A stretch of DNA of 64,000 bases from Klebsiella sp. BIGb0138 (lineage in GTDB: Bacteria > Pseudomonadota > Gammaproteobacteria > Enterobacterales > Enterobacteriaceae). The notes under the pieces are model-generated. The model was given only the letters and a program-made list of their open reading frames with translations. It made no database searches and had not been told where the DNA came from. Below are positions 1-64,000 of the stretch, piece by piece (the first letter of the stretch is position 1; every line of letters begins with the position of its first letter). The position numbers and the translations under genes were made by a program. Location: positions 124,001-188,000 of the forward strand of contig NZ_SMCV01000002.1 in assembly GCF_004342285.1 (NCBI RefSeq). The letters run 5' to 3'.

Positions 1-2262
<2,262 letters not shown>

Positions 2263-2284
2263 TTATTACGCTGTAAATGTAGAT

Positions 2285-2300
2285 TGCACGCTTCGTGCCA
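2285..2300 (-). promoter_or_regulatory. Sigma-54 promoter of the ast operon
   Basis: Read on the minus strand, 2300 to 2285 is TGGCACGAAGCGTGCA, with the invariant GG (-24) and GC (-12) at the right 10-base separation. It lies about 75 bases upstream of astC. In E. coli the ast operon is NtrC/sigma-54 dependent, so this fits known biology. Confidence 0.85.
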
Positions 2301-2657
2301 GCCAGAGGTAAAAATGCATAAACCGAGATTGATCACGAAATATCAACGAGTTACAGACATGATCTATGCAATTCAAATGCATAAATAGTGAATAAATATC
2401 CGATAAAGGGGCGATAACAGTGAATAAATCAGAAAGGTTATGCATCGGTAAGATATAATTCTGCATTTGTGATCCCCTACGAAATTTATCGTAGATATTC
2501 GCCCTTTTTTGGCGCAGCCTGCGCCAGCGTGGTGCACAATATGTCCACTTGCCCCGCCAATCAGAGCGACAGGCACAATAAAACAGCTTCCGGCAGCCAG
2601 CCCGGCGAATTTCTGCTACCATCCCTGCACTATTCACCTTGCACAGTGGCAGCGACT
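2301..2657. other. Divergent astC-xthA intergenic region
   Basis: AT-rich spacer without a convincing gene. It should hold the activator sites for astC on one side and the xthA promoter on the other. Two copies of GTGAATAAAT (near 2388 and 2420), plus ATGAATAATG near 2240, resemble ArgR half sites. A TGCA-N7-TGCA element lies near 2367-2381. Confidence 0.4.
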
Positions 2658-3464
2658 ATGAAATTTGTCTCTTTTAATATCAACGGCCTGCGTGCCCGCC
2701 CCCACCAGCTGGCCGCCATCGTCGACAAGCACCAGCCCGACGTCATTGGCCTACAGGAAACCAAAGTTCACGACGACATGTTCCCCCTCGAAGAGGTGGC
2801 GAAACTCGGTTACAACGTGTTCTACCACGGACAAAAAGGTCACTACGGCGTGGCCCTGCTGACCAAAGAGACGCCGGTTTCCGTGCGTCGCGGTTTTCCC
2901 GACGACGGTGAAGAGGCCCAGCGGCGCATCATCATGGCGGAAATTCCGTCCGCCTTCGGCAACGTTACGGTGATCAACGGCTATTTCCCGCAGGGCGAAA
3001 GCCGCGACCACGCGACCAAGTTCCCGGCAAAAGCGGCGTTTTATCAGAATCTGCAGCACTATCTCGATACTGAACTCAACAAAGACAATCCGGTATTGAT
3101 CATGGGCGATATGAATATCAGCCCGACCGATCTGGACATCGGTATTGGCGAAGAGAACCGTAAGCGCTGGCTGCGTACCGGTAAGTGCTCATTCCTGCCG
3201 GAAGAGCGTGAATGGATGGAGCGCCTGCTTAGCTGGGGTCTGGTCGACACCTGGCGCCATGCCAACCCGGAAAGCCAGGACCGTTTCTCATGGTTCGACT
3301 ACCGCTCCAAAGGCTTCGACGATAACCGCGGGCTGCGTATTGACCTGCTGCTGGCAAGCTCGCCGCTGGCGCAGCGCTGTGTCGAAACCGGCATCGATTA
3401 TGATATTCGCGGCATGGAAAAACCGTCCGATCACGCGCCGGTATGGGCGTCATTTAAACCTTAA
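2658..3464 (+). CDS. xthA: Exonuclease III
   Basis: Mg-dependent AP endonuclease and 3'-5' exonuclease of base excision repair. The start [15 protein letters not shown] gives 268 residues, the E. coli length; the open frame runs further upstream but without family similarity. Family motifs are visible: LQETKVHDD with the metal-binding Glu, [13 protein letters not shown] with the catalytic Asp and Asn, and the C-terminal SDHAPV with the catalytic His. No strong ribosome site precedes the ATG. Confidence 0.97.
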
Positions 3465-3541
3465 AAGTCGTGCAGCGGGCTCTGCCGGGCGCAGAGTCCG
3501 TTTTTGTCTGCTGCTCTGCCCTGCATGAAACGATGATTCAG

Positions 3542-3952
3542 ATGCCAAAAAAGCTTGATGTTGTGGCCGCCATTATTGAACAGGACGGCAAAATTCTGCT
3601 CGCTCAGCGCCCTGACCACGCCGATCAGCCCGGAATGTGGGAATTTGCCGGCGGCAAAGTGGAGCCAGGCGAAAGTCAGCCGCAGGCGCTAATCCGCGAA
3701 CTGCAGGAGGAGCTGGGTATCGCCGCCCACGTCGAACGCTATATCGCCAGCCACCAGCGGGAAGTCTCCGGCCGGCCGATCCATCTTCACGCCTGGTGGG
3801 TACCGCGCTTTAGCGGCGTTCCCGTCGCGCATTATCATCGCCAGCTGCGCTGGTGTTCCCCGCAACAGGCTCTGACCTTTGACCTCGCACCGGCCGATAT
3901 TCCGCTGCTACACGCCTTTATCGCCCAACGCGCCGACGACCTTCTCCGCTAA
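3542..3952 (+). CDS. nudG: CTP/oxidised nucleotide pyrophosphohydrolase NudG
   Basis: Nudix hydrolase acting on CTP, dCTP and oxidised pyrimidine nucleotides. The Nudix box is complete in GGKVEPGESQ...RELQEELGI. The product is 136 residues from the ATG of MPKKLDVVAA; an in-frame ATG nine bases earlier (3533) is an alternative, since neither has a clear Shine-Dalgarno sequence. E. coli NudG has 135 residues. The gene lies between xthA and gdhA, as nudG precedes gdhA in E. coli. Confidence 0.92.
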   Translation: MPKKLDVVAAIIEQDGKILLAQRPDHADQPGMWEFAGGKVEPGESQPQALIRELQEELGIAAHVERYIASHQREVSGRPIHLHAWWVPRFSGVPVAHYHRQLRWCSPQQALTFDLAPADIPLLHAFIAQRADDLLR

Positions 3953-4220
3953 GGCTTCCCCTGCGGCGTCATCGTTTTTAGTTATGACCGCCGGCCGATT
4001 ATAAATTTTCCTGTCAGGATAATTTTTCCTTGCTGGCCTGATGATTGCCGGTGTTATAGTCGGAAATACGCCCTTTTCAAGGGGCGAATAATAAAAAATA
4101 TACGCAAAATCATTCAGCTTGCAACAGGCCGGCCGCGGACGCGCTTCCGGGCGGTAAATGAGGCGCGCTGGAAAATGACGCGTATACATGCAACCACAAC
4201 CATAAGGGGAACTTATATCT

Positions 4221-5564
4221 ATGGATCAGATGTGCACTCTGGAAGATTTTCTCACCCGCGTTCAACAGCGCGATCCTAATCAAACCGAATTTGCTCAGGC
4301 CGTCCGCGAGGTGATGACCACCCTGTGGCCCTTCCTTGAGGAAAACCCGCGCTATCGTCAGCTCTCGCTGCTGGAACGTCTGGTTGAACCAGAGCGTGCG
4401 ATTCAGTTCCGTGTCGTCTGGATCGATGACCGCAATCAGGTCCAGGTCAACCGCGCCTGGCGCGTGCAGTTCAACTCGGCGATTGGCCCTTACAAAGGCG
4501 GCATGCGCTTCCATCCATCGGTTAACCTGTCGATTCTGAAGTTCCTTGGTTTCGAACAGACCTTTAAAAATGCCCTGACCACCCTGCCAATGGGCGGCGG
4601 TAAAGGCGGCAGTGATTTCGATCCGAAAGGAAAAAGCGATGGTGAAGTCATGCGCTTCTGCCAGGCGCTGATGACCGAGCTGTATCGTCATTTAGGCCCG
4701 GATACCGACGTCCCGGCAGGCGATATTGGCGTTGGCGGCCGTGAAGTCGGCTTTATGGCCGGGATGATGCGTAAGCTCTCCAACAACAGCGCCTGCGTGT
4801 TCACCGGTAAAGGGCTCTCCTTCGGCGGCAGCCTGATTCGCCCGGAAGCAACCGGCTACGGTCTGGTTTACTTCACCGATGCGATGCTCAAGCGCCATGG
4901 TCTGGGCTTTGAAGGCATGCGGGTCGCGGTTTCCGGCTCCGGTAACGTCGCGCAGTACGCCATCGAAAAAGCGATGGCGCTCGGCGCGCGGGTGATTACC
5001 GCGTCCGACTCCAGCGGCACCGTCGTGGATGAAGCCGGTTTTACCCCGGAAAAACTGGCCCGCCTGTGCGCCATTAAGGCCAGCCGCGATGGCCGCGTCG
5101 CCGACTATGCCCGCGAGTATGGTTTGACCTATCTGGAAGGCAAACAGCCGTGGTCCGTTCCTGTCGATATCGCCCTGCCTTGCGCCACGCAAAACGAACT
5201 GGACGTCGACGCCGCGCGGCTGCTGATTGCTAACGGTGTGAAGGCCGTTGCCGAAGGCGCCAATATGCCGACCACCATCGCAGCAACCGATCTGTTCCTC
5301 GAAGCGGGGGTGCTGTTCGCCCCGGGCAAAGCCGCTAACGCCGGCGGCGTGGCGACATCCGGCCTCGAGATGGCGCAAAACGCGGCCCGTATGAGCTGGA
5401 AAGCGGAGAAGGTGGACGCCCGTCTGCATCACATTATGCTCGACATTCACCACGCCTGCGTGGAGTACGGCGGCGAAGCGCAGCAGACCAACTACGTGCG
5501 CGGCGCCAACATCGCCGGTTTCGTTAAAGTGGCTGACGCCATGCTGGCGCAGGGCGTGATTTAA
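4221..5564 (+). CDS. gdhA: NADP-dependent glutamate dehydrogenase
   Basis: Assimilates ammonia by reductive amination of 2-oxoglutarate. The 447 residues match E. coli GdhA nearly end to end. The catalytic region PMGGGKGGSDFDPKGKS and the NADP-binding segment VSGSGNVAQYAIEKA are intact. A GGGGA ribosome site sits about 8 bases before the ATG. The upstream 260 bases are AT-rich and should hold the promoter; in Klebsiella gdhA is repressed by Nac under nitrogen limitation (known), but I did not identify a Nac site with confidence. Confidence 0.97.
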   Translation: MDQMCTLEDFLTRVQQRDPNQTEFAQAVREVMTTLWPFLEENPRYRQLSLLERLVEPERAIQFRVVWIDDRNQVQVNRAWRVQFNSAIGPYKGGMRFHPSVNLSILKFLGFEQTFKNALTTLPMGGGKGGSDFDPKGKSDGEVMRFCQALMTELYRHLGPDTDVPAGDIGVGGREVGFMAGMMRKLSNNSACVFTGKGLSFGGSLIRPEATGYGLVYFTDAMLKRHGLGFEGMRVAVSGSGNVAQYAIEKAMALGARVITASDSSGTVVDEAGFTPEKLARLCAIKASRDGRVADYAREYGLTYLEGKQPWSVPVDIALPCATQNELDVDAARLLIANGVKAVAEGANMPTTIAATDLFLEAGVLFAPGKAANAGGVATSGLEMAQNAARMSWKAEKVDARLHHIMLDIHHACVEYGGEAQQTNYVRGANIAGFVKVADAMLAQGVI

Positions 5565-5670
5565 GACCGCCCTGTCGCTCAGCACGCAGGCGCAAACAAC
5601 GTATAAGAAACCGGCTGAGCGGTAATGCCGATCGGTTAAGGATCGGTGGACCAGCCGGGGGCTGTTTAAG

Positions 5671-5706
5671 AATCCGTAATCTCTGTGCGATTACGGATTT
5701 TTTTAT
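5671..5706 (+). terminator. Rho-independent terminator of gdhA
   Basis: Perfect 11-bp stem (AATCCGTAATC pairing with GATTACGGATT), 7-base loop, followed by a run of T's; about 105 bases after the gdhA stop. Confidence 0.9.
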
Positions 5707-5943
5707 GCTGTTCAGCCTGGTTTCCGGCACATCTGGCAGGCGAGTCTGAGCCTGACGTCGCCGTTAAGGCGGAATTTCGCTTTAACGGTGGTCTTCGCTT
5801 ATGCTGTGAAATATTCCACATAACGAACCACAAATATATGCTTCGCCCAAACCACCGTTTACCGGCATCACGCAAGCCCACGATAAGCCATCAATATATG
5901 CTGGTTACCTTAAGTAACCAGCATCAGGCTAAGCGGTTTTTTA
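5707..5943. repeat. Two inverted repeats between gdhA and topB
   Basis: No gene is seen here. An inverted repeat at 5761-5788 pairs CCGTTAA with TTAACGG around a smaller GCG/CGC stem. A second at 5898-5924 pairs ATGCTGGTTAC with GTAACCAGCAT around a 5-base loop. The second may serve the 3' end of topB, although on the minus strand no U-run follows it. The octamer ATATATGC occurs twice nearby (about 5834 and 5894). Confidence 0.55.
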
Positions 5944-7896
5944 TTACGGATTTTCAGAGGCGGGATCCGCGGCGGGCTTTTTATCTTTCCCTTTGCTTTT
6001 GCCTTTCCCTTTACTGAAGCTCTTCTTCGCGCCGCCCGGGGCGACGATACCGCGGAACTGACGCACCGGCGTACTCCGCGCTTGCTCAATCAGCTGGTAG
6101 AGCGTGCCGACCAGCGGCTGCATAAAGTCCTGATAACGGCACTGCTTCTCGCTAATCTGCGTCAGCACCGACTCCCAGTGGGCCGTCATATCCGGCCGGG
6201 CGGCCATCTCAGGCAGGGAGTGGATTAACGCCCGCCCCGCGTCGGAGGAGTGAATATAGCGCCCTTTTTTGACCAGGAAACCGCGCTTAAACAGCAGCTC
6301 GATAATCCCGGCGCGGGTGGCTTCCGTTCCCAGACCGTCGGTGGCGCGCAGAATTTTTTTCAGATCTTTATCCTGCACAAAACGGGCGATCCCGGTCATC
6401 GCCGACAGCAGCGTAGCATCGGTAAAATAGCGCGGCGGCTGCGTTTGCCGCTCCACCACCTCGCCTTTTTCACACAGCAGCTCATCATCCTTCGCCACGA
6501 CAGGCAGCGGCGTACCGTCGTTCTCTTCATCGCGCTCTTTATTGCCCAGCAGCGCGCGCCAGCCGGCTTCCGCCAGGAAACGGGCTTTCGCCACAAACTT
6601 ACCGTTGGCGATATCGAGGTCGATCTGGCATTTGCGGAATACCGCATCCGGGCAGAATTGCATCAGATACTGCCGCGCGATCAGGCCGTAGACCTTTTCT
6701 TCGTTATCCGACAGCTTCACCTGACTGCTGCGGGCGGTAGGGATAATCGCGTGGTGAGCATCGACTTTTTTATCATCCCAGCAGCGGTTGCGGATCTCCG
6801 GGTTGACGACCGGCTGCGGGAGCAGATCCGCAGCATGCACGCCGATCGCGTTCAGTACCGCATGACGACCGGCGAAATGTTCCTCCGGCAAATAGCGGCT
6901 ATCCGAACGTGGATAGGTAATCAGCTTATGGGTTTCATACAGTTTCTGGCAGATATCCAGCACATTTTGCGCGCTGAAGCCAAAACGTTTCGCCGCTTCA
7001 ATCTGCAGCGCCGAGAGGGAAAACGGCAGCGGGGCCGGTTCCGAATCCCGCTTATCGTTATAGGCGGTTACCCGCGCCGGCTGGCCCTCGATCCGCGCCA
7101 CCACGTGCTCAGCCAGCGGGCGATGCAGCAACCGGCCCTCTTCATCCTGATACGGCTCGCAGGCTTCGCTCGGCTGCCAGGTCGCCACAAAACGCTCATC
7201 CTTCGGGGTGACGATATGCGCCTTCACGTCAAAGAAGTCTTTGGCCACGAAGTTCTCGATCTCTTCATCGCGACGCACCACCAGCCCCAGCACCGGCGTC
7301 TGCACCCGCCCGACCGACAGCACTCCCTGATAGCCGGCATTGCGGCCCAGCAGGGTATAGGCGCGGGTCATGTTGATCCCGTATAGCCAGTCGGCGCGGG
7401 CGCGCGCCAGCGCCGACACGCACAGCGGAATAAACTCGCTGTTGGCGCGCAGACGGGAAATCGCCCGCTCGACCGCCTGCGGGTTGAGATCGTTAATCAG
7501 GCAACGCTGTACCTGCTGGCGCTTTTCCGGCGCCAGCTGCAGATAGTCGAGCACCTCATCCACCAGCAGCTGCCCTTCTCTGTCCGGGTCGCCCGCGTGG
7601 ATCACCTCCTGGGCATCGCCAAGCAGGCGCTTGATGACGTTGAGCTGTTTGCTGACCGACGATTTAGGCTGAAGCTGCCACTTTTCCGGCACAATCGGCA
7701 GGTCGAGCAGGTTCCAGCGCGCATAGCGCCCGTCATACACGTCCGGCTGGGCCTGCTCCAGCAGATGGCCGATACACCAGGTGACCACCTGCCCATTGCC
7801 ACACTCAATGTAGCCATCGCCTTTACGATGGGGCTTAGGCAGTACATCGGCAATGGCGCGCCCGAGGCTCGGTTTTTCCGCAATAAACAGCCGCAT
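5944..7896 (-). CDS. topB: DNA topoisomerase III
   Basis: Type IA topoisomerase that decatenates replication intermediates. At 650 residues it is close to E. coli TopB (653). The Toprim start [16 protein letters not shown] and the DPDREGQLL metal motif are present, with the active-site tyrosine in [13 protein letters not shown]. The C-terminus is a lysine- and glycine-rich tail ([16 protein letters not shown]) expected to bind nucleic acid. It starts 4 bases after the selD stop, so the two are almost certainly co-transcribed and translationally linked. Confidence 0.97.
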
Positions 7897-7900
7897 GTAA

Positions 7901-8944
7901 TCAACGAATCTCGATCATCGGGCGCCCGCCGCGAGCGGTGACCAGCTCGCCAATGGCGGCAAGCGTAATCCCGAACTTGTCGGCCGCCGCTTGCACCTCG
8001 GCTTCAGCCTCCGGCGTCACCGCCAGCAGCAGACCGCCGGAGGTTTGCGGATCGCACAGCAGATCGCGCCACTCCGGCGGCATTTCGCCCATCAGATGGC
8101 CATAGCTGGCAAAGTTGCGCCCGGTTCCGCCCGGCACCGCACCCGCGGCAATATACTCTTCAACGCCCGGCAGTTTCGGAATCGCCGCGTAGTTCAGCTG
8201 AGCCTGTAGCCCGGCGCCGCGGCACACTTCGCTCAGGTGGCCCAGCAGACCGAACCCGGTCACGTCGGTCATCGCTTTGACGCCGTCGAGAGTGGCGAAG
8301 GCCGCGCCGGCGAGGTTCATCTGGCACATGGTTTCCGTCGCCAGCCCCTGGTGTTCCGGTTTAAGCAGCGCTTTTTTCTCTGCGGTGGTCAGCACGCCAA
8401 TACCTAACGGCTTGGTGAGATACAGTTTGCAGCCCGCCTGAGCGGTGCTGTTTTTCTTGATGCGCTCCGTGGGCACCACGCCGGTGACCGCGAGGCCGAA
8501 AATCGGCTCCGGCGCGTCGATCGAGTGGCCGCCCGCCAGCGCGATCCCCGCCTGCTGGCAGGCAAAACGGCCGCCATCAACCACTTCACGGGCAATTTCC
8601 GGCGCCAGGGTATTAATCGGCCAGCCGAGAATCGCTATTGCCATAATCGGTTTACCGCCCATCGCGAAAACGTCGCTGATGGCGTTGGTCGCGGCGATGC
8701 GGCCAAAGTCGAACGGGCTGTCGACAATCGGCATAAAAAAGTCGGTGGTGCTGATAATGGACGTCCCGTTGCCGAGGTCATAGACCGCGGCATCATCACT
8801 TGTCTCATTACCCACCAGCAGCTGCGGATCGATAAACTTCGCCTGATCGCTCTTGAGGATCGTCTCCAGTACTTTAGGGGAAATTTTACAACCGCAACCG
8901 GCTCCGTGGCTGTATTGCGTTAAACGAATAGCTTGCTCGCTCAT
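7901..8944 (-). CDS. selD: Selenophosphate synthase
   Basis: Makes selenophosphate from selenide and ATP for selenocysteine and selenouridine synthesis. The start is set at the second of two in-frame ATGs because AGGAG lies 6 bases before it and abuts the first; this gives 347 residues, the E. coli length. C17 and K20 in HGAGCGCK are the family's essential residues, and the AIR-synthase-like fold motifs follow ([10 protein letters not shown]). The key cysteine is an ordinary codon, not UGA. It leads selD-topB; in E. coli ydjA is adjacent, whereas here phoC lies between. Confidence 0.96.
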
Positions 8945-9168
8945 GGACATCTCCTGTCATTGCAATCCCGCTATGGTAGCGCTCAAACGGCGGAGTGGTA
9001 AGTGCGACAGTCTGAAATCGCGAATGGTTGCTCATTAAGCAGACAAATAGGCGATTTTGCGATAGACAACAATTTTTTCATCGCCGTTTTCACTTTTACT
9101 GAAAGATGACAGCAATGTGACAACGAAAAACGGTTACTCCGGACATATCACACAGTAAGGATATATTG

Positions 9169-9915
9169 ATGAAAAAGCGTGTTCTCGCCCTTTGTCTTGC
9201 CAGCCTCTTTTCCGTTAGCGCTTTTGCTCTGGTTCCAGCCGGTAACGATGCCACCACCAAACCCGATCTCTACTATCTGAAAAATGCCCAGGCCATCGAC
9301 AGCCTGGCGCTGCTCCCGCCGCCGCCGGAAGTGGGCAGCCTCGCCTTTCTAAACGATCAGGCGATGTATGAGAAAGGCCGTCTGCTGCGCGCCACCGAGC
9401 GCGGCAAGCTGGCCGCCGAGGATGCGAACCTGAGCGCCGGCGGTGTGGCAAACGCCTTCTCTGGCGCGTTCGGCTCCCCGATCACCGAAAAGGACGCCCC
9501 GGCGTTACACAAACTGCTCACCAACATGATTGAAGACGCGGGCGACCTGGCCACCCGTAGCGCGAAAGAGAAGTATATGCGCATTCGTCCATTTGCCTTC
9601 TACGGCGTCGCCACCTGTAATACCACAGAACAGGATAAGCTGGCGAAGAACGGCTCCTATCCTTCCGGTCACACCTCTATCGGCTGGGCCACCGCGCTGG
9701 TGCTGGCTGAAATCAATCCGCAGCGGCAGAATGAAATTCTCAAGCGCGGGTATGAGCTCGGTGAAAGTCGGGTGATCTGCGGCTACCACTGGCAGAGCGA
9801 TGTCGACGCCGCGCGGATCGTGGGTTCAGCGGTCGTCGCGACGCTGCACACCAATCCGGCGTTCCAGCAGCAGTTACAGAAAGCCAAAGACGAGTTTGCC
9901 AAACGGCAGAAATAG
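9169..9915 (+). CDS. phoC: Class A non-specific acid phosphatase (PhoC/PhoN type)
   Basis: Secreted periplasmic phosphomonoesterase. The signal peptide spans about residues 1-20, ending SAFA. The class A signature is complete: K133-x6-R140-P141, P165-SGH168, and S200-R201-x5-H207-x3-D211. The ATG at 9169 follows TAAGG by 8 bases; an upstream in-frame TTG is less likely. The gene is transcribed against its neighbours between selD and ydjA, which are adjacent in E. coli, so it looks inserted relative to that species. It resembles the Klebsiella and Morganella phoC genes. I saw no clear Pho box. Confidence 0.93.
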
Positions 9916-9925
9916 ACTGAGAGAC

Positions 9926-9957
9926 GGCCCGGCGGAAAACGCCTGCCGGGCCCTGCT
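9926..9957. terminator. Stem-loop between convergent phoC and ydjA
   Basis: GGCCCGGC pairs with GCCGGGCC over an 11-base loop, directly after the phoC stop. The following T tract is poor (CTGCTTTC), so termination efficiency is uncertain. Confidence 0.55.
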
Positions 9958-9961
9958 TTCA

Positions 9962-10513
9962 TCAGAAACGAACGACAAACGGCGCGGTGTCCGGCTGGGA
10001 AACGGTGGTCGACGCTTTCAGCTGCGGCGTCCCCAGATAGAGAAAACCGACGATTTTATCCTGTTCGCGGCAGGCAAAGCCTTCACGCACCACCGGGCTG
10101 TCGGTCAAAGCGCCACTGCGCCAGATGCCGTTAAAGCCCTGAGCCACCGCCGCCATCTGCATCGCCATCACCGCACATCCGGCCGACATCTCCTGCTCCC
10201 ACATCGGCACCTTGGGGTGCTCTTCGCAGCGCGCGACGACGGTGATAATCAGCGGCGCGCGGAACGGCGCGCTGCGGGCTTTTTCAATTCCTTTGTCATC
10301 CTGCCCGGCCGCTATCGCCCCTTTCTCCAACAGTCGGCTGAAACGCTCGCGGCCTTCGTCAGCAATAATAAAGAAACGCCAGGGCTGCAGCGTCCCGTGG
10401 TCCGGCGCGCGCAGGCCAGCGCGCAGAATGTTTTCCAGTTGTTCACCGACCGGCGCCGGGTCAGCCAGGCGAGAAGCGCTGCGGCGGTTAACCAGTAGCT
10501 CGAGAGCATCCAT
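9962..10513 (-). CDS. ydjA: Putative FMN nitroreductase YdjA
   Basis: Small nitroreductase-fold oxidoreductase, 183 residues as in E. coli. The start is [16 protein letters not shown], with AGGAG 9 bases upstream. The N-terminal NRRSASR and the GGIW-like segment ([10 protein letters not shown]) are family flavin-binding regions. Its physiological substrate is unknown. Confidence 0.92.
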
Positions 10514-10678
10514 CTGTGTTACTCCTGTGAGGTCATTTTTCATAAAATTAACATGAGCAAGAATTTTGTTACAGCACGATGGCTGATTCCTGCTGACAAC
10601 CGCCGGTCGTCTCTTTAGGATAGCCAGACGCGGCAACCCACGCGGTTAGCCCATTTTTAATTATGTTAGGGAGAATAC

Positions 10679-12532
10679 ATGCGAACTCTTTGGCGGCTGC
10701 TCGCCGGATTTTTTAAATGGACATGGCGGGTACTCAATTTCATTCGCCAGCTCGCACTGAACCTGGTTTTCCTGCTGCTGGTGCTGGTTTGCGTCGGCAT
10801 CTGGGCGCAGTTCAGCAGCAACACCACCGAACATGCCGCGCGCGGCGCGCTGCTGATGGATATTACCGGCGTGGTGGTCGATAAACCGTCCGCCAGCAGC
10901 AAACTCGGCGTCATTGGTCGTCAGCTCTTTGGCGCCAGCTCCGATCGTCTTCAGGAAAACTCGCTGTTTGATATTGTGCAAACCATTCGTCAGGCGAAAG
11001 ATGACCGGAATATCACCGGTATCGTGCTGGATCTGAAGAATTTTGCCGGCGGCGATCAGCCTTCGATGCAGTATATCGGCAAGGCGCTGCGCGAGTTCCG
11101 CGATAGCGGTAAACCGGTGTATGCCATCGGCAACAGCTACAGCCAGGGGCAGTATTATCTGGCGAGCTTCGCCAATAAAATCTGGCTCTCGCCGCAGGGT
11201 GAAGTCGACCTGCACGGTTTCGCCACCAACGGCCTGTATTACAAATCGCTGCTCGATAAGCTGAAGGTCTCTACCCACGTTTTCCGCGTCGGGACCTATA
11301 AATCGGCAGTAGAGCCGTTCATCCGCGACGATATGTCACCTGCCGCGCGCGAAGCCGATAGCCGCTGGATCGGAGAGCTGTGGCAGAACTACCTGAATAC
11401 GATCGCCGCTAACCGTCAGATCACCGCGCAGCAGCTGTTCCCTGGCGCGCAGGGCATCCTCGACGGCCTGCGTAAAGTCGACGGCGATACGGCGAAATAC
11501 GCGCTGGACAACAAACTGGTTGATGAACTGGGGACCGCCACCGAGGTGGAAAAAGCGCTTACCAAACAGTTCGGCTGGAGCAAAGCGGATAACAACTATC
11601 GCGCCATCAGCTATTACGATTACAACGTCAAAACGCCGTCCGAACAGGGTGCCGCCATCGCGGTGATCTTCGCCAACGGCGCGATCATGGATGGGGAAGA
11701 AACCCCGGGCAACGTTGGTGGCGACACCACCGCCGCGCAGATCCGCGACGCCCGCCTCGATCCGAAAGTCAAAGCAATCGTCCTGCGCGTCAACAGCCCA
11801 GGCGGCAGCGTCAGCGCCTCGGAAGTCATTCGTGAAGAGCTGGCCGCGGCGAAAGACGCCGGTAAACCGGTAGTGGTCTCCATGGGCGGCATGGCGGCTT
11901 CCGGTGGTTACTGGATCTCCACCCCGGCCAGTTACATCGTGGCTAACCCGAGCACTCTCACCGGCTCAATCGGGATCTTCGGCGTCATTAACACCGTCGA
12001 AAATACCCTCGGCTCGATCGGCGTGCATACCGACGGCGTGGCGACCTCCGCGCTGGCCGATGTCTCAACCACCAAATCGCTGCCGCCCGAAGTGCAACAG
12101 CTGATGCAGCTGAGCATCGAAAATGGCTATAAACGCTTTATCACCCTGGTCGCCAATGCGCGCCAGAGTACGCCGGAGAAAATCGACCAGATCGCCCAGG
12201 GTCACGTCTGGACGGGTGAAGATGCGAAAGCCAACGGGCTGGTCGATAGCCTTGGCGACTTTGACGACGCCGTGGCGAAAGCGGCGGAACTGGCGAAGCT
12301 GAAACAGTGGCATATCAACTACTACCAGGAAGAGCCAACGTTCTTCTCCATGGTGCTTGATAGCCTGACCGGCTCGGTGCGCGCGTCGCTGCCGGCCGCG
12401 CTGCAGGCCTACCTGCCGGCGCCGGTTGCCGCTGCCGCCGATACATTGAAAGCCGAAAGCGACAAGCTGGCGGCGTTTAACGACCCGCAAAACCGTTACG
12501 CCTTCTGCCTGACCTGCGCCAATATCCGTTAA
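10679..12532 (+). CDS. sppA: Signal peptide peptidase A (protease IV)
   Basis: Inner-membrane serine protease that degrades cleaved signal peptides. 617 residues against 618 in E. coli. One N-terminal membrane segment (about 25-44) is followed by two tandem S49 domains. The catalytic lysine is K208 ([11 protein letters not shown]) and the nucleophile S408 ([10 protein letters not shown]), the usual cross-domain Lys-Ser dyad. A GGGAG ribosome site precedes the ATG. Confidence 0.96.
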
Positions 12533-12547
12533 TTGCGCAGCGCAAAG

Positions 12548-12579
12548 CCCCGGTGACACCGTTTACCATGTCACCGGGG
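12548..12579 (+). terminator. Stem-loop after sppA
   Basis: Perfect 11-bp stem CCCCGGTGACA/TGTCACCGGGG with a 10-base loop, 15 bases after the sppA stop. There is no T-run, so it may stabilise the mRNA end rather than terminate transcription. Confidence 0.6.
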
Positions 12580-12697
12580 TGAACCCATCCCCCATGCGCC
12601 AACGCACGCATAACCCGAAGTATGACGGGTACAGACGCTGTATTTTTTTACCTGTCACTTTATACTGCGCCTGTCTACGTCCAACCTAAGCGATGAT

Positions 12698-13714
12698 ATG
12701 CAAAAGAAATCGATTTACGTTGCCTACACCGGTGGGACCATCGGTATGCAGCGCTCTGAACACGGCTATATCCCCGTTTCCGGTCACCTGCAGCGCCAGC
12801 TGGCGCTGATGCCTGAGTTCCATCGCCCGGAGATGCCGGACTTTACCATTCACGAATATGCGCCGCTGATGGACTCTTCCGACATGACGCCGGAAGACTG
12901 GCAGCATATCGCCGACGATATCCGCACCCATTACGACGAGTACGACGGCTTCGTTATCCTGCACGGTACCGACACGATGGCTTTTACCGCCTCGGCGCTG
13001 TCGTTCATGCTGGAACATCTGGGTAAACCGGTCATTGTGACAGGGTCACAAATACCGTTAGCCGAACTGCGTTCCGACGGACAAATTAATTTGCTCAATG
13101 CGCTGTACGTCGCCGCCAATTACCCGATTAATGAAGTGACACTGTTCTTCAACAATCGTCTGTATCGCGGGAACCGCACCACCAAAGCCCATGCCGACGG
13201 TTTCGATGCCTTTGCCTCGCCCAATCTGGCCCCTTTACTGGAAGCCGGGATCCACATTCGCCGCCTCGGTACCCCGCCGGCGCCGCACGGCAGCGGCGAG
13301 CTGATTGTGCACCCCATCACCCCTCAGCCGATTGGCGTGGTGACGATTTATCCCGGGATCTCCGCCGATGTGGTGAGAAACTTCCTGCGCCAGCCGGTAA
13401 AAGCGCTGATCCTCCGCTCCTACGGCGTCGGTAACGCTCCGCAAAACGGCGAGTTTATTCAGGTGCTGGCGGAGGCCAGCCAGCGCGGGATCCTGGTGAT
13501 TAACCTGACCCAGTGCATGTCCGGGAAGGTTAACATGGGCGGCTACGCCACCGGTAACGCCCTCGCCCAGGCGGGGGTGATTAGCGGGTTTGATATGACC
13601 GTTGAGGCCACGCTGACCAAGCTACACTACCTGCTGAGCCAGAATCTGGGCGTCGAGGAGATTCGCGGCCTGATGCAGGAAAACCTGCGTGGTGAACTGA
13701 CCCCTGACGAGTAA
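12698..13714 (+). CDS. ansA: L-asparaginase I (cytoplasmic)
   Basis: Low-affinity cytosolic asparaginase converting L-asparagine to aspartate and ammonia. 338 residues, equal to E. coli AnsA, with no signal peptide. The nucleophilic threonine is in the N-terminal AYTGGTIGM motif and the second threonine site in ILHGTDTMAFTAS. pncA follows 10 bases later in the same direction, making an ansA-pncA operon of two amidohydrolases, as in E. coli. Confidence 0.96.
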   Translation: MQKKSIYVAYTGGTIGMQRSEHGYIPVSGHLQRQLALMPEFHRPEMPDFTIHEYAPLMDSSDMTPEDWQHIADDIRTHYDEYDGFVILHGTDTMAFTASALSFMLEHLGKPVIVTGSQIPLAELRSDGQINLLNALYVAANYPINEVTLFFNNRLYRGNRTTKAHADGFDAFASPNLAPLLEAGIHIRRLGTPPAPHGSGELIVHPITPQPIGVVTIYPGISADVVRNFLRQPVKALILRSYGVGNAPQNGEFIQVLAEASQRGILVINLTQCMSGKVNMGGYATGNALAQAGVISGFDMTVEATLTKLHYLLSQNLGVEEIRGLMQENLRGELTPDE

Positions 13715-13724
13715 GGAGATCCCG

Positions 13725-14366
13725 ATGAACAATCGCGCACTACTGCTGGTGGATTTACAGAATGATTTCTGCGCGGGCGGCGCCCTCGCCGTCCCGGAGG
13801 GCGACAGCACCATCGATATCGCCAACCGGCTGATTGACTGGTGCCTTGCCCGCGACGAAACCGTCGTCGCCAGCCAGGACTGGCACCCGGCAAACCACGG
13901 CAGTTTCGCCAGCCAGCATCAGGCGGAACCCTACACGCAGGGTGAGCTGGACGGGCTGGCGCAAACCTTCTGGCCGGATCACTGCGTGCAGAATAGCGAA
14001 GGCGCGGCGCTGCATCCGCTGCTTAAGCAGCAGGCGATCGCAGCGGTGTTCCACAAAGGCGAAAATCCGGCGATCGACAGCTACAGCGCTTTTTTCGACA
14101 ATGGGCACCGGCAGAAAACCCGGCTCGATGACTGGCTGCGGGAGCGTGGGATTCGCGAGCTTATCGTCGTGGGTCTGGCGACCGATTACTGCGTTAAATT
14201 TACCGTTCTCGACGCGCTGGACCTCGGCTATGCCGTCAACGTGATTACCGACGGCTGCCGCGGAGTCAACATCCAGCCGCAAGATAGCGTGCACGCCTTT
14301 ATGGAGATGGCCGCCGCTGGCGCCACGCTGTACACCCTCGACGACTGGCTGGAAACTCAGGCTTAA
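13725..14366 (+). CDS. pncA: Nicotinamidase
   Basis: Converts nicotinamide to nicotinate for NAD salvage; also activates pyrazinamide (known for the family). 213 residues. The catalytic triad is visible as D10 (LLLVDLQNDF), K111 (FHKGENP) and C156 (LATDYCVKF); metal ligands lie around D52/H54 and H86. GGAG lies 7 bases before the ATG. It is the second gene after ansA. Confidence 0.96.
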   Translation: MNNRALLLVDLQNDFCAGGALAVPEGDSTIDIANRLIDWCLARDETVVASQDWHPANHGSFASQHQAEPYTQGELDGLAQTFWPDHCVQNSEGAALHPLLKQQAIAAVFHKGENPAIDSYSAFFDNGHRQKTRLDDWLRERGIRELIVVGLATDYCVKFTVLDALDLGYAVNVITDGCRGVNIQPQDSVHAFMEMAAAGATLYTLDDWLETQA

Positions 14367-14373
14367 TCTTCGC

Positions 14374-14402
14374 GCCCGGAGCACCCGCTGCGGGCCTTTT
14401 TT
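14374..14402 (+). terminator. Terminator after pncA
   Basis: GCCCG...CGGGC stem (with an inner CCCG-CTG-CGGG alternative) followed by CCTTTTTT, directly behind the pncA stop. Confidence 0.7.
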
Positions 14403-14484
14403 CCTCGCCTCGCTTACGCGCATAAATTGAGCTAACTCGCAGATTCCACACATTATTGTTGATAATGTTAACGGGTTGTTTTTT

Positions 14485-14519
14485 CGCCACGCCCTTGCTG
14501 TGGCGTGTTGGCTTTTTTT
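14485..14519 (+). terminator. Terminator-like hairpin in the chitinase leader
   Basis: CGCCAC/GTGGCG (alternative CACGCC/GGCGTG) followed by TTGGCTTTTTTT, ending about 20 bases before the chitinase start codon. It could be a second terminator for ansA-pncA or an attenuator of the chitinase gene. An AT-rich stretch with GATAAT at 14461 just upstream could be a promoter -10. Confidence 0.6.
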
Positions 14520-14538
14520 ATGTCAAAGAGGATTACCG

Positions 14539-15792
14539 ATGAAACTTTTGCCTTTGCTGGCAGCATTACCCCTGCTCTGCGCTTCCATAGTCTCCGCCGG
14601 TTCATTGCTCTCCGTCGGCTATTTCAACGGCGGCGGTGACGTCACCGCAGGCCCCGGTGGGGATATTGATAAGCTGGACGTGCGCCAGATAACCCATCTC
14701 AATTACTCGTTCGGTCTGGTCTACAACAACGAAAAAGACGAAACCAACGACGCCCTGAAAGATCCTGCCCGGCTGCACCAAATTTGGTTATCCGGGAAAG
14801 TACAGTCTGACCTGGCGAAAATCCCCGTCTTACGTCAGCAGAATCCGCAGCTGAAGGTCCTGCTATCCGTCGGCGGATGGGGAGCGCGCGGCTTCTCCGG
14901 CGCCGCGGCAAGCAAAGAAACCCGCGCGGTGTTTATCCGCTCTGCGCAAGAGATCGTCCATAAGTATGGCCTCGATGGTATCGATCTGGACTGGGAATAT
15001 CCGGTCAACGGCGCCTGGGGGCTGGTGGAGAGCCAGGCGAGCGATCGCGATAACTTCACCGCCCTGCTCAAAGAGCTACGCGCAGCATTCGGTCAGCATA
15101 AGCTGGTGACCATCGCCGTCGGCGCTAACGCCGAAAGCCCTAAAAGCTGGGTGGATGTACAAGCGATCGCCCCGCTACTGGATTACATCAACCTGATGAC
15201 CTATGACATGGCCTATGGCACCCAGTACTTCAATGCCAATCTCTATGATTCAACACGTTGGCCGACGGTCGCCGCCGCCGACAAATACAGCGTGGATTTT
15301 GTGGTCAATAACTATCTGGCCGCCGGCTTAAAAGCGGGCCAGATGAATTTGGGGATCGGTTTCTATGGTCGGGTGCCGAAACGGGCCGTCGAGCCGGGCA
15401 TTGACTGGAGTCAAGCGGATGCGCAAAAAAATCCCGTCACCCGGCCTTACTTCGGGCCACAGCAGATGGCGCTATTTAACGCTCTGGGATTCGATCTCAG
15501 CAAAGATACCTACGTGAAGTACAACGATATTGTCGCCAAATTGCTTAACGACCCGCAAAAGCGCTTTAGCGAACACTGGGATGATGAAGCGAAGGTGCCG
15601 TGGCTGTCGGTGCAGTCGGCTGATGGCCAGGCGCTGTTTGCGCTATCATATGAGAATCTGCGTTCCGTGGCGCTTAAAGCCGAATACATCAGGCAAAAAG
15701 GTCTGGCGGGGGCGATGTTCTGGGAGTATGGCGCCGATGAGCAAAACCAGCTGGCGACGCAGCTGGCCACCTCGCTCGGCATTAAGCACTAA
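14539..15792 (+). CDS. Secreted GH18 chitinase
   Basis: Glycoside hydrolase family 18 enzyme, 417 residues from the ATG of MKLLPLLAAL, preceded by AGAGGA. The signal peptide is about residues 1-20 (cleavage after VSA). The SVGGW motif at 110-114 and the catalytic DGIDLDWEYP at 146-155 (acid/base E153) are intact. The last part of the barrel holds the aromatic GAMFWEYG segment. I see no carbohydrate-binding or type II secretion-specific module. The E. coli block does not have this gene here, so it is a lineage addition. Exact substrate length is unknown. Confidence 0.9.
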   Translation: MKLLPLLAALPLLCASIVSAGSLLSVGYFNGGGDVTAGPGGDIDKLDVRQITHLNYSFGLVYNNEKDETNDALKDPARLHQIWLSGKVQSDLAKIPVLRQQNPQLKVLLSVGGWGARGFSGAAASKETRAVFIRSAQEIVHKYGLDGIDLDWEYPVNGAWGLVESQASDRDNFTALLKELRAAFGQHKLVTIAVGANAESPKSWVDVQAIAPLLDYINLMTYDMAYGTQYFNANLYDSTRWPTVAAADKYSVDFVVNNYLAAGLKAGQMNLGIGFYGRVPKRAVEPGIDWSQADAQKNPVTRPYFGPQQMALFNALGFDLSKDTYVKYNDIVAKLLNDPQKRFSEHWDDEAKVPWLSVQSADGQALFALSYENLRSVALKAEYIRQKGLAGAMFWEYGADEQNQLATQLATSLGIKH

Positions 15793-15799
15793 CCGATGC

Positions 15800-15821
15800 T
15801 TCCCCCGGCCCGCCGGGGGAA
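15800..15821. terminator. Stem-loop between chitinase and yeaC
   Basis: TTCCCCCGG pairs with CCGGGGGAA around a 4-base loop between two convergent genes. No T-run on either strand. Confidence 0.5.
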
Positions 15822-15843
15822 ATCCCTGCCGCACAGCGGCGGC

Positions 15844-16122
15844 TTACTGCAGCTTTAATGTCGCAATCGGCTTCGGGGCGATGCCAAAATCTTCTTTCAA
15901 CTGCTGTTTGCTCTTCATCACCATCTGGCCGTTGGTGTCGATGGTCATGTGCTGAGCGTCGCTGTTATGCCGCGCCTGATATAACATCACCAGCTGCAGA
16001 CTGTTCTCTTTCTGTTCTGCGGTTAACGCCACGCCATCCGGCCACTTACCCAGCTCTACCGCCGTCGCCAGACGCTGATACACTTCCGGCGTCATACTGT
16101 CGATAATTTGCTCGATTTCCAT
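15844..16122 (-). CDS. yeaC: DUF1315 family protein YeaC
   Basis: Small cytosolic protein of unknown function, 92 residues, very similar to E. coli YeaC (MEIEQIIDSMTPEVYQRLATAVELGKWPDG). The C-terminal motif MKSKQQLKEDFGI is characteristic. It lies 44 bases downstream of msrB on the same strand, as in E. coli. Confidence 0.9.
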   Translation of the reverse strand: MEIEQIIDSMTPEVYQRLATAVELGKWPDGVALTAEQKENSLQLVMLYQARHNSDAQHMTIDTNGQMVMKSKQQLKEDFGIAPKPIATLKLQ

Positions 16123-16166
16123 CGTCCGCTCAACTCCGCTTTGGAATAATTTGCTGAATCGTTTCT

Positions 16167-16580
16167 TTAACCTTTGATTTGCTCGCCGTTATCCTCATCA
16201 TTGAAGCTTAATGAGGCCGAATTCACACAAAAGCGTTCCCCCGTAGGCTGCGGGCCGTCAGGAAACACATGACCCAGATGCGCATCGCAGTTTCCGCAGC
16301 GAATTTCAGTGCGCTGCATACCGTGGGAGTAATCATTCAGATAACGAATGGCCTCCTCGCTGACCGGCTCATAAAAGCTCGGCCAACCGCAGCCGGAATC
16401 GTATTTGGTTTGCGAGTGAAACAGCGCCGCGTCGCACACCAGGCAGTGATAGACGCCGTCTCGTTTGTTGTGGAGCAGTCGCCCGGTGAACGGCGGCTCA
16501 GTACCGTGATTCTGCGTCACGTAAAACTGCATCTCGCTCAAATTTTTTTTGAGCTCGTCCGGGGTGGGTTTATTCGCCAT
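16167..16580 (-). CDS. msrB: Peptide methionine-R-sulfoxide reductase
   Basis: Repairs methionine-R-sulfoxide in proteins. The start at [10 protein letters not shown] gives 137 residues, the E. coli length; the open frame extends 17 codons upstream without similarity. Four zinc cysteines are C46/C49 and C95/C98, and the catalytic cysteine is C118 in [11 protein letters not shown]. Divergent from gapA, with yeaC downstream. Confidence 0.96.
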
Positions 16581-16698
16581 GTGCTTGCTTCTCACTGTGG
16601 AAAGGACAACTTTACCCGTCGATTCTAACAAAACATTAACAATGAAGCGTGGACTTTTGTTCTAAACTTATTCGATGCCAAAAGGCAGCCCAGATAAT

Positions 16699-16714
16699 TG
16701 TGATTTGCATCACA
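16699..16714 (+). promoter_or_regulatory. CRP site upstream of gapA
   Basis: TGTGATTTGCATCACA matches the CRP consensus TGTGA-N6-TCACA exactly. It lies about 210 bases before gapA in the 340-base msrB-gapA spacer. E. coli gapA has several promoters with cAMP-CRP and Cra input, so control of gapA is the simplest reading; msrB on the other side is also possible. Confidence 0.8.
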
Positions 16715-16908
16715 TTTTTATCTTTAACGACCTTTAAAATTCCGGGCGCGGCCCCAATATGGAATTGGGCTCAAAGGGAGAGTGAGGCAAATCAATCATG
16801 CAAAGGTATGCTCAGGATTGATTTGTCGCAATGATTGACACGATTCCGCTTGACGCTGCGTAAGGTTTTTGTAATTTTACAGGCAACCTTTTATTCACTA
16901 ACAAATAG

Positions 16909-17916
<1,008 letters not shown>

Positions 17917-17939
17917 GTTGAGATGAGAACCTGATCCAT

Positions 17940-17966
17940 AAAGGCGACTTCGGTCGCCTTTTTTTA
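17940..17966 (+). terminator. gapA terminator
   Basis: GGCGAC-TTCG-GTCGCC stem with a stable UUCG tetraloop, flanked by A's and followed by seven T's. Confidence 0.95.
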
Positions 17967-18003
17967 TGGCTTAACTCAGTACCTGCACACCAAGGATTGC
18001 ACC

Positions 18004-18891
18004 ATGATTAACAAAATTTTTGCTCTCCCGGTTATTGAAGATATTTCGCCAGTCCTTTCCCGTCGCCGGCTCGACGATCTCGAACTGATCGTTGTTGACC
18101 ACCCCCAGGTCAAAGCCTCCGTGGCCTTCCAGGGCGCACACCTGCTCTGCTGGAAACCCGCCGGGGAAGAGGAGGTCCTGTGGCTCAGCGGGAATACTCC
18201 GTTCAAAACCGGCGTCGCGCTGCGCGGCGGCGTACCGATCTGCTGGCCGTGGTTCGGCCCGTCAGCACAGCAGGGCTTCCCTTCTCACGGTTTCGCCCGT
18301 AACCTACCGTGGGCGCTGAAAGGCCACGACGAAGACGACAGCGGCGTGCTGCTGACCTTTGAGCTGCAAAGTAGCGAAGAGACCCGCAAATACTGGCCGC
18401 ACGAATTCACCCTCTATGCGCGTTTCAAACTGGGTAAAACTTGTGAGATCGAGCTGGAAGCGCACGGCGAATTTACCACCACCTCGGCGCTGCACACCTA
18501 CTTCAACGTCGGCGATATCGCGGCGGTGAAAGTCAGCGGCCTTGGCGATCGCTATATCGATAAAGTGAACCATGCCGAAGAAGGCGTGTTGAGCGATGGC
18601 GTACAAACTTTCCCTGACCGTACCGATCGGGTGTATTTGAATGCCGAAGCCTGCAGCGTCATTCACGACGATGCGCTGAACCGCAATATCGACGTCGTCC
18701 ATCATCACCACAGCAACGTGGTCGGCTGGAACCCGGGCCCGGCCCTGTCCGTCAGCATGGGCGATATGCCGGATGACGGTTACAAAACCTTCGTTTGCGT
18801 CGAAACCTGTTGCGTCACCGAACCGCAGACGGCCAGCGAAGAAAAACCGTCGCGCCTGGCGCAGACTATTCGGGTGGTAAAACGCGGATAA
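18004..18891 (+). CDS. yeaD: Glucose-6-phosphate 1-epimerase YeaD
   Basis: Aldose-1-epimerase fold protein, 295 residues (E. coli 294), interconverting anomers of glucose-6-phosphate. The conserved ALRGGVPICWPWFGP and FPSHGFARN segments contain the family's sugar-binding and catalytic residues; LHTYFNVGDI carries the second His. It sits 88 bases after gapA behind a strong terminator, so it probably has its own promoter. Confidence 0.93.
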   Translation: MINKIFALPVIEDISPVLSRRRLDDLELIVVDHPQVKASVAFQGAHLLCWKPAGEEEVLWLSGNTPFKTGVALRGGVPICWPWFGPSAQQGFPSHGFARNLPWALKGHDEDDSGVLLTFELQSSEETRKYWPHEFTLYARFKLGKTCEIELEAHGEFTTTSALHTYFNVGDIAAVKVSGLGDRYIDKVNHAEEGVLSDGVQTFPDRTDRVYLNAEACSVIHDDALNRNIDVVHHHHSNVVGWNPGPALSVSMGDMPDDGYKTFVCVETCCVTEPQTASEEKPSRLAQTIRVVKRG

Positions 18892-18923
18892 CACCGCCCT
18901 TCTCGCGCAATGCGGAATGGATC

Positions 18924-18953
18924 AAAAACAGGGCGAAATCGCCCTGTTTTTTT
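18924..18953. terminator. Bidirectional terminator between yeaD and the DASS gene
   Basis: A-run, GGGCGA-AA-TCGCCC stem, then T-run; symmetrical, so it can end both convergent transcripts. Confidence 0.9.
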
Positions 18954-18980
18954 ACTGATGACACATCCGGCATTGGTGCG

Positions 18981-20438
18981 TTACCAGAAACCCACCAGCT
19001 TCATCCACGCGCCGCCCAGCGCCAGCCAGATGAAAATAGACGCTATCGACACCACGAAACTGACGCCCCACCACTGACCCGTGGTGTTATATCCGGAGCC
19101 AAACAGAGCCGGCCCCGGGCCCCCCGAGTATTGCGTCAGCCCCATCGACAAGTTAGACGTATAGCCCAGCACCAGGGCGGCGAAAAGCGGCGGTACGCCG
19201 ACTGACACGGCAACGGCAAGAAACGCCAGATACATCGCGGAAATATGCGCCATCGCCGACGCGAAGAAATAGCGGGTATAGAAATACACGACGACCAGCA
19301 GTAAAAAGACCGTTATCCATTCAAAGTGACCGACATAATCGACAATTCGCGCCGATATCCAGCTAATCATGCCATATTTATTCAGCGCGTTGGCCATCAT
19401 CACCAGCACGGCAAACCAGAACATGGTGTCCCAGGCCGTTTTTTCTTCAATGATATTTTTCCACGACATGATATTGCTGACCAGGAGCACCATCAGTCCA
19501 ATAAACGCGGAAAGCGTAGCGGGAATGGCAAAGAAAATATCGCCCACGGTCCAGAGCACTATCAGCAGGATAAAATCCAGCGCAAGGATTTTTTCCGCCA
19601 GCGACATCGGCCCCATTTTGCGCAGCTCCTCTCTGGCGATCGCCGGAATTTCCGGCGTTTTTTTCAGCTGCGGCGGATAAATCGCATAAATCACCAGCGG
19701 CAACAGGATCAAGGAGGCTATCCCGGGTACGATAGCCCCGATAAACCAGGTCGTCCAGGTGATTTCAATGCCCTGGCTGCGCGCCAGTTCGGCGACCAGC
19801 GGGTTACCCGCCATCGCGGTTAAAAACATCGTACAGACAATGGCGTCAATCTGCGAAACGCAGATCATTAAAAAGGCGCCGGCTTTTCTGGCCGTCGCGC
19901 CAGGTTCTGACTGGTATGCGGTCGCGATGGACTGCGTAATGGGGTACATAATGCCGCCGCCCCTCGCTGACGCTGAGGGGATCCCCGGCCCGAGAACCAC
20001 GTCCGACAGGGCCAGACCATAGGCCACGCCCAGCATGCTGGAACCACATTTGGCAATAAACCACAGCGCCACCCGCTTCCCCAGCCCGGTCTTGATCACC
20101 GCCCGGGAGATAAACATCGCGATACCAATCAACCAGATCGTAGCGTTAGCAAACCCGGATAACGCGGCGACTTTGTCGCTTTTACCCGGCGAGAGAGGCG
20201 TCACCCCCAAAAACGCGGAGACGATCAGCGCGATCATCGTCACCGCCCCCATAGGCAGCACCTTAAGGATGATGGCAAAGATGGTCGCGGCAAAAATAGC
20301 AAACATTTGCCAGGCGTGGAGGGACAACCCATCAGGGGGCGGGGTAAACCAGATAATCGCGCCGAACAGTATCGTCAGAGCGGCTTTCCAGAGGGGGAAA
20401 GCCAGTTTCACTTCCAGAGGCTTGTTAGGTTCAGTCAT
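18981..20438 (-). CDS. DASS-family anion:sodium symporter or antiporter (CitT/TtdT/YbhI type)
   Basis: 485-residue polytopic inner-membrane carrier of the divalent anion:sodium symporter family. Roughly a dozen hydrophobic segments are seen. Family motifs include GIPSASARGGGIMYPI in the first half and the C-terminal GLTQYSGGPGPALFGSGY, typical of the bacterial branch that carries C4-dicarboxylates, citrate or tartrate. AAGGAG lies 6 bases before the ATG. It is not part of the E. coli yeaD-yeaE neighbourhood. No catabolic gene sits beside it, so the substrate cannot be assigned. Confidence 0.88.
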   Translation of the reverse strand: MTEPNKPLEVKLAFPLWKAALTILFGAIIWFTPPPDGLSLHAWQMFAIFAATIFAIILKVLPMGAVTMIALIVSAFLGVTPLSPGKSDKVAALSGFANATIWLIGIAMFISRAVIKTGLGKRVALWFIAKCGSSMLGVAYGLALSDVVLGPGIPSASARGGGIMYPITQSIATAYQSEPGATARKAGAFLMICVSQIDAIVCTMFLTAMAGNPLVAELARSQGIEITWTTWFIGAIVPGIASLILLPLVIYAIYPPQLKKTPEIPAIAREELRKMGPMSLAEKILALDFILLIVLWTVGDIFFAIPATLSAFIGLMVLLVSNIMSWKNIIEEKTAWDTMFWFAVLVMMANALNKYGMISWISARIVDYVGHFEWITVFLLLVVVYFYTRYFFASAMAHISAMYLAFLAVAVSVGVPPLFAALVLGYTSNLSMGLTQYSGGPGPALFGSGYNTTGQWWGVSFVVSIASIFIWLALGGAWMKLVGFW

Positions 20439-20537
20439 GTTATTCTCCTTTTTCTTTTATCTTTAGGAGGATAATCACCACTGAACATTGATATTCATCA
20501 ACGAATCACGCAGATAGCCCGCACAAAATCAGCACCG

Positions 20538-21389
20538 TTAAACCATGTCTAAGGGCGTTTTACGCCCCGGTGCCGGAAAGGCCTGTTCCATCACCGCTAT
20601 ATCTTTCTCAGCCAGCGCCACGTCGAGCGCGCCCGCATTCTCTTTAACGTGCGCAATGCTCCCGGCTTTGGGAATCGCCATCACCCCCTGGTGGCTAATT
20701 ACCCACGCTAACAATAGCTGCGCCACGGTGACGCCCTTTTCCCGCGCCAGGTTGCTGAGGGCCGGATGATGCATTAAACCATCGCGCAGGCGCCCGGCCT
20801 GGGCCAGCGGGCAGTAGGCCATCACCGGAACCTGCTGTTGCTGGCACCACGGCAGCAGATCATGTTCGATACCGCGCGACGCGAGGTGATAAAGCACCTG
20901 ATCGGTGGCGCACTGCCTGCCGCCGGCGACCCGCCACAACGCCTGCATATCGTCGCGGTCGAGATTCGATACCCCCCAGCGGCGAATTTTACCCTGCGCC
21001 ACCAGCGTCTCCATCGCTTCAACCGTTTCCTCAAGGGGGAAGTCTCCGCGCCAGTGCAGCAGGTACATATCGAGATAATCGGTCTCCAGGCGGCGTAAAC
21101 TGGCTTCACAGGCGCCGATCATCTTGCGCCCGCCGGCATTCCACGGATAGACTTTGGAGACCAGTACCACCCGGTCACGCAGGCCGCGAATCGCTTCGCC
21201 CACCACCTCTTCCGCCCCGCCATTGGCGTACATCTCGGCGGTATCGATGACCGTCAGTCCCAGCTCGACGCCCGCTCGTAGTGCAGCGACCTCCTGCGCC
21301 CGCCGGGCCGCGCTTTCGCCCATATACCAGGTGCCCTGCCCGATGGCAGGAACCGCCGCACGATCGCCAAAACGCAATGTTCTTTTCAT
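20538..21389 (-). CDS. yeaE: Aldo/keto reductase YeaE
   Basis: NADPH-dependent aldehyde reductase; E. coli YeaE reduces methylglyoxal. 283 residues from the second of two adjacent ATGs, chosen because GGGAGG lies 7 bases before it. The catalytic tetrad can be followed: the Asp/Tyr region DTAEMYANGG, Lys in LVSKVYPWN and His in LLHWRGDFP. Cofactor motif AIPKAGS is near the C-terminus. Confidence 0.92.
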   Translation of the reverse strand: MKRTLRFGDRAAVPAIGQGTWYMGESAARRAQEVAALRAGVELGLTVIDTAEMYANGGAEEVVGEAIRGLRDRVVLVSKVYPWNAGGRKMIGACEASLRRLETDYLDMYLLHWRGDFPLEETVEAMETLVAQGKIRRWGVSNLDRDDMQALWRVAGGRQCATDQVLYHLASRGIEHDLLPWCQQQQVPVMAYCPLAQAGRLRDGLMHHPALSNLAREKGVTVAQLLLAWVISHQGVMAIPKAGSIAHVKENAGALDVALAEKDIAVMEQAFPAPGRKTPLDMV

Positions 21390-21428
21390 CATCGACCCTC
21401 CCGTTATGCCTCTGCACCACCGTAATGC

Positions 21429-21453
21429 AAAACAGGGCCTGACGCCCTGTTTT
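21429..21453 (-). terminator. mipA terminator
   Basis: Perfect 10-bp stem AAAACAGGGC/GCCCTGTTTT with a 5-base loop, 30 bases after the mipA stop and before yeaE on the same strand. Confidence 0.8.
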
Positions 21454-21484
21454 GATGCACAAATATCTTCATATTGGTGCACAA

Positions 21485-22231
21485 TCAGAAGGTGTAGGTG
21501 ATCCCCGTGGAGATCACGCCGCTCCAGGATTTGTCCACCATCGGGCTGTCGGTGATTTCATCGGACAGACGGGTGTAACGCGCCGCGCCATAGACGCTCC
21601 AGTCGCCGAGGAAGCGATAGTTCGCCGACAGTTCCAGATACGGGTTCCAGCTGCTATCCGGGTCGTAGCTGCGCATCCCGCTGCGATTCGACTCATGCTT
21701 TGAAACACCGTAGTAGTATTCATTCTGATTATCGCTATTCCACTCTACGCCGATCCCCGGCGTTAAAGTCAGGTTGCCATTGGTATAGCGATACAGCCAG
21801 GCCATGTCCCAGGTGATACCGTTGCTGTTATCCAGCGTATCGCCGGCGAGCGTGGTTCGCAGGAAGCCATACTGCGTGTTGTGGACGTAAGACAGCCCGG
21901 CCATCATGGTCGATTTACGCCGATCCAGCTTGCGCATCTGCTCGCTGTCGCTGTCGCCCGGCTTGAAGTACAACGGAGACCAGTAGGCGGTAATGGAGAG
22001 CTTGTCAGCGTCGTCATTCCACAAATAGTAGCCGCCGCCTAACCCACGGAACCAAAAATTCTCGCTCTCGTAGCTAATCGCAGGGACAGGGTAAATATCA
22101 GCATCATATTGTTTATAAGGGTTCTCGACGATACCCACGCCGGCCCCTAACGTGAGCTTCCCTTCAGCGTGCGCAGCCGATACCGAGGCTACAAGACACA
22201 CACCTAGTGCCAGAGGTTTGATCTTATTCAC
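21485..22231 (-). CDS. mipA: MltA-interacting outer-membrane protein MipA
   Basis: Outer-membrane scaffolding protein for murein synthesis complexes (known in E. coli to bind MltA and PBP1B). 248 residues, same as E. coli. Signal peptide about 1-22 ending AHA; the rest shows alternating beta-strand character and ends in an aromatic residue (STGITYTF), the usual outer-membrane insertion signal. Confidence 0.94.
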   Translation of the reverse strand: MNKIKPLALGVCLVASVSAAHAEGKLTLGAGVGIVENPYKQYDADIYPVPAISYESENFWFRGLGGGYYLWNDDADKLSITAYWSPLYFKPGDSDSEQMRKLDRRKSTMMAGLSYVHNTQYGFLRTTLAGDTLDNSNGITWDMAWLYRYTNGNLTLTPGIGVEWNSDNQNEYYYGVSKHESNRSGMRSYDPDSSWNPYLELSANYRFLGDWSVYGAARYTRLSDEITDSPMVDKSWSGVISTGITYTF

Positions 22232-22542
22232 AATCCATATTCCCGTTTGTCAAATATACGCGAGGGCAGTGTAACGTCGTGCACCTCATGCCTCAAATTT
22301 TTTACCCGTCATTACATAAAACCATCCAATCTCTCATCAACAGATGACCACAAACTTGCAGCAGGATGACAACCGCATGACGCAACCTGGCAAGACGTGC
22401 GAAAAAGCACCTTTTTTCCGGATGAGTTATTGATATGTCATTGAAATTGATTTTTGGCGGCATGCAAGTTTTCTAAATGCATCTACGCTTTAATTTAGAA
22501 GAGGTAATTGTGGCGCACGTTATCTATATCGCTCCGCCAACC
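22232..22542. other. mipA-yeaG divergent spacer
   Basis: AT-rich region without a gene. It includes a CTACGCTTTAAT stretch near 22483 that could be a sigma-S type -10, and it should hold the activator sites for the sigma-54 promoter just downstream. I could not identify a consensus NtrC site. Confidence 0.35.
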
Positions 22543-22558
22543 TGGCATAAGGGTTGCT
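22543..22558 (+). promoter_or_regulatory. Sigma-54 promoter of yeaGH
   Basis: TGGCATAAGGGTTGCT matches the -24/-12 consensus TGGCACG-N4-TTGCW with GG and GC correctly spaced. It lies 100 bases before the yeaG start. YeaG is an NtrC-dependent nitrogen-starvation protein in E. coli, in keeping with this promoter. Confidence 0.88.
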
Positions 22559-22658
22559 GGAGATTCGGTGAACGTCGCTCAGCTTACCTCTTCCGGGAGC
22601 TCCCACTATTCATATGAACGGCTCTCAACTTGTGCTAAAAACGAAAGGACGGCATGCC

Positions 22659-24593
22659 ATGAATATATTCGATCACTATCGCCAGCGTTATGAAGCTGCC
22701 AAGGACGAAGAGTTCACACTGCAGGAGTTTCTTACCATCTGCCGGCAAGATCGCAGTGCTTATGCCAACGCGGCAGAACGGCTGCTGATGGCCATCGGTG
22801 AACCAGTCATGGTCGATACGGCCCTGGAGCCAAGGCTGTCCCGTCTCTTTTCAAACCGGGTTGTCGCTCGCTATCCGGCATTTGAAGAGTTTTACGGTAT
22901 GGAAGATGCTATCGAGCAGATAGTCTCTTACCTGAAACATGCCGCACAGGGCCTGGAAGAGAAGAAACAGATTCTGTATCTGCTGGGCCCGGTGGGCGGC
23001 GGCAAATCTTCGCTTGCCGAACGCCTGAAATCGTTGATGCAGCGCGTGCCTATCTACGTCCTGAGCGCTAACGGCGAACGCAGTCCGGTAAACGACCATC
23101 CGCTGTGCCTGTTTAACCCGCAGGAAGATGCGCAGATTCTGGAGAAAGAATACGGCGTACCTAACCGCTATCTCGGAACGATTATGTCGCCGTGGGCCGC
23201 CAAACGTCTGCATGAATTCGGCGGCGATATCACCAAATTCCGCGTCATCAAAGTCTGGCCGTCGATCCTTGAACAGATTGCCATCGCGAAGACCGAACCC
23301 GGTGATGAGAATAACCAGGATATCTCCGCGCTGGTCGGTAAGGTGGATATTCGTAAGCTGGAGCACTATGCCCAGAACGATCCGGACGCCTACGGCTACT
23401 CCGGCGCCCTGTGCCGCGCCAACCAGGGGATTATGGAGTTCGTCGAGATGTTTAAAGCGCCGATTAAGGTGCTGCATCCGCTGCTGACCGCGACCCAGGA
23501 AGGTAACTATAACGGTACCGAAGGGATTTCCGCCCTGCCGTTCAACGGGATTATTCTCGCGCACTCAAACGAATCCGAGTGGGTGACCTTCCGTAATAAC
23601 AAAAACAATGAGGCCTTCCTTGACCGTGTCTATATCGTCAAAGTGCCTTATTGCCTGCGCATTTCCGAAGAGATGCGTATCTATGAGAAACTGTTGAACA
23701 ACAGCGAGCTGGCCCATGCGCCCTGCGCCCCCGGCACCCTCGAGACCCTGTCGCGCTTCTCGATTCTGTCGCGCCTGAAAGAGCCGGAAAACTCGAGCAT
23801 TTACTCGAAAATGCGCGTCTATGACGGCGAAAGTCTGAAAGATACCGACCCGAAAGCGAAATCCTATCAGGAATATCGCGATTATGCCGGCGTCGATGAA
23901 GGGATGAACGGTCTGTCCACCCGCTTCGCCTTTAAGATATTGTCACGCGTATTTAACTTCGACCATGCCGAGGTTGCCGCGAACCCGGTCCATCTGTTCT
24001 ATGTCCTGGAGCAACAAATCGAGCGCGAACAGTTCCCGCAGGAGCAGTCGGAGCGCTATCTGGAATTCCTCAAAGGCTATCTGATCCCGAAATACGCCGA
24101 GTTTATCGGCAAAGAGATCCAGACCGCCTATCTGGAATCCTATTCCGAATATGGGCAGAACATCTTTGACCGCTATGTCACCTATGCGGACTTCTGGATT
24201 CAGGATCAGGAATACCGCGATCCGGATACCGGCCAGCTGTTCGACCGCGAGTCGTTGAACGCAGAACTGGAAAAAATTGAGAAGCCCGCCGGGATCAGCA
24301 ACCCGAAAGACTTCCGTAATGAGATAGTCAACTTCGTGCTGCGCGCCAGAGCCAACAACAACGGACGGAACCCGAACTGGACCAGCTATGAAAAACTGCG
24401 CACGGTTATTGAGAAGAAAATGTTCTCCAATACCGAAGAGCTGTTGCCGGTGATTTCGTTCAACGCCAAAACCTCAACCGATGAGCAGAAGAAGCACGAC
24501 GATTTTGTCGACCGTATGATGGAAAAAGGCTATACCCGTAAGCAGGTCCGTCTGCTGTGCGAATGGTATCTGCGCGTACGTAAATCGTCCTGA
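22659..24593 (+). CDS. yeaG: PrkA-type serine protein kinase YeaG
   Basis: AAA-domain kinase of the PrkA family, 644 residues, nearly identical to E. coli YeaG, which supports adaptation to prolonged nitrogen starvation. The Walker A motif LLGPVGGGKSSL is in the N-terminal AAA module (residues about 60-380), and the C-terminal PrkA domain with KMFSNTEELLPVISF follows. The start is MNIFDHYRQRYE after AAAGGAC; the open frame extends upstream without similarity. Co-transcribed with yeaH. Confidence 0.96.
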   Translation: MNIFDHYRQRYEAAKDEEFTLQEFLTICRQDRSAYANAAERLLMAIGEPVMVDTALEPRLSRLFSNRVVARYPAFEEFYGMEDAIEQIVSYLKHAAQGLEEKKQILYLLGPVGGGKSSLAERLKSLMQRVPIYVLSANGERSPVNDHPLCLFNPQEDAQILEKEYGVPNRYLGTIMSPWAAKRLHEFGGDITKFRVIKVWPSILEQIAIAKTEPGDENNQDISALVGKVDIRKLEHYAQNDPDAYGYSGALCRANQGIMEFVEMFKAPIKVLHPLLTATQEGNYNGTEGISALPFNGIILAHSNESEWVTFRNNKNNEAFLDRVYIVKVPYCLRISEEMRIYEKLLNNSELAHAPCAPGTLETLSRFSILSRLKEPENSSIYSKMRVYDGESLKDTDPKAKSYQEYRDYAGVDEGMNGLSTRFAFKILSRVFNFDHAEVAANPVHLFYVLEQQIEREQFPQEQSERYLEFLKGYLIPKYAEFIGKEIQTAYLESYSEYGQNIFDRYVTYADFWIQDQEYRDPDTGQLFDRESLNAELEKIEKPAGISNPKDFRNEIVNFVLRARANNNGRNPNWTSYEKLRTVIEKKMFSNTEELLPVISFNAKTSTDEQKKHDDFVDRMMEKGYTRKQVRLLCEWYLRVRKSS

Positions 24594-24600
24594 TGTACAA

Positions 24601-24626
24601 GCCCGGTAGTGAGACAACTACCGGGC
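24601..24626 (+). other. Strong hairpin between yeaG and yeaH
   Basis: Perfect 10-bp stem GCCCGGTAGT/ACTACCGGGC with a 6-base loop, starting 8 bases after the yeaG stop and not followed by T's. Likely an mRNA-processing or 3'-stabilising element setting the yeaG:yeaH ratio. Confidence 0.7.
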
Positions 24627-24651
24627 ATATAACAACTGCGTATGCCCGTAA

Positions 24652-26055
<1,404 letters not shown>

Positions 26056-26058
26056 CTT

Positions 26059-26091
26059 AACGGCCGGCAGATTGCTGTCGGCCGTTTCTTC
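26059..26091. terminator. Terminator between yeaH and the GT9 gene
   Basis: AACGGCCGGCAG pairs with CTGTCGGCCGTT (one G-U pair) over a 4-base loop, then TCTTC. Placed between convergent genes. Confidence 0.75.
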
Positions 26092-26107
26092 ACCGGCTTA
26101 AGGGTTA

Positions 26108-27295
26108 TCACCTATCCTGGCAGACCAGCTCATCGCGCCCAGGCTCTTTTTTCAGCGCGCCGTTCGCAATCTCCGCCATTACCAGATCGACAACCTCCTG
26201 GCTCTGGTGAACCTTGCCGCATTTGACCACGATCTGCCGCGCGTTGTCATATCCCGGCGCCCACAGCCGGTTATTCAACTGGACATCTTTGTAGATAGCG
26301 ATGAGGGGCTTGTTCCACGCCGCCGCCATATGCACCACTGACGTATCCGGCGAGATAATCATATCGGCCCCGGCAATTAACCCCATCGCGTGATGCAGGG
26401 TCTTAAAGGGGTTAACGCTGACTCTCTCAGGTAACGGGATGCGGATTTCATCCCGGTGATCCAGCAAAATAATATGCACATCGGGGTAAGATTCGCGTAG
26501 CCGGCTGATGATTATCGCCAGTTGCTCCTGCGACAGACTGCGATCCGGATGCCCGGCAAAAATATTAATGACCACCTTGCGCCCCTCGACGCTGGCGAGA
26601 TACTGAGCGACCTGCCGGGAAACTTCCTGCGGAATATGCAGGTCATATGTCTGCAGATGCCTTTGCTCCAGTTGCAAATAGTCGGCAATAAGGGCAAATG
26701 TTTTGCTGACGTGCCAGTTTGCGCAATCAAATTCAAAAGACTTTGTATAGTGATTAATCGAGGCCCATTTATTAAAGCCTAACACCGCCTTTGCTTTTAT
26801 CTGTCGTAACAGCAACATTCTATGTACGGGAATATCGAACAGGGAGGGATCGATAACAATATCGTACTTATTATTCGCCAGCTCATTAATAACCGACTTA
26901 GGGACATTGTGCCTAAATTTACGCAGAAAACTGGCGGAATCCACATTCTCAGCTTCATAAATATAGCGAATCCCCGGATGATATCGCATCACCTGGCTGT
27001 TCGACTGCGCCAGAAGAAAATCAACGACATACCCCGACTCATAGAGACATTTAACCAGAGCAGAATCCACGACCACGTCGCCTATCGCGCCTTCGTTACG
27101 CATCAACAGCACCGTTTTCGCCGAGGACAAATCCGCTGCGCTACGCGTATGTCTATCCCAAAGCGTTTTCGCGATATACACGCGCATAGCATTGCGAACT
27201 TTTTTGGTAAAATAGTTACGGCGCCTGTTCAGCTCTCTTATTTTTTTAAACTTCCCTGGGGAACCTTGCACCGCGTGTTTCTCCATCATCATCAT
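26108..27295 (-). CDS. GT9-family glycosyltransferase (heptosyltransferase-like)
   Basis: 395 residues with the two-domain GT-B pattern of ADP-heptose:LPS heptosyltransferases: the N-terminal LLMRNEGAIGDVVVDSALVKCL and the C-terminal donor-site motifs NIFAGHPDRSL and ISPDTSVVHMAAAWNKPLIAIY. The first 40 residues are basic and might contact the membrane. The gene is clearly more AT-rich than its surroundings, suggesting transfer. It occupies the place where E. coli has the cyclase-type genes yeaI and yeaJ (dgcJ). The start is ambiguous among four tandem ATGs. Acceptor unknown; core LPS or another surface glycan is likely. Confidence 0.85.
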   Translation of the reverse strand: MMMMEKHAVQGSPGKFKKIRELNRRRNYFTKKVRNAMRVYIAKTLWDRHTRSAADLSSAKTVLLMRNEGAIGDVVVDSALVKCLYESGYVVDFLLAQSNSQVMRYHPGIRYIYEAENVDSASFLRKFRHNVPKSVINELANNKYDIVIDPSLFDIPVHRMLLLRQIKAKAVLGFNKWASINHYTKSFEFDCANWHVSKTFALIADYLQLEQRHLQTYDLHIPQEVSRQVAQYLASVEGRKVVINIFAGHPDRSLSQEQLAIIISRLRESYPDVHIILLDHRDEIRIPLPERVSVNPFKTLHHAMGLIAGADMIISPDTSVVHMAAAWNKPLIAIYKDVQLNNRLWAPGYDNARQIVVKCGKVHQSQEVVDLVMAEIANGALKKEPGRDELVCQDR

Positions 27296-27631
27296 CTCGT
27301 TACAACCCTCAACGGCCCTACTATTCGTTTTGTTAAGGACTCAATAAAATAAGAAAAGTTCGATTGCTTAATAACATTTTCTTGCTTTCACCACGCCAGC
27401 ATTTTTTATTGAAGATAAAATGAGTTGATCATGAATTAAATATGGATAACGCCGGCTAAAAAAAGAAATGGACATCGGGTGTCGCGACGATAATTCCTGC
27501 GCGGGCGGCGATATTCCCTGACCTCCTCATTCAGCAACAGACCATCGAACCGATCGGCGGCGGCACGCTGAGGTTTTCATCCGCCAGGAAGAGGATTAAG
27601 CTTACCGTTTTGCCATCACGGGAAGGACAAC
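27296..27631. other. Spacer upstream of yeaK
   Basis: No supported gene. The first half is AT-rich (divergent promoters for the GT9 gene and yeaK expected). The GC-rich second half (27480-27630) keeps one plus-strand frame open without a start codon and out of frame with yeaK; it may be a relic of a lost gene, but I cannot name it. Confidence 0.35.
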
Positions 27632-28132
27632 ATGAACATGCCGGCACGGTCGAACACGCATCAGCAGCTCCTTGAATTACTGGCAGAACAGCAGGCGCGC
27701 TATCGGGTTGTGGAGCATGAAGCGGTGGGCCAATGCGAGGCCGTTTCTGAGATTCGCGGAACCGCCCTGGGCCAGGGAGCCAAAGCGCTGGTCTGTAAGG
27801 TCAAAGGCAACGGCGTCAACCAGCACGTTCTGGCGATCCTCGCCGCCGATCGGCAGGCCGATTTATCGCGCGTCGCGCGGCATATCGGCGGCAGCAAAGC
27901 CTCGCTGGCCAGCCCGGCGGAGGTCGATGCGCTAACCGCCTGCGTTTTTGGCGCCATTCCGCCGTTCAGCTTTCACCCCGCCTTACGGCTAATTGCCGAC
28001 CCGCTGCTGTTCGACCGCTTCAGTGAAATTGCCTTTAACGCCGGTCTGCTGGAGAAGTCGATCATCATGAATACCGAGGATTATCTGCGCATTGCCCGCC
28101 CGGAACTGGTGGTCTTCCGCCGCGAAGACTGA
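27632..28132 (+). CDS. yeaK: Aminoacyl-tRNA editing deacylase YeaK
   Basis: Free-standing YbaK/ProX-type editing domain, 166 residues (E. coli 167), which hydrolyses mischarged seryl and related tRNAs. Conserved features: GQGAKALVCKVKG with the catalytic lysine region, HIGGSKASLASPAEV, and FGAIPPFSFHP. GGAAGG lies 9 bases before the ATG. Confidence 0.93.
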   Translation: MNMPARSNTHQQLLELLAEQQARYRVVEHEAVGQCEAVSEIRGTALGQGAKALVCKVKGNGVNQHVLAILAADRQADLSRVARHIGGSKASLASPAEVDALTACVFGAIPPFSFHPALRLIADPLLFDRFSEIAFNAGLLEKSIIMNTEDYLRIARPELVVFRRED

Positions 28133-28162
28133 CGCCAGCCTGTCGCCCGGCATTATGCAGAT

Positions 28163-28233
28163 GCCAGAAAGAACATTCTGGCGCCAAAAAAAGCCTGTTT
28201 ACTCACGCTATTACGCGTAAAGTAGACGGGCTT
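28163..28233 (+). other. Two consecutive hairpins between yeaK and yeaL
   Basis: Hairpin one pairs GCCAGAA (28163-28169) with TTCTGGC (28176-28182). Hairpin two pairs AAGCCTGTTTAC (28191-28202) with GTAGACGGGCTT (28222-28233) using two G-U pairs. A second TTCTGGC lies just after hairpin two, close to the yeaL ribosome site, so alternative pairing is possible. No clean T-run follows. Confidence 0.6.
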
Positions 28234-28258
28234 ATTATTCTGGCAAGGATCTCCCGAC

Positions 28259-28705
28259 ATGTTCGATACGACCCTGTTTATTCTTCTGGGGCTGGCCGCG
28301 CTGGGTTTTGTGAGTCATAACACCACCGTGGCAATCTCTATCCTCATATTAATTATCGTCCGCGTCACCCCGCTCAACGTCTTCTTCCCGTGGATTGAAA
28401 AACAGGGGCTGACGATCGGCATTATTATTCTGACTATCGGCGTCATGGCCCCCATTGCCAGCGGTACGCTGCCGCCCTCAACGTTGCTCCACTCTTTTGT
28501 CAACTGGAAGTCGCTGCTGGCGATTGCCATTGGCGTATTTGTCTCCTGGCTCGGCGGCCGCGGCGTGGCGCTGATGGGGTCGCAGCCGCAGCTGGTCGCC
28601 GGGCTGCTGGTCGGCACGGTGCTGGGCGTGGCGCTGTTTCGCGGCGTGCCGGTCGGCCCGCTGATTGCCGCCGGGATCATCTCGCTGTTTATCGGGAAGT
28701 CGTAG
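28259..28705 (+). CDS. yeaL: UPF0756 membrane protein YeaL
   Basis: 148-residue inner-membrane protein with four or so hydrophobic segments, very similar to E. coli YeaL. Conserved [27 protein letters not shown] and [18 protein letters not shown] are visible. Function unknown. Its 3' end overlaps the convergent nimR stop by 17 bases. Confidence 0.92.
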
Positions 28706-29480
28706 TCAGGCTCGCCAGATAGCGCCCCGGGGTCTGCCCCAGCCCCTTTTTAAACATGGTGATAAAAGCGGTGGTGGAGTCATATCCCAGGCTTTGCGCG
28801 GTCTGCTGCACCGTTTGCCCGCGAATCAGCATTTGCAGCGCGAGGATCAGCTGCAGCTGGTGCCGCCAGCGACGAAAGCTCAGGCCGGTCTCGCGAACCA
28901 CCAGCCGCGCCAGATTGCGTTCGCTCATCGCGAACTCCGCCGCCCATTGCCCCAGCGTCTGCCATCGGGCCGGATCGATCGCCATCACATCCGCCATCTG
29001 GCGAATCTTAGGATGACCGGAAACCGGTAGCTGCAGATGCTCCTGCGGCTGCTGCGGCAGTTCATCAAACAGCACCTGCACCAGCCTTTGCGTCGCCGGC
29101 TGGTCGAACAGCGCCCCGTTACGCCCGGCAAGCGTCAGAATCAGCTCGCGCACCAGCGGAGAAATCTTTAACGTGCAGCAGTGCGGCGGCATCGGCGCCG
29201 CGCCGGGTTCAATAAACAAAAAGCTGATTTGCGCTCCCGGCGTCGCGCGGTTGCTGTGGGGCACCCGCCCCGGAACCCACACCGCATATTGTGGCGGCAC
29301 CATCCACATGGCGTTTTCCACCTCACAGGTCAATGCACCATGCAACGCGAGGATCAGCTGCCCTTTGCGGTGCTGATGCTGGGGGATAAACTGCTCGTCC
29401 TCCACCACCTGAATGCGAAAAGCGAGGGCCGCTTCGTGGCCGCTGTCCGGGTCATAGCCATCCAGACCAAGTCCAATCAT
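28689..29480 (-). CDS. nimR: AraC-family regulator NimR (YeaM)
   Basis: 263 residues: an N-terminal cupin domain (about 20-130, with [14 protein letters not shown]) and a C-terminal AraC helix-turn-helix pair ending [18 protein letters not shown]. In E. coli NimR represses the divergent nimT, a 2-nitroimidazole exporter; the same divergent layout is kept here. ATG at 29480 is used; a GTG one codon upstream is possible and no strong ribosome site decides. Confidence 0.9.
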
Positions 29481-29491
29481 CACATTGTCCG

Positions 29492-29518
29492 ATTTTAGCG
29501 ATAATCTGTCATTTTAGC
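29492..29518. promoter_or_regulatory. Putative NimR operator (direct repeat)
   Basis: ATTTTAGC occurs at 29492-29499 and 29511-29518, a 19-bp period matching two helical turns, between divergent nimR and nimT. TGTC precedes each copy. AraC-family regulators commonly bind such direct repeats. Confidence 0.55.
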
Positions 29519-29580
29519 TTGATTTAAACAGTCGGTAAACGCGCTATTGTAGCCCTCCTGTTCACTCGTCAGAGATCGCT

Positions 29581-30765
29581 ATGAGTTCTGTTCTGCCTTC
29601 TGCCGGCCGCCGTAATCTGCTGTTGATTGCCGGAATTTTATTAATTGCCACCACCCTGCGGGTGACCTTTACCGGCGCCGCCCCGCTGCTGGATGCGATT
29701 CGCGCGGAGTACGGCCTCACCACCGCGCAAACCGGGATGTTAACCACCCTACCACTGCTGGCCTTTGGCCTGGTCTCCCCGCTGGCGGCAGGCGTCGCCC
29801 GCCGTTTGGGCATCGAACGGAGCCTGCTGTTAGCATTGGTGCTGATTTGCCTGGGGATTGGATTACGTTCCCTGCCGTCCACCGCTCTGCTTTTTATCGG
29901 CACCGCCATCATCGGCTGCGGCATCGCATTAGGTAACGTGCTGTTGCCGGGCTTAATCAAGCGTGATTTCGCGCAACATGTCGCCAAAATGACCGGCGCG
30001 TACTCGCTCACCATGGGCGGCGCGGCCGCACTGGGGTCGGCAATGGTCGTCCCCCTGGCGCTCGCCGGTTTTGGCTGGCGCGGCGCGCTCTTTATGCTGA
30101 TGGCCTTCCCGTTGCTCGCGCTGCTGTTCTGGCTACCGCAGGCGCGTAAGCAGGCCACCGCACCGCTCACCGGTTCCGGCGCGATGCACAATCGTGGGAT
30201 CTGGCGTTCGGCGCTGGCCTGGCAGGTGACGTTGTTCCTCGGCATCAACTCGCTGGTCTATTATGTGGTTGTCGGCTGGCTGCCGGCGATCCTGCAGAGC
30301 CTCGGCTACAGTGAAGCGCAGGCCGGCTCCCTGCATGGCTTACTCCAGCTGGCGACCGCCGCCCCGGGTATCGCGATCCCACTGATTCTCCACCGGCTGA
30401 AGGATCAGCGCGGCATCGCGATCCTGGTGGCCCTGATGTGCGCAGTCAGCGCCGGAGGTTTGTGGTTCTGGCCCGGCCAGGCGGTGCTGTGGACGCTGAT
30501 CTTCGGTTTCGGTTCAGGGGCGACGATGATTCTGGGGCTGACCTTTATTGGCCTGCGCGCCAGCTCCGCGCACCAGGCGGCAGCGCTGTCTGGCATGGCG
30601 CAAACGGTCGGTTACCTGCTGGCCGCCTGCGGGCCGCCGGTGATGGGGAAAATTCATGACGCCAACGGCGACTGGCATATCCCCCTGATTGCCGTCGCGT
30701 TAATTTCCGTCGCGATGGCCGTGTGTGGCGCCCTCGCCGGGCGCAGCCGGGAGATTAACGGGTAA
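29581..30765 (+). CDS. nimT: MFS exporter NimT (YeaN)
   Basis: 394-residue CynX/NimT-type major facilitator transporter with about twelve hydrophobic segments (E. coli 393 residues). In E. coli it exports 2-nitroimidazole and is controlled by NimR. Motif LATAAPGIAIPL and the paired halves fit the family. Divergent from nimR with the direct-repeat operator in between. Confidence 0.9.
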   Translation: MSSVLPSAGRRNLLLIAGILLIATTLRVTFTGAAPLLDAIRAEYGLTTAQTGMLTTLPLLAFGLVSPLAAGVARRLGIERSLLLALVLICLGIGLRSLPSTALLFIGTAIIGCGIALGNVLLPGLIKRDFAQHVAKMTGAYSLTMGGAAALGSAMVVPLALAGFGWRGALFMLMAFPLLALLFWLPQARKQATAPLTGSGAMHNRGIWRSALAWQVTLFLGINSLVYYVVVGWLPAILQSLGYSEAQAGSLHGLLQLATAAPGIAIPLILHRLKDQRGIAILVALMCAVSAGGLWFWPGQAVLWTLIFGFGSGATMILGLTFIGLRASSAHQAAALSGMAQTVGYLLAACGPPVMGKIHDANGDWHIPLIAVALISVAMAVCGALAGRSREING

Positions 30766-30800
30766 CGCGTTGCCATTCCCCGTTGGCCGCCACGCGGCTG

Positions 30801-30848
30801 ACGGCTTCACCTCCCCGACCAGCACCGCGTCCGGGGAGGTGAAGCCGT
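30801..30848. repeat. Long perfect inverted repeat
   Basis: Two 17-base arms, ACGGCTTCACCTCCCCG at 30801-30817 and its exact complement at 30832-30848, separated by 14 bases. It lies between convergent nimT and the amidotransferase gene, with no T-run. It may be a bidirectional 3' structure. Confidence 0.85.
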
Positions 30849-30876
30849 CCGGGAACGGCCTTAAGCCATGCTGAGG

Positions 30877-31569
30877 TTATTGAGCCGCGGTATGTAAAAA
30901 CGCCTGTACCAGCGGCGATGGGCGCCCTTCCAGCGCGTTGCGTTCATGCTGGAACAATGTCGCCACAAAGAACGGATGGGTGACCAGTTCCACCGCCCGA
31001 ATCTCCCCCTCTTCATCCCAGCCGGTCACCCGCAGGTCGCCCTGCTCCAGCTCACGGGCAAAGTCGTCAGCAATGCCGTAGTTACAGTGGTAACCCTCTT
31101 CGATTTTATCGCGGCCGTAGGCCCGGGCAATCAGGGTATTCGCGCGCAGTTCAATCGTATCCGACTTTTCAACCAGCGAGCAGCTTAACGGCGCAATGAT
31201 CATGCGCCCTTCGGTGTCGGTTTCCGCATGCGCCGCATCTTCCCAGCCCATCACGTTACGCGCATATTCGATAATCGCGTGCTGAAAGCCCCCGCAGGTA
31301 CCGAGGAAAGGGACGCTATTTTCGCGGGCATGACGAATGGCGATAAACGCGCCCTCGGCGTTCTTGTACGGGCTGGCGGGAACCAGCCAAATCGCGTCGT
31401 AATCGGCAACGGCGTCGGCATGATGAATATCGCTGGTTGCCAGCCAGTCATAGCGAACGGGCAGTTCCAGCACGGCGGCGGCATCATCGATAGCAAGGGG
31501 AATCGCTTTATGTGCAATCACGTCGGGATGGTAGTCGCCAACCAGGGCAATACGCAGGGGGGTGTTCAT
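30877..31569 (-). CDS. CTP-synthase-like class I glutamine amidotransferase protein
   Basis: 230 residues aligned to the C-terminal amidotransferase domain of PyrG, without the synthetase half. The nucleophile is C92 in FLGTCGGFQHAIIEYARNVMGW (PyrG has LGICLGMQ...IEYARN). PyrG's catalytic FHPE is replaced by FQHE: the His is shifted by one position (H208) and Glu kept (E209). HCNYGI near 161 corresponds to PyrG HRYEVN. It is a stand-alone gene, not in the E. coli block, with no obvious partner. Either a glutaminase-like enzyme with altered geometry or a non-catalytic sensor; function unknown. Confidence 0.85.
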   Translation of the reverse strand: MNTPLRIALVGDYHPDVIAHKAIPLAIDDAAAVLELPVRYDWLATSDIHHADAVADYDAIWLVPASPYKNAEGAFIAIRHARENSVPFLGTCGGFQHAIIEYARNVMGWEDAAHAETDTEGRMIIAPLSCSLVEKSDTIELRANTLIARAYGRDKIEEGYHCNYGIADDFARELEQGDLRVTGWDEEGEIRAVELVTHPFFVATLFQHERNALEGRPSPLVQAFLHTAAQ

Positions 31570-31751
31570 AGCAGGGTCCTTATGTCAGGGCGTTTTTCGG
31601 TCAACACAAGGAGCCTCAGATTAGCGATCTCCTGCGCGGAACACAATCCTTATTTTATCTCGTAACTGTCCGACGCATCGCCATATTTGGTTGCTTTCGG
31701 TTCGGGCAATTTACCTTGAGAGGCGCTATTGTATAGCGCAGAGGAGATATC

Positions 31752-32273
31752 GTGGACGGAATGATGAAGAGCAAGATTCTGGTCAGCGCCTGCCTGATGG
31801 GTTTTCAGGTGCGCTATAACGGCAGTGATAAAGCACAGCTCACCGAAACGCTGGCCCGCTGGCAGCGCGACAACCGGCTGGTGATTCACTGCCCGGAACT
31901 GGCCGCCGGTTTGCCGGTTCCCCGACTCCCGGCAGAAATTCTCAACGCCCAGGGGGCGGATGTGATGCGGGATCGCGGGCGCATCGTCGAAAGCGACGGC
32001 CATGACGTCACCGCCCACTATCAGCTGGCCGCCTGGCTGGCATTGCGGGCCGCTCAGGAAGCCGGCTGTGCAGCCGCATTGTTGACCGACGGCAGCCCCA
32101 CCTGCGGCAGCCAGTTTATCTATGATGGCACCTTCAGCGGGCAGAGAAAGCCGGGTTCCGGCGTTGCCGCCGCTCTGCTGCGCGAGCACGGCATTACGGT
32201 TTTTTCCGACCGGCAAATACCCCAGCTGCTTGCCTGGATGGCACAAAAGGAGAACAGCGATGATTCAGTGTAA
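31752..32273 (+). CDS. DUF523 family protein
   Basis: 173 residues. The DUF523 cysteine motifs are present: VSACLMGFQVRYNG, HCPELAAGLPVPR and TDGSPTCGSQ. A GTG start at 31752 is preferred, as GAGGAG lies 5 bases before it; ATGs at 31761 and 31764 are alternatives. It overlaps yeaO by 14 bases, so the two are co-translated. The conserved cysteines suggest a metal or redox role, which is inference. Confidence 0.85.
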   Translation: MDGMMKSKILVSACLMGFQVRYNGSDKAQLTETLARWQRDNRLVIHCPELAAGLPVPRLPAEILNAQGADVMRDRGRIVESDGHDVTAHYQLAAWLALRAAQEAGCAAALLTDGSPTCGSQFIYDGTFSGQRKPGSGVAAALLREHGITVFSDRQIPQLLAWMAQKENSDDSV

Positions 32274-32607
32274 ACGCGTTTACGATCCGCCAGAAACCAG
32301 CGATGGCTATCGTGTGCTGGTCGACCGGCTCTGGCCGCGAGGCATCAAAAAAGAGGCGCTGCGCTACGATGAATGGTGTAAATCACTCACCCCTTCGTCG
32401 GCGCTGCGTAAAGCGCTGCACGGTGAGGCCATCGATTTTACCCACTTCACTCAACAGTACCGCGAGGAGCTCGATGCCCATCGCGACGAAGGGCTGCGCC
32501 TCGCCGCGCTGGCTCGCCAGCAGCCGTTAACCTTGCTGTATGCCGCGAAAGATACCCGGCAAAATCACGCGCGGGTGCTGGCAAACTGGCTGGAAAATCT
32601 CGCCTGA
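32260..32607 (+). CDS. yeaO: DUF488 family protein YeaO
   Basis: 115 residues, same length as E. coli YeaO. Motifs KRVYDPPETSDGYRVLVDRLWPRGIKKE and LTLLYAAKDTRQNHA define the family. AAGGAG precedes the ATG by 9 bases and lies inside the end of the DUF523 gene. Function unknown. Confidence 0.92.
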   Translation: MIQCKRVYDPPETSDGYRVLVDRLWPRGIKKEALRYDEWCKSLTPSSALRKALHGEAIDFTHFTQQYREELDAHRDEGLRLAALARQQPLTLLYAAKDTRQNHARVLANWLENLA

Positions 32608-32618
32608 TCGCGGGGCAA

Positions 32619-32861
32619 TTACGACTTCGCGGGATGGTCGCGCCGCCATAACGCCCATTCGTCGAGCGTTTCACCGCCGGGCAGTTTGCAATCTGAGCGT
32701 ACGCCCTGCGGGGTCTGTACCGGGATCAGGTTCCCCCCCTGCTGGGTACAGTAAACCGAAGCCGGGTTAGCCATACCGATGGACTGCGGCGGAGGCGGCG
32801 CATCCTGTTGTTGCGCGCACCCCGCCAGGGCCAGCGGCAGCATAATGGTCATCCACTTCAT
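32619..32861 (-). CDS. yoaF: DUF333 lipoprotein YoaF
   Basis: 80-residue predicted lipoprotein: lipobox LALAGC, a short proline-rich linker (PPPPQ), then the DUF333 core IGMANPASVYCTQQGG with KLPGGETLDEWALWRRDHP. Start chosen at MKWMTIML because AAGGAG lies 7 bases upstream. Very similar to E. coli YoaF. Confidence 0.9.
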   Translation of the reverse strand: MKWMTIMLPLALAGCAQQQDAPPPPQSIGMANPASVYCTQQGGNLIPVQTPQGVRSDCKLPGGETLDEWALWRRDHPAKS

Positions 32862-32952
32862 ATTGACTCCTTCTTTGCACAGAGCACCCATTCGCCCTGA
32901 TTCTTCATGGTTTCTCCATTTTAACTACACTTTTGCCCCTTAGAGTAGCGCT

Positions 32953-33030
32953 TGTTCTCAGACTGACCAGAGAACAGATCATTCCATAATCAATGAGTTT
33001 TCCCCGCCGCCCCCGGCGGGGCTTTTTTTT
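32953..33030 (+). ncRNA. Candidate small RNA between yoaF and yoaK
   Basis: A first hairpin TGTTCTC/GAGAACA (32953-32976), a 25-base single-stranded A/U-rich stretch, then a strong GC hairpin CCCCGCCG-CCCC-CGGCGGGG (33002-33021) and eight T's. The nearest upstream plus-strand gene ends 345 bases earlier and yoaF runs the other way, so the terminator has no protein gene to serve. This is the layout of an Hfq-type sRNA. The 5' end and promoter are not fixed. Confidence 0.5.
33002..33030 (+). terminator. Strong intrinsic terminator of the candidate sRNA
   Basis: 8-bp all-GC stem, CCCC loop, then C and T8. Confidence 0.92.
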
Positions 33031-33364
33031 CCTTCCCCTAACCGCTGTTCCCGCAGCCCATGATCTAACCTTCGTTGCATCTGCGATTGTTTTTCGCAGT
33101 AAATCGCAGCCTATCGGCTGGCGCTAACGCCCGATGATGGGAATTGTACGTTCATATTGACTCAGATGCGGGAATATCCAGTATGATAGCCAGGTTATCC
33201 TTCAGGCGGCCTCTATGCTGGCGGCGGATTTTCCACGCTATTCCGGGCCCGCGTTGCGCAAGCCAGGCCGCGGGAACCCGCATTTTCTCAGCGCAAATCA
33301 GGCTTGATGCGCCTGAAGGGGTCGGTGTTTAACAGACGTAACTTTGAGTTTCAGGGGCAATATA
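33031..33364 (+). other. yoaK leader with competing hairpins
   Basis: No gene. CTGCGATT at 33081-33088 can pair with AATCGCAG at 33102-33109, or its CTGCGA with the nearer TCGCAG (about 33094-33099); the two structures exclude each other. The remainder to 33364 should contain the yoaKJ promoter; nothing else is recognised. Confidence 0.4.
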
Positions 33365-33466
33365 ATGAGAGTGGGTATTCTTTTTCCGGTGGTTATCTTT
33401 ATCGTCGCCGTTGTTTTTCTCGGTTGGTTTTTTGTCAGCGGTTATGCGGCTCCGGGCGGCGCGTAA
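33365..33466 (+). CDS. yoaK: Small membrane protein YoaK
   Basis: 33-residue single-span protein (MRVGILFPVVIFIVAVVFLG...), closely matching E. coli YoaK (32 residues). One hydrophobic helix spans about residues 5-24 and ends with GYAAPGGA. Its stop overlaps the yoaJ start as TAATG. Function unknown. Confidence 0.9.
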   Translation: MRVGILFPVVIFIVAVVFLGWFFVSGYAAPGGA

Positions 33467-33540
33467 TGAAAAAAAGCACCATGCTGATGATTATCATCGC
33501 CATCATCGCCCTCGCTGGCGTTCAGTTCGGCTGGTGGTAA
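33466..33540 (+). CDS. yoaJ: Small membrane protein YoaJ
   Basis: 24-residue hydrophobic peptide beginning MKKSTMLMII and ending QFGWW, the size of E. coli YoaJ with its GWW tail. It has no ribosome site of its own beyond the yoaK sequence and starts on the last base of the yoaK stop, so translation should be coupled. Confidence 0.88.
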   Translation: MKKSTMLMIIIAIIALAGVQFGWW

Positions 33541-33680
33541 TCGTTGCGACACTTTTTTTCACTCGTGCAATATTGCAGAGTTGTCTTATCCACTCAATAA
33601 GTTAGCGCGATACACTCACTTCCTCAGCCGATTCCGCAAGCCCATTGCCAGCGGACGGCAGGCAACCGGAGAAGTGAGAA

Positions 33681-33803
33681 ATGAAAAAACCGATCGTGTT
33701 ATCGTTGATTCTTGCGCTATGCACGCTGTTATCGGGATGCATTGTTGATCATGGTTATCACCACAGGCACCACCACCATCATTATGACGGTCGAGGCTGG
33801 TGA
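33681..33803 (+). CDS. His-rich micro-lipoprotein
   Basis: 40 residues: signal peptide with lipobox LLSGC (C20), leaving a 21-residue mature peptide with nine histidines (DHGYHHRHHHHHYDGRGW region). GGAG lies 9 bases before the ATG and a strong terminator follows the stop, so this is a complete, independent gene. A periplasm-facing lipid-anchored His cluster suggests binding of Ni, Zn or Cu, but nothing in the neighbourhood confirms a metal role. I do not recognise a named family. Confidence 0.75.
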   Translation: MKKPIVLSLILALCTLLSGCIVDHGYHHRHHHHHYDGRGW

Positions 33804-33814
33804 TCGCAGAGTGG

Positions 33815-33846
33815 AACAAGGCGAACGTGAGTTCGCCTTGTTTTAT
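33815..33846. terminator. Terminator after the His-rich gene
   Basis: 12-bp stem AACAAGGCGAAC/GTTCGCCTTGTT with GTGA loop and following T's; also serves the convergent gene. Confidence 0.92.
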
Positions 33847-34110
33847 TTAGTCCTGGCGGTCAGAACCTAAAAAGAAGAAGCCTAGCGGAATAGAAAATAG
33901 CAGGGTAAACACGATGCTGTAAACGGTCACCATCGCCCCTTGCAGGAAGAACATTGACGTACTCCATTCTGAGTACGGCATATTGTATTCGCTGACGACG
34001 CCACCGAACGTCGCGCGTCCGACCACGGTGAGCGCGATGGCAAACACAATCCCTATTGCCAGGAAGAATTTCTTACTGTTTTTATTGCTGGTAAGTTTTT
34101 GCAGAATCAT
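33847..34110 (-). CDS. Two-helix inner-membrane protein
   Basis: 87 residues with two hydrophobic segments (about 15-35 and 52-80) separated by a short acidic loop (VVSEYNMPYSEWS). It ends in a charged tail FFFLGSDRQD. It resembles the DUF2534 group, from memory and uncertain. GGGAA precedes the ATG. Function unknown. Confidence 0.75.
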   Translation of the reverse strand: MILQKLTSNKNSKKFFLAIGIVFAIALTVVGRATFGGVVSEYNMPYSEWSTSMFFLQGAMVTVYSIVFTLLFSIPLGFFFLGSDRQD

Positions 34111-34210
34111 CCAGGTTCCCTTTTCTCTGACCGATAATCGGCTGTATATGTAACATCAATGCAATAAAAATTGAAGGTTTTTTGTTACAATACAGAGGTT
34201 AACACTGCCG

Positions 34211-34230
34211 GGCCGGTATGAATACCGGCC
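34211..34230. other. Short palindromic hairpin after leuE
   Basis: GGCCGGTAT-GA-ATACCGGCC, right after the leuE stop. No T-run; a 3' stabilising or weak terminator structure. Confidence 0.5.
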
Positions 34231-34236
34231 GCGCCG

Positions 34237-34875
34237 TTACGATTGCAGGGTAGCCAGACGGGCGGCAAAACCGACAAAGACCAGACCAATCAGGCTGTTG
34301 CCAATTTTCGCCAGTTTCTTTTTCGTTTTCACATAGCGGGTGACGAAGGAGCCGGAGAGAATTAAAAAACTCATATACATGAAGCTAATCACTTCCAGCG
34401 TCAGCGCAAGGATAAAGAACGCCACTCCCGGCGTTCTGGCGTTAACGTCGATGAACTGGACGAAAAACGAGACATAGAAAAGAATCGCTTTGGGGTTGGT
34501 CAGGCTCAGGGTCAGCGAGCGTTTCAGAATCGCGCTCCCCGGTTCCGCGCCGGCATCGGCCTGCCCTTCCCGCTGGGTCAGCACCGCATAAAGCATCTTA
34601 CCACCGAGCCACAGCAGATAAATCGCCCCCAGATAGCGAACGATATTAAACAGCACCGGCGTGGTCTTAATCAGGGTTGCGACACCGGCAAAAGCCAGCA
34701 GCATCAGCACCGCATCACCGATAAACACCCCGGCCGCCGCCAGATACCCCTTTTTAACCCCGTGAGCAATGCCGGTTTTGAGGACGAAAAAGGTATTGGG
34801 GCCCGGAACCAGAATGATAAAAATCGCCCCGACCAGATAGGTCAGATAATTCAATACACCAAACTCAGCGAACAC
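34237..34875 (-). CDS. leuE: Leucine efflux protein LeuE (LysE/RhtB family)
   Basis: Amino-acid exporter, 212 residues when started at a GTG codon: AAGGAG followed by 6 bases precedes this GTG, and it gives exactly the E. coli length; the earlier ATG would put the ribosome site inside the gene. Six hydrophobic segments and the RhtB motif [17 protein letters not shown] are present. E. coli LeuE exports leucine and related amino acids under Lrp control. Confidence 0.93.
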
Positions 34876-34966
34876 ACTGCACTCCTTCGCGTTCAACAAA
34901 AAACATGATCGCGCTCACGTTAACGCAACTGTCGTGATTTTGAAAGCGCTTACCGTGCTTGTTGAC

Positions 34967-35881
34967 TTAGTAGAGTGAAGCTTCACCCAGCGGCCGGGTT
35001 TTGAAACGACGATGGACCCACAGGTACTGCTCCGGCGCGCGCAAAATCTCTTTTTCGATGACTTTGTTGATATAGCTGGCCGCATCCTGTTTATCCTCAC
35101 CTGGATAATCATTCAGCACATCGCTGATATGCAAGGTGTAACCTTTTCTGTCCATTTTGCGCACCATGCTGATACTCAGCATCTTCGCCCCGGAGAGTCG
35201 GGACAGCACATAGGTACCGTTAGTGGTTGCCGCCTGAGGGACCGAGAAAAACGGCGCAAAAACGCTGCCTTTAGGACCGTAGTCCTGATCCGGGGCAAAC
35301 CATACCGCTTCCCCTGCTTTCAGCGCATGCACCAGGCCGGATAAATTACGGCGATCGATCATCGCTTTATTCGAACGCAGGCGCCCGCGGGTTTGCACCC
35401 ATTCCATCAGCGGACTGTTATGCGGCCGATAGGTCGCCATCATCGGACGGCATAACCCCATGGTACGGCCGCCAAGCTCCAGCGACATAAAGTGCACGCC
35501 TACGACCATCACGCCTTGTTCGGCGCAAAGCGCTTTGCTCAGGTTGTCGAAGCCTTCAACGTTAAACCATTTCTTGACCCGTTCGTCGCTCCAGAACCAG
35601 GCCATCCCGGTCTCAATAAGCCCCATTCCCAGCGACATGAAGTTTTGCTCGATCATCTTTTCACGCGCCTGCAGCGCCATGTCGGGAAAACAGAGTTCGA
35701 GGTTGCGACGGGCAATATGCTCCCGGCGCTTAAGGAAACGACGTGACGCCTTGCCCGCGCTGGTACCAATGATATGCAACAGCGGGTAGGGTAATTGCAC
35801 GATTAACCACAGGATTGAGAGGCCGAACCAGGTTCCCCAGTTGCGAGGGTGCAGAAGACTTTTATTAAAAGCGCAAGACAT
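34967..35881 (-). CDS. Lipid A late acyltransferase, LpxP/LpxL type
   Basis: 304-residue HtrB-family acyltransferase with one N-terminal membrane segment (about 16-36) and the catalytic H130-x4-E135 motif in GVHFMSLELGG. Side-by-side comparison from memory favours LpxP (palmitoleoyl transfer) over LpxL, for example MMATYRPHN and WFAPDQDYG. LpxP of E. coli is cold-induced. Klebsiella carry several late acyltransferases, so this may be one of a paralogous set; acyl-chain specificity cannot be read from sequence alone. It is not next to leuE in E. coli. Confidence 0.88.
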   Translation of the reverse strand: MSCAFNKSLLHPRNWGTWFGLSILWLIVQLPYPLLHIIGTSAGKASRRFLKRREHIARRNLELCFPDMALQAREKMIEQNFMSLGMGLIETGMAWFWSDERVKKWFNVEGFDNLSKALCAEQGVMVVGVHFMSLELGGRTMGLCRPMMATYRPHNSPLMEWVQTRGRLRSNKAMIDRRNLSGLVHALKAGEAVWFAPDQDYGPKGSVFAPFFSVPQAATTNGTYVLSRLSGAKMLSISMVRKMDRKGYTLHISDVLNDYPGEDKQDAASYINKVIEKEILRAPEQYLWVHRRFKTRPLGEASLY

Positions 35882-36427
35882 GATTATTCCTGTAAACGTC
35901 TGGAAATGAGGTAGCGCTTAAGGAAAAAACGAAGTCCCTTCATCAGTCGTTAGGCGGTACGTATAGCAAGTATGACAATAGTAATCCGGTGAAATTCACT
36001 CCGGCAAGTAAAAAACAACTTCAACCGAAAAAAACACAATACCCGCACACTTGTAACAAAATGTAAAATAAAGCTCAGTCGTTTATTACAAATATTTACG
36101 AGTATAACCGTTCTCAAGCTAATCATTCAGCAGATGAGCACACAGATGACAAAATAGCCGCTCGGTTAGCCATCACGATGCCGGCGCAGCCCCCTTCACT
36201 GCTGGCGTTGCCGGCATCATCGCGCGTTTTCCCTGAATCAGGTAATAATACCGTTGCCCGGAATATATTGGCCTCTGACTGATTGCCGGGAGGGTCAATG
36301 GGAATATCCCTTAACCGCTTTTCATAAGAAAAACTAATTATCAATATCGCGTATGAATTAAGAATTACCTTATTTTACTTTACTGACATTAAATGACGCT
36401 CAGATGAATTCACGCTCTTCCATGCAT
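35882..36427. other. AT-rich spacer without a supported gene
   Basis: About 545 bases of AT-rich sequence. A 73-codon minus-strand frame (36123-36344) has no family character or convincing ribosome site. The stretch probably contains the promoter of the LpxP-type gene. Nothing else is recognised. Confidence 0.4.
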
Positions 36428-37222
36428 TTATTTCAGACGATCGCTTCCAGCCGTCGCATCTTTAACTGAACAACAGGCGATAAAATTCAGACGCCGCTTT
36501 TGACTTTGAAAAAAACGCATCATCGCCAAAAATCGCGGGCGATTCTCACGTTTCAACAGGCCATTACAGACAATTTTTAGCGCCTGTTTAACGCCTTCAT
36601 CTTTGATAAGCCCCCGCGGCGACATCAGTGACATCGGCCCGTGATGACAGCGAAAGGTCGTGAAGCCGCCGCGGGCGAACAGCCCCTGCCAGCCTTCCCG
36701 ACTCAGGGGGCTAACGTGAGATTTCACTACGCCCTGCAACGTCATTCTGGCGTCTTCTTCCAGCATATTCTCGGTATACATAATATCGTGGGTCAACAAC
36801 CGACCGCCGGGTTTAAGGACCCGATAATATTCCGCCACCAGCTTTTCTTTGGCTTTATCGGCATACATCGTCAGCATCGCCTCATTAATCACCACATCGA
36901 ATGTGTTATCGGCAAACGGTAAACGGCTGGCGTTGGCTTCCATCACGATGACCTTATTATCCACCCCTTCCCTGACAATGTTTTGTCGGGCTTTCGCCAA
37001 TGCCTCTTTATCCATATCGATGGCATACACGCAGCAGGCAAAACGTTTCACCAACGCAACCGAGGTGGTCCCCATATTACAGGCTACCTCCAGTACCTTA
37101 CCGTCAGATGACAGACTGGCCTGCTGAAACAGCCACTCCGTTGCTTCTATTCCGCCCGGGCGTAAGCGGGTTTTGCCCAGGCTGGCCAAAAAGGTATGGC
37201 CGGCTTTGTCACTCGCATTCAT
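36428..37222 (-). CDS. Class I SAM-dependent methyltransferase
   Basis: 264 residues of the Methyltransf_11 fold. Motif I is VLEVACNMGTTSVALVKRF, the acidic loop CVYAIDMDKEAL, motif IV FDVVINEAMLTM, and the post-I region RVLKPGGRLLTHD. The ATG at 37222 is used because GGGAGG is 5 bases upstream. The cysteine in EVACNMGT replaces the more usual glycine. Substrate unknown; it is divergent from fecI. Confidence 0.8.
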   Translation of the reverse strand: MNASDKAGHTFLASLGKTRLRPGGIEATEWLFQQASLSSDGKVLEVACNMGTTSVALVKRFACCVYAIDMDKEALAKARQNIVREGVDNKVIVMEANASRLPFADNTFDVVINEAMLTMYADKAKEKLVAEYYRVLKPGGRLLTHDIMYTENMLEEDARMTLQGVVKSHVSPLSREGWQGLFARGGFTTFRCHHGPMSLMSPRGLIKDEGVKQALKIVCNGLLKRENRPRFLAMMRFFQSQKRRLNFIACCSVKDATAGSDRLK

Positions 37223-37426
37223 CGTCACCTCCCAAAAAGATGCATTATAAATACATCATTATGATTGATGAGGGAATGGTGAGAATGAATTTTATTTGCA
37301 TTGACGCCCGGTACTGGAGATTTCCGCCTGCGCAGGTGAAAAAGATCGCAATGTAATTAAAATAGTTAACAATTACTTATAGTCACTATTGCGTTTTCCT
37401 CTGCTGCCGGCGGTGGGTTTCAATTG

Positions 37427-37446
37427 TAATGAGAACCATTCTCATA
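37427..37446 (+). promoter_or_regulatory. Fur box of fecIR
   Basis: ATGAGAACCATTCTCAT is palindromic apart from the central base and fits the Fur consensus, about 40 bases before fecI. E. coli fecIR is Fur-repressed in the same way. Confidence 0.85.
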
Positions 37447-37486
37447 TTAACATATCCCCTATTGTCCACCTGTTCCGAACCCGGTT

Positions 37487-38008
37487 ATGTCCCAGCCTAC
37501 CGCCACCGCCGCCCCGTTGACGCTTGCGTCGCTTTATCACGCCCACCATGGTTGGCTGAAGAACTGGCTGACCCGCAAGCTGCAATCCTCCTTCGATGCC
37601 GACGATGTCGCCCAGGATACCTTTCTGCGGGTGATGGGCGGTGAATCCTTAATCACCATCCGCGATCCTAAATCTTTTCTCTGTACCATCGCCAAACGGG
37701 TGATGATCGATCTGTTTCGCCGCAACGCGCTGGAGCGCGCCTGGCTGGAGATGATCGCTCAACTGCCGGAAGAGCTGGCCCCCTCCCCCGAGCTGCAGCA
37801 AAGCCAGCTCGAAACGTTGCAACAGATAGACGCCATGCTGGATGGTCTGAGCAGGAAAGCCCGCGAGGCCTTTTTGCTTTCTCAGCTTGAAGGTCTGACC
37901 TATGCCGAGATCGCCGGACGGCTGGCGGTATCGGTCAGTTCGGTGAAAAAGTACGTGGCGAAAGCGACCGAGCATTGTCTGCTTTTTCGCCTGGAGCATG
38001 GACTATGA
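37487..38008 (+). CDS. fecI: ECF sigma factor FecI
   Basis: Extracytoplasmic-function sigma factor that transcribes the fecABCDE genes when ferric citrate is bound by FecA. 173 residues as in E. coli. Region 2 includes [14 protein letters not shown] and region 4 [24 protein letters not shown]. The start [12 protein letters not shown] is preceded by the Fur box. It overlaps fecR by 4 bases (ATGA). Confidence 0.96.
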
Positions 38009-38955
38009 GCGGCGCGACATTAAGTGAATCCCGTCGTCAGGCGCTGCGTTCCGCTTCGCACTGGTATGCGGTATTAAGCGATGGCCGCGCCAACCCGCAG
38101 CAGGAAGCGCGCTGGCAGCAGTGGTATGAGCAGGACCACGATAATCAATGGGCGTGGCAACAGGTGGAAAACCTGCGCCAGCAGATGGGGCAGCTCCCCG
38201 GCGGTCTCGCCAGCCGGACTCTCAACGACAGCCGCCTCGCGCGCCGTCAGGTGCTGAAAGGGTTGCTGTTGCTGGTTGCCGCCGGCGGCGGCTGGCAGCT
38301 GTGGCGCAGCGAGCTGGCGGAAGGGCTACGCGCGGATTACCGTGCGGCAAAAGGGATGGTTCTGCGCCGCACGCTCGAAGATGGCACCCAGCTCACGCTC
38401 AATACCGACAGCGCAGCCGACGTTCGTTTCGACGCGCGGCAGCGCCTGGTGCGCCTGCGCTACGGCGAAATCGCCATCACCACCGCCCGGGACAGCCGTC
38501 AGCGGCCGTTTCGCGTCCAGACTCGCGACGGGCTGCTCACCGCGCTGGGGACGGAGTTTAGCGTCCGCCAGTTTACCGATGAGACGCGCCTGACGGTACA
38601 ACAGCATGCCGTTGAGGTGCGACTGGCGAACGGGCAGCGCAAAATTATCCACGCCGGCGAAAGCCAGTGGTTTAGCCGCGACCTCTTCTCCCGCCTCCTG
38701 CCGCTTAACAGCGGCGAGGATAGCTGGGCGCAGGGCGTGCTCAGTTTCCGCGACCAACCCTTACACGAGGCGATCGCCACCTTGTCCCGCTATCGTCCCG
38801 GCGTTTTGCGCTGCGATCCCGCCGTCGCCGGTTTACGGCTGAGCGGCACTTTCCCGCTGGGCAATACCGACGCGATACTGCACATTATCGCGCAGACGCT
38901 GCCGGTAAAACTGCAGTTCACGACCCGCTATTGGGTCACCGTTATTCCCGCCTGA
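38005..38955 (+). CDS. fecR: FecR, transmembrane signal transducer
   Basis: 316 residues (E. coli 317): N-terminal cytoplasmic domain that binds FecI, one membrane helix around residues 90-105 ([15 protein letters not shown]), and the periplasmic FecR domain that contacts the FecA signalling domain. Start on the ATGA overlap with fecI. Signal path: FecA plug, FecR, FecI. Confidence 0.95.
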
Positions 38956-38969
38956 GAAAAAAACAGAAA

Positions 38970-39015
38970 AAATTCTCATTCTCCATTATCCCTTTTTCCC
39001 TGCTCGTTCGACTTG
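38970..39015 (+). promoter_or_regulatory. FecI-dependent fecA promoter
   Basis: The CTCGTTCGACT stretch at 39003-39013 and the preceding pyrimidine-rich tract resemble the E. coli fecA promoter that is read by FecI. Placement of the exact -35 is uncertain. Confidence 0.55.
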
Positions 39016-39052
39016 ATAGATGAAGACAACCAAAAACGATCATGGAGAACAC

Positions 39053-41383
39053 ATGACAGCTTTTCGCGTTTTACGCAAACCGATGCCTCTGGTAATGGCA
39101 ATCCGTTTCGGCCTGCTGCCGCTCGTGGGGCTGACCGTCGCGCCGGCGTTTGCCGCCGCACAGTTTGACATTGCCGCCGGGGATTTAGACACCGCACTTA
39201 ACCAATATGCCATCCGCAGCGGGATCTCGCTGTCGGCGGACGCCAGCCTGACGCGCGGTAAACACAGCGACGGTCTGCACGGCAGTTATGATGTCGAAGC
39301 GGGTCTGCAAACGCTGCTCAGCGGCAGCGGCCTGCAGCTCAAATCGCTGGGCAATAACGCCTGGACGCTGGAACCCGCTGCGGTCAATAGTGAATCGACG
39401 CTGACGGTGGTCGGCGACTGGCTCGGCGATGCGCGGGAAAATGATGTCTTTGAACACGCCGGCGCCCGCGATGTTATCCGCCGTGAAGATTTCGCCAAAA
39501 CCGGCGCCACCACCATGCGCGAAGTGCTGAACCGCATTCCTGGCGTCAATGCGCCGGAAAACACCGGTACCGGTAGCCACGACCTGGCGATGAACTTCGG
39601 TATTCGCGGCCTTAACCCCCGCCTCGCCAGCCGCTCCACGGTATTGATGGACGGCATTCCGGTACCTTTCGCGCCTTACGGCCAGCCTCAGCTGTCGCTG
39701 GCTCCGGTGTCGCTCGGGAATATGGATGCGGTGGACGTCGTCCGCGGTGCCGGCGCCGTGCGCTACGGGCCGCAAAGCGTAGGCGGCGTCGTCAACTTCG
39801 TCACCCGCGCCATTCCGCAGGATTTTGCTATCGCCGGCGGTGTGGAGGGTCAGCTCAGCCCGACCTCTTCACAAAACAATCCCAAAGAGACCCACAACCT
39901 GATGTTCGGCGGGACGGCCGATAATGGTCTGGGCGCCGCCCTGCTCTATTCCGGCACCCGCGGCAGCGACTGGCGTGAGCACAGCGCCACGCGTATTGAT
40001 GACCTGATGCTGAAAAGCAAATATGCGCCGAACGAGGTGCATACCTTTAACAGCCTGCTGCAATACTACGATGGCGAAGCCGATATGCCCGGCGGCCTCT
40101 CCCGCGCCGACTATCATGCCGACCGCTGGCAGTCCACCCGGCCAAACGATCGTTTCTGGGGACGTCGCCAGCTCGCCAGCCTCGGCTACCAGTTCCAGCC
40201 GGACGCGCAGCATAAGTTCAACATTCAGGGCTTCTATACCCATACCCTACGCAGCGGCTATCTGGATCAGGGGAAAAACACCACGCTTTCCCCGCGTGAA
40301 TACTGGGTCCGCGGAGTTGAGCCGCGCTACAGCCAGAGCTTTATGATCGGCCCATCCGCGCATGAAGTCGGCGTCGGCTATCGCTACGTCAATGAATCCA
40401 CGCACGAGATGCGCTACTACGCCACTACCGCCAGCGGCGAGCTGCCGAGCACCGCCAGCCCTTACGATCGCGATACCCGTTCCGGTACCGAGGCGCACGC
40501 CTGGTATATCGACGACCGCATTGATATTGGCAACTGGACGATCGTCCCGGGCATGCGTTTCGAGCACATCGAGTCATACCAGAACGACAGTCTGAAAGGC
40601 ACTCACCAGCAGGTCAGCTATAACGCTCCGCTGCCGGCGCTGAACGTACTTTATCACCTCACTGACAGCTGGAATCTTTATGCCAATACCGAAGGATCGT
40701 TCGGCACCGTACAGTACAGCCAGATTGGCAAGGCTGTGCAAAGCGGCAATGTGGAGCCGGAAAAAGCCCGCACCTGGGAAGTCGGCACCCGCTACGACAA
40801 CGGCGCGCTGAGCGCGGAAATGGGGCTGTTTCTGATTAACTTTAATAATCAGTACGACTCCAACCAGACTAACGATACCGTCACCGCACGCGGCAAAACC
40901 CGCCACAGCGGGCTGGAAGCGCAAACCCGCTACGATCTCGGCGATCTTAATCCACGGCTGGAAAACCTGTCGGTCTATGCCAGCTATGCCTACGTGAATG
41001 CTGAAATTCGCGAGAAAGGCGATACCTACGGTAATCAGGTTCCGTTCTCACCGAAGCATAAAGGGACCCTGGGAGTGGACTATAAGCCAGGCAGCTGGAC
41101 GTTCAACCTCAATAGCGACTTCCAGTCCAGCCAGTTCGCTGACAACGCCAACACCGTGAAAGAGAGTGCGGACGGCAGTAACGGGCGTATTCCCGGATAT
41201 ATGCTGTGGGGGGCGCGCGTGGCTTACGATTTCGGGCCGCAGATGGCCAATCTCAACCTCGCATTCGGCGTGAAGAATATTTTCGACCATGAGTATTACA
41301 CCCGCTCATATGACGATAACAACAAAGGCATTTATGCCGGTCAGCCGCGCACCTTGTATCTGCAGGGTTCGATGAAGTTCTGA
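39053..41383 (+). CDS. fecA: Ferric citrate outer-membrane receptor FecA
   Basis: TonB-dependent receptor and transducer, 776 residues (E. coli 774). Signal peptide about 1-33 ending AFA; N-terminal signalling (STN) domain about 35-115 ([20 protein letters not shown]); TonB box-like LTVVGDW; plug domain with [19 protein letters not shown]; 22-strand barrel ending in SMKF. GGAG lies 5 bases before the ATG at 39053. Works with FecR/FecI for signalling and FecBCDE for import. Confidence 0.97.
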
Positions 41384-41393
41384 CGGTGTTCTG

Positions 41394-41419
41394 TCGCCGC
41401 CCCGCCCCTGGGGCGGCGA
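41394..41419 (+). other. Hairpin between fecA and fecB
   Basis: Perfect 10-bp stem TCGCCGCCCC/GGGGCGGCGA, 6-base loop, no adjacent T-run. Probably lowers fecBCDE expression relative to fecA. Confidence 0.7.
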
Positions 41420-41459
41420 GGATAGCTGGCGTTTTTAATCGTCTTTTGCCGGAGTGAGT

Positions 41460-42362
41460 ATGTTGACCTGTTTACGTCTCCTTTTGACCGGTTTGCTGGT
41501 GTGCAGCTTGCCGGCGTTTGCCGTCACCGTTAAGGATGAACACGGCGTATTTTCCCTTGATAAGGTACCGCAGCGTATCGTGGTGCTGGAACTCTCCTTT
41601 GCCGACGCGCTGGCGGCGGTCGACGTCTCTCCCGTTGGGATTGCCGACGATAGCGATCCCACGCGTATTTTGCCGGAGGTCCGCGCGCACCTGAAACCGT
41701 GGCAGTCCGTCGGTACCCGCGCTCAGCCCTCCCTGGAAGCCATCAGCGCTCTGCATCCCGATGTGATCATCGCCGACAGCAGCCGACACCGGGGAATTTA
41801 CGCCACCCTGCGGCAAATCGCGCCGGTCCTGCTGCTGAAATCGCGCAACGAAACCTATACCGGGAATCTGGCTTCGGCGGCCATTATCGGCCAGGTCGTG
41901 GGTCGCGAAGCGCAGATGCAGGAGCGCCTGGCGCGGCACCACCAGCGGATGGCCGATTTCGCCCGCCGCCTTCCCGCCGGGGCGGAGGTCGTTTTTGGTA
42001 CCTCCCGCGAACAGCAGTTCAACCTGCATTCCCGCGAAACCTATACCGGCAGCGTCCTCAGCGCGCTGGGGCTGAAGGTCCCGGCCGCCATCGGCGGCGC
42101 GCCGATGGCGGCCATCAATCTTGAGCAGTTGCTGGCTATCAACCCACGGTGGCTGCTTGTCGCGCATTACCGTACGGAAAGTATCGTGCGCAAATGGCAG
42201 CAGGACCCGCTATGGCAGATGCTGCAGGCGCAGCAACAACACCAGGTGGCCGCCGTTGACAGTAACAGCTGGGCGCGGATGCGCGGCATTTTTGCCGCCG
42301 AACGCATTGCCGGCGATCTGGTCAACCTCGTTCACCATCAGGCGGTCGACGTAACGCCATGA
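41460..42362 (+). CDS. fecB: Ferric citrate periplasmic binding protein FecB
   Basis: 300 residues, E. coli length. Signal peptide about 1-21 ending AFA, then the iron-siderophore binding-protein fold (PQRIVVLELSFADALAAVDV; PSLEAISALHPDVIIADSSRH). The ATG is preceded by GGAGTGAGT. Overlaps fecC by 4 bases. Confidence 0.96.
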   Translation: MLTCLRLLLTGLLVCSLPAFAVTVKDEHGVFSLDKVPQRIVVLELSFADALAAVDVSPVGIADDSDPTRILPEVRAHLKPWQSVGTRAQPSLEAISALHPDVIIADSSRHRGIYATLRQIAPVLLLKSRNETYTGNLASAAIIGQVVGREAQMQERLARHHQRMADFARRLPAGAEVVFGTSREQQFNLHSRETYTGSVLSALGLKVPAAIGGAPMAAINLEQLLAINPRWLLVAHYRTESIVRKWQQDPLWQMLQAQQQHQVAAVDSNSWARMRGIFAAERIAGDLVNLVHHQAVDVTP

Positions 42363-43357
42363 AGCCTTCGCATTCCACGGCGTGGATCTGGGGCCTGCCG
42401 CTGCTGACGCTGGCGGGCCTGTTCTGGTGGAGTCTGTTTTGTTATTCAGCGATAGCGATTTCACCGCTGGAGGCCCTGCAGGCTCTGTTCGCCCCTGCAA
42501 AGCCGTCCCTTGCGCAGGCGCTGGTGCTTAATCTTCGGCTGCCGCGTAGCCTGGTGGCGCTGCTGCTTGGCGCGAGCCTGGCGTTCTCCGGGACGCTGCT
42601 GCAGACCCTGACCCATAACCCGCTGGCCTCACCGTCACTGCTCGGGATTAATAGCGGCGCGGCGCTGGCGATGGCGTTAACCAGCGCCCTGAGTCCGGCA
42701 CCGCTGGCGGGCTATTCGCTGGCCTTAATCGCCGCCTGCGGCGGCGGCATCAGCTGGCTGCTGGTGATGACCGCAGGCGGCGGCTGGCGTCATGAGCAGG
42801 ATCGCAACCGGCTGATTCTTGCCGGTATCGCCCTTTCCGCTCTGTGTATGGCGTTGACCCGGCTCACGCTGCTGCTCGCAGAAGATCAGGCCTTCGGGAT
42901 TTTGTTCTGGCTGGCGGGAGGCGTTTCTCACGTGCGCTGGCCGGAATTCTGGCAGCTTTTCCCCTTTGCGCTGCTGATTATCCCCGCGGTATTGGTTTTC
43001 GCCCACGCGCTGAATTTACTCAACGTCAGCGATACGGCGGCCCATTCGCTCGGAGTGAACCTGCCGCGCCTGCGGCTACTTATCCATCTCGCGGTGCTGC
43101 TGTTGACCGGGGCCTGCGTCAGCGTGGCCGGTCCGGTCGCATTTATCGGCCTGCTGATGCCGCATCTCGCCCGCCTGTGGGTGGGCCACGATCGCCGACG
43201 CTTACTTCCGATGAGCGCGCTATTGGGGGCGGCCGGTATGCAGCTGGCCGATATTCTCGCCCGGGCGCTGGCCTGGCCTGGAGAGCTGCCGGCGGGCGCG
43301 GTGCTGGCGCTGGTTGGCGCCCCCTGCTTTGTCTGGCTGGTCAGGAGGAGCGGATGA
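42359..43357 (+). CDS. fecC: Ferric citrate ABC permease FecC
   Basis: FecCD-family inner-membrane permease, 332 residues, with about ten hydrophobic helices. Family motifs LRLPRSLVALLLGASLAFSGTLLQ and AGPVAFIGLLMPHLAR (coupling to FecE) are intact. Forms a heterodimer with FecD. Confidence 0.95.
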   Translation: MKPSHSTAWIWGLPLLTLAGLFWWSLFCYSAIAISPLEALQALFAPAKPSLAQALVLNLRLPRSLVALLLGASLAFSGTLLQTLTHNPLASPSLLGINSGAALAMALTSALSPAPLAGYSLALIAACGGGISWLLVMTAGGGWRHEQDRNRLILAGIALSALCMALTRLTLLLAEDQAFGILFWLAGGVSHVRWPEFWQLFPFALLIIPAVLVFAHALNLLNVSDTAAHSLGVNLPRLRLLIHLAVLLLTGACVSVAGPVAFIGLLMPHLARLWVGHDRRRLLPMSALLGAAGMQLADILARALAWPGELPAGAVLALVGAPCFVWLVRRSG

Positions 43358-44307
43358 AAACGCGGTTCTGTCTCCTGCTGCTGGCGCTGCTCATTCTAAC
43401 CGGGTTGTCACTGCGGATGGGGGCGATTGCCCTGCCCTGGCGCGCATTGTTCGACGGCTGGCGCGCCGATAGCGAATTCCATTATGTCCTGATGCAATAT
43501 CGCCTGCCGCGGGTGGTGCTGGCGGTGATTGTCGGCGCCGCGTTAGCCGTCTCCGGGGTGCTGATTCAGGGCATCGTCCGCAACCCGCTGGCGTCGCCGG
43601 ATATTCTTGGCGTCAATCACGCCGCCAGCCTGGCGTCGGTCACCACCCTCTATTTTCTGCCGACATTATCGCCCATCTGGCTGCCGGCTCTGGCCTTCGT
43701 CGGCGGAATGGCGGCGATGCTGGCGCTGGTCGCGCTGGCAGGTTTCTCCCGACCAATGCGCCTGGCGTTAAGCGGGGTGGCGCTGTCGGCATGCTGGGCC
43801 AGCATCACCGACTATCTCCTGCTGTCGCAGCCGCAGGAGATCAACAACGCGCTGCTGTGGCTGACCGGGAGTCTGTGGGCCAGAGACGGTTCATTCGTCA
43901 TCATCGCTCTGCCGATTCTGGCGATTTTGCTGCCGTTGAGCCTCGTTCTGAGTCGCGATCTTGATCTGCTGGCGCTGGGCAACGACCGTGCCGGAACGCT
44001 TGGCGTCAATATCATACGCCTCAACGTTTATGGCCTGGTCCTGGCGGTCGCCCTGGCTTCGGTGGGCGTCGCGGTATGCGGCCCGATCGCCTTTATCAGC
44101 CTGGTGGTGCCTCATCTCATGCGGCGTTTGACGGGCGCAAGCCATCGCTATCTGCTGCCATATTCAGCGCTGATGGGCGGGCTGGTACTGCTGCTGGCGG
44201 ATCTGCTGGCGCGAACGCTGCATCCCCCGATGGAGCTGCCGGCGGGCGTATTAACCGCGATTATCGGCGCTCCGTGGTTTATCTGGTTACTTGTGAGAAT
44301 GCGTTGA
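43354..44307 (+). CDS. fecD: Ferric citrate ABC permease FecD
   Basis: 317 residues (E. coli 318). The start ATG overlaps the fecC stop; the frame stays open 170 codons further upstream inside fecC, which is an artefact of high GC. Motifs YRLPRVVLAVIVGAALAVSGVLIQGIVRNPLASPDILG and CGPIAFISLVVPHLMR parallel those of FecC. Confidence 0.95.
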   Translation: MKTRFCLLLLALLILTGLSLRMGAIALPWRALFDGWRADSEFHYVLMQYRLPRVVLAVIVGAALAVSGVLIQGIVRNPLASPDILGVNHAASLASVTTLYFLPTLSPIWLPALAFVGGMAAMLALVALAGFSRPMRLALSGVALSACWASITDYLLLSQPQEINNALLWLTGSLWARDGSFVIIALPILAILLPLSLVLSRDLDLLALGNDRAGTLGVNIIRLNVYGLVLAVALASVGVAVCGPIAFISLVVPHLMRRLTGASHRYLLPYSALMGGLVLLLADLLARTLHPPMELPAGVLTAIIGAPWFIWLLVRMR

Positions 44308-45075
44308 ATGGAACTAAAAACGGAAGATCTGACCGCCGGCTACGGCGCAAAACGGATTATCGACGGACTCAGCCTGACGCTTCCCGCGGGAAAAGTCACC
44401 GCCCTGCTGGGGCCAAACGGCTGCGGTAAATCCACGCTGCTAAAATGTTTCTCACGGCTGCTGACGCCGACGGCGGGGAAAATATGGCTGGACGATCGCC
44501 CGCTCTCCGTCTTAAGCCCTCGTCAATTGGCCCGCCACCTGGCGCTGCTGCCTCAGCAACATCTGACGCCGGAAGGGATCACCGTGCGCGAACTGGTCGG
44601 GTATGGCCGCAGCCCGTGGCTCCCGCTGTGGGGGCGACTCACCGCCCAGGATCATCTGCGCGTCGAAGCAGCCCTCGCCCGAACCGGCGTAGCCGCCCTT
44701 GCCGAACGGCCGCTCAGCGCCCTTTCCGGCGGGCAGCGGCAGCGCGCCTTTCTGGCGCTAATCCTGGCCCAGGATACGCCGCTGGTGTTGCTTGATGAGC
44801 CGACCACCTGGCTGGATATCAATCATCAGGTGGAGTTAATGAAGCTGATGCGCGAGCTACAGCAGGCCGGTAAAACGGTGGTCGCGGTGCTGCACGATCT
44901 CAACCAGGCCAGCCGTTACTGCGACCATCTGGTGGTGCTGGAGCGCGGTCAGCTGCAGGCCGAAGGCGACCCGGAAAGGGTGCTGACGCCCGCGCTGTTA
45001 CGCGAAGTGTTCCGGCTTGAGGCCGAAATTCATCCTGAGCCGATCGCGCGCCGCCCGATGTGCGTGGTGAAATAG
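44308..45075 (+). CDS. fecE: Ferric citrate ABC ATPase FecE
   Basis: 255 residues, E. coli length. Walker A GPNGCGKST (35-43), signature LSGGQRQR (139-146) and Walker B LVLLDEPT (159-166) are intact. The ATG directly abuts the fecD stop. Last gene of fecABCDE. Confidence 0.96.
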   Translation: MELKTEDLTAGYGAKRIIDGLSLTLPAGKVTALLGPNGCGKSTLLKCFSRLLTPTAGKIWLDDRPLSVLSPRQLARHLALLPQQHLTPEGITVRELVGYGRSPWLPLWGRLTAQDHLRVEAALARTGVAALAERPLSALSGGQRQRAFLALILAQDTPLVLLDEPTTWLDINHQVELMKLMRELQQAGKTVVAVLHDLNQASRYCDHLVVLERGQLQAEGDPERVLTPALLREVFRLEAEIHPEPIARRPMCVVK

Positions 45076-45417
45076 CGCCAGTCCCGCCGGTGCGTTATCC
45101 ATCAGTTTGCCGGAGCGATATATCGTTCATTGTCTATCAACGTGACGGCGGATTAGCCCGGAGCGCGGACCACAATGTATTTTCTTTTCACCGGCAAAAT
45201 GATTAACTAACGGTCACTCAAGGCTTTTTCACTTTTGCGCACGCCGTTGACGCCATCGCGCTCCGGCAATGCATATCTGGGCAAATGGAAAAACGGCAGG
45301 ATTCACGCGCTCACCCTTTCATATCGCACTGGCGATCGCTCATCACGATTAATTTATCGCGGCACACACGACCAGAATGAAACGATAGTATCCCGGTCAT
45401 GCGGATGGAGAAAAACG
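45076..45417. other. Spacer between fecE and the HD-GYP gene
   Basis: No gene recognised. The reading frame of the next gene is open through the second half but lacks a ribosome site and similarity. I saw no clear terminator after fecE, so read-through into the c-di-GMP genes is possible. Confidence 0.4.
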
Positions 45418-46605
45418 ATGCGTCTCGCCTTAAAATCAGCATTGATGCTAACTACGCGCGTTATAGCGATAATCAACCCCGAATTACAGCTGCATATGCA
45501 GCGAACGGCGTTAATCGCCCTCGAACTTGCGCTGGCGCTGCGATTGTCGCGCCAGCAGCAGCAAACGATCTTTTGCGCCGCGCTGCTTCATGACATCGGC
45601 GTCCTGGGCGATAAGCGGGTTATCACCTCGCTGAATGACATTGATAATATTGAAGATCCTCACCAGGGTCGTGGCGCGGAAATGCTCGCAGGGTTGCCCA
45701 CCTTTGCCCCTGTCCTGCCGATTATTCGCCATCATCATTTTAGCCCGACGCATACCGGGAGCCAGGAAGAGCATATTGTCTATTTTGCCGACGTTTTCGA
45801 ACGTCTGCTGTCATCCAGGGATGGTGCGGTGGAATGTCAACCCGCGGTTATCATTGCTACCTTCCGCTCGCTGTACCAGCAGATTGATCCGCAGCTTTGC
45901 CATACCCTGTGTCAGCTCGCGCAAAAAGAGCATTTCTGGCAGCACCTTCACCCCGGGCATATCCAGAGGATGCTGGAAATTATCGGCCCGATTAACGATC
46001 GGTATATCGATATTGCTGGTCTGAAAGATATTTGCTTATTGATAGCTAATATTGTCGACACTTACAGCAGCTTCACCGCCAGCCACAGTCTTATGGTCGG
46101 CGAAATATCCTACCGGCTCGCCGCCTGGCTGGGGCTTGCGAAAAGAGAGTGCCAAAAAATAGAGATTGCTGGCTATTTGCACGATATTGGTAAAATTAAT
46201 ATCCCGCTGACGATTCTGGAAAAACAGGGGGAACTCACCCCCGCAGAACGGCTTGCGGTGCGCGAGCATAGTTATATGACCGGCGAAATTCTCAGCGCCT
46301 TTAACGAACTTGGCGACATCATAAACTGGGCGGCGAACCATCACGAAAAGCTCGATGGCAGCGGTTATCCCCTGCATCTGAATCAGGATTACCTTCAGCT
46401 CCCCGATCGCATCATCGCCATTGCCGACATTTTTACCGCGCTGACCGAAGATCGCCCCTATCGCATCGCGATGCCTTATCAGGAGGCGTTACAGCTGATA
46501 GAGAACGATGTTATAAATGGCGCGCTGGATAAAGATGTCTTTTGCGCCTTACGCCAGCATGCGGCATCGCTGTACCGCCGCATTATCGGTAAAAAATGCC
46601 GCTAG
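45418..46605 (+). CDS. Tandem HD / HD-GYP domain protein (predicted c-di-GMP phosphodiesterase)
   Basis: 395 residues starting at MRLALKSALM, with GGAG 7 bases upstream. The N-terminal half has a degenerate HD domain (LLHDIGVLGDK, H58-D59; HHH at 105-107). The C-terminal half is a full HD-GYP domain: GYLHDIGKINIP (H255-D256), REHSYMTGEIL and HHEKLDGSGYP (308-317), the signature for hydrolysing c-di-GMP to GMP. No membrane segment, so cytosolic. E. coli K-12 has no HD-GYP protein. A GGDEF gene follows 79 bases later, so the two form a synthesis/degradation pair. Confidence 0.88.
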   Translation: MRLALKSALMLTTRVIAIINPELQLHMQRTALIALELALALRLSRQQQQTIFCAALLHDIGVLGDKRVITSLNDIDNIEDPHQGRGAEMLAGLPTFAPVLPIIRHHHFSPTHTGSQEEHIVYFADVFERLLSSRDGAVECQPAVIIATFRSLYQQIDPQLCHTLCQLAQKEHFWQHLHPGHIQRMLEIIGPINDRYIDIAGLKDICLLIANIVDTYSSFTASHSLMVGEISYRLAAWLGLAKRECQKIEIAGYLHDIGKINIPLTILEKQGELTPAERLAVREHSYMTGEILSAFNELGDIINWAANHHEKLDGSGYPLHLNQDYLQLPDRIIAIADIFTALTEDRPYRIAMPYQEALQLIENDVINGALDKDVFCALRQHAASLYRRIIGKKCR

Positions 46606-46684
46606 CCCCCGCCGTCCGCGGGCAGGTCAGGGCTCTATAATTAAAAAAAACATCCTTTATTCATCTGCACGCAAGGAAAAAACG

Positions 46685-48466
46685 GTGAGAATCGCCACCA
46701 TGACCAACTGGGCCTACGGGATCACCGTTTGCCTGACTATTACCTCCGGCATTGCGATGCTGATGGCTTCTAACGCGGAGACGGCTGAACGCCAGGCGGT
46801 ACAACAGCGACAGGTATTCGATGGGTTGACCGAAGCGGTGGAAACCGATGCCTGGGCGCTTTCAGATCTTGCGCGAGCCTATGTTATTAACAAAAATCCG
46901 CAGGTTTTGCAGGAGTACCGCCAGAAGGCTGGTTCACTGACCTCGATTGAGCGCCGTCTGGCGAAGCTCAAAGATCGGGGCGCGACGCCCCAGGAGCTGG
47001 CTCTGCTGCGCGACGGACTACAGGTTGCGGATGATCTGCAGGATGAACAGCAGGCGGCGCTCAACAACGTCGCCCGCGGGGCAGAAAAAGAGGCCGTCAA
47101 TCTGCTCTACGGTAAACCCTATGAACAGGAACTGGACCGGGTTCAGACGCAGATCGATCACTTCCGGCTCATGCTGGAAGGTCGGGCCAACAGCGCCATC
47201 GTCCAGGCCACTGAAAAATCGCATACCTGGCGCAGGTTATCAGAACTGATGGTCGGCCTGACGGCGTTGATGTTTCTGTTTGTGCTCGGTTTTATTTTGC
47301 AGCGCCGGGTACTGTATCCGGTGGTTCGCTTAAGCGATGTCGTGCAGCGGCTTGCATCGCAGGATTATGCCGTCGAGCCGCCGCATTTCACCCAGATCGA
47401 TGAAATTGGCGATATGGCCCAGGCGATTCGCATTTTCCGCGAAAATGGGCTGGCGCGTCAGCGTCTTGAGCAAGAGCGGGACGCCGACTGGGCGATTCGG
47501 GAACTGCTGGCCCGCATGACGCAGCGCCTGCAAGGCTGCGAATCCTACGAGGATGTCATTAAGGTCGCCGAACTCTTCGCCCCCAATATCGCCCCCGGCG
47601 TACCGGGGCGACTCTATATTCTCGACGCCGATCCCTGGCAGATGCGCTGCGTCGCCGGGTGGCTTTCTCCTCCCGACGAACCTGCGGTTTTTTATCCCGA
47701 TAACTGCTGGGCCGTGCGTCGTGGGCAGAGTCATCCTCCGGTTAATGGTGAACCGGACATCGCCTGCTATCACCTGCCTGAATCAGACGGCGCTCAATCG
47801 CTTTGCGTACCTATGATTGCCCAGGGCGAAGCCATCGGTCTGCTCTCCTTTAGCAACGTGACCGCGGCCACGGCCCCTTCCCGCGCCTATCTGGAACTGA
47901 TGGCCGAAGCGCTGGGCCTGGCGCTGGCCAATCAGCGCCTGCGCAGCGCATTACTGGAAAAAGCGCTGTTTGACTCGCTCACCGGGTTGCGCAATCGTCA
48001 CCATCTGGATGATGCCCTGCATACGCAAATTAATCTGGCGATCCATAACAACACTCCGCTGAGCTGCCTGATGATCGACATCGATCACTTTAAAGCGATC
48101 AACGATCAATATGGTCATGAAGCGGGCGATCTGGTGATCAAAAACGTGGCCGCGATTGTGCAGCGCGCGGTCCGCGATACCGGTATGGCGTTTCGCTATG
48201 GCGGAGAGGAGTTTCTGGTATTGCTGGCCACCCCTGAAGAGCCCGCACAGGCCTGCGCGCAGGAGATTTATAACAACGTACGCAATCTGACCTTACGCTA
48301 TGGCCCTGACGACATCGGCCAGATCGATGTCTCTATCGGCATCGCCAGCTTCCCGCAGCACGCGCAAAGCGACAGCCTGCTGCGCGCCGCGGATGCCGCG
48401 CTCTATCGCGCCAAGGAGCAAGGCCGCTCGAGAATTGTCAGTTTCGGTATGCTGAAGACCGACTGA
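46685..48466 (+). CDS. Membrane-bound GAF-GGDEF diguanylate cyclase
   Basis: 593 residues from a GTG that has AAGGA 7 bases upstream; an ATG five codons later is the alternative. Layout: membrane helix 9-28; periplasmic helical sensor about 30-185; helix 187-206; HAMP about 207-260; GAF-like about 275-415; GGDEF 425-593. The active-site motif is RYGGEEF (506-510), a competent variant. The inhibitory RxxD site is altered: residues 497-500 read RDTG, so feedback inhibition by c-di-GMP may be lost. Likely operon with the HD-GYP gene. Confidence 0.88.
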   Translation: MRIATMTNWAYGITVCLTITSGIAMLMASNAETAERQAVQQRQVFDGLTEAVETDAWALSDLARAYVINKNPQVLQEYRQKAGSLTSIERRLAKLKDRGATPQELALLRDGLQVADDLQDEQQAALNNVARGAEKEAVNLLYGKPYEQELDRVQTQIDHFRLMLEGRANSAIVQATEKSHTWRRLSELMVGLTALMFLFVLGFILQRRVLYPVVRLSDVVQRLASQDYAVEPPHFTQIDEIGDMAQAIRIFRENGLARQRLEQERDADWAIRELLARMTQRLQGCESYEDVIKVAELFAPNIAPGVPGRLYILDADPWQMRCVAGWLSPPDEPAVFYPDNCWAVRRGQSHPPVNGEPDIACYHLPESDGAQSLCVPMIAQGEAIGLLSFSNVTAATAPSRAYLELMAEALGLALANQRLRSALLEKALFDSLTGLRNRHHLDDALHTQINLAIHNNTPLSCLMIDIDHFKAINDQYGHEAGDLVIKNVAAIVQRAVRDTGMAFRYGGEEFLVLLATPEEPAQACAQEIYNNVRNLTLRYGPDDIGQIDVSIGIASFPQHAQSDSLLRAADAALYRAKEQGRSRIVSFGMLKTD

Positions 48467-48625
48467 TGCGGATTCCGCAGGGGGAGCGATCGCCTCCTCC
48501 TGCCGGTCAGGTCGCCGCGTTCTTCAGCCACATTAGCTTCGCCCCCACACACTTCCTTCCGACACTCCCCCATTAAAACCTTTTTAATTCATTAACCTAC
48601 GATATAAATTCGATTTACAGCACAA

Positions 48626-48642
48626 ATGATAATTATTATCAT
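48626..48642 (+). promoter_or_regulatory. Fur box upstream of the 48.7 kb lipoprotein
   Basis: ATGATAATTATTATCAT is symmetrical around its central base and is a near-ideal core of the Fur consensus GATAATGATAATCATTATC. It lies 100 bases before the lipoprotein start, after a separate intergenic stretch, so it is unlikely to belong to the upstream cyclase gene. Confidence 0.85.
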
Positions 48643-48742
48643 ATGCCAATACATGCTACCAACCCGCTGTATATTTTACTTTTTTTGCATCATTTGCCCA
48701 CATGGAGCACTTCACCGTGGGCTTTTACTCAAAGGATGATTT

Positions 48743-49006
48743 ATGAAGACGAAATGCATACTCACCGCAGGCCTGTGTATTTTTCTGGCGGCGTGTTCTG
48801 ACGGGGGGATTTCGCCGGATGGCGAGGATGCACCGGAGGCGTTCAGAATTTGTCAGGGGCTGAGCTGCAGCCAATCCCCCACCGGCAAACCGGGCCAGCT
48901 CGAAACGTATAAACCGACAAGGGAAGAACGAAATCGTATCCAGCGCGGTGAGTCGCCCAATTTTGGCTCCGAATCGATCAGCATCGGCGGCACCATCCCG
49001 TGGTAG
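48743..49006 (+). CDS. Fur-linked small lipoprotein
   Basis: 87 residues; signal peptide with lipobox FLAAC (C18), then a hydrophilic, proline- and glycine-rich chain with two cysteines (ICQGLSCSQSP) that could form a disulfide. AAGGATGA precedes the ATG. The Fur box upstream suggests induction on iron starvation. No family recognised and no partner transport genes next to it. Confidence 0.75.
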   Translation: MKTKCILTAGLCIFLAACSDGGISPDGEDAPEAFRICQGLSCSQSPTGKPGQLETYKPTREERNRIQRGESPNFGSESISIGGTIPW

Positions 49007-49127
49007 CCCTTCCCGGCGCTCATCTGCTGCATTCCACCTTGCACTGGTTGTGATATATGCACCGGGCTGCCGGACGGTGATGTTCGGCGACTAAGCGCGG
49101 TTTAATGGTCATCAGGGGATAAGAGCC

Positions 49128-49736
49128 TTATCCCCTGTTCAGCAGATGGGTCGCTATCCCCCATTTTACCAGGGACAACTTCCCGTCGGCAGATTGCAGA
49201 ATCGAGTAGCTGCCGTTCAGGTGCCCGTATTGTTGAAAATTCTCCGGCCCCTGACCGTGGAGGGTGGCGATAACCGCCTGGATCACCTGTCCATGGGAGA
49301 CCACGCACACGCAGTCATCCGTCGACCTGCCGATATCAAGCAGCGCGGCCATCGTTCTGCCTGCCGCATCAATCAGCGACTCACCGCCTTCGGGGGTCAC
49401 CTGCGGATGCCCAGAATAAATGGCATCAAACAGCCTTTGCTGGTCTGCATTAAGCTGATTGCCGACCGTTCCCTCCAGTGGCCCCAAACCACGTTCAATC
49501 AGCCGGGGATCAAAGCGGATCGCACAGGCAAAATGCGCCGCTATCTGCATCGCCGCCGCTGCGGCTCTACCCGCGGTAGAAGAGACGACCCGCTCGATGT
49601 TCTCGCCCTTCAGGGCATCGATCAGCGCCGCGATTTGCTGACGCCCGCGTTCGCTCACCGGACTATCGCGATGCCCCTGCAGGCGGCCGACGCGGTTCCA
49701 CTCTGTTTCACCATGTCTGACAAGTAATATTTTCAT
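49128..49736 (-). CDS. Histidine phosphatase (phosphoglycerate-mutase-like)
   Basis: 202 residues of the histidine phosphatase superfamily. Catalytic LLVRHGETEWNR at the start, E in LIERGLGPLEG, and VVSHGQVIQ carry the His, Glu and second His of the active site. Cytosolic, no signal peptide. Similar to GpmB/CobC-like broad phosphatases; no cobalamin gene is nearby, so substrate is open. Confidence 0.88.
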   Translation of the reverse strand: MKILLVRHGETEWNRVGRLQGHRDSPVSERGRQQIAALIDALKGENIERVVSSTAGRAAAAAMQIAAHFACAIRFDPRLIERGLGPLEGTVGNQLNADQQRLFDAIYSGHPQVTPEGGESLIDAAGRTMAALLDIGRSTDDCVCVVSHGQVIQAVIATLHGQGPENFQQYGHLNGSYSILQSADGKLSLVKWGIATHLLNRG

Positions 49737-49769
49737 TTACTACATTGGGTTACGGGTGATATGGCAACC

Positions 49770-50117
49770 TTACCATTCGGAGATAACAAAACAAGCGGCC
49801 GCCCATCGGCAGCCGTCTATTTTTAGCGCGGAAAACCGCTGGCGCAGCAGAGGGAGAACCTCAGGCGATACGCGCAATTCCTGAAGCGACGTTTGCACGC
49901 AGGAACGTTCATTTGTCGGACGCACGGCGTAAAGATGATGGGTGCAGGCGGCGGCATATCGATAGCCAGTGCCGGTACGGCGAGGATCGGTCCCAAACTC
50001 AGCGCAGCTGTCCGTTTCATCTTTCGCCCATGGTTCATCATTATCTGAAAAGGAAGTTCGCGAGAGCGTAAAATGAAGATGCTCGGTAACACCCGAACCC
50101 GGTATTTTACCCAGCAC
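49770..50117 (-). CDS. Hypothetical Cys-containing protein
   Basis: 115-codon frame with ordinary codon use for this genome (for example GCC GCC GCC TGC ACC) and five cysteines in the C-terminal 80 residues (RYAAACTHHLYAV...RSCVQTSLQEL...DGCRWAAACFV). No family recognised, no clear signal peptide, weak ribosome site. It may be the tail of a longer decayed gene or a real orphan. A second minus-strand frame overlaps it (49823-50092) and looks less natural. Confidence 0.35.
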   Translation of the reverse strand: MLGKIPGSGVTEHLHFTLSRTSFSDNDEPWAKDETDSCAEFGTDPRRTGTGYRYAAACTHHLYAVRPTNERSCVQTSLQELRVSPEVLPLLRQRFSALKIDGCRWAAACFVISEW

Positions 50118-50299
50118 TGCGGTATCCCTTCTTATTATACTATCTTAATCCTATGATTTTTAATATATAAATATCTGTTAAGCGACGTTTCCACCAGCAG
50201 ACGTGACAACAATGCCGGATGCGGGGCGGATGTAACCGATACCCATTAAGCGATCCCCGTCGAGGCATTCAACGCGCGAGCATGGCATAATAACGTAAG

Positions 50300-50316
50300 T
50301 ACCGTACGGTATAGTT
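50300..50316 (+). promoter_or_regulatory. Predicted operator of TetR regulator 1
   Basis: TACCGTACGGTA is a perfect 12-bp palindrome, continuing TAGTT, 40 bases before the tetR start. The same 13 bases GTACGGTWTAGTT recur at 55527-55539 in front of the island's lipoprotein gene. Confidence 0.65.
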
Positions 50317-50355
50317 ATCTTTAAACATCACTTTTTAATCAGTTAAGGGTTCTAC

Positions 50356-50979
50356 ATGAAAGTACTGACGCAAGCGCGCCGCGAGGGGATCGTAGCCGCC
50401 GCCGCCGAGGTGTTTCTGGAGATTGGGTACGAGCGTGCCTCAATGGATGAAGTGGCCAGACGCGCCGGTGGCTCCAAGGCCACGCTCTATAAATACTTCT
50501 CGTCAAAAGAGGCGTTATTTGAAACAGTTGTGCGCAATTACAGCGCCAGGTTTCTCACCGAAGCGGCGAACGGGCTGACTCAGCCGGAAAACCAGACGCT
50601 CTCCCTGGAACAAAAGCTCACCCGCTTTGGGGAAGATATGCTGCGGGTGGTGGCATGCGATAACCAGGCGCTGCAGATCTACCGCGTTGTATTGGGGGAA
50701 GCGGGTCATTCCGATATCGGACAACTGTTTCTGGAATCCGGCATCCGGCAAAGCATGGAGGCGCTGGCGCAGGAGATGAAAGCGGCGATGGAACGGGGTG
50801 AACTGACACCGTCGAACCCGATGCTTCGTGCCATCCAGTTTACGTCGCTGATCAAAGCGGAAACCGAGGTCTTGTTTTTCTTGCGTGATATGCCCGATTT
50901 TTCTGACGAAAAAGTCAGTGAGATGGTTATGAATGGTGTACGACTCTTTCTGGATGGCGCAGTTAACAAGCCGGTGTAG
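50356..50979 (+). CDS. TetR-family regulator 1
   Basis: 207 residues. The helix-turn-helix is clear (YERASMDEVARRAGGSKATLYKYFSSKEALFE, residues about 25-55), with a ligand domain of the AcrR/TetR_C type after it. It points toward the remnant PqiC/PqiB genes. A palindromic operator lies just upstream, and a matching motif lies at the far end of the island; I infer it represses itself and the DUF3313-pqiA operon. Confidence 0.9.
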   Translation: MKVLTQARREGIVAAAAEVFLEIGYERASMDEVARRAGGSKATLYKYFSSKEALFETVVRNYSARFLTEAANGLTQPENQTLSLEQKLTRFGEDMLRVVACDNQALQIYRVVLGEAGHSDIGQLFLESGIRQSMEALAQEMKAAMERGELTPSNPMLRAIQFTSLIKAETEVLFFLRDMPDFSDEKVSEMVMNGVRLFLDGAVNKPV

Positions 50980-51057
50980 CACCTCTCCTGCCCTGCCAGC
51001 GGCATATCAAGACCGGATTCGTCACATCGAACCCGATCTTTTGAGGGTGGAGTCAGT

Positions 51058-51327
51058 CTAGTCGCGAAGACACGCTGCCGTGCCCGTCGCCACCCATCCC
51101 GTCGCGGTCTGTCCTATCTGTCTTGCCAGACGCTCAACCACACGCTGCCAGGCGGTAAACATCTGCGCCGGATCCCCAACGGGTAGCAGATCAATCACAA
51201 AATCGGGCGCCGCGACGGCGCCGGAAACGGGGTCAGCATTGACCAGCGTGTGGTAGCGCACCTGGGGAGATGCACACCCTGCCAGCACAAACGAAACGCC
51301 GATGAGCAATGATAAAACCGTTTTCAT
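51058..51327 (-). pseudogene. PqiC-like auxiliary lipoprotein, probably internally deleted
   Basis: 89 residues: lipobox VLAGC, then the family start ASPQVRYHTL and FVIDLLPVG, followed directly by what looks like the C-terminal helix (MFTAWQRVVERLARQIGQTA). PqiC-type lipoproteins are about 180-200 residues, so roughly the middle half is missing, apparently without loss of frame. The start overlaps the PqiB stop (ATGA), as in intact pqiBC operons. Probably non-functional. Confidence 0.6.
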
Positions 51328-51953
51328 GGCCGCTCTCCTTCCTTCAGTGGACGGGCATTGTTCAGCACCGCATCTGCAGCGCGGCCCTGTAGCAACGATT
51401 CCGGGCGGCGATCCAGCTGGTTTGTCAGGCTGCGCACGGCTCGCAGCGTTCGCGTCGCCTCCTGTAAGGATTGCAGGAGAGTAATCATCAACGGGGAATC
51501 TTTCGCCAGCAGGTTTTGCGCGTCCTGTGTCGTTTGCTGCGTCTGTTGCATCAGATGGTTGGCGGCGGGCAAAGACTGATTGTTCACCATCCGCAGGGTT
51601 TTATGCAGTTCCACCAGAGTCTTGTTCATGTTGTTCCCAATCTCATCGAGCGGCATTTTATTGATTTTCGCGGCGATCCCCGTGAGCTGATCCTGATGGA
51701 TTGTCAGCCCTCCCTTCACCGTCGGCAGTTCAACCGGACACTTTGTCGCGTCAAAGTCCACCCTGGGCGCATCCGCAAAAAAATCGAGCGAGATGTAAAA
51801 TTGCCCCGTTAGCAGACTGCTGGGCGTGGCCTGCGCCCGCAGCCCATGCGCAATCATCTCGCGCGTAAAAATGGCGGTATTGAGATCAATGTCGCCTGTC
51901 GGTTGAGGGAGTTTCTCGAGCACATTCCGGATAAAACCCGCTTCCGGTTAAGA
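51324..51953 (-). pseudogene. PqiB (MCE/MlaD family), 5'-truncated remnant
   Basis: About 200 residues corresponding to the C-terminal part of PqiB/YebT-like proteins (AHGLRAQATPSSLLTGQFYISLDFF, then a long helical region with LVELHKTLRMVN). The family is about 540 residues with an N-terminal membrane anchor and several MCE domains; all of that is missing. The matching frame begins right after a TAA near 51953, with no credible start. It is followed by the pqiC remnant. The missing 5' part would have lain where the umuC/tetR insert now is. Confidence 0.75.
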
Positions 51954-52052
51954 TACATTCAGCCCCCTAAACAAAGGAAAAAAGCCCGCAGTGAATCTGA
52001 CAGAAAAATCGGCCCATCTGGCATGGTGCGCCCTGGTGGCGCTGGCCTTAGC

Positions 52053-52402
52053 CAGGCGACGGAGACGTTACCGGTGGCCACTCAGGACAGCCGGGACATC
52101 ATTGCCGCCGCTCAGCGTGCGCTTGCGTGCATCTGGCGTGACGGCTACCGGTACGCAAAGGCCGGTATCATGCTGGCCGATTTTTCCGGCCGTGAAGCAC
52201 AACCGAATCTGTTTGATGAATATGCCCCCCGCCCGGACAGCGAAGCCCTGATGAATGCCGTCGATCGGATTAACCGCGCCGGTAAGGGCCGTGTTTTTTT
52301 GCTGGCCAGGGTATCGATGCTGGTTTCGCGATGCTCAGAGAAATGCTGAGCCCGGAATATACGGCAGACTGGAATGCTCTGCCGCGTGCTTTCATGAGAT
52401 AA
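52053..52402 (+). pseudogene. UmuC-like DNA polymerase V, C-terminal fragment with frameshift
   Basis: Residues matching the UmuC/MucB C-terminus: PVATQDSRDIIAAAQRAL, YRYAKAGIMLADF, QPNLFDEYAPRP. At about 52294-52300 a run of seven T's breaks the frame; with one more T the text continues RVFFAGQG, then AMLREMLSPEYTADW to a stop at 52402, as in UmuC. The first ~300 residues are absent. A relic of a plasmid or phage-type umuDC, not functional. Confidence 0.8.
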
Positions 52403-52568
52403 GCGTCATCTGGATTTTATAGACATAAAATCATATGGTTATGTTATTAACGTATGCTTCCGTTCCATTGGACTTCAGACCCATACACCACCTGTTTTAT
52501 TTCTCTGAAGGCCGATCAAAACTGTCATAAATTTCTTCAAAAAATCACTTTACGATATGCCACTTATT

Positions 52569-52592
52569 ATTGTAGATTGATCAATCTACAAT
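52569..52592. promoter_or_regulatory. 24-bp perfect palindrome, operator of TetR regulator 2
   Basis: Each 12-base half is ATTGTAGATTGA read inward. It ends 16 bases before the tetR start codon and probably covers the -10 region, the usual autoregulatory site for this family. Confidence 0.85.
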
Positions 52593-52607
52593 TAGTGAAG
52601 AAGAATC

Positions 52608-53231
52608 ATGAAACGAAACGTCGGCAGACCTCGGGAGTTTGATCCCACTGAATTTCTTAACGTAGCGCAGCTGCTATTCTGGGAGAATGGTTACAGGGCT
52701 ACGTCAATCGCTGATCTTAAAGAGAAATCCGGGCTGGCCAGTGCAAGCATTTATAAACTTTACCCGGATAAGCGCGCGATTTTCCTCGCCGCGCTGCGCC
52801 AGTACATGGATGCAGGGCTTGCCCGCCTTACACAGCGAGAAACAGAGCAGGAACCTGAAGTCGCTCTCGCACAAACTCTGGAGTTTTTCGCTCAGGTTAC
52901 CGCTGGACCTGAGGGAACCAGGGGATGTTTTTCTATTGCTGCCGCCAGTGAACTTCTGCCAGGCGATGAAGATGTCCATAATCTGATTGAATACATGTTC
53001 TCCGGTCTGATAACACGTCTGACCCGAATTTTGCTGAAAGGGCAGAAAAAAGGAACATTTCGGGCAGACTATCCTGCCAGCGTTATGGCGGAGAGCCTGT
53101 TTATGATGCTGGAAGGAATGAGATTATACGGGAAAGTAAAACCAAAAATTGAAAACCTCAGAAAGTCAAATGAGTTTTTTATAAATACAATTCTTCTCTC
53201 ACCTGAGCATAATGTTATTCAGTCAGGATAA
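52608..53231 (+). CDS. TetR-family regulator 2
   Basis: 207 residues, more AT-rich than the surroundings. The N-terminal GRPREFDPTEFLNVAQLLFWENGYRATSIADL is the AcrR/YcdC-like start, with HTH residues ASASIYKLYPDKRAIF. The C-terminal domain (TAGPEGTRGCFSIAAASEL) resembles regulators that sense electrophiles or oxidants and has one cysteine in GTRGCFS. The DUF2158-like gene starts 4 bases after its stop. Its own promoter holds a perfect 24-bp operator. Confidence 0.92.
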   Translation: MKRNVGRPREFDPTEFLNVAQLLFWENGYRATSIADLKEKSGLASASIYKLYPDKRAIFLAALRQYMDAGLARLTQRETEQEPEVALAQTLEFFAQVTAGPEGTRGCFSIAAASELLPGDEDVHNLIEYMFSGLITRLTRILLKGQKKGTFRADYPASVMAESLFMMLEGMRLYGKVKPKIENLRKSNEFFINTILLSPEHNVIQSG

Positions 53232-53235
53232 TATC

Positions 53236-53412
53236 ATGTTCTTAACTGGAATGACTGTAAGAAGAAAAAAACGATTCACGATGATGACGGTTCTTGATGT
53301 TTATGATGAGAAGGTCATCTGTGGCTGGAGTCAGAATGGAAAATTCTATAAAAGGGCTTTTAATACATCCGAATTAATTTTGATTACACTTTCGATAAAT
53401 GTAATCATATAA
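53236..53412 (+). CDS. YodC-like small protein (DUF2158)
   Basis: 58 residues from an ATG with AGGAT upstream, 4 bases after the TetR gene stop. The pattern MFLTGMTVRRKKRFTMMTVLDVYDEKVICGWSQNGKFYKRAF-EL follows the DUF2158/YodC layout (VxLxSGGPxMTV...CxWF...), though GGP is replaced by KKR. AT-rich. Operon with tetR2; unknown function. An autoregulated tetR with a tiny target gene is an uncommon arrangement. Confidence 0.65.
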   Translation: MFLTGMTVRRKKRFTMMTVLDVYDEKVICGWSQNGKFYKRAFNTSELILITLSINVII

Positions 53413-53460
53413 CAATATTCTTGGGGTGAATTACAGTTCTCATGGTAATAACAGGACGCG

Positions 53461-54078
53461 TCATTGCTTATCTTTCCATAATGTTTTTGGTTCAAAACTC
53501 AGCGCGCAGAGCATGGTTAGCATGACCACGAGGCCGAAAAACATAGTCCCGCTCCGGGGCTCGGCCTCACTGAGCGCATGAAACCGGAGCAGACCACACA
53601 CCACCACCACTACATCCAGCATCGACCAACAGCCAATCCACTCGGTCATCCGGTAAAGTCCGGCCCGTTCTCGTCTGGCCCAACGGCTCTTACGGGACGT
53701 TGAGATCAGCAACACACTCAGTGCCAGAAATTTCAGACAGGGAACCACCACGCTGGCAATAAAGATGATCGCCGCGATACCCCATGAACCACTTCGCCAG
53801 AAGGCCACTACCCCGGACAGGATGGTACTTTCACTGCCATGACCAAGAAACGTTGTGTGCATCACCGGGAACATATTGGCGGGCACATACAGGATCATGG
53901 CGGTTAACAGCAGCGCCCAGCTCAGGAGTGGATACCCGGCCTGGCGATTGGGCAACGCCGTGTGACAGCGAGGACATTTTTCACGCTCGCCGTACGTCGT
54001 GTTGTCGGCCCACACCAGGCTACACAGAGGGCAACGGCACACCTGAATCTGGCGAGCAAAAGGCGCTTCAATCGTCAC
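53461..54078 (-). CDS. PqiA-family membrane protein (second half-gene)
   Basis: 205 residues from a GTG that overlaps the end of the preceding PqiA gene by 11 bases and has GGAGAAGG upstream. Zinc ribbon with four cysteines (CRCPLCSLVW and KCPRCHTAL), then about four membrane helices; LYVPANMFPVM is the PqiA signature. E. coli PqiA fuses two such units in 417 residues; here they are separate genes, as in some other proteobacteria. Intact. Part of the broken lipid-transport operon. Confidence 0.85.
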   Translation of the reverse strand: MTIEAPFARQIQVCRCPLCSLVWADNTTYGEREKCPRCHTALPNRQAGYPLLSWALLLTAMILYVPANMFPVMHTTFLGHGSESTILSGVVAFWRSGSWGIAAIIFIASVVVPCLKFLALSVLLISTSRKSRWARRERAGLYRMTEWIGCWSMLDVVVVVCGLLRFHALSEAEPRSGTMFFGLVVMLTMLCALSFEPKTLWKDKQ

Positions 54079-54694
54079 GACCCTTCTCCTCGACCGAAAG
54101 CAGATCCCACAGTGGACGCAGGTCATGACTGTTGATGAAGACAACCAGCAGGCAGGAGACGGCCAGCGCCCAGCCGCCCGGCCCCACGGAGACGTCCAGG
54201 AGTGACGAAAGTTTTATACCCGCCACCAGAAATCCCAGCACGCCCACTTCCATCATGTTCCAGGGATGCAGCCATTTGAGCGCTTTCATGGTGAAGATAA
54301 ACGCAGGCGCCGGACGCGCGAAACGCGCAAAGCTCAGCAGCCAGGCCGTCAGCGCTATCTGCAAAAAAGGCGCGATAACCAGAAGGAAAACGGTACAGAC
54401 AGCGACAAGGGGGTTGCCGTCGTCAGCAGTCAGCGCCCATGCCGCATTCCACAGGGTGATGTCATTTGCCATCCCGTAAAATCCAACGGACATCACCGGG
54501 AAGATACAGGCCAGAACTAAGGTCATGGTCGCCGTCAACAGCAGAGGCAATACATGACCGGGCACTCTCCTGCGTCCACGCCATAACACAGCGTAACAAC
54601 GCTAGCAGAGTGCGATTTCCCCCGGCGCACAAGGCAGTGTCAGGTAAACACTGTCGCAGTGCGGGCAGAGGGTCAGATGCGGGAATGTCTTCAT
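54068..54694 (-). pseudogene. PqiA-family membrane protein (first half-gene) with in-frame amber codon
   Basis: The frame starts MKTFPHLTLCPHCDSVYLTLPC and runs to a TAG at 54602-54604, directly inside the second zinc-binding pair (C-stop-R-C, expected CxRC), then continues AVLWRGRRR and four membrane helices (CIFPVMSVG, MMEVGVLGFLVAGIKLSSLLDV) to a stop at 54068. A GTG at 54589 could restart translation but would lose the zinc ribbon. Simplest reading: recent nonsense mutation. It follows the DUF3313 lipoprotein gene by 85 bases. Confidence 0.75.
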
Positions 54695-54779
54695 AACACC
54701 GTATCGCCCGGAGATGACTCATGAGAAAAGTCACAGCCGGTTCAGAGTAAGCTTCCGGCTGTGAGCGGGGTGGCTGCGG

Positions 54780-55442
54780 CTACCGGAGCATTTCCGCCAG
54801 TTCTTGCGCACCTTTCTCAATACCCACTTCAGCGGCGCTCAGCGAGCCGATAGTGGCGGAGATATTCATGGCATTTGGATACTGCCTGGCAACGTAGGCT
54901 TTCAGTAGTTCATGGCTGTTGGCGTCATAAATTTCGACGGCATAATCCACCGAGCCGCTCATCAGTCCCCTGCCACCACGCACCGATTGCACGATATTGT
55001 AGGGGCCGCCTGCCAGGTCGAATTTAGTGAAGGTTCCCACCACCTGTGGCGTGGTATCCGCCCCCGTCAGCGTTAACTTCAGATGCAAGGTGTTCGCAGC
55101 AGGCTTGCTGACTTCTTTAAAGCGTGTGCTTAATGTTTTGCTGAACTCCACTTGCATGTACGCGGCAAGAGCATGGCGATCGGCCTGCGCCATATCGTCA
55201 AACTGCCCGTCGTTACCCTGATAAATCTGCACCGGATCGATAATGATGTTGTTGTACTTACGCCAGTCGACCAGAGGCGAATAACGCCAGGGAATGCGAT
55301 CGGCATTATCATCGGTGTTTGTCGTCAGCTTAGAAGCCGAGTCGATGCCACTGTAACGCACGGGTTGATTACCGGCACACCCTGCGATGAGCAGGGAAAT
55401 ACCGACAGCCGCCAGCCCACTGATTTGCCTGAACGTCATCAT
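54780..55442 (-). CDS. DUF3313-type lipoprotein
   Basis: 220 residues: lipobox LLIAGC (C22), then a mixed alpha/beta chain of the DUF3313 type (RIPWRYSPLVDWRKYNNIIIDPVQIYQG, FTKFDLAGGPYNIVQSVRGGRGLMSGSVDYAVEIYD). AAGGA lies upstream of tandem ATGs. First gene of the minus-strand cluster leading to pqiA1-pqiA2 and the pqiB/pqiC remnants, and preceded by the shared operator motif. Envelope localisation fits a lipid-transport role, which is inference. Confidence 0.82.
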   Translation of the reverse strand: MMTFRQISGLAAVGISLLIAGCAGNQPVRYSGIDSASKLTTNTDDNADRIPWRYSPLVDWRKYNNIIIDPVQIYQGNDGQFDDMAQADRHALAAYMQVEFSKTLSTRFKEVSKPAANTLHLKLTLTGADTTPQVVGTFTKFDLAGGPYNIVQSVRGGRGLMSGSVDYAVEIYDANSHELLKAYVARQYPNAMNISATIGSLSAAEVGIEKGAQELAEMLR

Positions 55443-55524
55443 GTTTAAATCCTTACGTTGTGGTTAAAGGCTGCACATACCGGCATGCCCTCAGTAAAAT
55501 CATCAAATTCACAGCAAATATGAA

Positions 55525-55539
55525 CTGTACGGTTTAGTT
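55525..55539 (-). promoter_or_regulatory. Second copy of the TetR-1 operator motif
   Basis: GTACGGTTTAGTT at 55527-55539 (plus-strand reading) matches GTACGGTATAGTT at 50304-50316 in 12 of 13 bases. It lies about 85 bases before the DUF3313 start, in its promoter region. An imperfect inverted repeat GGTTTAGT...ACTAAAACC overlaps it. Confidence 0.55.
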
Positions 55540-55739
55540 TTGATCATACTACTAAAACCTGTCAACGTAATTGTTCGAGGAAACTATTCGGGTCTGGAAT
55601 TAATGCATTCATCTGATGCTCCCTCGCGCATCGGAAATTTATCATCCAGACTTAAGCCAAAGACGTAGTCTGCGCAGGCATTGTGCTTTACACTGCGCGC
55701 TGCAAAAAACTGAGTAGATAAACGATTAACCAGGCGGTA

Positions 55740-56222
55740 ATGGCGATGAACGGAACGATCACAACGTGGTTTAAAGATAAAGGTTTTGGATTTATCAAAG
55801 ATGAAAATGGGGATAACCGTTATTTTCATGTGATTAAGGTTGCCAACCCTGAGCTGATTAAGAAAGAGGCGGCGGTGACTTTCGAGCCCACTACCAATAA
55901 CAAAGGCTTGTCTGCCTACGCTGTAAAAGTGATACCGGAAAGCAAATATATCTATATCGCGGGCGAGCGCCTTAAGCTCACGTCAATCAAGTCTTACCTG
56001 GTTTACCGCGAAGAGGTGCCTGCCAACGCCCGCATTGATAAAGAAAATGCGGTGCTGTCTGTCGGCATACTGATGAGTAGCATCAAGCCGAAAGCTGCTG
56101 CTCAGCCGGGTGAAATGCGTTCGTTGAAAAAACTGGCGATCACTACCTTCCAGGGAACGACGTTAATCTTCTCGGAAGATGAGATAGACATCGATGCTAC
56201 GGTAAAACTGCTCAAAGTCTGA
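55740..56222 (+). CDS. Cold-shock-domain protein with C-terminal extension
   Basis: 160 residues (158 if the second ATG at 55746 is used; AGGCGG fits both). N-terminal cold-shock domain with RNP1-like WFKDKGFGFIKD and RNP2-like NRYFHV, about residues 4-65; the C-terminal ~90 residues (AGERLKLTSIKSYLVYREE...FSEDEIDIDATVKLLKV) form a separate domain I cannot name. Longer than CspA-type proteins (about 70). Probably an RNA or DNA binding regulator. Confidence 0.8.
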   Translation: MAMNGTITTWFKDKGFGFIKDENGDNRYFHVIKVANPELIKKEAAVTFEPTTNNKGLSAYAVKVIPESKYIYIAGERLKLTSIKSYLVYREEVPANARIDKENAVLSVGILMSSIKPKAAAQPGEMRSLKKLAITTFQGTTLIFSEDEIDIDATVKLLKV

Positions 56223-56301
56223 AATCATGCGGGCAGCGCGCCGTATATATGTCCTTCCCCCGCCGGCAAACTGACGTAAACCTGAATCCTGGAGATGACG
56301 A

Positions 56302-56547
56302 ATGAATAATGAAGTACCGCTGAAATATTATGATATTGCCGATGAGTATGCGACGGAAGCCGCAGAGCCGGTGAGCGAGTCAGAACGTTCCCCCCTGGCG
56401 CGCTATTTTCAGCTGCTGATTACCCGTTTAATGAATAACGAGGAAATCAGTGAAGATGCGCAGCAAGAAATGGCCCTTGAGGCCGGGATCGACGCGCGAC
56501 GTATTGATGAGATAGCGACGTTTCTGAATCAATGGGGCAATGAGTAG
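56302..56547 (+). CDS. ymjA: DUF2543 family protein YmjA
   Basis: 81 residues, matching E. coli YmjA (DUF2543) in length and in the pattern [14 protein letters not shown]...[19 protein letters not shown]...[22 protein letters not shown] precedes the ATG. Cytosolic, unknown function. Its position next to icd differs from E. coli. Confidence 0.82.
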
Positions 56548-56644
56548 TTCCTGTTTTGGATACCGCGCAGAATAGCGTGGGAAGCGGTGCCGCGGCCAGG
56601 CCTGAGTACGGTTTCGCGAGCAGCATGCTGGCGAACAACGTCGG

Positions 56645-56676
56645 CGAAAAAAACGGGAACCGATCGGCTCCCGTTT
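56645..56676 (-). terminator. icd terminator
   Basis: On the minus strand: AAACGGGA/TCCCGTTT stem with an inner CCGATCGG, then a seven-T run. It lies about 20 bases behind the icd stop. A separate 18-bp palindrome AATCAGCGATCGCTGATT (56683-56700) overlaps the stop codon. Confidence 0.9.
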
Positions 56677-56698
56677 GTAGTTAATCAGCGATCGCTGA

Positions 56699-57949
56699 TT
56701 ACATGTTTTCGATGATCGCGTCGCCAAACTCGCTACATTTCAGCAGTTTAGCGCCTTCCATCAGACGTTCAAAGTCATAGGTCACGGTCTTGGCGGCGAT
56801 AGCGCCTTCCATGCCTTTAACGATCAGGTCTGCGGCTTCGAACCACTGCATGTGGCGCAGCATCATCTCGGCGGAAAGGATAATGGAACCTGGGTTCACT
56901 TTGTCCTGTCCGGCATATTTCGGTGCGGTACCGTGGGTCGCTTCAAACAGCGCACATTCGTCACCGATGTTAGCGCCCGGAGCAATACCGATGCCGCCAA
57001 CCTGCGCCGCCAGGGCGTCAGAGATGTAGTCGCCGTTCAGGTTCATACAGGCAATAACGTCATATTCCGCCGGACGCAGCAGAATTTGCTGCAGGAAGGC
57101 GTCAGCGATAACGTCTTTGATGATGATCTCTTTACCGGTGTTCGGGTTCTTGATCTTCTGCCACGGGCCGCCGTCAATCAGTTCGCCGCCGAACTCTTCG
57201 CGAATCAGCTGGTAACCCCAGTCTTTAAACGCGCCTTCGGTGAACTTCATGATGTTGCCTTTGTGTACCAGGGTCAGCGAATCGCGATCGTTGGTGATCA
57301 CGTATTCGATAGCCGCGCGAACCAGGCGTTTGGTGCCTTCTTCAGAGCACGGCTTGATGCCGATACCGCAATGTTCCGGGAAGCGAATTTTCTTCACGCC
57401 CATCTCATCACGCAGGAATTTGATCACTTTTTCTGCATCCGCAGAGTCCGCTTTCCACTCGATACCCGCATAGATATCTTCGGAGTTTTCACGGAAGATA
57501 ACCATATCGGTCAGTTCAGGGTGTTTAACCGGGCTCGGGGTACCCTGGTAGTAACGCACCGGACGCAGGCAGACATAGAGGTCCAGTTCCTGGCGCAGCG
57601 CAACGTTCAGAGAACGGATGCCGCCGCCAACTGGCGTCGTCAGAGGGCCTTTGATAGCAACACGATAGTCACGAATCAGATCAAGCGTTTCGGCTGGCAG
57701 CCAGACGTCCTGACCGTAAACCTGGGTCGATTTTTCGCCGGTGTAAATTTCCATCCAGGAAATTTTACGCTCGCCTTTATAGGCTTTCTCAACGGCGGCA
57801 TCCACCACTTTCAGCATCGCTGGGGTCACGTCAACACCGATACCATCACCCTCGATAAACGGGATGATCGGGTTATTAGGGACGTTCAGTTTGCCATCTT
57901 GCAGGGTGATTTTTTGACCTTCCGCCGGAACTACTACTTTGCTTTCCAT
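56699..57949 (-). CDS. icd: NADP-dependent isocitrate dehydrogenase
   Basis: TCA-cycle enzyme, 416 residues as in E. coli. The regulatory phosphorylation serine is in [13 protein letters not shown]; the metal/substrate region [19 protein letters not shown] is intact. AAGGAGAGG precedes the ATG. Codon use is that of a highly expressed gene. The 3' end of icd is a known phage attachment site in enterobacteria; here the gene ends normally and no integrase or duplicated icd tail is seen nearby. Confidence 0.97.
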
Positions 57950-58213
57950 TAACCTCTCCTTCGAGCGCTTCTGGTTCTGCTCTTCCTTTTCACACTAACC
58001 GAGCGTTGGCTTTATCCGCCCACTCCCGCCACCGGGTCATCCCGTTAACCGGAGATTCGCGTCCGTGCCGCCTTCTAGTAGCGCGAATCAGTTTGAGCAA
58101 TATTTTTGTTAAAAAATTGTGATGAGCATGTCAATACTACCTGAATGTTTGCGTCCATGAAAGGCATTCGTAATTAGGCTATAATGCGGCAATTGCCATG
58201 ATCTGAAAATACC

Positions 58214-58849
58214 ATGCACAAAACTTCATTTAGAAAACATCGCGTTGAGCGATTCAGCTCACAACAAGTCGCCAGACAACGCAAAGAACACCGGCCAAAA
58301 CGCGTGATCTTGTTCAATAAACCCTATGATGTGTTGCCGCAATTTACTGACGAAGCCGGGCGCCGCACGCTGAAAGATTTTATTACGGTTGCCGGCGTCT
58401 ACGCGGCGGGTCGCCTGGATCGCGATAGCGAAGGATTACTGGTGCTGACCAACGATGGCGCGCTGCAGGCGAAACTCACCCAACCGGGTAAGCGTACCGG
58501 CAAGATTTACTACGTGCAGGTCGAAGGCGAACCCACGTCGGAGGCGCTGGCCGCGCTGCGTGACGGTATCACCCTCAACGATGGCCCCACCCTGCCCGCC
58601 GGGGTTGAACGGGTGGCGGAACCCGACTGGCTATGGCCGCGCCATCCGCCTGTCCGCGAGCGAAAAGCGATTCCCACCAGCTGGCTGAAAATCACCCTTT
58701 ACGAAGGCCGCAACCGTCAGGTACGGCGCATGACCGCGCACGTGGGCTACCCCACGCTGCGCCTGATCCGTTACGCCATGGGCGGCTATACGCTGGACGG
58801 CCTCAACAACGGCCAATGGCGGGAGATCCCGCAGGAGAATAAGCCATGA
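58214..58849 (+). CDS. rluE: 23S rRNA pseudouridine synthase RluE
   Basis: RsuA-family pseudouridine synthase modifying U2457 of 23S rRNA. 211 residues (E. coli about 217). Catalytic aspartate in [35 protein letters not shown] is the conserved C-terminal motif. Divergent from icd; overlaps the next gene by 4 bases (ATGA). Confidence 0.95.
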
Positions 58850-59175
58850 AGCCCCTGCTCTTGACCCTCGCGCTGCTTATCCCACTCGCCGCCGGCGCGG
58901 CGAGCTTTGATTGCCAGAAGGCCCGCGCGGCGGATGAAAAGGCCATTTGCGCCCATCTTTCGCTAAACGATAAAGATGTTGAAATGGCCACCAAATACCA
59001 GTTTCTGCAAGGACTGCTCGCCATGGGCGGTCGCGGCGCCATTCAGGACGCGCAGCAAAGCTGGCTCAAGAAACGCCAGCAGTGCGGCGGGAACGTATCC
59101 TGCCTGACAACCGCCTATGACCAGCGTCTGAAACAGCTGGATGCGATGTACGCCCACATAAATAAGCCGCTTTAA
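58846..59175 (+). CDS. Periplasmic LprI-like protein (DUF1311)
   Basis: 109 residues with a signal peptide of about 18 residues (ending AGAA-SF). The mature part has the DUF1311 pattern [31 protein letters not shown] with paired cysteines (DCQKA...AICA, and QCGG...SCL), as in lysozyme-inhibitor-type LprI proteins. It is inserted between rluE and nudJ compared with E. coli and is translationally coupled to rluE. Function as an inhibitor is inference. Confidence 0.8.
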
Positions 59176-59186
59176 TAAGGATGCCT

Positions 59187-59645
59187 ATGTTTAAACCACA
59201 CGTCACCGTCGCCTGCGTGGTACAGGCGAAAGGCAAATTTCTGGTCGTTGAGGAAACCATTAACGGCAAAGCGCTGTGGAACCAGCCCGCGGGCCACCTG
59301 GAAGCGGATGAAACGTTGGTCGAGGCCGCAGAGCGCGAACTGTGGGAAGAGACCGGCATCCGCGCCACGCCGCAGCACTTTATCCGCCTGCATCAGTGGA
59401 TCGCCCCGGACCAGACGCCGTTTTTACGTTTCCTGTTCGCCATTGAACTTAACGATATGTGCGCCACACAACCGCACGACAGCGATATCGATCGCTGCCT
59501 GTGGCTGACCGCCGATGAGATCCTCAATGCCCCGAACCTGCGTTCGCAACTGGTTGCCGAGAGTATCCGCAGCTACCAACAGGACTCACGTTATCCGCTG
59601 TCGTTGATCGGTGCGTTCAACTGGCCGCACCAGGGGGGTGCCTGA
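59187..59645 (+). CDS. nudJ: Phosphatase NudJ (HMP-PP/nucleoside triphosphate hydrolase)
   Basis: 152-residue Nudix hydrolase (E. coli 153), acting on thiamine precursors and nucleoside di- and triphosphates. Nudix box [23 protein letters not shown] is intact. The start is MFKPHVTVA, since TAAGG is 6 bases before it and abuts the earlier ATG. Immediately upstream of mnmA, as in E. coli. Confidence 0.94.
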
Positions 59646-59701
59646 GCCGCTAGTGCGTGCTAGAATATGCCGCCTTGAAGTTCAATGTGGTGAATATTCC
59701 A

Positions 59702-60808
59702 ATGTCAGAAAGCCAAAAAAAAGTGATCGTCGGCATGTCCGGCGGCGTCGATTCCTCTGTTTCTGCCTGGTTGCTGCTTCAGCAAGGCTATAAGGTAGAA
59801 GGCCTGTTCATGAAGAACTGGGAGGAAGACGACGGTGAGGAATACTGCACCGCCGCTGCCGACCTCGCCGACGCGCAAGCCGTCTGCGATAAGCTCGGGA
59901 TTGAGCTTCACACCGTTAACTTTGCCGCAGAATACTGGGACAACGTGTTTGAACTGTTCCTGGCGGAATATAAAGCCGGGCGCACGCCGAACCCGGATAT
60001 TCTGTGCAACAAAGAGATCAAATTTAAGGCCTTCCTCGAATTTGCCGCCGAAGATCTCGGCGCTGACTATATCGCCACCGGCCACTACGTGCGCCGTGCC
60101 GACGTTGACGGTAAGAGCCGGCTGCTGCGCGGCCTGGATGGCAATAAAGATCAGAGCTACTTCCTGTACACCCTCGGCCATGAGCAGATCGCCCAAAGCC
60201 TGTTCCCGGTTGGCGAGCTGGAAAAGCCGCAGGTGCGCAAAATTGCCGAAGAGCTGGACCTTATCACCGCCAGGAAAAAAGATTCCACCGGTATCTGCTT
60301 TATCGGTGAACGCAAATTCCGCGAGTTCCTTGGCCGCTACCTCCCGGCTCAGCCTGGCAAAATTGTCACCGTCGACGGCGACGACATCGGCGAGCATCAG
60401 GGCCTGATGTACCATACCCTTGGTCAACGCAAGGGCCTCGGCATCGGCGGGACCAAAGAAGGAAGTGAAGACCCATGGTACGTTGTCGATAAAGACGTCG
60501 AAAACAATATCCTGGTTGTGGCTCAAGGCCACGATCACCCGCGTCTGATGTCCGCGGGCCTGATTGCTCAGCAGCTGCATTGGGTCGATCGCGAGCCGGT
60601 GACAGGCACCCTGCGTTGTACGGTGAAAACCCGCTATCGCCAGACCGATATCCCATGCACCGTGAATGCCCTGGATGATGAGCGTATCGAAGTCATCTTT
60701 GATGAACCGGTCGCGGCGGTTACGCCGGGCCAGTCAGCGGTCTTCTATAGCGGCGAAGTGTGTCTCGGCGGCGGCGTCATCGAACAGCGCCTGCCGCTGC
60801 AGTCCTGA
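59702..60808 (+). CDS. mnmA: tRNA 2-thiouridylase MnmA
   Basis: Thiolates U34 of tRNA-Glu, -Gln and -Lys. 368 residues, E. coli length. PP-loop [13 protein letters not shown]; catalytic cysteines in [11 protein letters not shown] and [12 protein letters not shown]. The start is [11 protein letters not shown]; the frame continues upstream without similarity. Followed by hflD and purB in the conserved order. Confidence 0.97.
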
Positions 60809-60868
60809 CAGACGGTTTTTACCGCCGGCGCGGCTCAGCCCATCGCCGGCGGTCTACAAGGAGTATGT

Positions 60869-61510
60869 GTGGCGAAGAATTATTATGACATCACGTTGGC
60901 GCTGGCAGGTATTTGCCAGGCCGCCCGTCTGGTTCAGCAACTGGCGCATCAGGGACATTGCGATAGCGACGCCCTGCACGTTTCGCTGAACAGCATCATC
61001 GATCTCAACCCGGATTCAACGCTGGCGGTGTTCGGTGGCAGTGAAGCCAATCTTCGCCTCGGGCTGGAAACGCTGCTCGGCGTGCTCAATAGCGGCAGTC
61101 GTCAGGGCCTCAACGCCGAGCTGACCCGCTACACTTTAAGTCTGATGGTGCTGGAACGTAAGCTTGACGGCAGCAAAGGGGCGATGGATACCCTCGGTAA
61201 CCGCATCGCCGGCCTGCGTCGTCAGCTGGAGCATTTCGATCTGCAATCAGAAACGCTGCTCAGCGCCATGGCGGGGATCTACGTTGACGTCATCAGTCCG
61301 CTGGGCCCGCGTATTCAGGTAACCGGCTCCCCCGCCGTGTTGCAAAGCCCGCAGGTACAGGCGAAAGTGCGCGCCTCGCTGCTGGCAGGCATTCGCGCCG
61401 CCGTGCTCTGGCACCAGGTAGGCGGCGGGCGGATGCAGCTCATGTTTTCTCGTAATCGTCTGGTTAACCAGGCCAAACAAATTCTTGCTCATTTAACCCC
61501 GGAGTTGTGA
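60869..61510 (+). CDS. hflD: HflD, lysogenization regulator homologue
   Basis: 213 residues, E. coli length; peripheral membrane protein that binds phage lambda CII in E. coli. The start codon is GTG (GTGGCGAAGAATTAT), with AAGGAG 5 bases upstream; an overlapping ATG at 60865 is out of frame. Conserved [28 protein letters not shown] is visible. Three bases separate it from purB. Confidence 0.95.
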
Positions 61511-62884
<1,374 letters not shown>

Positions 62885-62895
62885 GCCTCTCCCGA

Positions 62896-62920
62896 CCCTC
62901 TTTCCCCCGGAAAGAGGGTT
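62896..62920 (+). terminator. Stem-loop after purB
   Basis: CCCTCTTTCC/GGAAAGAGGG, 10-bp stem with a 3-base loop, then TTACTT. A modest T tract. Confidence 0.75.
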
Positions 62921-63333
62921 ACTTACCGCCATCAACGGCGAGACTGACGCTGACCATCGCCGACTTCGCATCGCCAATGCCCTATGGGCTATCCGCATAG
63001 CCTCGTCCACTCCAGCGCCGCCTGGCGTTCTGGCGTCATTTCCATGCCATCTTTTTTCACGCAGTCTCGGTTTGGCCGGTTCTTAAGCCGCTACGAAGGG
63101 GCAAAATACGCAGGTAAAACACGTTGCCAGGGTCAACCAAAAGCGCTGGCACATATTCCGTCTCATCCCTGACGCCAGGCGCATCTTCGATGGTTTATTC
63201 GGCCGGGCGCTCGTATGGCTGGCAACGTGGGGCTAAACTTGCCAATATATCCCCACCGCAGGCATCCCTTTTTTGTTGTCGAATGAAAGGATGACCGAAA
63301 TGGGGCGGCTGGCTGAGTGACAAAGAAAGCCGT
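62921..63333. other. purB-phoP spacer
   Basis: No convincing gene. A 62-codon frame at 62984-63172 has no recognisable features. The segment is longer than I recall for the E. coli purB-phoP gap. Confidence 0.4.
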
Positions 63334-63350
63334 TCATTAACAGCTGTTTA
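63334..63350 (+). promoter_or_regulatory. Possible PhoP box of the phoP promoter
   Basis: TCATTA-N5-TGTTTA (63334-63350) is a degenerate form of the PhoP direct repeat, with TATAGAT (63358-63364) at about the usual distance to act as -10. PhoP autoregulates phoPQ in E. coli. Confidence 0.5.
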
Positions 63351-63410
63351 AACTCAGTATAGATAATCAGCGCTACACTACTCAAAACGAAAATGAAAGG
63401 GAGAAAAGGC

Positions 63411-64000
63411 ATGCGCGTACTCGTCGTTGAGGATAACGCTTTACTGCGCCATCACCTGAAAGTTCAGCTCCAGGAGTTAGGCCACCAGGTCGATGCCGCA
63501 GAAGACGCCAGGGAAGCGGATTATTACCTGGGCGAACACGTGCCGGATATCGCCATTGTCGATCTGGGCCTGCCTGATGAAGATGGCCTGTCACTTATTC
63601 GCCGCTGGCGTAGCCACGAGGTCTCGGTTCCGGTGCTGGTGCTGACCGCGCGCGAGGGCTGGCAGGATAAAGTCGAAGTGCTGAGCGCCGGGGCGGACGA
63701 TTACGTCACCAAGCCGTTCCACATTGAAGAGGTCGCCGCCCGAATGCAGGCGCTGCTGCGTCGTAACAGCGGTCTGGCATCGCAGGTGATCTCCCTTCCC
63801 CCTTTCCAGGTCGATTTATCGCGCCGCGAGCTGTCGATCAACGATCGGCCGATTAAGCTGACGGCGTTTGAATACACCATTATGGAAACGCTGATCCGCA
63901 ACCGCGGCAAAGTGGTCAGTAAAGATTCGCTGATGCTACAGCTGTATCCCGATGCCGAGCTGCGCGAGAGCCACACTATTGACGTGCTGATGGGGCGACT
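63411..64000 (+). CDS. phoP: Response regulator PhoP (3' end outside window)
   Basis: OmpR-type regulator responding to low Mg, acid and antimicrobial peptides through PhoQ. 196 residues are visible of about 223. Receiver domain 1-115 with the phosphoacceptor D51 ([13 protein letters not shown]) and K in VTKPFHIEE; winged-helix domain from about 125. GGGAG lies 8 bases before the ATG. phoQ is expected beyond the window. Confidence 0.97.

Follow-up and report, generated by a model that had tools for sequence, protein, structure and literature searches.

The gene at positions 30877-31569 of the window (the whole 64,000-nucleotide stretch of Klebsiella sp. BIGb0138 DNA that was analysed) raises the question of how a protein built like the glutaminase domain of CTP synthase could work when the motif that carries the catalytic histidine of CTP synthase PyrG, FHPE, reads FQHE. 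The initial annotation, made from the sequence, took the protein for a stand-alone amidotransferase in which the histidine had moved next to the glutamate, and it offered two readings, namely a triad that works with changed geometry or a domain that became a binding or regulatory module. The question is whether the histidine has moved or has been lost, and, if it has been lost, what the protein may do instead.

Results

The gene and its protein

The open reading frame, as given in the list of open reading frames for the window, is intact and encodes 230 amino acids on the minus strand.

30877..31569, minus strand: NF004836/PRK06186 protein gene, ATG at 31569, stop codon at 30877-30879, 230 amino acids
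31577..31581, minus strand: AAGGA, Shine-Dalgarno-like, the likely ribosome-binding site upstream of the ATG, read from the sequence

The protein contains the nucleophile elbow GTCGGFQ (with C92), then IEYARN, then FQHE at residues 206-209, and the elbow (as TCGGFQ), IEYARN and FQHE that the initial annotation had listed are all read in the 230-residue frame. The synthetase half is absent, as had also been claimed, and the frame matches only positions 289-527 of 534 of the PyrG model. A scan for promoters and terminators gave nothing above chance.

In the 5.6-Mb genome of Klebsiella sp. BIGb0138 (32 contigs), a search at E up to 0.001 finds one copy of the gene and, at the same threshold, a separate PyrG on contig C8 as a 550-residue open frame. 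Of 106 relatives the best 80 were kept, and among these the closest one with a name comes from Raoultella ornithinolytica (92%), followed by Klebsiella, Raoultella, and Enterobacter records. The gene has no match in 5,426 E. coli genomes in a blastn search, which is a search at the DNA level only. Carriage by phage was considered and set aside: 16 phage records contain matches, all below 60% identity, and the 10 that were listed look like PyrG of bacterial contigs.

Family membership and predicted fold

The protein matches the NCBIfam equivalog NF004836/PRK06186, whose name is "CTP synthase C-terminal region-related (seleno)protein" (NCBIfam), with 337.8 bits (E 2.1e-101) against a cut-off of 260. 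The match is full length without extra domains, residues 5-228 lying on model positions 1-227 of 228. At the site of the GxUxG motif known from the Sec form of the family, the window protein has GTCGG with a Cys codon, TGC, rather than Sec, and it also differs from most lineages of the family in reading FQHE instead of FQPE. The PyrG equivalog models score well below their cut-offs (118.6 versus 308 bits and 113.9 versus 462.75 bits) and are matched in their C-terminal part only, the N-terminal ATP-dependent synthetase domain of PyrG being absent; the likeness to the C-terminal domain of PyrG is nevertheless far above chance, with E 3e-34 to a PyrG model. Pfam GATase (PF00117) is matched with 37.3 bits versus a cut-off of 22.8, and Peptidase_C26 (PF07722) falls short with 18.4 bits versus 20.5.

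By its sequence, the protein is a full-length, Cys-form member of NF004836/PRK06186, a family which already has a name and ranges over Enterobacteriaceae, Methylobacter, Streptomyces, and Nonomuraea, among others. The initial annotation was prepared to give up its reading if the protein clearly belonged to a characterised family, and this came half true: membership in an NCBIfam equivalog is clear, but we found no characterised function for NF004836/PRK06186.

An AlphaFold2 model built from 37 alignment rows has a mean pLDDT of 92.2 and a pTM of 0.91. The best solved relatives of the model are CTP synthases, and it superimposes on E. coli CTPS (8i9o) with a Z score of 31.2 and an rmsd of 2.0 Å over 226 residues at 27% identity. 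After the CTP synthases, the next-best solved structures among the matches listed are gamma-glutamyl hydrolases of the class-I fold, PuuD (Z 21.6) and SpuA (Z 21.0), but their identity is only 14-18%. PuuD and SpuA are stand-alone Cys hydrolases. The model thus retains the glutaminase-domain fold of CTP synthase. The description of the protein as a stand-alone CTP-synthase-like class-I amidotransferase domain, with no synthetase domain in the frame, is supported.

Relatives used for the residue counts

Relatives over the 260-bit cut-off were taken from three overlapping genome draws (24 of 398 at the phylum, 40 of 149 at the family, and 5 of 369 at the class), together with 80 named genome loci, which are the best 80 of 106 relatives, and 8 plasmid records. 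The plasmid records with a match numbered 81; of the 40 that were listed, most stood at a PyrG-like identity near 30%, and 8 were taken. In total 194 loci contain a match. There are 29 PyrG rows (28 different), which serve as the control, and merging identical rows leaves 133 unique members, including the window's own copy (L001). L028 and L158 (one broken copy) are too short and were left out, and L030 (truncated) and L170 (partial) are counted in the 133 but stand outside the tree and the clusters described next. Eight further members over the cut-off, beyond the best 30 of one draw, lie outside both the 133 and the tree.

The members are heavily enterobacterial, and we also counted one row per 60% identity, which gives 19 clusters. 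The tree is a quick tree of 72 members below 88% identity, rooted with 6 of the 28 PyrG rows; 33 of its 75 inner branches are open, and it is flagged for long branches that meet.

A second, longer CTP-synthase-like group is present in Enterobacteriaceae (L201-L204, in G475, G503, G528, and G374), with open frames of 406-474 residues and an N-terminal part of its own. L201-L203 keep GLCLGMQ and GHPE and lie beside PLP-aminotransferase-like and M24-type-peptidase-like genes, as judged by eye, and L204 has lost both the Cys (GINQGM) and the His (GQPE). These loci were set aside, three of the four read having kept Cys and His.

The FQHE site

E. coli numbering was carried over through the genome's own PyrG with C92 anchored on Cys379, and His515 and Glu517 then fall on Q207 and E209. 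The three codons of interest, placed by this alignment, are as follows.

30949..30951, minus strand: Gln207 codon CAG, at the place of the PyrG catalytic His515
30946..30948, minus strand: His208 codon CAT, at the place of PyrG Pro516, the "shifted" His of the initial annotation
30943..30945, minus strand: Glu209 codon GAA, equivalent to PyrG Glu517

Aligned in this way, the histidine has not moved next to the glutamate; Q207 replaces His515, and H208 replaces Pro516. The canonical class-I triad (Cys-His-Glu, with its His in FHPE) is broken, as the initial annotation had said, and the break extends to the whole family as sampled. The His515 place is Gln in 129 of the 133 unique members, Val in 3, and a gap in 1 (a truncated row), and it is His in all 28 PyrG controls. 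Homologues with FHPE, which had been thought of as a sign that FQHE is a strain variant, did not appear: His is found in 0 of the 133 (one gap) and in 0 of the 8 further members, where residue 207 is Gln in 8 of 8 and residue 208 is His in 3, Ser in 3, and Pro in 2.

The neighbouring positions behave differently. Residue 208 is His in 101 members, Pro in 29, Ser in 2, and a gap in 1, and the Glu209 place is Glu in 129, Gln in 3, and a gap in 1. When the members are reduced to the 19 clusters at 60% identity, residue 207 is Gln in 16 and Val in 3, and Pro prevails at residue 208 (17 clusters, against one each with His and Ser). In the 72-member tree, the FQHE rows form one enterobacterial clade with at least two changes, such as a single gain and a reversion to Pro in L057. 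An alignment of homologues had been proposed as a check on whether FQHE is conserved, and it is not; among the members on the tree, His208 marks the enterobacterial clade.

Relatives from other lineages have FQPE, which shows that Gln took the place of the catalytic His before a new His arose beside it. From the aligned sequences we conclude that the triad His was lost early, in an ancestral step from FHPE to FQPE, and that a change from Pro to His then gave FQHE. On this alignment FQHE is the product of two separate substitutions, which the initial annotation took for one shift, and the Pro-to-His change at H208 in Enterobacteriaceae would be neutral or a matter of fine-tuning. H208 is flanked by Q207 and E209 in the window protein and most unique members, which could suggest an active triad of shifted geometry, C92-H208-E209. 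With Pro in 17 of the 19 clusters and Ser in one, however, H208 cannot be the family's general base, since a base that catalysis depends on should also be present in the other members. On the column counts together with the tree we reject such a triad, which we regard as barely credible.

A small subgroup (L027, L139, and L168) reads FVPQ in place of FQPE, and both the old triad His and the Glu are gone there; L168 (the same as L196) also has Asn in place of C130.

Other conserved and changed residues

Four further positions stand out in the alignment with PyrG, and their codons are listed here with the residues found in the 133 members and in the PyrG controls.

31294..31296, minus strand: Cys92 codon TGC in the nucleophile elbow GTCGGFQ, equivalent to PyrG Cys379; Cys in 133/133 members and in 28/28 PyrG
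31510..31512, minus strand: His20 codon, at the place of PyrG Tyr305, a candidate replacement base; His in 133/133 members, Tyr in 28/28 PyrG
31180..31182, minus strand: Cys130 codon, at the place of PyrG Thr417; Cys in 132/133 members and Asn in one, Thr in 27/28 PyrG
31084..31086, minus strand: Cys162 codon, at the place of PyrG His469, between Arg468 and Arg470; Cys in 133/133 members, His in 28/28 PyrG

All four are present in 8 of 8 further members, and across the 19 clusters at 60% identity C92, C162, and H20 are each found in 19 and C130 in 18. Overall, 28 columns are identical in at least 131 of the 133 members, and 13 of these differ from the commonest PyrG residue.

Compared with the glutaminase domain of PyrG (E. 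coli CTPS; PDB 8i9o, 1s1m), the window protein has the same fold and keeps Cys379, Gln383, Glu403, and Glu517, but it has no synthetase domain, and it has Gln for His515, P-S-P for G351-F353-G354, Asp for K297, Asn for R470, and Cys for H469. Throughout the family the old pocket is kept at Q96 (Gln383) in 133 of 133 and at E116 (Glu403) in 132 of 133. The loop G351-G352-F353-G354 of PyrG, on its oxyanion side, has become P-(A/G/S)-S-P, the places of G351, F353, and G354 being Pro in 132, Ser in 132, and Pro in 133 members, and the Gly352 place being Ala in 96, Gly in 33, Ser in 3, and a gap in 1. The Lys297 place is Asp in 128 of 133. The places of R466, R468, and R470 are most often Gly (107), His (107), and Asn (94), with Arg still present in 5, 18, and 9 members; in full, the Arg470 place is Asn in 94, Ser in 26, Arg in 9, Gly in 2, Gln in 1, and a gap in 1, and Arg is found there in 5 of the 19 clusters.

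Several of these positions are known to matter in CTP synthase. According to a review of CTP synthase (PMC9138612), the triad includes His515 and Glu517, GTP appears to be contacted by Arg468 and Arg470, and Gly352 of EcCTPS connects the oxyanion hole, at its rigid part, with lid L11. By the same account, Pro at Gly352 of EcCTPS abolishes both Gln-dependent CTP formation and labelling by DON (PMC9138612). The Pro residues of the family stand one residue before and two after the Gly352 site (Pro64 and Pro67 here), and G352P is an engineered change in another protein, so for the role of Pro64 and Pro67 it offers an analogy and does not prove it. Since residues known to matter have changed, the glutaminase and its control by GTP appear to be largely dismantled, with the nucleophile held fixed. 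The glutaminase site is not wholly erased: some members keep Arg470 or Gly352, and change is rare at the places of E403, Q383, and E517. Our search of the open-access literature, which covered text outside figures and supplements, found no printed account of the loss of the triad His or of the gain of H20, C130, and C162.

The selenocysteine form

A 2026 review lists NF004836 as a selenoprotein with the motif GxUxG, and its abstract places Sec in active sites (PMC13188914). A 2025 study reports that a glutamine amidotransferase (COG0504) is a selenoprotein of Desulfosediminicola ganghwensis and that the study's new genes have SECIS-like structures and TGA-containing homologues (PMC12013277). 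GxUxG fits GTCGG, and by our own reading of the motif the Sec of the published form would therefore stand at the position of C92. Among the relatives read here we saw no Sec form, and the rows listed contain two in-frame stops, neither of them at C92; the evidence for Sec comes from the two publications.

These stops are a TAG in G016 and a TGA in G420, the latter a frame-broken copy in an assembly that is 49% complete. Broken copies of the gene are L158 (the TAG in G016), L195 (frame breaks, G420), and L200 (match split over two frames, G581).

The gene neighbourhood

On one side of the gene the window contains an MFS transporter gene and an AraC regulator gene, and on the other side a divergent TudS-type gene and a DUF488 gene. 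The two direct neighbours are given for context only.

31752..32273, plus strand: divergent neighbour, DUF523/TudS-type thiouracil desulfidase (PF04463, 137.5 bits)
29581..30765, plus strand: convergent neighbour, MFS transporter (PF07690), called "CynX/NimT" in a Klebsiella record

We compared this order across 70 named loci, which are those of at least 12.6 kb among the 80 named loci, with flanks of about 6 kb; the 80 are enterobacterial by title save one Chryseobacterium. The transporter is found in 69 of the 70, AraC in 68, DUF488 in 61, and TudS in 32. The frequent company of the transporter, AraC, and DUF488 genes looks like common enterobacterial synteny. The Chryseobacterium entry (L081, CACSKA010000011.1, titled Chryseobacterium sp. 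18061) has enterobacterial gene order and about 80% identity, and it is probably a mislabelled or contaminated assembly.

CTP synthase acts on C4 of uridine nucleotides. TudS is a [4Fe-4S] enzyme that acts on C4 of uridine nucleotides (PMC10611767), and the DUF523 family, to which TudS belongs, also has a published Sec form (PMC13188914). A functional link between the two genes was considered on the grounds that both families have Sec forms and that both enzymes act on C4, but 38 of the 70 loci yielded no TudS within flanks of about 6 kb, and we set the link aside.

Of another 33 loci, 7 are enterobacterial and several contain broken or partial gene copies. A LysR-type regulator is directly adjacent and divergent in 13 of these 33 (L140, L142-L144, L146-L150, L154-L156, and L159), a raw count that carries no chance expectation and rests on a profile built from six LysR proteins of these same loci, with Pfam support for seven of the 13. 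Four of the 13 are Actinomycetota plasmid records, and nine are genomes of the window's class. LysR is not adjacent in the other 20, which include all 7 enterobacterial loci; left uncounted are L151-L153, where it lies one gene further away, and L161 and L165, where the match is weaker and 2-3 kb away.

On a plasmid of Streptomyces sp. NBC_01708 (L138:2480-6705), the NF004836 gene is the last of a tight, overlapping run that consists of a hypothetical gene, an EPSP-synthase-like gene, a BPG-independent phosphoglycerate-mutase-like gene, and a second hypothetical gene before it, and the run looks like a small biosynthetic operon. In G010 the gene follows an aminotransferase class V gene. No synthetase, amidoligase, or acceptor gene was found beside the NF004836 gene among the neighbours scanned against Pfam; outside the window most neighbours were grouped by clustering only, and an uncommon partner could have escaped notice. 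The observation in the initial annotation that there is no obvious acceptor-domain partner thus stands for the loci read. Two loci filed as plasmids, L141 (NZ_CP076548.1, 221.6 kb, linear) and L145 (NZ_CP045066.1, 10.9 kb, circular), have chromosomal gene order around the gene and may be chromosomal pieces or excised segments.

Discussion

Taken as a whole, the evidence is best explained, with a probability of roughly 0.5, by a family that arose from CTP synthase's glutaminase domain, does without the synthetase half, and now provides a stand-alone Cys/Sec enzyme with non-glutaminase chemistry. In such an enzyme C92 (Sec in some bacteria) would still be the nucleophile but would no longer hydrolyse glutamine in the manner of a triad. 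It would attack a small electrophilic metabolite to form a thioester (or selenoester) or an adduct, H20 and/or D12/E116 would do the work of the missing His, and the product would be released without an acceptor domain. The gene would act alone, as a metabolic or detoxification enzyme, and in some bacteria the divergent LysR would control its expression, which would follow a LysR-sensed inducer where this regulator is present.

PDB entries are titled SpuA H221N "with glutamyl-thioester", and H221 is presumably the catalytic His of SpuA, as judged from those titles rather than from an alignment to the window site. The titles suggest that, once its His is gone, such a protein of related fold can still be acylated but may stall as an acyl-enzyme, and this makes ordinary glutamine turnover by the NF004836 family unlikely. 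In the DJ-1/PfpI superfamily (e.g., isocyanide hydratase), the Cys sits in a nucleophile elbow and some members have no classical triad His; we take the acid of that superfamily to come from the loop after strand 1, where the NF004836 family has D12/H20. Pfam gives no DJ-1/PfpI hit for the window protein at E up to 1, nor does one occur among the 50 structures listed, and in the DJ-1 literature we found nothing on the NF004836 family in the titles and abstract openings found.

The chief rivals to a stand-alone Cys/Sec enzyme are a redox or metal site built from three cysteines and a sensor module without catalysis. A catalytically dead pseudoenzyme, with the old pocket serving to sense glutamine or some other ligand, would fit the loss of the triad His throughout the members read, the changed loop and mostly changed Arg470, and neighbourhoods without a fixed enzyme partner. 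This is close to the binding or regulatory module of the initial annotation, and it keeps a place among the possible readings, but a dead site would be expected to drift, and here the nucleophile Cys is invariant in 19 of 19 clusters at 60% identity and its other published form is Sec; the position of the gene at the end of the Streptomyces run also speaks against it. We regard a dead module as unlikely, though worth keeping in view. The invariance of C92 would equally fit a redox, metal-binding, or structural role. If C92 (Sec in some bacteria), C130, and C162 meet in the old pocket, they could form a disulfide or selenenylsulfide relay or bind a metal or Fe-S cluster, with the glutaminase origin supplying only the scaffold. 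The near-complete conservation of the three cysteines, two of them at places where PyrG has His and Thr, argues for this site, as does the published Sec at GxUxG (PMC13188914 and PMC12013277), and because DUF523, with the [4Fe-4S] enzyme TudS (PMC10611767), also has a Sec form, there is room for a metal or redox role of C92. Against it, one member (L168/L196) has Asn for C130, and the presence of TudS in only 32 of 70 loci means that adjacency is no functional proof. Overall a three-cysteine site seems doubtful to us, and we know of no precedent for a nucleophile-elbow Cys as a cluster ligand.

A glutaminase that survives with another general base, either H20 or a residue of a partner yet to be named, and that passes ammonia to this partner in trans would explain why C92, Q96, and E116 are kept, why the Arg470 place is still Arg in a few members, and why the class-I fold is intact in the model. 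Set against this are the exchange of Arg470 in most members, the P-S-P replacement of the loop, and the lack of any synthetase or acceptor gene beside the gene in the loci read, and we consider a surviving glutaminase quite improbable. The boldest reading would have an entire lineage of the CTP-synthase glutaminase domain rebuilt around another active site. In the pocket that once bound glutamine, C92 or Sec, C130, C162, and H20 would together make up a centre for redox chemistry or metal binding, or else a nucleophilic site of a new type, with a chemistry not known from class-I amidotransferases; this also strikes us as unlikely.

Several public records call the gene plain "CTP synthase", a misleading name for a protein that has no synthetase domain and that, judged from its conserved residues, has also lost much of what a glutaminase needs. 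The oddity first reported for this locus, a shifted histidine, dissolves, and a better-founded one replaces it: an amidotransferase fold with a fixed Cys/Sec and no catalytic His. The divergent LysR found in part of the genomes is a route to the inducer and thus to the substrate, and a family that keeps its nucleophile, even as Sec, without the catalytic His would be a clear and testable example of how the amidotransferase fold can be put to a different chemical use.
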